Assembly (NCBI GenBank): GCA_003868215.1
Contig: QWDQ01000007.1
Coordinates: 310,001-374,000 of the forward strand
Direction: 5' to 3'
Origin: Pseudophaeomoniella oleicola
Taxonomy: Eukaryota; Ascomycota; Eurotiomycetes; Phaeomoniellales; Phaeomoniellaceae
DNA: 64,000 bases
In this document: one piece after another, positions 1 through 64,000 of the stretch
How positions within the stretch are numbered: position 1 is the stretch's first letter
How the letters are laid out: each line of letters begins with the position of its first letter
The notes under the pieces: model-generated
What the model saw: only the letters and a program-made list of their open reading frames with translations
Told to the model about the DNA's origin: nothing
The model's database searches: none
Position numbers and translations under genes: made by a program

Positions 1-2142
1 TTTTGTGCCTGAGTGGTTCGAAACAAGCCTTTTCCTCCAGCACTGGGGCTCTTAGCATTAGCAATCGTCCTTTATCGTACACAACATGCTAGGTACGGTA
101 CCATACATGTAATATACAGACAGATTGGATGGCAAGCCTTTTCCTAACCTCCACCACATCTGTCGCCACTTAACGCGCAATCTCCCCTATACTGCTATAA
201 TTACATAGTGCTTGGATACCCATCGCACAATATCTTTTCTACCAACTCAGCCATTGCAGTGTTGCACTGCCATCTAACGCCGCGTCACAACGGAGATTTC
301 CCCGGCAGCAGGTTAGAATATTGTGACCGTAGAAGACGACAAGAGATAGGCATTAAGACATCAGCCTCGCCTTCATTACCACGTCAACTCGGATGGAGGG
401 GCAGGACGATTTGCATTCAGGCGCTTGATACATGCCATGCGAGCATGGTAGTCCAAGCCGATGAAGGTTTCTAGACCATCAGGAGTAGTCCGTAGGGGGC
501 ACTACGTTTGAAATTGTAGGTACCTTCTCGAGGTTATTTCACCCTTTTATGGGTCCTGCAATTTGTGGCATTGGGGCGCGAAAAGCGAGATCAACAGTGT
601 TTACCATAGGAAATGGACTCCAACGAGGCTACTGTCTACCAGGTAATTAGGTACCTAGGTGTATGTATTAGGAGGCTATCGTACTGACCGTCAAGCGATG
701 TAATACTGTAGGCAACATACTGGACCATTGCCTACTGTAGGTACCTTATAATGCATTTATCCAAGGAATGTCAAAGATTTGTAGTCACTGCCTAGATTGC
801 GACGTCTACCTACATAGATAGGCTCTTGAGATATATATTGAAGTTCCATAGGTATGTTATATGTATTCTGGCGATCACGCCGCTCAGGAGAGAACGCCAT
901 GAGGTGTTCCCTTACGCATAAGATACTCAGCAGATGACGGTGGTGGCATCAATAGCCTCCAGATCTAAGGAATACACAAAGACTTCTTAGGCCGTACCGG
1001 GGTAGCAATTAGGAGCCAAATGGCACTGTTTGCGCAGGGTTGCCAGCTATCAAATACTTGATAATGATGGACTGGATTCCAGTAAACTTCAACTAAGAAG
1101 ACCTTGTTCATTCTTCCCTGGAACTCACACACAACACCAAGTGCGCCGGGCCTATTGAGGGACTCTTGAATGCCATGCTATGGATCCATGTATAGATCAA
1201 AATACTGTATTGATAATTGACGACCTACCTAGGTATCTTCCTGAGTACTACGTAGTAGGTAGGTAACAGGCAGGTAAGTTACCTTATCTACAGGCATATA
1301 CCAGGAGGTGTGCATATAATAAGTGCCAAAGGCATACGACAGGATACTGTATCTCAGTGACTCGCCCACGTTCTACCACTTGGGTTTGGTACACTAACTT
1401 CGACTTCCGGATACCGCTGCCTTGATTGGCCACTAACGTACAGTACAGCCCCAAATCCGTCTCTCCTTTCCTTTCCTCTCCTTAAGATCCTCTTTAATTT
1501 TACATACAGTACTGCTAGTGTATTGTATCACCCTTTACCTCCGCGCACTTGAGACTCAGAGTCGCCTCTCCTTCCCAAGAATCTCTAAGATTGTCTCTGC
1601 CACACCCTCCAATTCCATTACCCGCCCCGAGAAAAACACTATTCGTCGTCTCATCCATCGACACATCTCAAACCTGTCACCAACTTTTCCAACGCAGTGA
1701 CCGCAACTGAATATACCATTTTCGACATACGATCATTCCAGTTGATTGTTTCTTATGAATAAGGCGTGACTCCGGTGACTTCCAGACTCGCTCCGTCCTA
1801 TTCAAGTTGCGACGAGTCCATGGACGCGAGCGTCCTTGGAAATAAACCGGAAACAGCGCCCTGATTTCCAACTTTTTCAGCGCGTCGGTCCATCATCACT
1901 GCCACCGCCATCACTTCATCGACACATTCATTTCGAACTCGCTCACTCATCATCGAAAGCTTGTTGGATTATCATCCCTTTTCTCATCAGTTGTTGTGAA
2001 GTGCAAGCGAGGCTGGATCCTGAATTTTACAATACTTAATATAACAGAAAACCGGCGGTGGAGATCAATTGGAGTGGTTGGCGACGTTGTTGCATAAAGC
2101 CGACTTGACGTATCGTCGGCTTGGTTTGCTATCCCAGTCGCC
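1..2142. other. Gene-poor 5' flank of the window
   Basis: I see no convincing coding region here; the short open frames lack family similarity or splice-consistent continuation. The sequence is dotted with short palindromes of the types AGGTACCT, TACCTAGGTA and TACGTAGTA, for example around 640-660, 738-748, 1222-1235 and 1246-1280. Positions roughly 1440-2142 are pyrimidine-rich and probably include the promoter and 5' leader of the GH16 gene starting at 2143. Confidence 0.6.
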
Positions 2143-4269
2143 ATGTCTAACAGCTCATCGCCTCCTCCTGGAGGCTTGCAGCGGCCACATCCACACATCC
2201 GTCTGAATTCAGCACAGGAAGATCTCTTGACCAATGAGACATCTGGTGGTCAACGGTCCCCTTTGATGGCGCAACCTTCAACGCGCTCATTAACCGCAAA
2301 TTCCAATTTACCCCCTTTGCGCACCGCATCTACGGGTTCAAACACGTTCAATACGGCTCCAACTGCTCCGGACTCGGGAGAACTCCTGCTACCGCCGTCG
2401 AGGTCACGGTCACACAGATTCCGCGACGATGAGGTTCCATCTACTCCACAATCCGGATATTCCTCCAGAAGGACCAGTTGGAGCTCAGAGAGAAGCCGCG
2501 ATAGTCGGGGTTTTGAGAATCCCTTTAGCGATTCAAGAGCTCCCTCGAGAGCGGATAGCGATGAAGATGTCAATACCCAGACTGTATCTGAAAAGTACAA
2601 CATTTTACCATCAGCGGGGCTACTCTTGTTCCCAGAGGACGTCGAAAAGGATGATTATCTGCATAACCCGTCACCAGATGATAATAAACGAGACTGCAAT
2701 ATATGGAATAGGCGAGGTTTTGCCAACTTGGGTGGCCTACTCATATTTACGTTGGGATTACTAGCAGTGTTCATCGCCTATCCCGTCGTGTAAGCGTTAT
2801 CCCAGATGCCGTTCTCGCGAATCCACTGACAATATATACAGTACCTTTGCCCATAAGGTCATCAACGACAACGATCCTTGTGCTGGGGTCGAAGACTGCT
2901 TGAATGTTGGGAAATTATCGTTGCTCCAAAATATTAGAACGTCGCTCGTTGACCCCGACACTCCGCAGTCAGCGAGGACGAAGACTGCCAATGACGGCTC
3001 GACGTGGGATTTGGTGGTAAGTATCTCCTTGCTCTTACAAGAAGTATTCCGCTTATGTTAGTAGTTTTCAGACGAGTTCTCTACTCCTGGTCGGTCTTTC
3101 TACCCAGGTGACGATCCATATTTCACCGCAGTTGATCTCTGGTATGGTGTGACTCAAGATCTTGAATGGTATGATCCGGACGCGGTTACAACAAACAACG
3201 GGGTCTTGGAACTCCGTTTTGATGCGTTTCAAAATCACAACCTGAATTACCGATCTGGCATGGTGCAGTCATGGAACCAGTTGTGCTTTAAAGGTGGACG
3301 TTTGGAAGCCAAGATCTCCTTGCCTGGAAGGGGTGACACCGTTGGCTTCTGGCCCGGCTTCTGGGCGATGGGCAACCTTGGGCGCCCTGGTTACGCTGCG
3401 ACAACTGATGGTTTATGGCCATATTCGTATCATGATGAATGCGACGCCGGTATTACCGCCAATCAATCCTCGAACGATGGACTCAGCTATCTCCCGGGCA
3501 TGCGACTCCCAGCTTGCACGTGCTCAGGAGAGGATCATCCTAGCCCTGGAAAATCACGCTCGGCTCCCGAAATTGACGTTATTGAAGCCAGTGTTGCAAA
3601 CCTTGATGCTTCAAACATGATCGGTGTCGTATCGCAGTCTTATCAAGTTGCGCCATTCGATCTGTGGTACCAACCTAACTACGAATTTATTGAGGTACCT
3701 GACCGACAGATCTCACACATGAACTCCTACACAGGTGGTCCCTACCAGCAAGCGCTTTCCTGTCTCTCGAATCTCAACAATGACTGGTACGATGGACATG
3801 CGTACCAGACTTATGCCTTCGAGTACGAACCAGGAACCGATGGCCGTATTAGCTGGTTCGTTGGAGACGACGAGACGTGGCAGTTGGATGCGAACGCCAT
3901 CGGTCCAAATGGAAACATTGGTCAACGTACCATTGCAGAAGAGCCAATGAGTATCATCATGAACTTCGGCATGGCTACAAGTTTCTCGGCTATCAATTTA
4001 ACCGGTCTGGCTCCTCTCCTTCCGGCAACAATGCGTTTTGATTACATCCGGATCTACCAAGATCCAAATTCAAAATCCATAACCTGTGATCCCCCAGGCT
4101 ATGAGACTACTCCATACATCAACGAGCACACCGAAGCCTACAACAACTACAATTTGACCAGCTGGTACGTGATTTGCACTTCCTGTATCTTGACGATATG
4201 ACTAACATGCGTTGCAGGAGAGGTGCAAACTTTGACTGGCCAAAGAATTCTTTTGTTAATGATTGCTGA
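2143..4269 (+). CDS. KRE6/SKN1-type beta-glucan synthesis-associated protein (GH16)
   Basis: Predicted 657-aa type II membrane protein of the Kre6/Skn1 family, needed for cell-wall beta-1,6-glucan assembly in the secretory pathway. Four exons: 2143-2789, 2842-3016, 3065-4164 and 4218-4269; all junctions keep frame and use GT-AG. The first 190 or so residues are Ser/Pro-rich and cytosolic. One membrane anchor (LLIFTLGLLAVFIAYPVV) ends exon 1. The GH16-like domain begins at FSDEF. The catalytic signature EIDVIE lies at about residues 443-448, so the ExDxxE glutamates are present. The last tiny exon encodes a WPKNSF tail typical of the family. The 657-aa length is slightly short of yeast Kre6 but usual for filamentous fungi. 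Kre6 and Skn1 subtypes cannot be separated by eye. Confidence 0.93.
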
Positions 4270-5444
4270 ATCCTTTGAATATTACCGTTATTCGTGGCGC
4301 TGGATCCTCTTTCTGCCATTTCGGAGTTTTGTTCATCACAGGCGTCCTTGATTCCACTGTTTATCACAGCGGCATTACCGGAGTTGGTGCACCACCTTGA
4401 CTGTACATGCCATCAGATACCATGCGACCTGTTAATTTACTTTAAGCTCTATCTTGGTCCATCGTTGATTAGCCTTAGGACCTCTTGTTACTGAGCGTTC
4501 GACTTCGCGATGGGCAGCTTGCTACTTGTTACCGATTCGTCTCGTCTCACCTCCGACTCTGCTGGCCGTCAGAGTTACAATCCGCTCTCTCGTGCCGCTT
4601 TGCATTATACCACCGCTGGATCTGCACATGTACAGTACTTTGTTTATTTCTTGTCTTTGTGACGACGCGCTTTTGGTGGGCGCTGGAAGTTTGCTTTAGG
4701 ACATTTCTACTTGGGCGCCGGTCAAGCATTTGCTCCTCAAGACATAGATATTGATCATGCTGATGGAGAGAAAGACTCCGAACAAAATATGGTCACCTAG
4801 AAGACACAGCCATGTTTGTCGTGCGAATTATGGATCATCTTATGGCTGGAAGAAAAATATATGACAACTTCGATGACCGCTTCTCGCCGATTCCGATGTG
4901 TAGAGTTTGTATGTATGTCTTGCCTGGTAGATGAGAAGGCGATAAGTGCCTTGTTGGGTGTCTGAGAAATTTGTGTTGCCTCAATGTGAGCTGTCACATT
5001 CCCGGATAATTCCCGCAACATATCAAATGCTTTTGAATCTTTTTGTTGTATGCTGTTGGGCAGATTGATTCATCCTATTTCAACCCTTCTTTTCTCTAGA
5101 GACAACACACTGTCCATTTTCAGTCTCTTGCATTTCGCTTACTGTATAGATTTGCCTTTTTAGCGTAGCTTCATTGTACATATTCATCTTCTCCTTCCTT
5201 GCGCTGCGGCTTGCAGACAACTTCCGGTCTACTTACGAGTTCGCCGCGTGCTCACCTCATTCCGATCGGGTAGGCTCCTTATATACGCACCACCATCTGC
5301 TGTTCCATGTCAGCTGTGCTATTCTGCTCTCTCAAGTCGCCTTGCTGAGTCCTCCTAGAGACGACGTCGTACTGTAGCAACTTCATGTCCTAGATTCTAC
5401 GAAAATCGCTCCTCAGCTGTCCACAACTGGAAATCACGTCAACC
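4270..5444. other. Intergenic, no gene seen
   Basis: Holds the 3' end of the GH16 gene and the 5' region of the next gene. Short open frames on both strands show no recognisable family and no splice-consistent extension. Confidence 0.5.
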
Positions 5445-6409
5445 ATGTCAAGCTCCCGCTCTCGTCAACAGCCACCAAGACCTCCGAACCACAGGTCATC
5501 CCCAACATCCAGGACCACCGCAGGGCAGGCATCAAGAAGCAGCCGCCCGTCATCTCAGCGTCCGCCAACCGACGTGCTCCTCGCAGAGATTCAGCGACAG
5601 GCAGACATTCAACCGTCACAGTTCCCTCCGACTCCGGCTCACGCGTTCAGTCCTCCTGGCACGGCGAGCCACTCCCATATGGCTGGCCAAATCACCCAGG
5701 CCATGAAAGCACAACAGCAAGCAGGCCCACCCATGGTTAAATACGAAGAAACGGCACCACTAGCACCCCCCACAGCTTTCCATTCTCCTACCTATTTCGA
5801 CAGAATGGAGTATCAAGAACGGGAGAGGATGATGCAGGCCGCGAAGGTCTTGGGAAGTAGGGAGCTATTAATGAGGTACGCTATCTTGAATAATGAGGTA
5901 CGTCTGACTCTTCGTATCTATCAAGATATGTAACTTCTTTTCTTACTCTGGCCGTTTGCCGTATAAAATCGTTTTCCTTTGGTTATACTTGATATTTACA
6001 CCACGGATCTGATTTCCGATTTCGCACTATACTTACCCGAGGCCGATCCATCCCAATCATGCAATATCTTCATTTCATGTTTCGTGACCCTTCGTCCAAG
6101 ATTTTTAAGTCGGGGCCCTCCGTATGCTCTACTGACGCCTTATCCCGCCACCAGTCCATACCTCAAACGCGGCTCCGTCTTCAAAAACAGCTCGTGGGTA
6201 TCAAACACACCGTGAATCCCCCATCATCCTTGATGACGACTGCAAGCTCCTCATCATCACCCTCATCCAAGCAACAAGAAACTGGCATCATTCGTGATAT
6301 GCGCCCTGAAGAAGACCATGAGAAAGGTACCTGGGCAGATGGAGAAGTCGTCGTGGGACCTGGTCCCTTGGTCCAGTCCACCGCCTCAGGACCGAGCAGC
6401 GAGAGATGA
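5445..6409 (+). CDS. Hypothetical Ser/Pro/Gln-rich protein, two-exon model
   Basis: Exon 5445-5897 encodes 151 residues rich in Ser, Arg, Pro and Gln, followed by an amphipathic segment (YQERERMMQAAKVLGSRELL) and ending AILNNE before a GTACGT donor. The best in-phase continuation is 6155-6409, starting SIPQTRLRLQKQLVGI and ending in a Ser-rich acidic tail, for a 235-aa product. I recognise the layout of a conserved fungal orphan (disordered N terminus plus a short helical core), but no function. The inferred intron of 257 nt is much longer than others here, so a small internal exon may have been missed. No membrane segment or signal peptide is visible; a nuclear or cytosolic location is only a guess. 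Confidence 0.6.
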
Positions 6410-6982
6410 TCCTCATGCGGTCAAAATAATACACCTTTCCTTCCCATACAGGAGTTTCCTGGAATGGCAAAAATACGATCATCTGAGTCCTGGAAGATCG
6501 ACCTAGGACTCACCGCCTATAAACTTGAGGTGCCAGGTAGACGCACTCTTACCCCGTACCATCCCGGATCGCGAAACTCTACGAAACTTCCCACAGTTGG
6601 TGTACAGTCCAGCTGTTAACCCTGCGCTTACTCACTTCCCAGCATCGGCACTAATGTTCATAGCTCTACCGTCGCGCCCCGGTCCAAATTACAACTCCAA
6701 GGTCTTATTGTTGCCTGGCCCTACACCAGGCCTGCATTTTACATCTGTCTTCTTACTGTGGTCCCGTCGCTATGGGTCTCAGGCTCCGTGAGTGGCTTAG
6801 GGGAGTGCCATGGCACACGAACAGTAGTCCTTAGATCGCAAAACTAGCGAGTCTTCCCACTATTCCCGGCCAACAACGGCGAAATACGCATGTCGGGAGA
6901 GGAAGAATGGAGAGGAGGCCATGAACCGGAGCAACGACGCAAAGCATATCCAAGGCACGTCAAAGGTGCCATATCGACTGCC

Positions 6983-7023
6983 TCTTCATCATCATCATCA
7001 TCTTCTTCTTCTTCTTCTTCTTC
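6983..7023. repeat. TCA/TTC microsatellite
   Basis: Compound trinucleotide repeat: several TCA units followed by several TTC units. Confidence 0.9.
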
Positions 7024-7589
7024 CTAATACAGGTCCATCCATCTTCTTACATCGCCAACCTCGAACTGGGAACTGATTCCAACAAGCACTGCATGCGCGA
7101 GCGCGCAAAAGACAGGGAGAGAGAAATTAGACTAAGCAACCGCAAAACAAGTCCATCCGTCCCGTCACAACATTTCAACAAAAAATCCCCCCATAGACAT
7201 GCATATGCGTACGTACGTACGTACGTAACAAGCCATCAAAAACCCAATCCAGTGTTTAGCATCATCAGGGAGAGGATGGGGGGCGTTTGCATTTGATCGA
7301 TCTAGATTTTCTATATGTAGGCATATATGTATCACTTGAACATTTGATCGCCTCCTTTTACATACCGGGATCAGCCTACCTGGTTTCCTATTCGATTAAG
7401 AATATTCCTCTCGAGGTTCATATACAAACGTGAATGGAGCCGTTTGCCACGCAATGATGTGTGGATGTGCGTGAACTACCAATGTTTTCTTTCCCTCTTG
7501 AAACACTTTGCATGCTACCGCTAAATAATGCTTCCATGAAAAGTCATCGTCAAGACAGCGAACACGCGTTAACTGGTCCTTCACCTAGA

Positions 7590-7603
7590 CCCCCCCCCCC
7601 CCC
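7590..7603. repeat. Poly-C tract
   Basis: Uninterrupted run of 14 C. Confidence 0.9.
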
Positions 7604-8076
7604 TGGCCCGGCGATCAAATACGGATAAATAATATACACTGCACAATGTCACTGTCTCTTGGTACCCAATTCCACCTGCTCCCTAAGAAAACACCTCTGT
7701 TCGGTAATCGACCCATACTTTTTGCTGTCGTGTGATACCCACGAGAGCAACTGAGGACTACAATCTGCTCTTGTGCTGTACTTCAACTCAGAGATCCCAG
7801 ACGCTGGTGCTTTAGCTCGTGAAGAGTGATTATCGCCGCTGCGGCTGTCATCGTCAGTCGATCGCCATGACGCTAACGCAAATGTCATCCTGAATGTGTC
7901 AATGGTACTACCATTGTGATGTTGCAAGACGTAGGGACATGTTGGTGAGCAGAGAGAGACTATTCAATGCCTCATGGATCCCAGGCGAGGTACATAACTC
8001 CAGGAGCACCGCTTGCCACTCATCTCACAGTACAAAAGCGTGGTTTTCAACACCGTCATCCTTGATGCCTCCTCTT

Positions 8077-8343
8077 TTATAAATTCTCCAGATCCTCTCC
8101 ATCATTGCCGGGTCGATCTTCACCACTGATCATGGTCTCAATGTCGCCGACTTGTTTTCTTTCCGTAACTTCTCTGTCTCTCAAGCGCTTGCGGATGGCA
8201 CTCATATTCATCAGCGTCAATCCTTGGGCTCTGTTGTTGCGTCCCGCTATTGATGACGGGACACTGTAGCGTTGTCGGTTGTTGTTATTGCGAGCATCAA
8301 CAGAGGTATTGCCGGTGCCCCAAGAATTGACGGCTAATTGCTA
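8077..8343 (-). other. Candidate stop-codon readthrough extension of the PDK-family kinase
   Basis: Directly after the kinase TAG (8343-8341) the same frame stays open for 87 codons (8340-8080) to TAA at 8079-8077. The first two codons are CAA TTA, giving the TMV-type leaky context UAG-CAR-YYA, with adenines at the two positions before the stop. The encoded tail starts QLAVNSWGTGNTSV, has an Asn-rich stretch, then a basic cluster (AIRKRLRDREVTERK) and an acidic end (GEDRPGNDGEDLENL). It has no PTS1 tripeptide and no membrane segment. Alternative 3' splice sites of the last intron at AATAG or TTAG do not give a longer open frame, so readthrough explains the open tail better than splicing. Confidence 0.65.
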
Positions 8344-9748
8344 TTGTAGAGGTTCCGAGGAAGACGAGAGGCGATTGAGATGGAGGTAGACATCTGTGCC
8401 GTAGCTACGACGACAACATAGGATTAGAATCAAAGACATAATAGCTGTACAGCACTGACTCACCCTTCCATGCTTATTAGTTTCAGATCCCCTCCAAAAT
8501 ACCTGGCATAGAGTCTACTGATGGGTAGACCATATCCGAATCCAGCCATAGGCGCTTTGAAGTCGCTCTTGTCGAAGTCGGGATCGAGACTTGGAGTCTG
8601 GTCGACCGTTGTATACATGTATGTCCATACCAAGGGGATGGCGGACCGTGGAATACCTCCCCCTTCGTCACTGATTTTTATAGTAATATCTTCTTTGCCT
8701 TCGGCAACAATAACTTTTGTTACCGGGAATTCCTCCTTTTCAGCCCCATGTCGTTCCACGACAGCACGAAGGGAATTTTTGAGAGTTTCGAAAAGCATGT
8801 GTGACAGATGGCCAGGCACGTACATGAAGTGGAGGTCGTCCCCACAGACAAGTTGGACTTTCGGCGCATCAAACAGGCCATAATGATCTTCGCAAACGAA
8901 GCGTGCATTGTCGATAGCTTCCTCTGCCAGCTCCTTCACATTGGTCTTCGTGCAGATTATACCAACATAACTAGGATGCGCTTTATGTTGCTGTTCTGTG
9001 AGTGCAATGTGTTGACCGATCAGCATACGTATTCCTATTCGCGACATGTAGAAACGGTCCAGGAACGACTGTATCGATGAGTCAATCTGCATGCGCTGCC
9101 TCTTTCGCTTGTATTCCAATATGCCCTGCGCGACGGTAGTGACAACACTATCGTGACGCCTCTTGATCATTTCCAGAGTCTTCGCAAAACGCTTGTTGTA
9201 GTCTGCCATTTCCGGTGGCCAGTCGTTGCCCTCGTCGGTGGGTGCGAAGTAGCGACGGGAGTTGCTGCCAGCGCTCGAGCTGCCAGACTGATACTGGCCC
9301 TGCTTGAGCGATGGGTTCATCGTCACCTGGCTGAGGATCTTGGAAGATGACGCGTTGGTTCTCGAAGGCTTGAGGAGCCGTTCTTTGACTTCCTGGCTCA
9401 AAGATGGTCTCGGGAGTGTGGTGATCTCTTCAAAAGACTGGGCGTACCAGTCCTGAACCTTTTTGATTGAGGGCATGTCACTGAGTCCATCTGGCAGCTG
9501 TCTCAGCTCTTCCACCCGATGGGCTAGGCGGATCGGCAGCTCTTCGGAAAGAAATTGTGAGGCGCGAAACAGCGTTCCTATCATCCACGGTTATTCGATT
9601 GTATATGCGACGTAGCGCCATTGGGTCACTTACCTGTCGATGGCCTCTCTCCAAACTGGACCATCTGCCTCAGACTCACACCTGTCGCCGGGAACAAGGC
9701 ATAATGAGCAATAGTCTCCATCAACCTGTCCGTCTTCTTCCACGACAT
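8341..9748 (-). CDS. Mitochondrial PDK/BCKDK-family protein kinase
   Basis: Predicted 430-aa kinase of the pyruvate/branched-chain dehydrogenase kinase family (yeast Pkp1/Pkp2 type), which phosphorylates and switches off the E1 subunit of a mitochondrial 2-oxoacid dehydrogenase. Exons on the minus strand: 9748-9634, 9577-8464 and 8404-8341. The N-terminal four-helix part contains the family motif RRHDSVV (His near residue 180). The GHKL ATPase domain has the N box (TLKNSLRAVVE, Asn near 306), the G1 box DEGGG near 342 and the G2 box GFGYGLP near 385. A fungal Ser-rich insertion sits at about 113-155. The last exon ends LHLNRLSSSSEPLQ, where I expect family members to end. No classical long presequence is seen. 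The stop is TAG in the context CAA TAG CAA TTA, followed by 87 open in-frame codons, so an extended isoform is likely. Confidence 0.95.
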
Positions 9749-10901
9749 CTTGCGGGATGTCTAGGCCTTGCGGCCTACGAAGTAGTTCAACAGATCAATG
9801 ATCAATGTGAACAACGCAATCCAGGGAAAGGATATTGGTTGAAATCACTCTTCTTGCGACACAATGTCAGTCGGCAGAAGTCGGGCTAGAGCAGAGCAGC
9901 AAACTTATTGCGCTTTTAGTGTCACTTACTCCACACAGATATGACTGGAGCACTAGAGTCAGCAATGGCCGAGGTTGTGCGGAGAACATAAGCGGTCATG
10001 GACTCATGGTCATACCCAATTCCAAGACAACGTGAGTGATTCAGGTAATGAACAGGATGCTGAGATCAATAAGAGTCCAACATGATATTTTCATTGAAGC
10101 GAAGATGCATGGTCTACAAACAGTCATTGTACCGAAGTCACGGCAATGAGTAATAGTCATCCTTGCTGAATCATGACTTGACTTGCTTAGTGGAAAAGGG
10201 TCAACGGAAGAAATTGCGGAGAAGCGACTGGGGGTGCTTCTCAGGTGCCTCGGTGCTAACGTACTACGTAGTACTACGTACTACGGTGACAGTCGTATTA
10301 ATTGTTAGTACGTATTTTTAGTAACGCTTCCGAGACTCATAACGATATTTACATACAATATTAAAATATCTTCAATACAACCAAATCTTCTACTTTTTTT
10401 GAAGTGTGTAAATATATAATAATATATACACAGATATATTTATTCATAATTAAAATCTTTACATTATACGTTGAATTGTCGTTATTTGATTAATATATAA
10501 AAATACATTGGTAAATACAATACCTCCCCGCACTAACAATTAATACGACTGTCACCGTAGTAGTAGGCGTCTCCGGCGGGGCATCAGTGGCCGGCCGGAG
10601 TAATGTTAACGCGCCTCAACAACACCGTCTTCCCCATGAATTATTAGACGATACTAGCTAATTACCTCTCCAGTCTAGGTAGGTAGAGGCTTGACCATTC
10701 GCTTTCACACATCATTTGACTACTGTCAGGGATACAATTGTGACAAACGTGTGAGCATACATGTTCCCGGCAATTTGGAGTCTTCTAAAAGTTCCCAGTG
10801 GGTGTTCGGCTCGTTAGGTAAACTCGACGATTCAGTTACGTAGTACCAGGTACGTCCATCAACGTGCAGTGAACCGAGCTTTCGCAGACTTGAGATTGTC
10901 G
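9749..10901. other. Intergenic between IRC3 3' end and PDK-kinase 5' end
   Basis: Upstream region of the kinase; no gene supported. It contains the MITE at 10281-10560 and, on its left edge, a nested palindrome built from GTACTACGTA units (10261-10280). Confidence 0.6.
10281..10560. mobile_element. MITE with perfect 29-bp terminal inverted repeats
   Basis: A 280-bp non-coding element. Bases 10281-10309 (beginning CTACGGTGACAGTCG) are the exact reverse complement of 10532-10560. TA dinucleotides flank both ends (10279-10280 and 10561-10562), as expected for a TA target-site duplication of the Tc1/mariner superfamily (Fot1/pogo/mimp-like). The interior is strongly AT-rich and has no open frame, so the element would have been moved by a transposase encoded elsewhere. 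Perfect termini suggest a young insertion. It lies about 530 bp upstream of the PDK-family kinase start. Confidence 0.88.
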
Positions 10902-12946
10902 TTAGATTGTAAGTGGACCTACCTCGACCCTTTCCCGCCGTCTGAGATCTTCTAGTTTGGCCTCGAGGCGCTCCGTCTTCCTTTCCTGCACTTTGATTCG
11001 TGAATATCTTCCTATTGCTCCGAACTTAACCTTGGTGATCATGTCATTTGCTTTGCCCTTGCTGATTTGCTGCCCCGTCAACGGTTCTTTATTGATGCCC
11101 AGTTTGGTGTTGATGAACTTGAGTTGCCCTTCACTGGCTGGTCCTTTACGCCAAACTGCACTAGTGAGAATGAGCGTGCGCTCCATTGCATTTGACGCGA
11201 AAGTGTCCGCTCCACGGATAGCGTCGAGTAAGTTAGCGGCGGTTCCAATCGTCCGTCTTTTTGCAAATGGTATCTCCTGTCCTTCTGGAAGTGCTCTAGA
11301 ATATGTGATCTCGTAGCGTGCTGCTCCATCTTCTTCAGAAGCCGCGTCTGAGACGAGCGGATGGATACTTATGACGCCACTAGGTGACGAAAGAATGTAT
11401 CTATCCTCGGCGACTTGAACCCACGCATAGTTGCTCAGAGCTCGGACATGCCTCTCGCCAGAAGTGTCTCCAATCAATTCGACAACAGAATCATATCTCG
11501 TCATTGTCAACCTGATATCGGCTCTCATTGCGGTCTCTGGTGGGGAGATCTGTTCTAAGCGCAGAGCTTCATCAAGCTGCGACTTGAGTTCTTTCTTTCT
11601 TGCTTCTTGGAGCTCTTTCAGCTTCGATGGATCAGCATTTGCGATCACTTCTGAGGGCTCCAAGCCAAACAACGTCGGCACAGTAACAATGCCTGTTTCG
11701 AGGGAGCCAACCATATCGATCACATGACAGTCTTGTTTTCCGGGGAAGAGTCGCATACCCCTCCCAATCATCTGCACCAACAGATTCCTAGATTTGGTCG
11801 GTCGAGCCAGTAATACACAGTCTATGTTTGGGATATCAGTTCCCTCCGTAAAGATACTGCAATTCACCAAGACCGAGATTTCTCTGTTTCTGAAAGCAGA
11901 CAAACGCTCTGCTCTAATCGCCGCAGGTGTGTCCCCGGTTATATATTGAGCATTGATACCGTGCTTACGAAACGCCGATGTCAAGCCCATCACGTGTCCG
12001 ATGTCAACACAGAATACAATTGTTGACAGGCGCCCTTCTGCTTCCGAGCACCACGCTCGTACGGTTATGTCGTTGATCTCCTCGGTATTGACAGCTTTTG
12101 ACAAAGACCCAGGCTGGAAGTCACCACCCTTGTTTGTCCTGACTTTAGATAGATCGGCGTTAGACTTGACAGTCGTGAAGACAACGTTGGAGAGCCAACG
12201 TTCGTCAATCATCTCGACGTAGTCTTTGTGGTACACGATATGATCTATTGCTGCGCCAAGCTTGAGCCCATCGAGTCTGGACATGGTTGCAGACACACCA
12301 ACCAAAGCGCATGGTGACTGATTGGATTCGCTCAAGCCGAAGTGCGACAATACCTTTAGGTAAGACGGAGCAACGATATGGTGCGCTTCGTCAACTAGGA
12401 CAAGTTTGAATCTCTTGGGGTCAAACTTTTCTATTCTGTCTGAGCTGACAAGACTCTGCACTGAGGCCACAGTGATATCCGCATTTCCAGAAGCATGACT
12501 AGTTCCCATTTCGACTTCGATTCGCTTGTTGGGATATACTCTTGAGCAATGATTTGCAGCCTGATCGACTAGCTCCCGTCGATGTACTAAGATGAGAGAA
12601 CAGGTTGCGTCATTACTTGGAGGTTGTATACGATCGATCAAATGGGTGAAGACAACCTTAGGGATCTCTGTCAGGGACCGCTCACTTGTGTAATCGTTGG
12701 ACTTACTGTTTTGCCACTTCCCGTCGCAAGAGATATACCTAGTCGGTTGTGGCCATTTCCAAGATGTGTAAGTACTGATCGAATGCAGTCTTCCTGGTAG
12801 TCACGGAGGATGGATGTCGAAGACGAGGTTGCCGCTCTAGTCTGGTAACAGGGCAAGATAGGTAGTTGTCGCAGGGCAGAAGCGACAGGTCGAGAGCTCC
12901 CTTGACGTAGAGATAGTCGCGCAAGCGAATTTACAACGTACTGCAT
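10902..12946 (-). CDS. IRC3-like mitochondrial DEAD/DEAH-box helicase
   Basis: Predicted 664-aa SF2 helicase resembling yeast Irc3, a branch-unwinding helicase for mitochondrial DNA maintenance. Exons: 12946-12707 and 12656-10902, with a 50-nt intron just after the Walker A motif (LATGSGKT / VVFTHLI). Other helicase motifs are VDEAHH (Walker B/DEAH), GVSAT (motif III) and [15 protein letters not shown] (motif VI). The Arg/Ser-rich N terminus after the chosen Met ([16 protein letters not shown]) looks like a mitochondrial presequence. An in-frame upstream ATG at 13021 would add 25 residues and cannot be excluded. The C-terminal region is basic and charged, usual for the family. It shares a short divergent promoter with the Rrn5-like gene. 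Confidence 0.9.
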
Positions 12947-13296
12947 TGCCCATGGTTGCAACAGCACGGCTGTGGTAGATATGATTCTCAAAGTCCTAAC
13001 AGGGTTTCCTTGAATGACCATAACACTGTCGTTAGAATATGGGTGGACAGCATCTTCAGATAGCTGATGTCTAAAACAATGACGCGCTGTGTGCTTGACT
13101 GTCGTAACATGATATCAAGTAATAAATATATTATGTGGAGAAGATGACTATCCTTGAACTTTAACAGCGTCAACTTCATGGGATCGATCACACGTTGTAC
13201 TACTGAAGCTGCGATCATTGTGTGTGCTATTCAAGACACTGCCGAGATCGCTCATTCTCTGCATGATGGTTGTACTTCTTGACGGGGTCACTCAAG
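12947..13296. promoter_or_regulatory. Divergent promoter region, IRC3-like / Rrn5-like
   Basis: About 350 bp between divergent start codons, so both genes probably share control sequences. An ATG ATG pair at 13263 opens a 33-codon upstream frame that overlaps the Rrn5-like start in another frame and ends about 70 bases downstream of it. Confidence 0.55.
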
Positions 13297-15126
13297 ATGT
13301 CGGAGATGGTCGGTTTCAAGCTGGAGGCCGGAGTAGAGCAGAGTCATATCTCTTCGGCGAGTGATTCATCACATGAAGAACAACATGAAAATGGCTCCTC
13401 CGGATCATCTGGTGATGCTGAATTCATTGGACACCAAAAGTCCAAGAGGATCTCACGGGGATCCCAAAGGCGGCCAAACACTAGAGACGACCATTGGAAG
13501 AAGTTGCAGCGCTTCTATAGCGACAAGTACGTGGACTTACTGAAAGAAATGGATCCCGAGAACGGAACGGATGTCAGGCATGGCCCAAATGAAAATTACG
13601 ATGCTCAACAATTTGGCATGGTCATCTGGACCGCCGAAGAGAAACGAGCATTCTTTCAGGCATTATCGCACAGGGGGAGGCACGATATCAAAGCCATTGT
13701 CACTTCTGTAAAAACGAAGTCCGAGCTCGAGGTTGTTGCGTACTTAAAGCTACTTCATGATCAATCGTCCAATCAGAATGTTTCTCAGCTTTCTAGCGAC
13801 TGTCCAACGTTGGTCGAGATCCCAGCAGCTCTGGAAATAGGCCCCTCGACAGAAGTTTTGCTCGATAGCCACGCTGAAGCCCTCTGCATGTACCAAGAGA
13901 ACGTCGACAACGCCGTCGGTAGGCAACGAGACCCGAAATTTTGGCTAATCGACCAGTCTGAAGCTAGAAAGCTCGACGAGATTATCCAGGGAGCAGGCGA
14001 AGTGGATATAGGACAGCTAGTACCGGAAGCGGCCTTATTAAACCTCACCAACTGGACTGGGCTATCCGAAAGGGTATTCATGAACAGTGCAGGATCGCAA
14101 GGTAGTGACAACTGGCGTAACGTTGCTTTTGGAGATGAGACTCCTGCCATCACCCGTGAAGCCATTGCTGAATTCCATGATCTTGTCATCAGCCTTACTC
14201 GGCGATTACTCCAGGCGACATTAATTGTGGCCCAATCGCGCTTACGGATGAATCACCGAGGTAGAACTCATGCTGTCACTATTGAGGACGTGCAATCGGC
14301 ACTTGAAATACTCGGCATGCCAGCGAGCTCCTGGAAATATTGGTATGAAGCTCCTAGGAGGTGCCAATTACAAATCAAACTCCCAGGCCAAAAGGGGCGT
14401 ACCGGAGGGAACACAGACTACGACGAAGTAGAGGAAGTTCTGTTGAACTGGCGCCAGGGCCGTTCATCCTCCCGGTCTTCCCGAGGTTCTCAGCAAACGG
14501 AATCAACTAGGAATAGATCGGACCAGGAGCTGAGCGAGAATGCACATGATTCTAGATCTGTGGCATCTGGGAGTGAGGATGACTATCGCGCCGACGAGGA
14601 GAACCAAGAAGGCGAGTCAGAGGACTTCCGGGATTCCGATATTGAAAGTGAGACAGCAACAAGGGATGCTGTTTTGGATGATACATTAGAATTAGAGAAC
14701 GGTGAACCCCTGAACGGCGAAATCAGTGATGATTTTGAAGATATTTCGGATGATCCATCCTCCTGGACAGGAAATCCTCACGCGGTCGACGTTTCACAGC
14801 ATCGGATCGAGGGTCAATACCACACAATTGCACAACAGCGCGACCTCGAAGAGGGACGTGAAGAGGAACTTCGGCTATGGAAATACCTTGGCAAAGAGTC
14901 GCCACGCAGTCTCGAGAATTCCGCGCGTGGCCCGCAAGAACAGAAATGGGAACCGGCAGCTCTACGGAAGTCCAGGAACGAGCCAGCTGACTGGACAGAG
15001 GAAGCCTTGGGTAAGAGCTTCTGGGAAGAGTATTGCCATGGGGAAGAGGTGCCAGATATGCCGGCGTCGAAACGTCGAAGACGCTTGACCGCACATGATA
15101 GTATATCGAGTCAAAGTTCCGAGTAA
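13297..15126 (+). CDS. Rrn5-like RNA polymerase I upstream activation factor subunit
   Basis: Single-exon, 609-aa protein. The start is taken at MSEMVGFKLE, the first ATG in frame. Ser-rich acidic N terminus; a SANT/Myb-like segment at about residues 90-155 (WTAEEKRAFFQALSHRGR then IKAIVTSVKTKSELEVVAYLKLL). A histone-fold-like segment lies at about 290-345 (LTRRLLQATLIVAQSRLRMN then VTIEDVQSALEILGM). A long acidic C-terminal region follows. SANT plus histone fold is the pattern of Rrn5, which joins Rrn9, Rrn10 and histones H3/H4 at the rDNA promoter. The function is inferred from this layout. An overlapping upstream open frame may damp translation. Confidence 0.75.
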   Translation: MSEMVGFKLEAGVEQSHISSASDSSHEEQHENGSSGSSGDAEFIGHQKSKRISRGSQRRPNTRDDHWKKLQRFYSDKYVDLLKEMDPENGTDVRHGPNENYDAQQFGMVIWTAEEKRAFFQALSHRGRHDIKAIVTSVKTKSELEVVAYLKLLHDQSSNQNVSQLSSDCPTLVEIPAALEIGPSTEVLLDSHAEALCMYQENVDNAVGRQRDPKFWLIDQSEARKLDEIIQGAGEVDIGQLVPEAALLNLTNWTGLSERVFMNSAGSQGSDNWRNVAFGDETPAITREAIAEFHDLVISLTRRLLQATLIVAQSRLRMNHRGRTHAVTIEDVQSALEILGMPASSWKYWYEAPRRCQLQIKLPGQKGRTGGNTDYDEVEEVLLNWRQGRSSSRSSRGSQQTESTRNRSDQELSENAHDSRSVASGSEDDYRADEENQEGESEDFRDSDIESETATRDAVLDDTLELENGEPLNGEISDDFEDISDDPSSWTGNPHAVDVSQHRIEGQYHTIAQQRDLEEGREEELRLWKYLGKESPRSLENSARGPQEQKWEPAALRKSRNEPADWTEEALGKSFWEEYCHGEEVPDMPASKRRRRLTAHDSISSQSSE

Positions 15127-15308
15127 GGAAGTTTTACCTGGCTACCTCGTAGTATCCAATTGGACAAGTCATTCGACTTCTCTCTGACGGGTTCCACAAC
15201 GACCAGCTGTTATCTTATAATCATGGATTAAACATTTGGCATCCAATGGGATTCCATATCAGATAGGTGGAAGGTGATGATACGATGCTGCATTTGTAAA
15301 ATTAGATT

Positions 15309-16250
15309 TTGGAGCCCCGCCTTCGGCATAAGACGAAAATACCACAAGATGGACACATCGATCTTACATTACATAGCCGGCAACCAACAACACCTTTCAT
15401 AGAATTATTCAGATTGTCTCAGCAAAACCCTGGGATCTTGTCAGAGCTTTATCAGATAATTGCGAAGCGGGACTGTCAAATGCCACGTCTCTTTCTATGT
15501 ACATTCGTCCCCACGGAAGGGATGAGCGATGAATGGTCGCTGTTTCTCACGTCGCCCAGTGTCATCATCCACTGCAGAATTGTCGGCTCATACCTTGCCT
15601 ACGAGCGCAGCATTACTGAAACCAAGCCTGATGAAGATATTCGTTTCAAGGACAACATTTTGCTTGGCATTATAAAAGAAGGGGATGTACCAACATTTCG
15701 ACAGATAATGTTGGGCATGGATGCCAATACACAGGCAACGTTTTTCAGCTCGCACGACTTTGTAAGGCGTTCATTGGAGAAGATGGAACGAAGAGCCATC
15801 TTGAATACTGGTACTAAGGAATTTCGGTCCGCGCTGAGATGGATGCAGAAGAACTACGCCGACGGATCAGACATGTGAAAGGTGTTAGACCGTATTTAGG
15901 GACCAGCTATTTGACCATATGTTCAAGATCCTCCAAAGAGATTATTGACTAGACACCTCAATTTCCGGAGAGTTTACACCTACCATGAAGATCAGTCGAA
16001 GGGATGGGTAATGGACTTGATTCAGAGAAGGTCACATGACACCGCGTTCCGGGATTTGATGTATGTTTGTTTATCAATGCGATCCGAAAGCTTGGCGAAG
16101 GAATGGGTGCGCTCCAAGTTAGAAAACCACAAACATGGGACATCATATGAAAGCATGCTGCTCCAGATGAACGCCAATTGGCGCTGCAACAACTGCACCG
16201 ATCACTGTGGTTTTGGACATCTCTTTATAGGAATGGCACACTGGTGGTGA
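15309..16250 (+). CDS. Hypothetical protein, probable two-exon gene, 5' end unresolved
   Basis: The open frame 15309-15874 continues in phase into 15953-16250 through a plausible 78-nt GTGAAA...GACTAG intron, giving up to 287 residues. The first ATG in frame is at 15480, but upstream residues (TPFIELFRLSQQNPGIL) also look coding, so an unseen 5' exon is likely. The protein is rich in aromatic and charged residues with helical segments such as EDIRFKDNILLGIIKEGDV and AFRDLMYVCLSMRSESLAKEW. A Cys cluster near the end (WRCNNCTDHCGFGH) resembles part of a zinc site. I do not recognise the family. The 3' end may also be longer, because an open frame continues near 16178-16408. Confidence 0.45.
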
Positions 16251-16463
16251 CTTTACGCGCTCTTATCAACAATGATCTTCCAGACTGCATTGTTCTCACC
16301 TATTCCAATTGCGACACGCCTATAGCTACTAGTATCCCCGTGTCAGCGCCTGCAGTAGCGATTTCTGATGCTACTCCAATTATTGAGGACTCGTCGTCGT
16401 GCCACTGACCACATCGCAACAACATCCTTATTTCGTTGTACATGAGAAGAATACCGCCTCGCC

Positions 16464-18417
16464 ATGCCTCTCGAACATATCACCCCCCAAGACCATCGTC
16501 TGTTGCAGGATGTTGCAGATTCTCTAGCTACGTCTCATAAGATCCTGATAGTCACTGGTGCAGGCATAAGCACAAGTTGTGGTATTCCTGTACGCGCTTC
16601 TCTTACTATCACGAGCCACATCTCTGACAAAAGTCTAGGATTTCCGCTCCAAATATGGACTTTATTCTCTCATCCAACGGCAACGTAACTCACGATCACC
16701 AACCCTTGACGAACCGAAAACGCCCTCAAAGAAGCGCAAGTTCTCAGACGTCGACGATATCTCATTTACGTCCTCGCAGGAGTCAGTCTCGTCAAAAGCC
16801 AGCAAGGGTTGGACCGCGACAGGCGCGTCAATCAAGGGGAAAGATCTATTTGATGCGCGGCTCTGGAAAGATCCCGTCTCGACGTCTGTATTCTACACGT
16901 TTATTGCCTCTCTGCGGCAACAAGTACACGATGAGGTGAAACAGACAAGCCAGACACACAAGTTCATCCGTGTTCTACGCGACGGAGGTCGCCTTATGCG
17001 GTGCTACACCCAGAACATTGATGGCCTAGAGGCACGCGAAGGTTTATCTTCTGACCTATCCAGAGGGAAAGGTAACAAGAGACGATTCATGAAGAAGGTC
17101 TACGAATCTCCCAGGCCGTCACACATCGACAAAAATAGCGACTATGATGGCGGCTGTGAGGTTGTACCACTGCACGGGGATTTGGAAAAACTTCGTTGCA
17201 ACCTTTGCCAAAAGCTCGTGGACTGGAGTGAAGGGGACACTGCCTCTTTTCTGGAGGGAGAAGCTCCTCACTGCCAGGCATGCAGCTTCAAAGCGCAGAA
17301 TCGAAGAGAAAGCGGTAAGCGTGGTCTATCAATTGGGCTTCTGCGGCCAAACATTGTTCTGTACCAAGAGCAGCATCCCTCCGAGCAGCTTCTTGCAACG
17401 CTCCCACCTTTCGACATGGCTCAAGGACCCGAAGTTCTTGTTATTATGGGCACATCTCTCAAAGTGCATGGCTTGCAGAATCTGGTACGAGAATTTGCCA
17501 AAGCAGTGCATTCAAAGGATGGCCGGGTCATCTTCGTGAACCGAACCAAGCCATCAGAGAGCATATGGACTGATTTCATTGACGACTGGGTCGAAATGGA
17601 CTGCGATGACTGGGTCACGGATCTGCGAACAAGGAGGGAAGACCTCTGGCTTCGCCAGGGAGAACTAAAGCTCAAGACCACAAAGGCAGGGATATGGAAA
17701 CCTCGTAAACGGAAATCCACTGGAGGACGGTCACCACCAGCAGCGCAACCTCAACACACAGTTGCAGTTGTCATACACACAAAGAGAACCGAGCCTCCCG
17801 TGGATGCTGCACAGGTACACCAGAAGAAACGACGGAAGAGCAGGACTCCAACGTCGCCATTATCAGGCAATCCTCTGCCAACTCCACCCCCAAGCCATGG
17901 CAAGAATGGAGGACGACCAGACCGTGGCTCTGAGCGAAATGCCAACCACACTCCCTGGACCTCCGATTTGACTCTCACACCCTCAGCTCAACGTCGAAGG
18001 CGCTTGTGGGCAGACACGATCGAGTCCCCCGATTTCTCACCAGTCCATCAAACTACGAGTGCAGCATCCACGTCCTCCGGCTTAAACTCGTCGCCCATAA
18101 TCCCCAGATCAGACCTGATATTTCCTAATCATTCGGTTGCATTCCAACGAGGCCCCTTCACAATTTACACAGACCTGTACCCACAGTGCTCTGCTCCATA
18201 TCCAGCTCCATCGATTAGACAACGTGACGGACATTTCCAGAGCGTGGGCAAGGGCATCCTCACTCCGAGAACCGACGCGAATACCTGGGCCCCTGCTACC
18301 ACGGGCGAAGACGCAGATACACGAAAACGCTGCAAAGGGCAAGTGAACGGTGGACAATTGCACAACCCCATCGTCCCTCGAAGAACGAGATTGTCCATCC
18401 ATGATCTCTTGAATTGA
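16464..18417 (+). CDS. Hst3/Hst4-type NAD-dependent sirtuin deacetylase
   Basis: Predicted 634-aa class I sirtuin, most like fungal Hst3/Hst4, which deacetylate histone H3 K56 after S phase. Exons: 16464-16589 and 16639-18417; the intron splits GAGIST...CGIP from DFRSKYGLYS. Motifs: GAGIS (residues 32-36), TQNIDGLE (166-173), catalytic His in VPLHGD (221), zinc cysteines CNLC and CQAC (229/232 and 254/257), and GTSLKV. A Lys/Ser-rich insertion follows the first NAD-binding loop and a basic insertion follows NIDGLE, as in Hst3/4. About 220 C-terminal residues are disordered, Pro/Ser-rich and basic (KKRRKSRTP), consistent with nuclear location. Confidence 0.92.
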
Positions 18418-20306
18418 CTGCAGTCATGGTTTCTTGAACAACTACTTCAGCTTTTTTATTTTTTATTTATTATTTTTTTGGCGATAGCTTCGAAGCTCCA
18501 AGCTAGGGAGAGTCCCTGCTCCGTTGATTAGGCCACCCAACCGAGGTTCATGTTCAGGCTAAATGATTGAGACTCGGCCGATAGTGTGGCTCCCTCCTTT
18601 GGTCATTTACATCATTGAATATGGCGTTGGCGAGGTGAATGGATGTACAGCCGTATCATTGGGACTGTACGGGATGATACACCTCGGATAAACAGACTTT
18701 GAAGTCGTGACGAACGTTCAAGCATGATAATGAGTATCGATACCTAGTTGAGAAAAGAGAGAACACTGTTCGAACATTGCGGTCCGCGAGGTCTTCTCTC
18801 AAAGGATGTCAATTAAACGTGACCACCACATTGTAAGGTAAGTAAATGCCTTCTTTTAAACGGCGAATGACTCACTTGTGCCTTGAAAGCACATGTTGAT
18901 TTTGGCTATGAATGCCTCTTTCTTCTTCAAGGAATTCAGTACACAGCAACGTCAGTGGTATGCGTGGAGCTTCGCAGTCCCCAAGCGGGGGGGGGCTTAC
19001 TCTTGAAGGTCGGTCCCGAAAGCTTTTGTCGATCGGAAACATCGGCCTAAGTATATGGGGGAAGGGTAACACAAAGGTGACCATTATTTTGGCCGGTGTG
19101 ACACCCACCCACCCCGCCAAGTCACACTGTCGACTTGCTGACGTGTAAGGTATCCTCCGTCGCAAGCTAGGAGACCAAGGCTGCTCTGGATCGTATTGCC
19201 AAGGATACGCCTACCGTTTGGCCACTCCTCCCTTCATAGTATTCTCCGAAAAATGCATATTGTGTTAGGGATATTGGGATTCCACGCCCTTAATTTCGTG
19301 GAATACTGACTACTTGATGAGCTATCGGCATCGGTGAGAGTGCTCTGCTATCTGTACGACGTGGCGTGCCAGCTTTTACCAACAGTGACTCATTGTCAGG
19401 CTTGGTTTTCTGCAAGTAAGGTAGTCGTTTCTCAACTAATCGATTTGCCCAGTAGCATCAATCGGCCAGGATTGTCAAGGCAGATGGGCACGAGCGTCTT
19501 TTTCAAATGCGGTACAATCAAATGCATCAAACAGCTGGCAGTGAACACTGTGCTTCTAAGATCATTGGTGCTCGTGGAGCAACTAGCAGAAGGCCATCGA
19601 CGCACTTCGCACATGCATGACTGCAAATACTCGCTGGCCATTCGATTCAGAACTTACCTGAAGCAACATGCCATTTAGCTCCATAGATATGCCGATCAGT
19701 CGGGAGAATGCAATGATCTGTTAAGTCGCTAACCTTTGGAGCTCGGTAGTAATTGGTAGGGTTGAGGTATCGTTCCAATGTACTTTGACGATAAGAAGCA
19801 TGTAAGGATAGTCAGAAAGACTAATGTTTGACTTTTCCAAGCTTGGATACTAAAGGAACATCGGAAATGGCTTGCACATCCATAGTCATCAACCTGTCGA
19901 GATTGCAAGTAATACTCCACTTGAGGCTCTGCGGCAGATGGAGGTGTAGTACTGCACAAAACGCATATATGTCTCGCAACAATCCGAGGACAAATGTCGG
20001 CATTCTTCTGGTAATTCTCTCATGTAAATGAGTGACTGGACTCTCATTCGATTGATTGTGTTGTTTCCTCCTCGTCCAAGTCCTTATCTTGCGCGGATTG
20101 TTGTTCAAGCAGACCCCGCACTGTATTATTAACGGACCCCTCCAAATAGTAGAAGTGGGCTCTTTCGATGAACCACAACGGAGTTTGGCCGCCAAAAATC
20201 CTAGTAACTGTACTTCGTTCTCCAGCTCTTTGAGCTCTTTGAGCTCTTCGATTATCGCAGTTAGTTGCTTGCAGATCACGGCCGATTTTGTTGACTGATT
20301 GGACCA
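18418..20306. other. Intergenic, no supported gene
   Basis: Starts with a T-rich tract after the sirtuin stop, consistent with 3' UTR. A minus-strand open frame of 170 codons at 19821-20333 shows no recognisable domain. The right end probably contains the undetected 5' exon or promoter of the C2H2 gene. Confidence 0.45.
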
Positions 20307-21146
20307 GTGGCGACCCGAAGACAAAACTGGCACAACATACCTCTAACTAAATCGGCAGATGACGCCGCAGGTCCCGACGGCTTCGTCGAGCGGCTTGTTG
20401 CTCTACAGTGTCAACCATCCGACAGTGAGATCAGTGGAGCGCCAGGGCTGTACAGACGGAATGTAGCCTTGTATACTGCCACAAGTGCCCCATCTCAATC
20501 GACATCCATGTCATCCTCGCGCAAGGCCAATACTGCTTCCTCTATGGTTCCATCCTCGGCTCCGAGCTTAGTCCAGTCAGCTGCCCGGACTCTAACTCAG
20601 AGTTCGCTGCGCACATCGAACCTAAGCCACCTGAACCAGAATAGACTCTTGGAAACCGCATCTGAGGACTCAAGGATCCTCCGTCTACCCGTCGAGCATG
20701 TCCAGGAGGACCCGCAGTATCGATGTGTATTTGAAGCTCTAGACTGCGAAGAAGCATTCGACAATAAACGCACATGGGCCACCCATGTACTAAGTCATTT
20801 CCGTGGCAATCCGCCACCAACGTCTGCGTGCTGCTGTATATGCGGCCTCAGATTTTCTGACGTGACCGATGGCAATGCATGGAAAGCCTATTTGCACCAT
20901 GTCGACCTCTCTCACTTCAGTCAAGGTCACCCCTTCGTGACAGCTCAAATTGATACCGATCTGTACCGTTGGTTGTTCCAAAAAGGTATCATCGACAGGA
21001 CCACATATAATGGAATCCAGCTCGTAAGTCCAAGAAGAATGGATGAGTCCAGCATCAGAATGGGTGCCCAGGTTGGCCGACGAGACGAGCCATTTGTCAT
21101 TGTTGCGAGCCCTAGAGAAGAAAGGAGACAGAGACGACGAAATTAA
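20307..21146 (+). CDS. C2H2-type zinc-finger domain protein, 5' end unresolved
   Basis: About 279 residues. The N-terminal half is Ser/Thr-rich and disordered. From about residue 135 there are two C2H2-like fingers: RCVFEALDCEEAF with HVLSHFRG, and CCCICGLRF with a His pair in YLHHVDLSH. The finger pair with HFRG between, followed by DLYRWLFQKGIID, matches a fungus-specific C2H2 family I recall, often annotated only as C2H2 domain protein. There is no ATG at the start of the frame. An AG acceptor at 20306-20307 followed by TG GCG suggests that an upstream exon ends in A and the start codon is split by an intron, or that more N-terminal coding exists. DNA binding is inferred only. Confidence 0.65.
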   Translation: MATRRQNWHNIPLTKSADDAAGPDGFVERLVALQCQPSDSEISGAPGLYRRNVALYTATSAPSQSTSMSSSRKANTASSMVPSSAPSLVQSAARTLTQSSLRTSNLSHLNQNRLLETASEDSRILRLPVEHVQEDPQYRCVFEALDCEEAFDNKRTWATHVLSHFRGNPPPTSACCCICGLRFSDVTDGNAWKAYLHHVDLSHFSQGHPFVTAQIDTDLYRWLFQKGIIDRTTYNGIQLVSPRRMDESSIRMGAQVGRRDEPFVIVASPREERRQRRRN

Positions 21147-23178
21147 AGGCCAGCGCCCGACGATCTTGGGGTCGAGAAATTATTCGCACATCTCATCGCT
21201 TGAACTTGTGTACAGCGATGACATTGTTTCGACATCATTTTGAAGGGCTTTGCTCTTTGCTCTGCAATGATGTAGGCAATGGGTCATAGAGTATTGCCCA
21301 CAATTGAATATTGAACTGCAACTCACCTTGCGTTGCTTTCCAGAAGGGTTCATCGAGAATTTGAGATATGTGCGACGGCATCATATTGAGGCGCTAAATT
21401 CACAGGTCAACTTGGTACCAAGAAGGAGATTGCAGATTGTATGAATGAATATGAGAAATGTCATTGTTTTGCATGATCCGATTGTCAAATTGATTTTCGC
21501 CAGATAGCCCGCCAGATTGAACTCCAAGCAACGGACTTGGATTTCTGCTAAATGTCCTTTCTTTGATGAATCATATCTTCTACAGTAGTGGTTTTCGTAG
21601 ACCTTATATGATTATGCCCCATTAAGAGAATTGTCCATTGGAGAGTGTACCCATAGTAGACGATTGTGGCAGTGCTGACACTGTCCCATGCATGATCGTG
21701 GTGGCAATGTGAAGGGCGAGCTAACACTTCGAGTCAGGAGAATGCGCCCAATCAAGAATAATGATCCTGATTCACGGACGATTGATGAATTCAGCGACAA
21801 GACTCATCAGCAGAAGCAAAAGACATGAACGAGTAGGCACCCAATGCATCGATGAGAAGGATGCAGAATGTTTATACTGGGAGGTCAAGAAAGGAGAGTT
21901 GGCTTGGAAGCACAACTTGAGTGTGGGTCGTCGCACTCCTTCGGCTGCCTTCTTGAATGTACAGTTATAGCGCGGCCTTGAAACCACAAGGATTTCAACG
22001 GTCAAATATTTACAATATTCCTAATTTACCATCAAACTTCAATCCAGCTGGATAGTAGAAAAAAGCTGCTGTCCACTGATGATGCTAAGTCGACTATAGC
22101 CTCGAACAGGATTGATGTCATGTGTGGTTAGAGTTTTGTTTCATCTCCTTTCGCGCGCCGCTAGAATGAGCAGGCCACGATACCACCACGGATTCTATGT
22201 ACTGCTACTGCCCAGAGTAGGACGCTCAAGGTATTGACATATTCGCCTGCTAAGATCCGATCATCAGCCTACGCCGAGACATTGCGAATGGAAGTCAGCG
22301 TTCTCCGCGTCAGTTGCACCCAATGATGGCGTCCGCCCTGTACGAAGGCAATAGCATACAGTATCTCCAGCAAAACCCAAAACCAAACGGTACACATGTA
22401 ACTATGTGTAAGGCTGATCGTGAACGGGACAAGCAAAACGTGGCAGGCATCACAGGAAGGGAGACAAGTCAAGAAGGGCGGCGATGCAATGGGAAGACGG
22501 CAATATCTAGATTGAAGGGAGTTGAGAACATACACACTGCTTTGGATATGCGTCGATAACGGCACCAAAGCGAGGCACGGCCGCTGCCTATCTCAATTAT
22601 AGCTCAACTTGGTCAGGACCTGATCCTTTTGTATCGTACTCGTTCAGAGAGCAGCAAAATAGACAGAATAACTGCTATCACCAGATTTCATGAGAAGCAT
22701 ACCTTATAACTGCTGACCCCATTCATTTCCGGCGAGACCTGTGGCACTCCGTTTGAGGTGGTCGCAGCTGCATAGTCGAGTCATAAGGTGCACCTAGGGT
22801 AAGTAATACCATATCAGGGTTGGGACAATATCGCGATTCTTAGAACGTAAGATCATTATCACGTTCGGAAGGCTATGTACATTTCAAGACGTGGTTAATG
22901 AGCACTGAGACAGAATTATGGTGAGCGACCTTCTAACGTGTAAAGTCGAGATCGGTTCCGCTACCATTTGCGGACGAAAACTCCCAAGGTCGGAACACCT
23001 TCCCTTAACGAAAATTCTGCCACTACGACATCACCAGTTCATGCCCTTCCACCTTGGTCGAACTTGGTGCCAATGCAACGACTTCAACAGTCACATTCAC
23101 AGAAGTTTCCTTGCAATTGTTTCAGCCATGATAGCTGTAACGAAGCCTGACAGATGACAAAGTGAGGCAAGGTTTACC
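21147..23178. other. Intergenic, no supported gene
   Basis: About 2 kb with only short open frames on both strands, no motif I recognise, and no repeated ends that would mark a transposon. Confidence 0.45.
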
Positions 23179-23825
23179 ATGGAGAATCTGTCATTCTCGG
23201 ACAATGGCCCACGAGGCCTCAATACCCAGGCGCAAGCCGCGTCAGGGCCAAATCTAGCACCGGGTCCTACCCCGGGACCACCTCAGTTACCTCCTCAGAT
23301 GTTCACGACGGCAGCGCAACTGCTAGATCTTACAGACAGTATGACTCTCATGCCTGATTGTAGTGCAAACAGATGCCCTGTAACTAAAACCTTACGATGC
23401 AGAAAAATTGATGTTGGTCTTGCGCGACGGGCGCAAATTGGTCGGGGTATTGAGATCGTGGGATCAATTCGGTACGTTGTCCATGGCTTTTCTACTCTGT
23501 CCGATGCTCACCCGTGATGATTCAAGCGAACTTGGTCCTTGCGGATACCATTGAGCGTTACTATGTACCTCCACCACATTATCTCTATGCCGATGCGAAG
23601 CGCGGAACTTTCCTCGTCCGCGGTGAGAACGTCCTTCTACTGGGAGAAATTGACCTTGACAAGGAGGACGACATCCCAGAGCCGTATAACGAAGCTCCAT
23701 TAGATCAGGTTTTCGCTTTGATAAAGGGAGAAGAAGCACAAAGGAAGAAAGCCGATAAGGTTAGAGGGAGGAAGCTTGGAGCGCTGGGCTTTGAAGGAGA
23801 ACACTCCGGAGAGGTCCTCTTCTAG
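23179..23825 (+). CDS. LSM1: LSM1, Sm-like protein of the cytoplasmic Lsm1-7 ring
   Basis: Predicted 175-aa Lsm1, the distinctive subunit of the Lsm1-7/Pat1 complex that binds oligoadenylated mRNA 3' ends and promotes decapping. Three exons: 23179-23338, 23403-23471 and 23527-23825; both introns are short (64 and 55 nt) and split codons. The Sm1 motif reads [20 protein letters not shown], then [19 protein letters not shown]. The Sm2 part is [22 protein letters not shown]. Lsm1 typically has a C-terminal extension, here [21 protein letters not shown]. The Pro/Gly-rich N-terminal leader is usual in Pezizomycotina. Confidence 0.95.
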
Positions 23826-25621
23826 ACATCAAGACATCACGTCTCGGAGGATATATGTTTGGCTCGAAACTTACTGCATACGGGCAGCTGCACGCCGGAA
23901 GTCCTGTGCCTGCTGCGAGTCTCGTTATTACTTTATTTATATGCCGTGCAGAAACAAAAGGCCAGTCGAAGCAGAAAATTGTGAAATGCAATCGATGTGG
24001 CAGGGGGATTTCGCCGACGAGCGAAGTCAATCTGGATAGACAGAAGTTGAGCAAAGAGAATGACAGATGACTCTTTGCTAACAGTATGCATTGTATTTCT
24101 CGATAGGGCGCGCGCTTGGATCACCAATCCCACAGAGTGGAATCCCGGTTACGTTTCCCTAATTCAAAAATCATAGCCACAGGTGAATGATTCTCGATTG
24201 GGCACTATGGCCCTCAGGAGTAATTGGCTCGCCGTTGACTCTATTCAACTGTCTACGTCGCAAGTTCTACCAAGGAAGACTTGCATCTATTTGGACTCTC
24301 CACAAGTGATCGCCAGAGGGGATTTTCGCAACACAGCCGGCTCTCGGGATCTGCTAGATAATTCGCAAAAGGATCAGCTTTCACTGGCGTTTCTAGGACA
24401 AGCGTAGCTAATACATCTCTGACCGAGTTGATGTCTAGGCGCCGAGGCGCATCGCATTTTATGGTTCTTCTATAACCCCTTTTGGACTAGCGAATTGACC
24501 CGATAGTTCGCAGCAGCCCAACTGATCTAGAACCTAACAAGTCAGTGGTCCGAATTTACCTGAATGGGCCGGCGAGTCCCTTGTATTTCAGGTTAAGTTA
24601 GTAAGTACCACTCTGAGCATCTGACGGGAAAAGTCCGATTGTCGGCAAACGCCACACGAAGGATGAAGAGAGCAGAAAAATGAAGCCGGAAGAAGTCCTG
24701 GATCGTGAAACCCCAGAAGGGTCCGGATTGGGTATCCTGAATAAGATTCTTGAGGCGTAGCCCGTAATTTTACGTATGCGTTGACCGCGAGGAGGCAGCA
24801 TGCAAAGGGCTGTCGAATGCAAGAAAATACGGTAGGATGATGCAGAGGAGAGGAGAAGCAAGATCAGAAGAAGATCGCTTTGCTGTCATCAACCCATCCG
24901 ACGCAGAGTGCTCTGGGTATGTGGGGTCAAGGGATTGCGAATAACGCTGTTCATAGTACATCTAAACTGTTACAACCATCAGTTGCGAAAAAGTATGCTA
25001 ACGAGTAGTAGCAGGGTGTACCTTCTCGCGCCGCGCGCTACGGCTACATGCACCATTTCCTGGAGACTAACGTGTTTTATCTCTCCTCTGAGTAATGCAC
25101 TCAAATACTGCTTGAGGTAGGCATAAGGAAGAAAGCGGAATGATAGCCCCACTCAGCAATCACCGCCGGAGCCGCCACTAGTCTACTTTGGGTATTAGTT
25201 CGTATTTGATTCCAACGACATGTAATGGTGGTTGTCTACCAAACACAGTAGAAGTACGACCAGCAACTCATCGCAGCTGCGTATAGGTGGGTATGAACTC
25301 ACAGATTCATAGGCTATTTCTGAAGATTTCACGGAAGAGGTGGCCGAAGTTCACGGAGGCTAGACGGATACAATATATATGCGTCCTTTGATAGTGTCAA
25401 GCTGATATGTTCAGATTCCTATTTTTCTAGCGCTGTGTTGTATGCTGATCAGCCTTTATGCGGGCCTTGCTTTTGAGCTTCCGTTCCTGAGCACATGCAG
25501 GCAGGGCGGCTCTTCGCTAGACTGACTGTTTATGTCCCCACAGCTCTCTTCGTGTCCAGAGGTACTGAACAAGTCCTGACGATTCTCAGCGGCAGGTATG
25601 AGAACCATTGCATTTTACTTC
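23826..25621. other. Intergenic, no supported gene
   Basis: About 1.8 kb with only short unsupported open frames. Nothing in it resembles a known gene, RNA or repeat. Confidence 0.45.
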
Positions 25622-26855
25622 TCACGAGCTCGCGAGCCTTGCTAACCAATTTGTTACCATCATCGCTTGAGTTATTGCCACTTCCGGCCCAAATGCTGGT
25701 GCCCCGTCATTGTATCTACCGACTTGGCTTGCTTGCACGGTCAGATTCCACATGCCCAAGAAGTCAGCATCACGTTCTTTAGCTGTTCTCTGCAGAAACA
25801 AAGAATGGTCCCATGCTGTAAGCTTGGTCTGCCCTTCTGAAGAACGCTGTCGGGATTCGCTGGCATCAAAGGTAGGACCAATAACGAGCATTGGTGTCTT
25901 GCGCCGTGAAGCATCGGCAGCGGCAAGGATTTGTGACATGGTATCAGTGGCGTCGGACACTGAAAGTCGTGAACTCGTCCCATAGCCGATCGAACAGATG
26001 ATGGGAATGGGCTTATATGCCCTTTTATCTTCGAGTAGCTTCAGCGTGTCCTTGGTGACACTGGTATCGTTCAGTTTGACATAGTGAAGATTGGGTTCTG
26101 TGAAATAAGATGTTAGAGATGACCTCATGACACAGGTCCAACAATCATCACGAACTTACTACGCTCAGTAGCTCCTCGGTGCTTTACGCCTCCACTTGTT
26201 GACGTCCAACTAGCCGTACATGCCATCTGGAGGAACTGGTTCTCACAACTACAGGCACCTATCTCTTCATCGGTCATATGCTGATGCTCCAGAGCACCAG
26301 TCTGAAAGTTGTCGGCCACCAGCATGCTCAGTGCTGCGAAAGTACTGTGAAGCGGCATATCACCAACGAAGACTACATTTTCGAATCGCGCGAGGATCAT
26401 TTCGACTTCTGCAGATATGAGCCACCTAGCCAGACATCCTCGAGTATGATAAGGAGCGTCGAAGCCGATCCTACCTCCCGAAGACATCGCATCGAGGAGA
26501 GAGAAGCGCGTTGCACAAAAAACATTCGGAAACAGAGGTCGGCGCTGATCATCCGGGGATCCTAAGAAGTCCGGCAAGCGAAAGGCGCAATGATCGTTAG
26601 TCGAGACCTCTGCCAATAAGCTGGTTGTATGTTAGTACCACAAAATCATATCTAAGGTGAGAAGATCTGCCTGTACTTCATTTCATGACCGCTCGTGGGA
26701 CGTGTATGCAAGTCCAGATTGCTGATCCCATCAGGATTCCGAAAAAGAGTCCATAGAGGAAGGACGCCGAGGCACAGAAGCCATACGAAGGCAAAGAGCT
26801 TGATATAGAAGTATTCTCTGTGAACTCCGCGCAATTGTAGAGCTTTCGGAACCAT
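25622..26855 (-). CDS. SGNH/PC-esterase-like type II membrane protein, likely inactive
   Basis: Three exons on the minus strand (26855-26677, 26620-26160, 26097-25622) give a 371-aa protein. Residues about 15-40 form a signal anchor (FAFVWLLCLGVLPLWTLF). The lumenal part matches a widespread fungal family I recall as SGNH/GDSL (PC-esterase-like) proteins: CAFRLPDF, RFSLLDAMSSGG, RGCLARW, VVFVGDMPLHSTFAALSMLV, ACSCENQF, LGMWNLTVQ and a C-terminal AMMVTNWLARL. Family members normally have VVGDS with the Ser nucleophile and a DGVH-type catalytic His. Here these positions read GDM and DGAP, so both catalytic residues appear lost. The frame is otherwise intact with clean introns and a CTAAC branch site, so this looks like an expressed pseudoenzyme or a diverged member rather than random decay. 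Confidence 0.65.
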
Positions 26856-28551
26856 GGCTTTGAGAAGCAGACGCTATAACTCTTTGCACTGCTTTTCAAT
26901 GAGGTAACTGATCACTTTGATGACCTAAGCTGCAATAGGTTGAGTCTGACTTCCCGTCCTTGCGATTGTCGGGATTCACCAGTGGACGAAACGAGGTAGG
27001 CCATGCAAACAAGCGACTGAGAATCTCCAAGGAGGTATTATCTCGATACCTACCTTAGACTTTCACATTTCACATTATTGCATTGCAATCAATTATCATA
27101 CACATGCGGCATGCTGAGGAGATGATGTGGCAGAACCACACTGCTGAAAAGAAAAAGAGATTCACGAGGGCTCCTGACTTTGGAATCAAGCACCTACCTA
27201 GGCATAGCCTATATCTAACACCACTACCTATTCTCAGCCAAAATGATTTCTTATTTTCATGGACAACACATTTAAAACAAGCCAATGCGTAACTTGTCGA
27301 CCCTGGTCTCTGTGCAGACTTGCCATCTGCTCCCGTCCGATATAATGTCAGCGAAATAGCGCTCTCATCTGTTAGCCGCTAACCTGTACGATCTTCGTCA
27401 TGCTACGACTGAACACAGCGGGTCTTCGTAACGGGTCAGCCTCCAAGGTTACAGTTTTTGTTGGACAACCCGCCGCAACGTTCTCCTCAGGCTCTAGGAG
27501 GACATCCCTATCCCCCGTTTCCCTTGATTTAGGCGGATGACCGACCACAGGTAGCGCTGCCAAATAGATCGATTCGATTCGATCCACCGTGGAGACTGGC
27601 TTGCTGGTTACCAGAGGCTTTTTACCCTCCCAAAGTGGTGTCCGTTACAGCTCAGCTCCGGCTCACTCTCCAATTGGCTGCGTTTTGAAAATAAACAACA
27701 AACTTTGGGCAAAAGAGACAAAGCAAACTTGTTGTCATTGATGATTTCTTCGGGAAAATCGTTCATTAAGACGTTTATGTGAAAAGTCTTCCGAGTTTCG
27801 AATTCTTGAACAACATTTGAGCACTCGGTAGGGAGAAGCTCCTGCTGGACACATCAATCCCGTCTAGTCAGGGAGGAACTAGCCCAATACCACCCACATT
27901 TGCTAAATCACGTATCGAACCATTCATCTCGACAGATGAGTCCACCATGCATGATTTTGGGTTCAATGCGCTTCGGATGGCTAGCGTATCCTAAGGAAAC
28001 GCCATGCGTCAGACTTAGCTGGGAAACTTAGTTCCGTTCAGTGCTCGCAACCCTCCTTCCACATTCTGGGAACTCCCTGGCAATTGCAGGCTTCATTCTG
28101 TAGCCATACTTACAATACCTGTTCCAGATGCATCAGGGAAGAGCAAAACCATTGGTACCGAGAATACATACGAGATGCCCCTCGATACCCTCCTCATCCG
28201 AGATATGTCTGGACAAGAACCGGAGCGCACCATTGATTCCAGGACTGCCACACCAGATTCGTGGCCGCTGCTGGATGGACGGCATCAGCTGCTGTGATCA
28301 GTGATGAATCGATCCGCTCGGTGCCCCGCAGAGGTCTCTATGCCATGTCTGCCATCCCAAAAGCCCTCTTACCATGCTGTTGGCGTCTATATTAGTTGCT
28401 GCTATTCGCGCTGTTTGTACTGTCCCTCCTCCTCCTCATCCTCATTCTCATTCTCATCGTCATCCTCATCCTGTTTCTCCTCTCCACTGGAAGTGTTTCT
28501 TGCCAAAGCTTTCCTGGTTCAGCTGTGTGGCGGAGGCTACTCTATATCACT
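26856..28551. other. Intergenic, with a CTCATC/CTCATT microsatellite
   Basis: About 1.7 kb with no supported gene. An imperfect CTC/CTCATC-type repeat at about 28421-28480 lies just upstream of the Zn2Cys6 regulator and creates spurious hydrophobic open frames. Confidence 0.5.
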
Positions 28552-30062
28552 ATGGCCTGTCTCACTTGTGCGAACCCCTACCCCTACTCTTACTTGGGTC
28601 TGCATCACTAACGTGTACTTCAGGCCAGAGGAATGGAAGACACTGTGATGGCCAACGACCAACTTGCAGGACCTGCATCGGGTTTGGCGAAGGGTTCTGC
28701 TCATGGTCGGCGCAGCAAGCAGACCAGGCTGCGAATGGAGACAGGGAAGAAGGTTGGAACTTCTTGGATGGTAAGTATAGCCAGATCGGCATCGTACAAA
28801 TGGGAAACAAGAATACCAACACACAACAGATGGCCCAGCAATTGAGCGTATACGTGTAGCTCTCGTCCCCAGAGACCCTCTCTACCGAGAATTCTTCTCC
28901 CATGACTGGAGTGTACAATTACTGAGATTCGATCATGGTCTTCGGCACTTGCTACAACTTAGTGTCACCATGCAGATGTCAGAACAACAAGGAGAGGCTC
29001 AACTTGGAGTCATTGCACTGCTAGTCCAGGGTCCAGGAGTATCCGGGCTTGTCTCGAGCGCTCACTACGAAGCAGCAGCAGCGGCAGTTGCTGCAAGGCT
29101 GACTGAACATGGAGAGCAAATCTATGCTTCAGAGAATATCACAGTCTCCATGGCATTACTGGCGTACTACGAAGTATGTTTTCATTTGGTATCTAGATTG
29201 GCGCGGAGCTGACGCGAGACAGCGATACCGTTTTGATGACCGAAGCTTCAATCGTTCGCATATCTCTAGCTATCAGGCAACGTTTTCATCGTCTTCGACA
29301 CCTTTCAATTACTTTTCTCGACCTCATCGGACTACACTTGAAATTTTCATCTACCATACTGCACGCGAGACGCTTTTTAGTCTGCGTGACATGTCGAACA
29401 ATTTGTCTTACTCTTACGTTGACGATGTAATTGCACGGTGCTTGATCCCGCCAGCTTCGCAGCACATGGAGGGTCTGTCAGGATATCTTACAATTTTCGG
29501 ACTATCAATGCTCACATTAAGCACTGTGTACAAAATATCATATCTCCGCCATAAAGTTCCCCTAGCAGATGGACATCTCGAACAAGCGCACCTTATTGGA
29601 CACAGTCTGGGGTCAAGTATATACCGCAGGAGACAGGGGGTGTCTCTCCCCCACGTGGCAGAAGCGACAGGCTTGGATGGTATCCGTCCACTCAATGAGC
29701 TCTATCTTTGTGCTTGTCAGATCCTTCTCGCGAAAATCATGAATCCAAGCATTTCCCGAAGCGCACCAAACATTCAGAGGGAGTTGGAGCGAGCGATCCA
29801 GCTTGTACAGTCACTGCAATATTCAAGACATTACGAGGCTGCCGTGTGGCCTCTGACCATACTCGCACTAGCTGCTCCATATCAGCTTCAGGCATTTAGG
29901 CTCGCCTTACAGCATTTCCGAAACCATCATGTGGCAAGATCTTCTTTCCCAGCGCTAGCTTTCCTAGAAGCCATTGCAGGTATGGAGGCGCAAGGATTGA
30001 TAGGATCAGGATTTGATGTTTTGGCACAGCCACAAATTCACTTACCTCGTGTGAAATATTGA
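28552..30062 (+). CDS. Zn2Cys6 fungal transcription factor
   Basis: Predicted 448-aa binuclear zinc cluster regulator. Exons: 28552-28567, 28624-28770, 28830-29173 and 29223-30062. The cluster is CLTCQRNGRHCDGQRPTC followed by RTCIGFGEGFC (Cys spacing 2-6-6-2-7), complete only after removal of a 56-nt intron that splits the second Cys codon. The cluster starts at residue 3, which is unusually close to the N terminus. The rest resembles the fungal TF domain of the Zn2Cys6 group that ends with ALQHFRNHHVARSSFPALAFLEAI. Some segments, such as EIFIYHTARETLFSLRD, fit that family. It probably acts as a nuclear regulator; the target is unknown. The lone adjacent gene is the diverged SGNH-like protein, so no obvious cluster is apparent. 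Confidence 0.85.
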
Positions 30063-32640
30063 GCACGACACACTATCGCCCTAGGCAATAGTCACAGAAT
30101 GTGCCTGCCGAACGAGGTGTACTTTCCCGGGTATATCCAAGGCATCATTCCGTGGAGCTGCTTCGAGACTTTTTGAACAGTGTCTCCATACTTGGGCATC
30201 ATGACCTTCCGAGGTCTGCACTAACCACATTTGGTCATACCGTGCTGGAAATCTAGTCGCAGGAATTTCCCTTTGTTAGCCCCCTCCGAATTGACTTATC
30301 CCTTATAGTGCCTCAGAAATAACATCAAGGTGCACATCCTGTTTGCTCTGAATTAAAGCCTCCGACGCGGCTACCGTATCCGGTCGATGTCTGAGAAATA
30401 ACCTTTGGATCGCTGGCAGTGCTAGATTCAAGGCTCAGGATCTCAGTCGCCGTCTTGAGATGTACTCTGCATCGCAGCGGACAGGTACATCCGAGAAGAA
30501 ATCCCAACAACAACACACCAGGAGTCCGCTCTAGCGTATCTAATCGTTTGGCTTTGCCTATTGTCGATTACCAAAACAATTTGTATCGACAGACTCTCAC
30601 CCGTATACCCCTGTACGACTGTCCGGTCTCCAAACGAATGCGCTGCCTGCTACTAGACGGTTCGGTGGTCGCTGTCCACCCGGACTATGGTTGATTGGAC
30701 CCCTCAGAGCACAGAATGATGTTTTTGCGTTCTTTTCATAATCCCGTGGTGCACGTTTAAAGTTCGAATATAAGATCATATGTATCAATTGTTGTATCGT
30801 TTGCAAACCTGCCGTTTTCAACAACCACGAGAATTCGATGGCCTGCGAAGAAGCGTCCTCGCCATACAAACTTGTACACGTACGACATTGACCACTATTG
30901 GTCCGGGGTGTTCTGATCAGCTCCTTTGGTGCCTCGGTGCTCTAGCATCGCTGGAGCGACATCCGGGGGAAGTCGTCATGCGGGCTATTTTAGGCTGAAC
31001 GGCGGAAAGTCTATTGCAGCGCAGCATTTCACAAGTTTCTTACTTCGTAATGGATCCATACAACGTAGCGTTACCATCTCCATCGACTATTTCTATCTGC
31101 TTCGAAAGTGCCCCAACAGTTATTCAGCTTGCACAAGACATGCTCAATTTGGAACTCGGAGTCTCTTCCTTCGGCAGCCAGAAGGTGTCGGCCAGGCTGC
31201 GTAGTACCTCGAACTCATTCAAGCTGCTAATTGTGTCCATTCCCTTTCGAAGACACTGTAACCGACGTTGGACCGATGTATCCACCTGCATTCCAAGTCT
31301 TGATACCATTAGCCGATGAACCAACAGTAAGCGATGTTCACTAGTGCGATGCTTACTGTGAAGATAGGACACAGTGCATATCGTGTGGGTTGTATGAAGT
31401 AGCAAGGCCGATACCTAGGTTGGACACCATGTCTGTGGTACAGGGTTTCCCAAACATCACCCATCAGTCCACAGCTCATGGGACTGGGCGCTGTCAAAGC
31501 AAACGACATCGGCTCCAACTTCTCGCCTCAGATATCTAATTGAGCTGGTGCATACTGCATACCGAGCAAGACGTTCCATGGCGCCCCTGTTCGACCCCTC
31601 TCCCAAAAAAAAATTGTATCAACACTGTCTTCACTGACTCAGTGCTGTGCATGAATGCTGCATTTCATCAAATCGGAATACCACTCGAAGCTGTTGAATT
31701 TTCCTACCTTGATTGTGGGTTACACCAATGAACAATTAGGGTTCACGAGATACTTGCTGTGCGAGTTCGACAACCATCCTTGTGAGTTGGTATCAGACGA
31801 TCTGTCCAGGCATTGTCATGATCTAGAACGCAGGGGCCCATTGGGCCTAATGCAATGGCCAAACTCTTGCTGCGAGCATATATTTTTCAATTACCGGTGT
31901 GGCCATGCCGCTTCCCTCAAACTCGGTTCTGGAAGAATAAACCTCGAGCGCCTGCCTACCTTTCACCATTGTCAACGCGGAACCGAAAACTAGACGTCTA
32001 TACCTAGGGTTTGGTAATGTAAATGGACAACGGTTGGGTCTACATCAACGGTAATCTACATTTGCAGACCATTAATTTATCTACATCGAGGACAGCATCA
32101 ACCCTCCCTCACAAACCTCACACCCCTTCAGTGCCCCCCAACTCCCAGTGAAATACCAGAAGTCACATCGGCCACTCCGGTATTGAGACATCTGTGTAAC
32201 GTTCCCGGTAATATTACTTTTTCAAATAGCAGCCACATAGACAGGTCGCCGTCACACCTTCGTCTACATTTCGGTTGGCAAATCTTCGGTCCGGCTATCT
32301 TCTTGCCCCCTGGGGATATGCCACCCCTATCGGCCTCTCTTCCACATATATCGCATGTAAAACTATCCCTGCTTGCATTTACGCTACGCTCCCACAGCGC
32401 GGGATCTATGCTACCATGTCTACCGGTAAGCACATTTATATAGTGTTGCTGTAAGCCTCAAAATCACGGATCTTCTTCTGCCTTTTGCACATGGATTCGG
32501 CTCGTTCATATCCCTTTTACGCTCCCTTCCAACATGCTGCCCCCTCCTTTCCTCCCTTCCGAGCTCTCAACTTCATCTCCGTACAACAAGTTCAGGCCTC
32601 CTACCCCATAGCCAGTTCGCAGTATACGTAGGTAGGTAAA

Positions 32641-32657
32641 GGGGGGGGGGGGGGGGG
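32641..32657. repeat. Poly-G tract (17 G)
   Basis: Uninterrupted run of 17 G; such runs are prone to length errors in assembly. Confidence 0.9.
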
Positions 32658-32787
32658 TAGACGTGAATACCGTCAAGCCATCCGATGTCGACCTTCCTAC
32701 ACTCACTTACTTTCCACCCCTGTTTAATCGAATATACGTGAGCGTGACTTCAGAAACCCATTACATGCTTGCATGCATGATAATCGT

Positions 32788-32818
32788 CTTCCTCCTCCTC
32801 CTCCTCCTCCTCCTCCTA
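32788..32818. repeat. CTC microsatellite
   Basis: About nine or ten tandem CTC/TCC units. Confidence 0.9.
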
Positions 32819-33255
32819 CTTAAACCCACTCACTACGTTATTTACTCGTTGATTGATATGAGTATTTATTGTTTGATATATATATATATAAATTTATAAC
32901 TACTGGCATCATTCCACTTTGTTCTTTTATCAAGTCAAGAAAAAAAAAAGGCTATCCAATCATTATGTATTCCTTTAGTACCTAGTTTGCTCTTGCTTCT
33001 AGGACGGGTCAAAGTTCTATGTGGCTAAATTAGACCAGATAATAGAAGGCAGGCAGGCAAGTGATGCCCGCCAAGGAGGTTTCCAACAATAGATAGATCT
33101 TTTGACCCAGGATCTTCTTCGAACCTGGCGATCTCTTTCTTTCTCTTTCTCTTTCCCACGCTCTCGCTCTATATCGCCGTATATGTACGCTGTATCCAGG
33201 ATAGAAAAATAGAAAAATTTCGTTAAATAGCCGAGACCCGCCACAGCTTTGCCTC

Positions 33256-35184
33256 TTACATGTTCAAGAGACTCATCTGTCTCCTCATCGGGCTCCCAGC
33301 GACGGCGCCTCCGTCCTCACTCGGACCGAATCCGCTGTCCGTTCCATCAGCGGCCTGCTCCACGGTATCGATGTCCCATATTTCCTTCTCACCATCACCT
33401 TCTCCACCGAATGCCTGGTCTGCGTCCCAGCCCTTCTGGACAGCACCTCGGACATTCCAGCGCAGAGCTCGCTGCACGCTTTCGACCCATTCGTTGCTGC
33501 CTGCCATGACGGTGGGGAAAGGGTACTGGGATGCTTCGAGGGTCACGTAGTCTCCTTGCTTGAGCTCGATGCGGCCTTTGCCGTCGAAGGCACAGTAGGC
33601 GGTTGAGCGCGAATTGTCCGGGACGGCAATTTTAAGTGAGAGGGTGTCTGAGAGAACCATAGGACGGAAAGAGAGGGTGTGAGGACATATAGGAGTGAGC
33701 AGAATGGCTGGGATCGAAGGATGTATCAGGGAGCCTCCGGCGGAGAGAGAGTAGGCCGTTGAGCCAGTGGGTGTGGAGAATATACATCCGTCCGCCTGAA
33801 CGATCGTGAGGAGTTCATTGTCTCCGTAAAGTTCAAGATTGGAAACGTAAGGCGACGGGCCGCGGTCGATGACCAGTTCGTTTAGGACCTCGAATTGTTC
33901 GCCTTCTTCCACGGAGAGAGGATCTGCACCTTTGCTACGATCCTTCCGGAACACCGTGCAAGTGAACCTCATTCGGAGATTCACCCGCATACCGGTATCG
34001 CCCATAACCCGGTCTAGATGTTCCTGGTACTTGTCAAACTCGAAGTTGGTCAGGAAACCAAGACTGCCTAGACTGAATGACAGGACTGGCGGGACAATGC
34101 GCTGAAACAACCACGAGGTGAACAATACGGTCCCGTCACCACCGAGCGTAAGGACAAGATCAAACTTTTCCGGCGATGTCCAACACAAGTCTGGAGTCCA
34201 GTACCTGAGATACTGAGCTAATCGTGGATCCTTCTCTAAAAGAGTCGGAGCATTAAAACGCTTCGAATTTTTCAGCTTGGCATCGACGTATACCGTTACA
34301 CCAATATCAGAACCATACCGCGACGTTGTCAGAAGCCACTCGGCGAGCTCCCGGGTGAGATAAACCAGTCGATTATCTTTTGCTTTTGTCACAATCATGA
34401 TGGTTTTCACAGCTCGCTTGATGGGCCGCCGTTGCAACTGCTTCGACACTTCTCGAACGCCTGTCGCAGTCTGCATCAGACGCGAGTGCGACAGCCATTC
34501 ATCGTCTGCGATCTCATCCAAGACCTTGTCGACATCTACAGCGTCATCGAACCGCTGATGAAAGAAGCACGGAGACTGAAGGGGGAGTTTCGCCGTCAAT
34601 GGTGACCGGTCTGGTACCGATTTCAGATGTAAATTCGACAGAGCAGCTGACAAGCGTTGTGACGACGAGGATGAAGTTGGGCGCCTGTTATTTTCCTTCT
34701 CATCTTGATTGTTAGAAATGGACAATAGACCGGAGAGAGAAGGCGTGGCAGGGATGGTCGTATTCGGTGGACGAGAAGCTAGTGCTTTCATGATGGTCTG
34801 GCGCGGAATGGAATCGAAAGAACGTGCGTTCTTGCGGTGACTGAAGAAGGATTTGGGTTGGCTGAACGTCGACTGAGGAGAGGTCAAGGAGGCATTCTCT
34901 GTGGCGTCTAGCGACGATATAGAAGGTATGTTTGGTGCTGTCTTGGGGTCACTTGCGGAAGGGTGAATGCCACTAATATCGTGAGAGTGGTCTATATGGG
35001 CAGCGTATCCTCGAAGCAGTGAATCGCCCACCTCAGTGGACGTAGAGCGTGGCGTAGTTCGAAGATCATTCTGCCCACCCATAGGCGTAGTTATATTGAG
35101 AGGTGATGGAGCATCTTCAGAGATGGTTTGGAGGTTGGAGACTGCAGTAGGAGAGAGTATGGGATGTGTGAAAGGAGAGCCCAT
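33256..35184 (-). CDS. ATP-NAD kinase (Utr1-type NAD kinase)
   Basis: Single-exon 642-aa NAD kinase, which phosphorylates NAD to NADP. The first 210 residues are Ser/Pro-rich and probably regulatory. The kinase domain starts near IMIVTKAKDNRLVYLTREL. The signature LTLGGDGTVLFTSWLF lies near residue 345. The second conserved block is ADGCIFSTPTGSTAYSLSAG, followed by HTLSFRPMVL. A short acidic Gly-rich tail ends the protein. No mitochondrial presequence, so a cytosolic Utr1/Yef1-type enzyme fits better than Pos5. The long N-terminal region is usual in filamentous fungi. Confidence 0.95.
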   Translation of the reverse strand: MGSPFTHPILSPTAVSNLQTISEDAPSPLNITTPMGGQNDLRTTPRSTSTEVGDSLLRGYAAHIDHSHDISGIHPSASDPKTAPNIPSISSLDATENASLTSPQSTFSQPKSFFSHRKNARSFDSIPRQTIMKALASRPPNTTIPATPSLSGLLSISNNQDEKENNRRPTSSSSSQRLSAALSNLHLKSVPDRSPLTAKLPLQSPCFFHQRFDDAVDVDKVLDEIADDEWLSHSRLMQTATGVREVSKQLQRRPIKRAVKTIMIVTKAKDNRLVYLTRELAEWLLTTSRYGSDIGVTVYVDAKLKNSKRFNAPTLLEKDPRLAQYLRYWTPDLCWTSPEKFDLVLTLGGDGTVLFTSWLFQRIVPPVLSFSLGSLGFLTNFEFDKYQEHLDRVMGDTGMRVNLRMRFTCTVFRKDRSKGADPLSVEEGEQFEVLNELVIDRGPSPYVSNLELYGDNELLTIVQADGCIFSTPTGSTAYSLSAGGSLIHPSIPAILLTPICPHTLSFRPMVLSDTLSLKIAVPDNSRSTAYCAFDGKGRIELKQGDYVTLEASQYPFPTVMAGSNEWVESVQRALRWNVRGAVQKGWDADQAFGGEGDGEKEIWDIDTVEQAADGTDSGFGPSEDGGAVAGSPMRRQMSLLNM

Positions 35185-36836
35185 GGTATCTGGCGGAAGG
35201 TGATGGCGTTGCGACGACAGACCAATAGACTAGGCTGGCTAGTGAACGGGGGTCCACGCGTGCTGATGTGATGTCAAATCAATCCAATCACTCCTGCAGG
35301 CGGGGGATGAACCGGCGAGATAAGCAAAAGGCGAAATATAATCGACAGGGAATAATATGCTGATTGCTGACAATACCAAGATCCAACACAATGCGCTATT
35401 TTGCCGAGAAGACTTGAGTTATTGTAATTTCGTGAAGACCTCCCGGGAGGGTTTCAATTGTCAGTCTTCGGCGATACTATGACGCTGCTCTCAATGCGCC
35501 AAATAGCGGTTGCCGGCGGAATGATGTGCGTGTCCCGCTTAAGTTCCAACGCCGGAGGCAGTAAAGTTTAGGCGACTAGGACCGAATCGCACGCCTGGAA
35601 CCTGGAAGCTGGAACTTGGAACTGTGGGCACTTGAACTCTGCTTAACGATCGTTCGAGGATGGACGCCAAAATTGAGATGAAGATATCCAGTACAGCTCT
35701 TTTGCGACAATAAGAGCCCAATACTGTCTGATGGGAGTGCTTTTCTTGGTGATATATTTACCTAGTAATAGACCGTTCAAATGAGAAGAAGCCAAGGAGA
35801 AATTGATGAAAGACTGATTAAATGTATAATAGACGAAAGTTCTGTCCGGAGCTAATCCAAAGAGAAGTTCGAGCGCACAGCACCCTACGAAGAGAATGTA
35901 TATGATGCAGAATCAAGTAATCAAAGAAGCTGGACCTGAGGGAGAACATTCGAGCGTACCATCGAGCTTCTTTTCAAGCCTGCCGAGCATGAGCGCCGCA
36001 TCTAGGGGGTTATCGACTGGAGATGCGCGAGGTGCAGCGCTCAGGCAGGGGTCACATGTAACGATGTGCCTAATAACGGTGATAAGCATATGTCAAGCAT
36101 TGTTGCCTTGCGATTAAATCTGTCCTATGACAAGCATATCTACGCGCTGCTCATGACTCGAGACTTGAAATCTTAGTAAGATAATCTTGTGGTTGGTGCT
36201 GTGTTTGAGGTCGGCTTGGAACGGTCCCTGGCAGATACCCCAGAAGATCAAACGTCGTCTGAGGTGCTGGCGAAATGTCCAACCACATCAAGCGAGGACC
36301 TTGACCATCAGATAACACTGCCAAACAAGTGCTACAGCAGGGTTGACATCGCAAGACTATCTTCGTTTCTTGCCATAATGTGGAGTTCCGATGTCTCGAG
36401 ATTGTGAAACGGCTGCAGGGATGTCGCTCTGCCCCACCCGAGGTGCAACCTGATCAGTCTCAGACTGCACAACCTGGGACATCTTTCCCAATACTCTCTG
36501 ATATGCCGAGATGCTCAAATGGGCCATACCCACGGCCGACACATGGGGGCCCCTAGTCCAAGTATCTGCTACATTGCCAAGCCTCCAGTACCGATGGCTT
36601 GTGCCAAGGTTGCCTATGACTTCCATGTACGTAGTAGGACACTCTTAGGAGAGTGGCCGGGCCATGTCCTGATTTCTAGTGGGCGTATGAGCGGCAACCC
36701 GGCTGGCAAGGCGGCGGAAGGGAAACCCGTGCCGCAGAACTCGCCAGCAGTATCCTGGCGTTACGTTGCAGCACGCGAATGCAGCTCTTGCTCACCGAGG
36801 TATTCTCCATTGCCTCGTGCTTGAAGCCAAGGCTTC
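35185..36836. other. Intergenic, no supported gene
   Basis: About 1.65 kb containing the NAD kinase upstream region and the RRP46 3' flank. Only short unsupported open frames on both strands. Confidence 0.5.
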
Positions 36837-37634
36837 TCACCCGTCCCTCCACCTGTTATCTGCTTCCAATCTGCTTCCAACAACATCTCTTACACCATCA
36901 ATCAGCCCGAGCTCTTCCAGCTCTTTCCCGTCAACAGCCATTTTGTCTCCAGCTTCGACTCCCATACAGATTTCCTTCGCGACAGCTTCTACACCCTCCC
37001 ATTGAGTAATGGTGAACGAACCTTCGCTTTCCGCTAGCAGCAATTCGCCCTTTGAGGAAAACGCAAAAACATGTGTACTTTGTGCGCGCTCAAAAGAGGC
37101 ATTGCCGGGTTGTATGAAATGGTTTGTCGTATCGTCGAGTTGAAGAAGTGTAGACGCGAACGTGCATCGCATTGGCACACCAGCATCTATGAGTGCAAGA
37201 CATGTGGCATTAAGTAGAGCTGGGAGTATGGTGAGGTACTGCATATAGGATTGAGGATTAGTGTTATGCGGTCAAGGCTGATTAGTTGGACTCACGTCAC
37301 TTCGATGTCCCTTTCGCTTTTCTCTTAGTCCATCTTTTATCACCTGTAGAGTGATTTGTATGGCAGTCCGCGGCCAGAGTCGTGCCAGGATGACATTCTT
37401 TAACAGTCCATGGACTAGACCCTCTAGGTGACGCTCCCGGATCATTCCAACTCCATGATTTGGGCGCACGTGGACATCAATAAAGGCCTCGTTTGGGAGC
37501 TCATCGCGACGTTGGACATCGACCGGACCATTAACAGAGCACAGAACTTCTTGCGCAAGTTTCGTAGAAACATGATGCGCCGATCCAGTCGATCGATGTA
37601 GAGTGTGTAGTTGGGAATCTACCAGGGCAGCCAT
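36837..37634 (-). CDS. RRP46: Exosome core subunit Rrp46 (RNase PH fold)
   Basis: Two exons (37634-37296 and 37238-36837) give a 246-aa RNase PH-like protein. Conserved pieces are TGSAHHVSTKLAQEVLCSVNGPVDVQRRDE, then VHVRPNHGVGMIRERHLEGLV, and LLNATCLALIDAGVPMRCTF. These match Rrp46, a structural subunit of the six-member exosome ring in nucleus and cytoplasm. As in other eukaryotic ring subunits it is expected to be catalytically inactive. The length is close to yeast Rrp46. The start at MAALVDSQLHTL fits the family; a longer in-frame extension to 37718 is probably 5' UTR. Confidence 0.9.
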
Positions 37635-38063
37635 GGTTAGGGATGAGATTGTAAAGAGAAGTAAAGAGAAGCTCGAAGAATGTAGTGACACTGCCTTATC
37701 ATTTGTTCCCTTTGTCAACTGTCACCTACTCGCTCTCGAAATACCACCGACCTCCTCTGGTACCTGGACAAATAAATTCGGAGATCCACGAACTTTTTTC
37801 TATGAGATGCTCTTCCCCATACAATGTGGGGAAGCATTGGAGTACTACGTACCTTGCGAGCTTGGAAGGCAGGTAGGTATTCACAAGTACAACGTGATGT
37901 TTGTCCATCTTTCCTTTTATTACCATAATTAACTAAGGTACTAGCTACCTGGGTACCCATAGCCATCTCAACGCATAACCACAAAATCTGTGTTAGCCAC
38001 CATTGTCTTGCATGGTGTCATACGTATATTGCGTCCATATGGCGCTGCTTCCGCCTGGAGATA
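37635..38063. other. Short intergenic region
   Basis: About 430 bp between the start of RRP46 and the end of the guanine deaminase gene, both on the minus strand. No gene seen. Confidence 0.5.
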
Positions 38064-39584
38064 TCAAGGCTCTGACTTCGAATGGACCAGTCGTCCTCCG
38101 ACCCAGACCATTCTTGTATTCCGATCATCCCCCCCGAAAACCCACTTTGCTATCCGATCCTCCTGGCTTTCCCATCCAAATATCTGGACATTACTCTCAC
38201 TATCCACAGTGTTTTGTTTATTCTCATCGGGGACCTTATGCAGTCGTATGAGCTGTGCGTCCCATTGCATGCCAACCTCGAAGGCACCCAGTTTGTCTTT
38301 CCAGCCCACCAATTCGGCACCCCCTCTGGTCGCCAACCAAAGCGCCTCCTCAAACGTGAGCTTGAGGTGATCATCTTCCTTCGATTGCGCCAAGAGTCGG
38401 CTGACCAGAACGGCATGCCTTACTACCTCCAATAGGCTGGGGCTGTAACCACCCGAGATATCCGTTCCAAGACCAACGGTGATCCCTGCGTCAAGGAGTG
38501 TCCGGACTGGGCAAATCCCCGAACCCAAGGCTGAGTTGCTTGTTGGACAATGGGAAATCTTTGCCTTGTGTTGAGCGATGAGTTCCTGTTCTTCCTGTGA
38601 AAGGTGTATCGCGTGGGCTAGGATACTTCTCTCCGTGAGAAGTCCCATCTCGTCATATATGTGAGTGTATGACTTTGAGTTCGGCCATACTTTATGCACA
38701 AGCTTGATCTCGTCTTTGTTCTCGGACAAATGCGTCTGCACACGATAATTATGGGCTTCCGAAAGATCTGCAAGTTCTTGCAGGAATGGCCCAGTGCAGG
38801 ATATACATGAGCTTGGTGTCAAGATTGGAACAATGTGATGTCCGTGAGGATCCAGAGATTCTATGTGGCTGATGACAGCCTTTGTGGCTTCTATGGCCTT
38901 CGGATGTGGCTCATCATGATAGTATTCCGTTAAGGTACTTTGACTGTCCATACAGACACGTCCAATCAAAGCACGTTGGCCTTTGGCCTTGCAGATGGAG
39001 GCCAGAACATTTGTCGACGCAACGTGTATCGTGGCATAATAAGATGCAGTCGTTGTCCCGTTCGCGAGCGTCCTATCGACGCATGTTGAATAGACCCGAC
39101 GTGCCTTCTCGACATCGGCAAGAGATGCCTCCATCGGAAAAGTGTAGGTCTTTAGCCAATCAAGCAATGTGGTCTTTCCGAATATGCCTGCATTGGGATA
39201 TTGAGGAGCATGAATATGCGTGTCTGCAAGGATATAGCCGACGATTAGTGAAACATGTTGAACATTGCGAGTCCGCCGTGACTCTCAAAGATATTTCATT
39301 TTTCTTTTCACATGAAGATCCGGACGGAAGAACCTACCAATGAAACCCGGGAAAAAGAACTCATTGTCGTCGGTCTCGAATACTTGGACCAACCCCAAAT
39401 CCCAGCCGAGTTGGTCGCATATTCCACCTAGCTCCCCTACAGGTAGGTCATCTTCAGGAACGAAAGCTCTAATCACCCCTTCGTAGTTGACACAAAGATA
39501 ACCCCGTCTTTGTGACAGGGTTGCTGGTGTGTCGCAATGAACGAAGGTGCCATGGTAGATCGAAGGCGCCACTCTCGACACCAT
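38064..39584 (-). CDS. Guanine deaminase (Gud1-type)
   Basis: Predicted 468-aa amidohydrolase converting guanine to xanthine in purine salvage. Exons: 39584-39338 and 39223-38064, with a 114-nt intron that splits the Asp codon of the metal-binding motif DTHIHAPQ (residues 83-90). Further motifs: KTYTFPMEASLADVEKARRVY, HLSENKDEIKLV (metal/substrate His), SNSALGSGICPVRTLLDAG, and GLGTDISGGYSPSLLEVVRHA (metal Asp). The length fits the family. It is divergent from the phenol 2-monooxygenase-like gene, but I see no biochemical link. Confidence 0.94.
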
Positions 39585-40582
39585 TATGATTACGCAATCA
39601 CTGAAGGTAGAAGGAGAGGTATATCCAACAATGAAAGTTATAAATGAGGGAAAAGGGTGATTCCCAGTATTGTGATCAGCTCAAGCGGTTGCGATTTGAA
39701 GATGAGGGCTTGAGCAGCTTACGTAGGTAGTTTAGTACAAACAGACGTGACAAGTCGGCCGGACATTTGTATGGAAGCCTAGAGCATTCTTGTTATAGCC
39801 ATAAATAGACGGTGACCCCGATAGATACAGCGAGGGAGCAGACACTGCTACTGCATAGGTTGGTACCTACGAACATGGGCTAAACATTAGTGGTGTGATT
39901 ACTCCAGACAGGCTAGAGTACGCGGGCTGAGTCAGGCGTTCTAGATTGCCCTTGTTGGGGTTGGAGGAAGTCCATGTCATTGGGGAACCGTCCTCGCCGT
40001 CCCAAAGATCATGGAGATATTCGACGGGCGGTAACAGTAATAAGTCATGATTCGTACAGTATATTCTTAAGTCCCAACCCAGGCCATATCACATTGACCT
40101 CTGCCCACTGTTGCCATACGCCAACTACATAGTCCGAATTGTCTCCCGAGGTCGGCTCCCCTTTTTCGTCAAATACCCCAGTAATTACCCCGTAACCAGT
40201 ACCCCGTAACCAGTAACCCCACGGCCCACGGCCCACGCGGCTGGAGCACTCGGATAATCCAATACGTAGTGTACGTAGCACTTCATATATCATATCTACA
40301 GTAGGGACGGCTTTGGATGACCTACTGTTCCCATCTAGTAAGATTAGTGTACACTTCTGACGATTCCAAATCATGGCCATTCACTTTCACATCGGCTCAG
40401 CCGCCGTATGTCCATACTCGAACCTGGTGGGATCGCGCTCTTTTTCAGTACATCTTTGCATCGCGACGGGTAAGTCTCACTTTTCGCGCTACATGTGATT
40501 CTAAGGTAAGAGGAATATTGAAACAATACTTATCCTTCCTGCTGCTGTCACTTATGCCACTGATTCCTGTCATACCGCCATC
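39585..40582. other. Divergent intergenic region
   Basis: About 1 kb between divergent genes. It contains two tandem copies of a 14-base unit (ACCCCGTAACCAGT at 40187-40200 and 40201-40214) followed by two copies of ACGGCCC. No gene supported. Confidence 0.5.
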
Positions 40583-42743
40583 ATGGTAGAATACACAGAC
40601 GTTCTCATTTGCGGTTCGGGCTCAGCTGGGCTCATGGCAGCCCTGTACCTAGCCCGCTGTGGAATTGACTCATTCAAAGTCCTCGAACGTCGACCTGGTC
40701 CCATGAAAATGGGACAGGCAGATGGAGTCCAATGCCGTACCGTCGAGATTTTTGAAAGCTTCGGGCTCTCAGAGGAAGTCATCCGGGAGGCATATCATAT
40801 CTTGGAGGTCGTATTTTGGGATGCTGACGAGAACGGTGGAATTCGTCGAACTGGAAGGACGATAGACACCAAGCCAGGTCTCAGTCACATGCCACATGTG
40901 ATCTTGAACCAAGCCCGCATGCATGAGTTACTCATCGAGGCTGCGAGAGACTTCGGCGGGAAAGAAGTGCAGTATGGGTGGGAAATCAAAGCCATGGAAT
41001 TGGATATGGCATTGGTAGGTGATCCCGACGCATACTGCGCTACAGTGAGCGCGGAGAAGGATGGTAAAGAAGAGCTGTTCAAGGCTAAATACGTGCTTGT
41101 AAGTGACTTTACTGAATAGTAACGCAGTAGAAGCAATGATCTGACGGATGCAAGGCTTGCGATGGAGCACACAGTGTTATCCGCAGATCTCTCGGCTTTC
41201 AGATGGTTGGGGACAGCACGGACGCAGTCTGGGGTGTGATGGACATATACCCACGAACGACATTCCCGGACATTAGAAGAAAGACCACCATCCGATCAAA
41301 TGCAGGAAACCTTCTGATCATTCCTCGGGAAGGAGGTTCACTCGTTCGTTTCTACATCGAACTTCCCTATGGTACTATCGCCAAGGATGTCAGACTCGAA
41401 CACTTGCAAGAAGCTGCTCGGCGTGTCTTCCAGCCGTACACGATGGAGATCATCGAAACGGCTTGGTGGTCCGCCTATTCAATCGGGCAACGCCTCGCCA
41501 GTCATTTCCACAAGTCATACCGCGCTTTCCTCACAGGGGATGCATGCCATACTCACAGTCCGAAAGCAGGCCAAGGCATGAACGTTAGCATGCAAGATGG
41601 TTACAATATCGGCTGGAAGCTGGCACATAGTCTACGTGGCCAAGCGCATCCGAAGCTCCTGGAGACGTACGTGCTTGAACGCCAAAAGGTTGCCGCCAAT
41701 CTCATCGACTTCGACCGCCACTTCACGAAGATGTGGTCATCAAAAGAGGCTGTGACGGCAGAAGCGTTTAGCGAAACGTTCAGACAATCGGCATTGTTCA
41801 CAGCTGGTCTAACCGCAACGTATGATGACTCGAACATTACGAAGGGTGAGCAGAGCGCTCAACACCTTGCGAAGAATATAGTGGTCGGTATGCGATTCCC
41901 CAGCGCACAGGTTGTGAGATTCTGCGATGCGAAGACAATGCAGTTGCAGAGAGCAGTGCAGTCTGACGGACGTTGGAGAATCATTGTTTTCTCCGGAGAT
42001 ATCAACGACGAGTTGGCCGCGTCTCGACTGAAGGAGGTATGCATAAAATCAAATTATCTACCAGTTATACACCAAGGCAACTAACTCCTCGCTTTTCCAG
42101 CTCGCAGCATTCCTGTCATCCACCGTCAGCTTCATACATACCAATTTCTCACCTCCGCAAAAATCGCAGCAGCTCCCCTGCCCAATCGACATCGACATGG
42201 ACACCAACACCAACACCGACTCCTTTATCGAACCCCTCCTAATCCTCCACACCTCCCTTCAAGCCCTTCACCAAGACCAAATCCCCTCTTACTTCTGTCC
42301 CATGACCGGCAAACACAAGATACGAGGTTCGTTCCGTTCCTGTTCCCGTTCCCCCTCTCCTCTCTGTCTCAAGCTCCTAACAGCTCCTTCCACGCCTCTC
42401 ACAGATCTTCATAAAACCTACCTAGACACCGAAAGCTACACCGCCGGCCACGGCCAAGCATACGAAACGTATGGAATCGATCCGCACGTCGGAGCCGTCG
42501 TCATCGTGAGACCGGACCAATGTAAGAATCGCTCTTTCCTTTCTTCTTTATCCTTCCCCTCTTTCCCCCCTTTTCAGCCAAAGAAGAGAAATAGTATATA
42601 GCTGACACATTTTCTCTCTCGCTCCACAAACAGATGTATCAATGGTCCTCGAGATTGAAAACCACGAAGCGATCGCCGAATTCTTTAGAGGGGTTGTTGG
42701 ACAAAGAAGGATAGAAAGAAGAATTATTACGCATCAAGGATGA
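40583..42743 (+). CDS. Phenol 2-monooxygenase-like FAD-dependent hydroxylase
   Basis: Predicted 616-aa flavoprotein monooxygenase of the phenol hydroxylase/PheA family, which hydroxylates aromatic rings with NAD(P)H and O2. Five exons: 40583-41098, 41155-42036, 42101-42326, 42405-42521 and 42634-42743; all joins keep frame. FAD-binding GSGSAG at residues 10-15 and the FAD ribityl-binding GDACHTHSPKAGQGMN near 300 are clear; ACDGAHS lies near 173. The C-terminal third is the thioredoxin-like phenol hydroxylase domain (SDGRWRIIVFSGD ... DPHVGAVVIVRPDQYVSM). No signal peptide. The true substrate is unknown; the family covers many phenolic and secondary-metabolite substrates, and no pathway neighbours are present. 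Confidence 0.93.
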
Positions 42744-43037
42744 ATGGGGATATGACGTTACAAGGAAGTCGTCAGAAATGGGATTTAGGATCTTTGAAAG
42801 TGTTATTCGAATGGCTGGATGGGCGTATACTGCTCTATCTAGTAGAGATCTAGCTACCTTAGGTAGTTGAGGCTTTACAGGGTCCCGGTACGTTCGTAAA
42901 CCCCTAGCTAATGTTACACGGAAAGAAATTTCCCTTGCTCTCTAGAAAAACAGAACAGGAAGAACACCTCTTTTGGTGCCGTAAGATCATAACTCATTGT
43001 TCGCTCATCTCGCAGTCCGAAAAAACCGTGGCTGGAA

Positions 43038-45203
43038 TCAAGTACTCCTGAAACTGTAAACTCTCACTTCGCCGTCCTCACCGCCACTGGCCAATCCCCA
43101 ATCTCCAAGAGCAACGCAGGTGACAGGTCCTCGGTGACCTGTGAGGGTCATGTCGCATTTTCCGGTCCTCGGGTCCCAAACTTTCACCATTCCATCCTCG
43201 GCACCGGATACTAAGCGAAGGGTGTCCGCGGCCAATGTCCACACACCTTCGACATGTCCCCAGAAAGTACGTATGCAACGTCCAGTGATGGTATCCCACA
43301 ATCTGATCGTGTTGTCGAGCGCACCAGTGAGCATATATTTTGGTGGAAGAGCACGCTCAGAATCCTCTGCAATAGAAGCAGTGTCTCCGAAAGAACGAGA
43401 ACTTGAGTTGGAGATCACACGATGCAGAAGCGGGGGGATTTCTGCCGTCGTGCTTCGAGGACTCCCACCATCTTCGGACTGTGATGAATCTGCAATATGA
43501 TTGAGCTCGTCTTCATCAAGTTCAAATTCTCGCGGTAAGGGAAGTACTTGTTGGACCTGCCCAACGTGACCCTTGAACACTCGAATGACAGCTCGTGTAT
43601 CAAGGTCCCACAGACGTACTGTACAATCGTCTGACGCCGAGAAGACTGTGCGAGAAGGAGTATCAATCTTGACGGAATTGACCCACTCCTTGTGGCCAGT
43701 GAGAGAAAACACAGTCTTGTCCTGAAAATTCCAGATCTTGACCTTTTGGTCAGTTGAGCCAGATGCAAGAATGTTCCCATCAAAATGAAGGCCTATAACA
43801 CCACCCTCGTGACCATGATATTGGGAAATGCATTCCCCGGTTCGCCAATTCCACACACGAATGGTATTGTCCAAGCTTCCGGATATAAGTTTTGTGTCGT
43901 CAAACTGCAGACATCGGATACCTTTCTCATGGCCATGTAATGTGCGTATTTCTTCGCCCGTCTCCAGGTCCCAGATTTTGATTTTGGCGTCGTACGAACC
44001 GGTCGCAAGTATGTTATCGAGAAATTGGAGGCACATGACGCCATTTGTGTGACCTTTAAATACCTTCAGCTTGTACCTCCCATACTTCCAGTTGGTGCCA
44101 ACTTTGAACCGGTCTTTATACACATCTTTCCAAGGTCGCGTCTTCCGGAGATAATCGCTCTCTGTACGCGTTGGAGCAGGTCGTTTCCTGGCCAATGGCA
44201 GCGCCAGAGCATCTTCATGACCATCAGTGGCCCTTTCCGATTGAGCGTCACCATCCACAATGGTTTGTTGTTCTCCAGGCGGAGATGTATTGGGCGACCA
44301 CTCGTCGAGACCACGAGCGGTTGCGCGCAATTGTATTTGTCTCTTCGTCGCCCTTAAGCGTTTCCTCTCCAGAAGGGGTAATCCCCAACCGCATCTTGTG
44401 CACTTGCGATCTATATGCTGCTCGCACATTCGATGCCATACTACGTCATCGTCCGCTAACTGCCGCCACCTGCGAGACACTTGCGCAGCCTTGCAGAGTG
44501 AGGTAGTGTCGAGATAACAAAGGATTCTGTACGAGATCTCGGTAGGCAAAGCGGAGAGGAAGTCGATTCGAATCAGGTCTTTGACGTTTGCTGAAAGGTA
44601 GGAGAGCTGAGAGAAGCAACATTGAGCGAGAATTCCCCGCAGCATGAGATTGCGATGCTTGGAAGGGGCGGCAGAGAAAAGTGACCACACATGAGCGATA
44701 CCCTGACGATCCTCTTGTGGGAGTGTTTCGAGATCCTGCGACTAATGTCAGAAACTTATGCCCTACTTAAATGTGCTATGACTTACCCGCTGCAGTTGGT
44801 CCATAGATGGCTCATCAGCTTGCCTTCTACATTTGAGGTCTGGTCTGTGTCTGTAACAGAAACTGGAGTTTGGATCCCGGGTTGCTCTATCTTGAGGTTG
44901 AGAATGCTTGCCTAACGGGTTATATTGCTCGGGTATGTGCCGAGCGAGGAAAGGTGCGACTGACGATCCCGCATGCTTCGACGTTGATGCAATTGAGATT
45001 GCTCTCTCTTTGTCGATCAATGACTGCTTGTCATGTGCACGGTCGTGTTCTTCGTCGATGGATATGATCTGAGGCGCGTCGAACTCTGGTCCTGTCTGCG
45101 AGCTAGTGAAGACGCCTGAAGAGCGCTGCCTCTTCGCCGTTGGTTCTGGCCAATCCCCATCCATATACGTGGAAGAGCTTTCGGATGTCATGGTCGAAGA
45201 CAT
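43038..45203 (-). CDS. sconB: SconB/Met30-type F-box WD40 ubiquitin-ligase subunit
   Basis: Predicted 704-aa substrate receptor of an SCF ubiquitin ligase; SconB/Met30 controls sulfur metabolite repression by acting on the Cys3/MetR activator. Exons: 45203-44787 and 44735-43038. The N-terminal half includes the family blocks [28 protein letters not shown] and [18 protein letters not shown]. The F box is near 196-240 ([18 protein letters not shown]). Seven WD repeats follow from [13 protein letters not shown], with an acidic/Ser-rich insertion between repeats 5 and 6, usual in this family. The join MDQLQR / [11 protein letters not shown] restores the expected sequence. Likely nuclear and cytosolic. 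Confidence 0.95.
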
Positions 45204-46206
45204 TGGCGTTGACGCAAGGTAGAACAGTCTTCGATCTCGGTCCGAAGCGTAGTATGTGGTCGAGCACTCAGTTATTGACTCGCCTTTGAAAGGTGTGACA
45301 AGTGGCGGCTCGTATGAAATACACAAATGCACTCGAGATCTGCTGCCAGTTGACGTCGGGGTGAAGACCCCCAAAGGATCAAGCAATCTCTCAAAGGCAC
45401 TGTTATCGAACTTGCTGCGTGACAAGGGTGGTAGAGATACGAGTGAGCAGTTGACAATCACTTGGAGTGCACGATGAGTGGCGCTTAAGACGAGCGATGC
45501 GATAAAGCAAAATGACGGATCGGCCGCACAAAGCGGTGAGGAATGGCAGAAAACGTCAGGTTCCACGGTAATGGCGTGACGGGGCAAACCGAATGTCTCC
45601 TCATGAACACCCAAAAGCACGCCATCAACGTCTAGACCCAATCCACCCCTATCGCGACAGCATCACCAAGAAAAAGGGGTCGTGCACATAATGACGTCTC
45701 GTTCCTGAAGCATTTTGAATCTACGTACCTGAGGTCTGCCCCGTCAATCTCCTGTTGCACTATAACTAAGCCTGACGCTCACAGTATAAGAAAGATATAA
45801 GATAAACAGACACACGATAGAACAATGGGACCATAGTGTAACGAATTTACTTCTAACACTCCACCCACTTCTCGTACTAAAGGATCGAAGAGCTGGGGTA
45901 GACACCCTCAAGCCTACATATTTACTCGGATCCGGAGGGTTCCAAACCTAACCTTGCATGGTTTGCTATATTTGGCCCAGAGAAATCACGTCACTTGATT
46001 GATATCTTGCAACAGTCCAACCTTGACTGTGGTTCTGATCTCCTGTCTTACAACCCCTAATCATCGGTTCTTCCACTAGCCGGGGGCCGAAGATGTAGGA
46101 TGCTGGCATATGGTGCAATAAATGCATTGATGTGTTGATTTCCGATCCACTCCACAACTGACAACACCAAACAAGCCGGACAGGAGTGCTCGCTATTTTC
46201 CCAACA
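45204..46206. promoter_or_regulatory. Divergent promoter region, sconB / ATG17
   Basis: About 1 kb between divergent start codons. One site near 45687-45696 (ATGACGTCTC) matches 8 of 10 positions of the Cys3/MetR consensus ATGRYRYCAT and also contains a CRE-like TGACGT core. This would suit a sulfur-regulated sconB, but a single partial match is weak evidence. The long open frame that overlaps part of this region upstream of the sconB start is not coding in my view. Confidence 0.35.
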
Positions 46207-47742
46207 ATGGCATCATCCGCTACCTCTTCGACCGCTTCAGTCTCTGATTCTCACCATTCCTCACAGCCCATCTCCCACTCACCGTCCCCCGATCAACCTA
46301 CAGATGCGGCCAATCTTGATGTCTTGATTGGACATTTGCTGGCGTCCAAACGCTCCTTGAATTCGGTGACACATCTTCACCGCGCCTCTACCATAATATC
46401 CGAAGCCCGAGCGACGCTAGAGTCAACTGCCGTAGTATCCGCTCGTTCTGTGTTCATCCAACGGAACTTAACCTCTCAATTGGGCATACTCGAATCGGTC
46501 CACAGCAAATTAGCATCATTTGTACAGCAGGGCCAGGCAGACTTTGCAGCGTGGCTCAGAGACCTTGACGATGCAGATGCCCAATTAGAGGCCGCCATCA
46601 GCGGGCTACGAAATACGCATGTTGAGCGTGCTTTCAGGCCGGATGAGGAGGGAGAGAAAACGCTCCTCGATTTCGTGGATGAAAATCCGGTCGAGGAGAC
46701 AAGGGAGAGTCTACGTAATGCCATTGATGGCCTGAACGAGGCCATCGGTGTACTGGAACGAGAAAGCGGCCATTTTCACGATGAACTAGCTGATATTAAG
46801 GACGCATTGTCAAGCTCTAGCTCGGGGTCTGGGAAAGCTAATGATTCCATGGACTCATTCAAGGTCAAGCCACCCTCATTAGCTTCCGTCCTCCGTGGCA
46901 TGGAAGAGCATGCTAAAGAAATGGCCCTTGGCCTCGAAAGCCTTGTCAGACACTTTGATCTCTGTGTCACAGCGATCCGACATACCGAGGGCGGCGGTGC
47001 GGCAGCTCAGAACCTGGCTGTTGACTTCCCCGAAGGCCTCGATATGCATGAGCACGCTCTTAATCTACCAGCGCAGTCCATCAGCCCAGAAGAGCACGCC
47101 GAAATGCTCAGCGTACTCCACAATGACGCCCAAGAAGTCGAGGAGGTAGTCATTGAAATTCAAGACCGGATCTCCGAAATGGAAGTCCAACTCTCTCAAA
47201 TCCAGTCCCATCACTCGCAAACTATTGCGAGCTCTACGAGTACCCACACCGCCTTCTCACGGATCGAAAATCTAGCTAAAAACCTACCCCACTACACATC
47301 CCAAATTCCTGTCTTCCTCGCAGCCTGGGAATCCCATGAAACCAGCATTTCTGAATCGCTAATCTCTCTCAATGATCTGGCATCAGTCTACGCCAATTTC
47401 CTAACAGCCTACTCTGGTTTAATTCTCGAAGTAGACCGTCGGAAACGGGTTTCTCATCGCATGCACAGCATCGTACGTAACGCGCAGGCAGAGCTGGAGA
47501 GCCTCCACCAGCAAGATGCGGAGGAGCGGGAGGCCTTCCGCCTGGACATGGGAGATTATCTTCCCAGCGATATATGGCCCGGTCTCGCAGCTCCACCTAC
47601 GACTTGGACGCTCGTCAAGGAAGTCGGTGGCGCTGGGACAGAGGATGCAGACGCAAGCGGTAGTAGCATTCCTGCATTGCCGAAAGAGAGGATCGAGGAG
47701 GCCAAGCGCATGCTGAGAGAAGCGAGCCAGTACATGAAATAG
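46207..47742 (+). CDS. ATG17: Autophagy-related protein 17 (Atg17)
   Basis: Single-exon 511-aa, mostly helical protein. Start chosen at MASSATSS; an upstream GTG in frame is not a likely initiator. It matches the Atg17 family, the curved scaffold that with Atg29 and Atg31 organises the phagophore assembly site and supports Atg1/Atg13. Family-like segments include DVLIGHLLASKRSLNSVTHL, WPGLAAPPTTWTL and a C-terminal RIEEAKRMLREASQYM. Several coiled-coil stretches lie in residues 60-450. Convergent with RIO1. Confidence 0.9.
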   Translation: MASSATSSTASVSDSHHSSQPISHSPSPDQPTDAANLDVLIGHLLASKRSLNSVTHLHRASTIISEARATLESTAVVSARSVFIQRNLTSQLGILESVHSKLASFVQQGQADFAAWLRDLDDADAQLEAAISGLRNTHVERAFRPDEEGEKTLLDFVDENPVEETRESLRNAIDGLNEAIGVLERESGHFHDELADIKDALSSSSSGSGKANDSMDSFKVKPPSLASVLRGMEEHAKEMALGLESLVRHFDLCVTAIRHTEGGGAAAQNLAVDFPEGLDMHEHALNLPAQSISPEEHAEMLSVLHNDAQEVEEVVIEIQDRISEMEVQLSQIQSHHSQTIASSTSTHTAFSRIENLAKNLPHYTSQIPVFLAAWESHETSISESLISLNDLASVYANFLTAYSGLILEVDRRKRVSHRMHSIVRNAQAELESLHQQDAEEREAFRLDMGDYLPSDIWPGLAAPPTTWTLVKEVGGAGTEDADASGSSIPALPKERIEEAKRMLREASQYMK

Positions 47743-48087
47743 TAACCTGTACATTCATCAGAAATTTGATTCTTTCAGCAATTATATCGACAAATTCCCC
47801 GCCTTCGAAATGTAGGGCGTCGTAGTACTCATAACACGGTCAAAGAACAAAGAGTATTGAAGGCCCCTTCGGTATCCGTGCTCTCTTTGGAAGTCATCGC
47901 CGCCGGAAAGTCCAGTATCTTCGACCAACAGAAGCTAAAAAAAGAAGGAAGGGAAAATAAAAACAATCTCAAGAGATGTTTTTTCTTCCCTTTCCATCTT
48001 CTTTCTGTGGTGATGATACTGGATGTAGGGAGGAGGCTCATTTCAAGTGATAGTTATTAAATTTTTGTCTTCATATACCGCAGGGCG

Positions 48088-48127
<40 letters not shown>

Positions 48128-48451
48128 CTCTTTCTGGGTTGGAGAGGGGATAGATGTGCATACAAAAATGCATATGCTGACACAAAAACGATCCTTGTAA
48201 AATAAATGTTTTCGTTACATACCTGCTGCTGTATCTGTCTAATATGGCTCTTGTCTGAAGCAGTCCCGTCCATCTCGTGGCCATCTATGCATTGAGTCGT
48301 CCCTTTGATCTCAAAGAGATCCATCATCTATCATTCCCGTAACACCAGTGAGAGTTCCGTTCATAGAAGTCCCATGCAAATGCTCATTTCCGATTGAAAG
48401 CTTTCAAGACTCTGGCTTCACCGTTCTTGGGAAATTTTACTCTCGCGTGAA
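47743..48451. other. Intergenic between convergent genes, with CT repeat
   Basis: About 700 bp between the ends of ATG17 and RIO1. It contains a CT dinucleotide run at 48089-48123. No gene supported. Confidence 0.6.
48089..48123. repeat. CT dinucleotide microsatellite
   Basis: About 17 tandem CT units. Confidence 0.95.
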
Positions 48452-50173
48452 TCATTTCTTCCTTGCACTCTGCTTGACCAGCCTTTTCTTGATATGTTTG
48501 GGCATCTTCGTGGTTCGTTTCTCCCTCTTTTCCTGTTTCACCGCTTCTTTATGTGCTTTTTTCTCGGCTTTGTCTTGGAATCTTTTCCCTCGGGGGGTTT
48601 TAGCTTCTAAATCATCGTCTTCATATTCTGACTCGTCTGAATCTTGTTCGGAGCTTTCTTCGCCTTCGTCATCGGAGACAGGGTTTTCGGGATACAAATC
48701 ACTGGGCCCGCCGGCGGACATAGGAGGTGGCACTGGGGTTTGGACTACTTTGTCTGCAAGAAGATCTTTGTAGACGAGGCTGGAACCACCACCTGACTGG
48801 ATATTCTCAGCGTCACGCTCAACATCATATACCTGTTCTAACGTCTGAGGGATGTACTGTTGACGGAAGACTTCATTCTCTACTTCATCTTCCACAAATT
48901 CCGTACCACGGTTCGATTTTTCGGCCATAAGTTTCTCAATGGAATTGCGTAATGCCTCCATATCGACAGATGAAGACGCGTCGGCCGAGATGATAAACTC
49001 GAAGGTTGTTCGCTCGGTCAGCACTTGGATGTCTTTTCGACGGAAGAAGTCTGAAATATTCTTAATGTCCATGCGCAGAAAGTCGAGAGACCGCGGATGG
49101 TCATGTTCGACGCTCTGGCTTACATCGATGATGTAAGGTTTGTCTTTATGGTAGAGAACGTTATACTCGCTCAAATCAGCGTGGACAAGATGGCACGTCT
49201 GGTACATGATGCGCATATAGGCGACAAGCTCAATGTAGACTGTCCGCCATCGTAGTTCTGGATCTTCACCGACGAACTCAACGTCTTTCAAACGCGGTGC
49301 TGGAATGCCTTTCTTGTCACCGATAAAATCCATAGCTAGAACATGAAGACGAAGATAGAGAGGCTCGGGTGAAGGTATACCGGCGTTGTGAATCCTACGT
49401 AGGTTTCGCATCTCTTTCTCCGCCCAGACTTTGACCATTGCACGGTTGCTGGATTTGTTGTAACCCTGTCGAAATCTGAACTCTCCCGTAACATATTTAT
49501 CTCGATCCTTGAAGACAAGAATACTGGTTTTGTAGACCTTGACTGCGCGATGACGCTCGATACCTTTGTCGTCTACCGAGAGAGCGTGATAGACATTGGC
49601 CTCTTTGCCGGTAGATATAACACCATTGATTTCGGAGATTATGTTGCGGTTGATCATCTGCAACAGGAGCATGCGCGTTCTGGGATCCAAGACCTGCTCA
49701 GACGTGGCTCTGTCACTCTTCTCGGCGCCCGCGTGTGACCGACCGGCCAAGCCGGACTCCTTATCACTGAGTCTGATTTTGGCGGCATGTCTCGACAATG
49801 AACCAATTTGATCATCCACGGAGGCGAAGGTGTTGGCTTTCGGTTTTTGTGGATTAGCTTTCGGATACGTATGTTTAGCAGCATTTGGGTCGGACACCAC
49901 CTCTTGCAATTTGCGTTGTCGATTGTATGATTTCGTATAGTCCGCGGGATTCGAGGCGGTGATTTCATCTTCAACTAGGTCATCGTCCTCAAAAATATCG
50001 TCAAAATCCTCATCTTCATCCTCAAGTTGCTCCGGCGCTGGGGTGCCATTTCCCACAGCAACCCCCCCTGATTCATTATCTGGTTCATCAGGGATTACAT
50101 AACCTTGATTAGGAATGTATCGGTGTGGAGGTGCCTGACCTTCCGCCAAACCAGTTGTGTTTGTCGCAGCCAT
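48452..50173 (-). CDS. RIO1: RIO1 atypical protein kinase
   Basis: Single-exon 573-aa kinase/ATPase of the RIO family, acting in the final cytoplasmic maturation of the 40S ribosomal subunit. Acidic N-terminal region (residues about 40-80, EDEDEDFDDIFEDDDL). ATP-binding motif ISTGKEANVYHA, catalytic loop LVHADLSEYNVLYH and metal-binding IIDVSQSVEHDHP are present. These features, and the SVEHDHP wording, are those of Rio1 rather than Rio2 or Rio3. The C terminus is acidic then Lys-rich (KKRLVKQSARKK), typical for Rio1. Divergent from the MFS gene. Confidence 0.96.
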   Translation of the reverse strand: MAATNTTGLAEGQAPPHRYIPNQGYVIPDEPDNESGGVAVGNGTPAPEQLEDEDEDFDDIFEDDDLVEDEITASNPADYTKSYNRQRKLQEVVSDPNAAKHTYPKANPQKPKANTFASVDDQIGSLSRHAAKIRLSDKESGLAGRSHAGAEKSDRATSEQVLDPRTRMLLLQMINRNIISEINGVISTGKEANVYHALSVDDKGIERHRAVKVYKTSILVFKDRDKYVTGEFRFRQGYNKSSNRAMVKVWAEKEMRNLRRIHNAGIPSPEPLYLRLHVLAMDFIGDKKGIPAPRLKDVEFVGEDPELRWRTVYIELVAYMRIMYQTCHLVHADLSEYNVLYHKDKPYIIDVSQSVEHDHPRSLDFLRMDIKNISDFFRRKDIQVLTERTTFEFIISADASSSVDMEALRNSIEKLMAEKSNRGTEFVEDEVENEVFRQQYIPQTLEQVYDVERDAENIQSGGGSSLVYKDLLADKVVQTPVPPPMSAGGPSDLYPENPVSDDEGEESSEQDSDESEYEDDDLEAKTPRGKRFQDKAEKKAHKEAVKQEKREKRTTKMPKHIKKRLVKQSARKK

Positions 50174-50722
50174 CGCACGAGGGGTTGGCTGTTACCGAAG
50201 CTGAATCAGATGGGATCGTCGAGTGAGTGTGAATGTTCTCGGGTCTTTGCTGAAGCGCTGGATAGATTTCCTACCTTGAACCGAGAGTGTAAGCCCCTCC
50301 TTCAAACCTGGGAATCACTCGGTGAAGCAATGACCTTGGGTAGCAAACTCGTTCACAGTTAGGTACCTCCTGCACTATTCCCCACCAGCAATGAAATCCC
50401 AGAAAATATCATGTGGGGCAAAAATGACGAACCTCGAATTCTGATTTTCGATGATACGGAGATCAGCGACCCCGACGTCGATCCAAGTGGTCCAGTCGTC
50501 AATTGGGTACCTCCCGTCTTTACTACGTAGTACCGTACAATGTAGTAGCGAATCATGATGGCTCTACCCCACAAGATGTCTCTTACGATAGACACAATTG
50601 CCTCTCCGCTCTGTCCTCTACTGGGACCCCGTTTGTCTACGTCTTACACTTTGTCCATGCTCTGAGCATCTCGTCATGTCCATCTACTTTCTTACGTTAT
50701 TTCTCATTGCACGTCATTGAAT
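50174..50722. promoter_or_regulatory. Divergent promoter region, RIO1 / MFS transporter
   Basis: About 550 bp between start codons; contains the palindrome TACTACGTAGTA near 50521-50532. No other element is clear. Confidence 0.4.
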
Positions 50723-52524
50723 ATGCCCGAAGACAGGAGTGAAATTGCACAGGCACCTCCCTGCGTGAATAGCTCCCAAGCGGAGATCACTAAACATGAT
50801 CGGCACTCTCAGTTGTCTACTGTCGAGCGACAGACGGAAGAACCTGTTGTCTCCCGAAGTCGAGGGCAGGTCTTCGCAATCATGACCGCTCTGTTGTTGT
50901 CAGTTTTCCTTGGGGCGTTAAACTTCACCCTCGTGTCTACTGCTATTCCTACTATCTCTGCGTATTTTCATTCTGCAGCTGGTTACATCTGGATAGGGTC
51001 TTCAACATCTTTGGCAACTGCTGCAGCTGGTCCTATTTGGGGAAAGCTGTCCGATATCTGGGGCAGAAAACCGATTCTACTCATCACTACTTTTATTTTC
51101 GCTCTCAGCTCGGTCATATGCGCGACGGCGGTAAGTCTGCCCATGCTTCTTGTTGGGAGATCATTGCAGGGTGTAGGGGGTAGTGGATTACTACTCCTTG
51201 TGAACATCTGCATTGCAGATCTGTTTAGTGTCCGGTAAGCCTGCGCTTCCTCTCTTTTGCCACCCTTGCTGATGCTCGGTAGTAAGAGGGGTCTCTTTTA
51301 TGGGATGACCGAGGTCGTATGGGCAGTGGTGGGGGGAGTTGGCCCGTTGATGGGTGGCGCCTTCAGCCAGTACGTAAGTTGGCGTTGGTGTTGGTATATC
51401 TTACTACCGATCACCGGGCTCACCTTCGTTCTAACCCTCCTTTTCTTGGATGTGCACAACCCACGTACGCCGGTAGCTGCCGGCTTGAGAGCAATTGACT
51501 GGCTTGGCTGCCTCACGATCCTGGGGTTCACTCTGATGCTATTACTTGGACTGGATTTCGGAGGTGCAGCTAAGCCATGGAACTCGGCGACAGTCATATG
51601 CCTGATCGTATTCGGAAGTTTAATGTCCTTTCTTTTCGTGTTCAGCGAGACGAAAATTGCCAAATATCCAGTCATGCCCCTTAGAATCATGCGTCATAGA
51701 TCGAACATTGCGACTTTGACGATAGCACTGGCACATGGATTTGTAAGAAAATAATGCCTTTCTTTGCCTTTCGAACTTACTGAGACATATAGTGCTTCAT
51801 TGGTGTTGAATATTACCTCCCTCTGTATTTTCAGTCAGTAAAGCAATCGACACCTCTTCAGTCGGGCCTCCTTGTCTTACCAGTCGCCATCACCGAAGCC
51901 ATCGCCGGTAGCCTATGTGGTCTCCTGATACACAAGACTGGCCACTATATGGGGATGATTTATGCTGGTGGGATCATTCAGAGCTTGGGCATTGGACTCT
52001 TCATACTATTCGATTCGGATACATCTATTGCGAAGATAATAGGGTACCAAATTGTCGCTGGAATTGGTGCCGGTGTTCTGTTCACACCGCCTCTGATTGC
52101 CCTTCATGCCTTGACGCCACAGTCGGAAACGGCAACGGCAACATCAACATTCAGTTTCACACGCAACTTGGCCATGTGCATTTCTATAGTTGCCGGTGGT
52201 GTCGTTTTCCAGAACTCCATGACTTTACGCACAGCCGACTTGCATGAAGCTGGAATTGATTCAGATATTATGACGCAGCTGGCAGGACGCGAAGCTGCCG
52301 CCAACGTCAAGGTTATCGGTCAGCTACATGGGACACAACAACGTGCTGCCAAGGAAGCATATGCATGGAGCATGAGGAATGTGTGGATCATGTATTGTGT
52401 GATGGCCGCAATCTCCGCCATCGCAAGTTTGTTCATCTTTCGTCAGGAATTGGATACACAACATACGGAGACAAAGACAGGTCTAGAGGAGAAGAACGAG
52501 CATGAAATAGATCCATCGGCATGA
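50723..52524 (+). CDS. MFS transporter, DHA2 (14-TMS) drug:H+ antiporter type
   Basis: Three exons (50723-51234, 51283-51742, 51793-52524) give a 567-aa transporter with about 14 predicted membrane spans. Start taken at the ATG encoding MPEDRSEIAQ. The N terminus is hydrophilic, then TM1 (VFAIMTALLLSVFLGALNFTLVSTAIPTI), the motif A loop GKLSDIWGRKP, GRSLQGVGGSGLLLLVNICIADL and later spans. Family transporters usually export toxins or drugs or import basic amino acids; the substrate cannot be read from sequence. The normally conserved Asp in TM1 (LD.T) is Asn here (ALNFT). Confidence 0.9.
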
Positions 52525-52641
52525 AAAGAAAGCCTTCACCTCGTAGATCTATGAAAAGAACCCCATAGATAAATAGACACTTGGTAAGTAGTAAGGAGAG
52601 GTAGCGAGAACGCAATTGCACTAATGCAGGCAATTAAGACT

Positions 52642-52691
52642 ACGCGTAATGATTGGTCAACGTCATCCACCGAAAACGCGTCTTCACGCGT
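52642..52691 (+). promoter_or_regulatory. Three MCB (ACGCGT) elements and CCAAT box upstream of MCM4
   Basis: ACGCGT occurs at 52642-52647, 52676-52681 and 52686-52691, between 179 and 130 bases before the MCM4 start codon. An inverted CCAAT box (ATTGG) lies at 52652-52656, and an E2F-like TTCGCGCC follows the last MCB. In yeasts MCBs bind MBF (Mbp1/Swi6) and drive G1/S expression of replication genes. Confidence 0.7.
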
Positions 52692-52820
52692 CTGTTCGCG
52701 CCACCCCTCGATGTCCATTAATTACACTTGCTCAGATATTTTGTGTCTGTATTCATTCTGGCGACAACCTCCATCTGAAACAGCTGTACTATCTGATACT
52801 TATAGGTATCATTGCAGAAA

Positions 52821-55800
52821 ATGTCATCGCCAGCATCTAATCGCCGTCGTGGCGCCTCACAGCGTAATTCTGTATCCTCTACTCCCGTCCAGCCACAAGC
52901 ACCGAACGCTGCAGCCCAAGGCAACAACCCTGTACCCTCATCGTCGCCCTTGTTCTTCCGATCCTCACCAGCGACTGGTTCGCAAAATGCAGCCAACGGT
53001 GCCTCAATCGATCGAATGATGAGTTCACCGCCTCCACAGCCATCCAGCGACATTCCTGATCTTGATCGTACGCCTCGAGCAAGTCGCCAGAACAACAGAG
53101 GTATGTTGATACCGATTCGTGGAATTGAAGTGCCACTGACTTTTTCATCAGAGTCATCTCCCATCAGATATGTCTCAAGCTCTAGTCCCACCCGCGGCAA
53201 CAATAATCTGCGCTCAGCTGTGCCCAGTAGCAGCAGTGGTCTCTTCATCCGGTCTGATCACGGTTTTAGTAGTTCTGGAGCACCTGGTGTTGCATCAAGA
53301 AGAAGCAATATTCATTCAGATGCCTTTGGATCTACGCCGAACCGACGCAGACGAGTATTTGTCGGTGAGAATGGAATTCCTACCAATGATCCCGGCTCGG
53401 AAGCCACATTTTCAAACCTGAATCCAGATACTTCCGAGGCTGAAGCCTTAGGAGGTGATTCTACGCGCGTAATTTGGGGTACAAACATCGCCATCCAAGA
53501 TTCAATGTCCGCTTTCAGGAGTTTTCTCTTCAACTATGCAAAGAAATATCGCCTGTGGGCTGATGGAGCCTCCGAAGACGAAACAAACGCATTGGGTCCT
53601 GCTGCGGACGAGAGAGAGTACATGACCATGCTGAACAAAATGCTTGACCTCGGCGTTACAGGACTGAACCTGGACATCAGAAATTTGAAGGCCTATCCAG
53701 CCACGCTTAAACTTTGGCATCAGATTATGGCATATCCTCAAGAGGTCGTTCCCCTCATGGATCAGACCCTAAAGGATGTCATGATGGATCTTGCACAGCA
53801 GAAGGTGGAACAGGAACGTAATCGTCGTCAGCGACAAGCTCCAAGAGTCCGTCATTCGAGCTCACTACCTCCTGCCCCAAGTTCAGACCTTGGCAGTGAC
53901 AATATTCCAAGTACCGCGACTCCAATGCCAGCACCCGAGGATGTCCCAAACCTGGCTGCTGAGGTTGACCTTCGTATCTATAAAGTCTTACCGTTTGGCT
54001 TGGATAAGACCACGAACATGCGAGACCTGGATCCACAAGGTAAGAAGAATTTAAGAGGAGATCGTCTGCAAAACTAACGACATCTAGATATGGACAAGCT
54101 TGTCTCTATCAAAGGACTGGTCATCCGAGCCACTCCAATCATCCCCGATATGAAAGATGCATTTTTCAAATGCACCGTTTGCGAGCACACTGTTAAAGTT
54201 GATATTGACCGAGGCAAGATTGCTGAACCGACACTTTGTCCTCGTCGCGTCTGTGCTTCGCGAGACTCCATGCAGATCGTCCACAACAGGTCGACTTTTG
54301 CAGATAAGCAAATAATTAAACTCCAAGAGACACCAGACAACGTGCCTGATGGTCAAACACCTCACTCCGTTTCGCTCTGCGTCTACGATGAACTCGTCGA
54401 TTTCTGCAAAGCTGGTGATCGTGTCCTCGTTACCGGCATATTCAGGTCTAACCCTGTGAGAGTCAACCCGAGACAGCGGACTGTCAAAGCTCTGTTCAAG
54501 ACGTATATAGACGTTCTCCATATTCAGAAGACAGATAAAAGGAAGCTTGGTATTGATGTCTCAACGGTCGAACAGGATATCTCCGAGGCAGCCGCTGGAG
54601 AGGCGGACCAGACACGACGTATCAGTGAGGAAGAAAAGGAGAAGATAGAGGCAACAGCACAACGCTCCGATATCTACGAATTACTTTCGCGGTCCTTAGC
54701 GCCATCTATCTACGAAATGGACGACGTCAAAAAAGGTATCCTCTTACAACTCTTTGGCGGAACGAACAAGTCTTTCCAAAAGGGTGGCTCACCGAAATAT
54801 CGTGGTGATATCAACATCCTCCTCTGCGGTGACCCTTCAACTTCCAAATCTCAACTTCTCACATATGTCCATCGGATTGCACCACGTGGCGTCTATACTT
54901 CTGGTAAAGGATCTTCAGCCGTGGGTCTGACGGCTTATGTGACCAGGGACCCTGAGTCCAGACAGCTCGTCCTCGAATCCGGTGCCCTTGTTCTTTCAGA
55001 TGGTGGTGTCTGCTGTATTGACGAGTTTGACAAGATGAACGAATCAACTCGTTCCGTTCTTCATGAAGTTATGGAACAGCAAACCGTCTCCATTGCAAAA
55101 GCAGGTATTATCACTACTCTGAACGCGAGAACAAGTATCCTAGCATCTGCCAATCCGATTGGAAGTCGATATAACCCCAATCTCCCGGTCCCCCAGAACA
55201 TCGATCTCCCACCAACTCTTCTTTCACGATTTGATCTTGTTTACTTGGTTCTGGATCGTATCGATGAGTCCAATGATCGACGTCTCGCTAAGCATCTTGT
55301 GGGAATGTACCTCGAAGATACTCCCGAAAATGCATCCAGCCAGGAAATACTGGTAGGCGTCCATCTAATTTTTTATGGAAGTCCCAACTAACGTATTTCT
55401 TTTCCTCTTAGCCTATTGACTTCCTGACCGCCTATATCACGTACGCACGCGCCAATTACCATCCTACACTTTCGCCTCTTGCTCGTCAAACCCTCGTCGA
55501 CTCCTATGTTACTCTCCGCAGCTTAGGCTCTGACCTTCGCAGCACCGACCGCCGTATAACCGCGACCACACGACAGCTCGAGTCCATGATACGTCTATCC
55601 GAAGCCCACGCTAAAATGCGACTTTCACGTACCGTTGAGGAATCCGACGTCCTCGAAGCAGTCCGCCTCATCAAGTCCGCCATCAAGGAATCCGCGACTG
55701 ACAAACGGACCGGTCTCATCGACATGGGTCTGCTGACCGAAGGCGTCGGTTCCAGCGAGCGCAAGCGCCGAGAAGAAATCAAGCGAGGCGTGCTCGAGGT

Positions 55801-56014
55801 CCTCGACAGCATGGACATGGTCCGAAGCGGCGGGTCGGCGCGGTGGGGGGACGTGTTCCGAAGACTCAACGAGGAGGGCAGCGGCGGTGAAGTCGAGGGC
55901 AATGAATTCTCGGAAGCGATCCGCAGCCTGGAATCGGAGGGCAAAGTCGCCATCGGAGCCGGTGGCCAGGGAGGAGGTACGAGGACCATCAGGAGGGTCA
56001 CGGGTGTTTTGTGA
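52821..56014 (+). CDS. MCM4: MCM4 replicative helicase subunit (Cdc54)
   Basis: Three exons (52821-54039, 54088-55352, 55412-56014) give a 1028-aa subunit of the MCM2-7 replicative helicase. The first ~220 residues are a Ser/Pro/Arg-rich disordered tail with many SP/SSP sites, the usual DDK/CDK target region of Mcm4. The OB domain has a zinc motif with Cys near 435, 438, 457 and 462. The AAA+ domain has Walker A GDPSTSKS near 654, Walker B CCIDEFDK near 718 and the arginine finger SRFDL near 787. A winged-helix-like C terminus follows. MluI boxes upstream fit S-phase control. Convergent with SMC3. Confidence 0.97.
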
Positions 56015-56566
56015 GTAGTCATGATGATGAGACTGCTGAGAACGAAGCATTGATGTTTTTTTCTTTTGTGGGGGGGGTTCCTATGAGGGTTCTTGCTTTG
56101 CCTTTGACTGAAATGAAATGATTCGGTTCCTTTTACGATGATGGGATGAGAACGGTTCAAATGGGGATATTGATTACCTGGGACTCATGTGAGAATGTGC
56201 GTACGGTATGTTATGGACGGATGGCTCGATGGATGAGCAAGGACATTAGAGAGGCCATATGATATGATTTGTTAGCGTTGAAAGTTCCAATATTTTCAAT
56301 ATTCAATATTCACTATCAACCGATCTCCATATTCGAACGTTGTATCATCATACTAACTCGGCATTGCGTTGCGTCCCGATACTACTCCTTAATGCCCCTG
56401 GGAACATAACCCCCATTGCCCATCCATACCTATCCCCCATCCGACCCCCAACACCAACAAAACCCCATAATACATCATACACATCTAATCATCACGATAC
56501 GAACTAAGAACAACAGCAACAACGATGAGTTGACAGACCCGCAGATTACACGTTCGCAAAAGGATT
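56015..56566. other. Intergenic between convergent MCM4 and SMC3
   Basis: About 550 bp of 3' flanks, including a poly-G run of 8 near 56073. No gene seen. Confidence 0.6.
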
Positions 56567-60427
<3,861 letters not shown>

Positions 60428-61605
60428 CTCGCCGGGTAGATGCGCGATTGAGATGCGTTGAAACGAAGGATTTCTTTTTATGAAGATCACACCTGCGAGT
60501 CCTAATCACTGATTTCTTTGCGCCATGTGTGATAAGAGTGCTGTCGTCAACCTTGGACTGATATTGTACGGTAGGTGAAAGTGGTACGCGCACCAAGTCG
60601 CGTCCAAATTGATCAACTTACGCGATTCAGCAGATAGCGGTGGCAGGCCCCACATTCAATCACCTACAAGTAATTACGATGCCAATGCAACAGGCTCAAT
60701 CCTTCTACTATGCTATCCAAACTCATAAGTCAATCACAATAGGTCCAGAGGACGATTTCTCACCAAGGTCCGCCGTAAGCAATGCCGCAGGCCTGGGGTT
60801 TCAAACTCATGCTAGTTTGCGTTCGTAGTCTTGCGATCCCGGCTTGGGTAGAGGTCGGATTCAGGTCACAACGTATCAACAGCAGTCTTACCTCATGCCA
60901 GAGAAGACATTGTAGAGTGCAGGACCCGGTCGTCTATTTCACATTCATCGTGCAAGCCAAGGGTACAAAGATATGACATTCATTTGACCCGGTAATGAGC
61001 TAAGAGTGATACGCTATAGAACGTTGAATCCTCCATACCTCAGCCATCGGCATCATATGCAAGGTGTTCGGCCAAAGCTGCTTGCTCTGATTCCTCAACG
61101 TGGTCTCGCCCACACTTTCCACGCGGCGCTCGGTCACAAAGAACTGGCACTGCCAGACGCGTCCTGCCGCTCAATCCGATTTCTTCTCCCTTCTGCAGAA
61201 TAACTTTTGGGCGTTTGCTTCCGGAGTAGTCCATGTCTACCCGCCTGGCCAGTTCCGTCCCCATATATCAATACAACGCACGAAAGCGTGCGCCGACCAA
61301 ACAAAACCCCAAGTCTATAAGTATGAGTGAGAAATGAACATAAACAAGACACCCGCTGAGTCCAACGCATTGCAGACTTGAAAAGACCAGTAATTTTAAA
61401 ACACGCCAGAAATGCAGTAAAATATGCACAACAGAACGCTCCAATGATATGACGACGCATGTGACATACATGCTCCTAGACTCCCAGACACTCTGAGTTT
61501 GAGCATCAGAACCAAGGAGAAGAATGCAAGACGTCCAGCTAAGGGGTCCTCATCACATCGTCATCTGATTCAGAGAAGTAAAATCATAAACAGCCATGAT
61601 CATCG
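60428..61605. other. Upstream region of SMC3, no gene
   Basis: About 1.2 kb between two minus-strand genes. It holds the SMC3 promoter and the 3' flank of the CBM21 gene. One ACGCGA near 60619, a single-base variant of an MCB, is the only cell-cycle-like element seen. Confidence 0.5.
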
Positions 61606-63965
61606 TCAGCCTTGAATAGCATATTCAACATGGGAGTCGAAAAAGTTGTTCTGTTTTGAGGAATGGTAGGGGTAGCCAAAAGACGCTCGTGAAGACGGTA
61701 TGTCCCCATAACCGGAGTTAGTCTTTGATACAGGAGAATGGGAGCGAGGACCTTGTGGACTGAGAGTTATGTTCATCAGCTCACGGTGGAGGGACGAAGC
61801 CGGTGTAGATTGTTGCGAGTTCGACTTTTCTACCTGAACACTGCCACTACTCGCATTGGAGGCAGAAGTGGCTTCGGTTACTCCGTCCGCCGAGCCCAGA
61901 GTCGGTTTGCTTAGCTGTGGCGAAGTTTTTGCGGATCCAAACTGCGGCACTGATTAGCGTTGGGAACGGCGAACTACGCTTCAGTCGGCGTTTTGCGAGA
62001 ACCTACAAAGCAGTATTTGTCGACCAATTCCTGGTAGGATTGCGACTGGTGGGATGGCTTTTGCGACAGTATTGCATCCGGCTTCGGACCCCGGGTAGCA
62101 TTGGACTCTAAATCCCCATCTGTCTCCGTAGATGTCACAATACTTGGCGGGGGTGGTCTGCGTTTTGATTCTGAAAGTCCACTTTGATCGCCGAGAATAG
62201 AAGATGCAGTCTGAATGGCTGCGTTCAGAGAGGCTCCAAAATCGTAGCGATTTCCGAAGACCTGTGCAGGTGACGTCTTGGGGCGCCTAGGCGGGGCATC
62301 GGGGGTAACCTGAGGACGTGATCTAGGGCTCCTGAGCTTCAGGTGCGGATCATCAATGACAGCTTCCGCAGAGTGTCCGTAAGTGAAATTTTCGAACCCA
62401 TTGGAAAAGTCATCCAAAAAAGCACTCTTCTTCCTCGGTGACCCTTTGGACATTGGAGGTGATGGCCGACTCCGTGGCAATGCACCAAGTGGACTTGATC
62501 CCTGCGACAGAGAAGCAGCCCTCGCATCAGGTAGCTTGACCTTCTTGGAAAAGTCAATTTGATAATTGATAGAGCCGTTGTTGTCCCAGAACTCCTGACC
62601 GTTGACGTTGTAGCGAACACAGAAAAACAAAGTCTTATTCTCCAAGTTCCCAATATCTGTAAGGCGGATGGTGAAATTGAACCGATCACAGCCGTCATGA
62701 GTCTGCTTGCGACGGATATCGTTGTTGTATTCCGCGGAAACTTCAGATGTGGTCTTCCAATAGTCAAATGTAAAGCGAGCAACAACGGATTTATTAAATG
62801 CCAAGTTTTGCACTGCAACTTGGCCGACCAGATTCTTCTTGTCCGCTGATAAGTAGACTCGTTCGACATGAACTGGTTGGCTTCTTCTTTCTTCGACATT
62901 CGCCGGAAAATTCGACAATTTGATCTCCCACTCGTACGACTGCGCGCGAGATCGCGGAACCTCTTCATTTCCAAAAGGAAATTCGATCTCACTCTCGTAG
63001 TTTTCGTTCGGTGATGATCCCGCGCTTATGGCGAGCGGCTTTTCCACCTGCAGAAAGTGGCGGACATGTTCAAGGTGAGAGTCAAAATGTACAGCTTTGG
63101 AATATGTCGGCGTGCCAGGCATACTCGAAGGTCGTCGCTTGGCAGAAGCTGGCCGCAAAGCTGGCCGTACGAGCTCTCCGGACTTCTTTCGCACCATAGG
63201 AGGCTTGAGTCGGAGATCATCTTCATCGCTGTCTTGCGATGTCTGAGAAGGGGACCCTAACTGGGGAGGTCCATCCATAACGATATGTGAGTCGGTTGTT
63301 GACCGCGAATGCGAGATCTTCCTTGCTTCTTTCGACAGAGGAAGTCTGCTCGCCTGGCGCGCGATATCATCTGCAGAAAAGGACTTGCTTAACTCCGATC
63401 TAGTTTGTGGTATCTGCAATCCAAGAGTGCTGCGCAACTCTGTGCGATCCGGTTCGTCTCTACGTGGTGAGGATTCCTTACGCAGCTCGATCTTGTGAAT
63501 AGCCGCTTGCAACTCTGCTAGATTTTCCACGTCTCGGGCACGACCTCTATGGTTCTCTTCATCGTCACTAGAATTACGCGGGGATTCTGGTGGTGATAAC
63601 ATAGCCCCTGTTGGTATCAGTGCATCGCTCCCTGGAGGAGACTGGTGTATGGTACCATTGACATCAGGCTGCATCTGACCAGCAGCCGAGTAAGGTGATG
63701 GGCCGTCGCCTTTGTTACGCAGCGTGTTCTCTTCCACTGCGGGTGGTGTCTGGGCATCAGAGAAAGAGGGGCCACGACGATGTCTTGACATGTACGCCGA
63801 AGATGACGTCGACCGGGGGAGGCCGGGTCTCGGCGGTGACGATGGAGTCATGATGTGAGTCTTTTGATCTTGCGTCTGCTTGTGGTAAGAGTGTGTACGG
63901 CTCATGGCGGGTGTCGAGCTCTTGGACGCAACGGGCGAGCGCTGAGCGGGTGGAGTATAAGGCAT
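61606..63965 (-). CDS. Glycogen-targeting PP1 regulatory subunit (CBM21, Gac1/Pig1-like)
   Basis: Two exons (63965-62007 and 61941-61606) give a 764-aa protein. The first ~250 residues are disordered and Ser/Pro-rich. A PP1-binding RVxF-type motif (KAVHFD) lies near residue 292. The CBM21 domain follows at about 365-490: VERVYLSADKKNLVGQVAVQNLAF, then FTFDYWKTTSEVSAEY and FNFTIRLTDIG, FFCVRYNVNGQEFWDNN and NYQIDF. The rest is disordered. Such subunits bring protein phosphatase 1 to glycogen synthase. The 65-nt intron joins YCF to FGSAKTSPQL. The promoter is cut off by the window end. Confidence 0.92.
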
Positions 63966-64000
63966 TCCAACGGCTTTCTCACAAGCGCTTTAAATGGAGA

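Follow-up and report, generated by a model that had tools for sequence, protein, structure and literature searches.

The window, the whole 64-kb stretch of DNA that was analysed, carries on its minus strand a three-exon gene model (9748-8344) for a PDK-family kinase (Table 1). The 430-aa product scored above the cut-off for both Pfam domains, BCDHK_Adom3 (203.9 bits) and HATPase_c (46.5 bits), and matched PDB chain 1y8n_A (PDK isozyme 3; E 1.7e-80), in which the matched part stops at residue 378 of 419; judged by its domains, the gene product is a member of the PDK/BCKDK family of mitochondrial kinases. The frame stays open beyond the UAG that ends the kinase, and a long product, with one residue placed at the UAG, would have 518 aa.

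Table 1 Features of the kinase gene, its stop codon and the region 3′ of it (positions in the window)
Feature	Position	Strand	Basis
Exon 1, from ATG	9634..9748	-	translation aligns with fungal PDKs from the first residues
Intron 1, 56 nt, GTAAGT..TAG (model)	9578..9633	-	splice restores conserved STGTLFRASQF
Exon 2, BCDHK_Adom3 and most of HATPase_c	8464..9577	-	gene model and Pfam
Intron 2, 59 nt, GTGAGT..TAG (model)	8405..8463	-	splice yields conserved MEGYGTDVYLHLNRLSSSSEPLQ
Exon 3, up to the stop, ending EPLQ	8344..8404	-	gene model and homologue ends
Proposed leaky UAG stop, preceding codon CAA	8341..8343	-	sequence
CAATTA, CAR-YYA (Type I) readthrough hexamer, encodes Q-L	8335..8340	-	sequence; definition as in the available text of PMC11166343
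Proposed readthrough extension, 87 codons	8080..8340	-	open frame and tail profile match
TAA closing the extension	8077..8079	-	sequence
Predicted extended RNA stem-loop, +3 to +131	8210..8338	-	folding, one sequence
Outer helices +3-8/126-131 (6 bp) and +10-22/113-125 (13 bp, main)		-	predicted
Inner helices +36-43/105-112 and +45-47/101-103; hairpin +79-85/94-100		-	predicted
Best-conserved tail block EVTERKQVGD, beyond the RNA stem	8143..8172	-	tail alignment

The first-pass annotation had placed the TAG at 8343-8341 within CAA TAG CAA TTA, followed by 87 open codons up to the TAA at 8079-8077, and these coordinates are right; its chance figures (1 in 512 for the hexamer, 1-2% for the open frame) follow from uniform base use. 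It had also called this the sole gene end, of roughly 20 in the window, with such a context. In none of the 42 open frames of at least 150 codons in the window (a set that excludes the kinase's own, shorter last exon) does CARYYA follow the closing stop, and the nonamer of a stop plus CARYYA is found nine times in the whole 64 kb.

Type I readthrough is defined by UAG with CAR-YYA, and Type II by UGA, often accompanied by a stem-loop approximately 6-12 nt downstream (PMC11166343; this and the other PMC papers are cited for the portions of their text that were available). The kinase gene has the UAG, the CAR-YYA directly 3′ of it and an open, protein-conserved frame, and in these respects the site is of Type I; the UGA of Type II is absent, whereas a stem-loop at the Type II distance is predicted from the one sequence folded. 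The UAG, hexamer and stem were read from the DNA of one genome, and relatives were compared as protein. The most permissive bases in yeast are A at four positions (-2, -1, +5 and +9) and C at +4 (PMC8087045, Table 2), every one of which is found at the kinase stop; the site departs from the yeast optimum in having UAG, which is less leaky than UGA, and U at +8, which is not the top base (PMC8087045). The CARTAGCARYYA motif is not enriched genome-wide, since the 26-Mb genome holds 60 sites compared with 80 for a reversed control.

Conservation of the extension as protein

Among the best 120 of 4955 homologue matches of the kinase, 108 end in EPLQ, EPLH or EPLS and 12 continue into a tail. A profile built from the tails of these 12 relatives, with the window sequence left out, was searched against the six frames of the window, cut from stop to stop into 2044 segments of 20 aa or longer, and returned a single match, the frame following the kinase stop (8340-8080; E 1.3e-16). 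With the best 120 of 4883 matches from a second search, whose alignment included tails and is therefore biased to tail-bearers, the combined fetched set came to 149 kinase proteins, of which 26 have the tail (E <= 1e-3; 12 profile members and 14 others), 118 end in EPLQ, EPLH or EPLS (EPLQ alone in 114), and five (P0130, P0132, P0135, P0138 and P0144) end shorter or differently. The 118 sequences ending in EPL(Q/H/S) indicate that the position of the stop is conserved.

The tail-bearers belong to four classes of Pezizomycotina, the placement in classes being one that we take as given except for three species that were checked: Eurotiomycetes (Penicillium, Paecilomyces), Dothideomycetes (Aureobasidium, Friedmanniomyces, Curvularia, Paraphoma, Pseudovirgaria), Leotiomycetes (Hyphodiscus, Lachnellula, Sclerotinia, Pseudogymnoascus) and Sordariomycetes (Pleurostoma, Colletotrichum, Neurospora). 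The first-pass annotation had put forward conservation of the frame after the stop as a test of its reading, and at the protein level relatives do show it. The best-conserved part of the tail, EV(S/T)ER(K/R)QVGD, occurs unaltered in 23 of the 26 tails and with one residue changed in P0125, P0013 and P0146; because this block lies outside the RNA stem, it reflects constraint on the protein. It overlaps just the end of the basic run that had earlier been noted as nuclear-like. The last residue is L, I, V or M in 22 of the 26 tails, the exceptions being P0068, with a final T, and P0069, P0072 and P0140, which are fused or named partial. Scored by codon log-odds, the tail (0.20 per codon) is within the range of the kinase (0.07-0.22), which is weak support for coding, since two other frames score approximately 0.10.

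That the stop is an ordinary one, with the 3′ frame open by accident or through decay, is an explanation to which we give practically no credence: a frame of 87 codons would on its own arise by chance 1-2% of the time, and the genome shows no excess of the motif, but the same frame is conserved as protein across four classes and chance is contradicted by the profile match. Barely more probable is a separate small frame, unjoined to the kinase, starting from an internal ATG (codon 44, MNMSAIRK..). In the window, as in several relatives, Met codons are present between the shared GLT and the conserved block, yet residues upstream of the ATG are shared as well (GLT, and in a few sequences Q-L and V), this interval lacks a Met in the Colletotrichum tail P0146, and the kinase stop itself is in a leaky context.

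Used alone as a query, the tail region returned 24 candidates, none at E <= 10; the tail matched nothing but itself in the whole genome at E <= 1, was assigned to no Pfam family, and had one, unrelated, match in the PDB (E 1.7). No sequence likeness was found between the tail and the extra C-terminal part of the PDB PDK3 chain. The extension ends in ENL, which does not fit the consensus of the peroxisomal signal PTS1. Two further PDK-like genes (L004, L006-L008, L010) are present in the same genome, one of them on the same contig approximately 113 kb away, and no such tail was seen at their ends in the frames listed for L006 and L008. Among the genome contigs searched for DNA of relatives there was one locus only, L002, which is bacterial and 30% identical, and a first alignment search of viral contigs gave no match. 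A search with the tail alignment matched phage contigs (L012-L015, stretch RRGTERRQVGDGELELHGEERPA), which we rejected as chance likeness; in L012 the tail-like stretch lies inside an uninterrupted 318-aa frame, presumably that of a cytosine methyltransferase, going by familiar motifs.

Predicted RNA structure 3′ of the stop

The 141 nt 3′ of the UAG fold at -52.4 kcal/mol, with z-scores of -5.53 (200 shuffles), -6.9 (50 shuffles) and -5.59 (100 shuffles). In the run that placed the site at -6.9, none of 1000 stretches of 141 nt drawn at random from the 64 kb was as low; the lowest, at z -5.85 (plus strand, 58682-58822), was below the site's -5.5 estimate, and no other fell below -5. Among the ends of the 42 open frames of at least 150 codons none was as low as the stem (lowest -2.70). 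None of 2000 permutations of synonymous codons that kept the protein reached the energy of the stem, and 3 of 2000 sequences with codons drawn instead from the kinase folded as well. When the 64 kb was scanned in 6386 overlapping windows, 49 were equal to or below the stem in raw minimum free energy, 48 of them with a GC content of at least 0.518, compared with 0.496 at the stem. The stem persisted when 70 nt of upstream coding sequence were added (z -4.47).

Among the 60 genomic CARTAGCARYYA sites, the kinase site has the lowest z (runners-up -3.63 and -3.01), and its downstream frame ranks fourth in length. L019, second best of these sites by structure, was set aside as lying in no convincing gene. 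The stem was assigned to no Rfam family, and it is absent from the repeat-search list, we think because of its bulge. The site is exceptional through the combination of the motif with a protein-conserved tail and strong 3′ RNA structure. Both the stem and the conservation of the tail are beyond what the first-pass annotation, made from the letters of the window, could see.

RNA folding also bears on A-to-I editing, which in fruiting bodies could convert the UAG to UGG (stop-loss editing) and so add the tail. In Fusarium graminearum and Neurospora crassa, hundreds of genes are reported to undergo UAG stop-loss editing (PMC11156358, PMC4817773), and in Sordaria peptides support it for 15 transcripts (PMC6794485). 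Editing prefers an A within a hairpin loop, a preference to which the kinase UAG does not clearly conform: among 1000 structures sampled in each case, its A was in such a loop 380 times for a 61-nt fold and 4 times in a 300-nt context. Editing is described as real in Sordariomycetes and Pyronema and its spread over the fungal classes as not settled, and the available part of the same source has it not identified genome-wide in Aspergillus nidulans or Botrytis cinerea (PMC11156358), whereas the tail is conserved in both of their classes. Neither CAR-YYA nor a 3′ stem is needed for editing, and we regard it as an improbable origin of the tail.

Routes across the stop

Among the 26 tail-bearers, 25 are missing at least one residue from the end of the kinase (P0002 alone keeps EPLQ), and these 25 thus need predicted introns to join the tail, some of which could be real. 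The junctions fall into 12 classes, with breaks at MEG, the normal intron-2 boundary, in 10 of the 26, at YGTD in four, and inside RLSSSS in P0004, P0068, P0111 and P0145. From the protein models we read this as gene finders apparently drawn to a coding frame that they could not reach through a stop. In P0143 and P0123 the sequence resumes exactly at Q-L, as in the window (YGTD then QLAV); these are the two of the 26 tails that open with Q-L, most starting elsewhere. This start fits CAR-YYA, and since the GT-AG rule, if it is valid here, needs the preceding codon to end in AG, it points to a UAG before the Q at this junction. The Colletotrichum tail P0146 opens with GPAV rather than QL and does not fit. 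P0013 runs from EPLH into SRNLTL, and P0002 from EPLQ directly into PMVDEG, a join that might reflect either an intron or loss of the stop.

Two groups of sequences stand out among the models. In Aureobasidium, P0002 and P0069 have the tail joined at different places, in one case straight after EPLQ, and in this lineage readthrough may have been replaced by an intron or the stop lost. Public kinase sequences from several Penicillium species (P0050, P0065, P0072, P0121, P0122, P0125 and P0134) omit YGTDVYLHLNRLSSSSEPLQ to reach the tail; these losses are probably annotation errors due to the in-frame stop. The comparison suggests that public models in several Penicillium, Colletotrichum and other species wrongly drop the end of the ATPase domain.

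Alternative splicing that removes the stop and adds the tail could run from the intron-2 donor at 8463 to an acceptor in the tail, or through removal of an intron within the exon, with its donor at 8391 (GTCTAC) or 8365 (GTCTTC). Enumeration of introns of at least 35 nt and up to 300 nt, with upstream donors from 8500 on, gave 17 formal in-frame GT-AG introns, five from 8463, five from 8391 and seven from 8365. The seven from 8365, a weak donor, would keep VYLHLNRLS, the last strand of the kinase fold, and breaks in the sequences of relatives do occur at such places (the MEG, YGTD and RLSSSS joins above). However, the products from 8463 and 8391 (10 of the 17) would lack the conserved end of the ATPase fold, at least VYLHLNRLSSSSEPLQ, and the donor at 8463 is the only canonical one; graded against the usual fungal donor consensus, 8391 and 8365 agree with it just in their GT. 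The 8391..8341 junction is a trivial outcome of a valine codon and a UAG stop, 12 junction classes among 26 sequences are what predictor artefacts would give, and splicing leaves both the CAR-YYA context and the stem unexplained. Removal of the stop by splicing is for these reasons unlikely, although splicing or editing could act in some lineages.

We conclude that the site is very probably a programmed UAG stop-codon readthrough that makes a minor long PDK isoform. The minor 518-aa readthrough isoform proposed in the first-pass annotation gains support from the conservation of the tail as protein in four classes and from the stop position kept in 118 of 149 sequences. In the proposed mechanism, most ribosomes would stop at the UAG and give the 430-aa kinase, and in a minority a near-cognate tRNA would read the UAG and give the 518-aa isoform, with the CAR-YYA hexamer and the stem helping the reading of the UAG. 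The tail would then alter partner binding, assembly, turnover or regulation of the long-isoform minority; our guess would be a role in partner binding or assembly, because the PDB PDK3 chain runs approximately 40 residues past the fungal stop point. On balance we lean slightly towards a wider reading, in which the TMV-type UAG CAR-YYA and the long stem have been kept since the ancestor of the four classes of Pezizomycotina, giving a fixed minor share of PDK that bears a conserved, regulatory tail, such that termination fidelity feeds into control of the PDH complex.

Comparison with known recoding systems

Readthrough in nuclear genes is well described in animals. For a fungal PDK, no report of readthrough was found in the literature searched by title and start of abstract. 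Fungal cases of readthrough include peroxisomal isoforms at UGA CU (PMC4207609) and yeast PDE2 (PMC3777964), and in Podospora 14 genes possibly need frame-shift or read-through, with four sites seemingly conserved (PMC2441463); the kinase gene might be among these 14 candidates. If the proposal is true, a virus-like UAG signal with a stem has been kept across much of Pezizomycotina in a kinase that gates pyruvate entry to the TCA cycle, and laboratory moulds would offer a clean, testable case of readthrough.

The site shares with the plant-virus Type I sites, such as that of tobacco mosaic virus, a UAG followed by CAA UUA and an in-frame extension; here, in contrast, the gene is a nuclear fungal one, a long stem is predicted after the stop, and readthrough is proposed from the sequence. 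Type II sites (UGA CGG or CUA) have an RNA stem-loop in common with the kinase site, where the main helix begins at +10, but the kinase stop is UAG with CAR-YYA rather than UGA, and a weaker 6-bp helix begins at +3. The peroxisomal readthrough isoforms of fungi (Stiebler 2014, PMC4207609) are likewise minor, C-terminally extended forms of metabolic proteins; theirs arise at UGA CU and carry a peroxisomal signal, whereas the kinase tail ends in ENL. Stop-loss A-to-I editing also recodes UAG and yields a C-terminal extension, but does so by editing of the RNA, mainly in fruiting bodies, and without need for CAR-YYA or a 3′ stem (PMC11156358; PMC6794485). The -1 frameshift of YIP3 (PMC3777964) is again a recoding event with a downstream RNA structure in Pezizomycotina, kept in nearly all those examined, with a 3′ ORF found only there; it differs in being a frameshift, and in another gene, whereas readthrough is proposed for the kinase.
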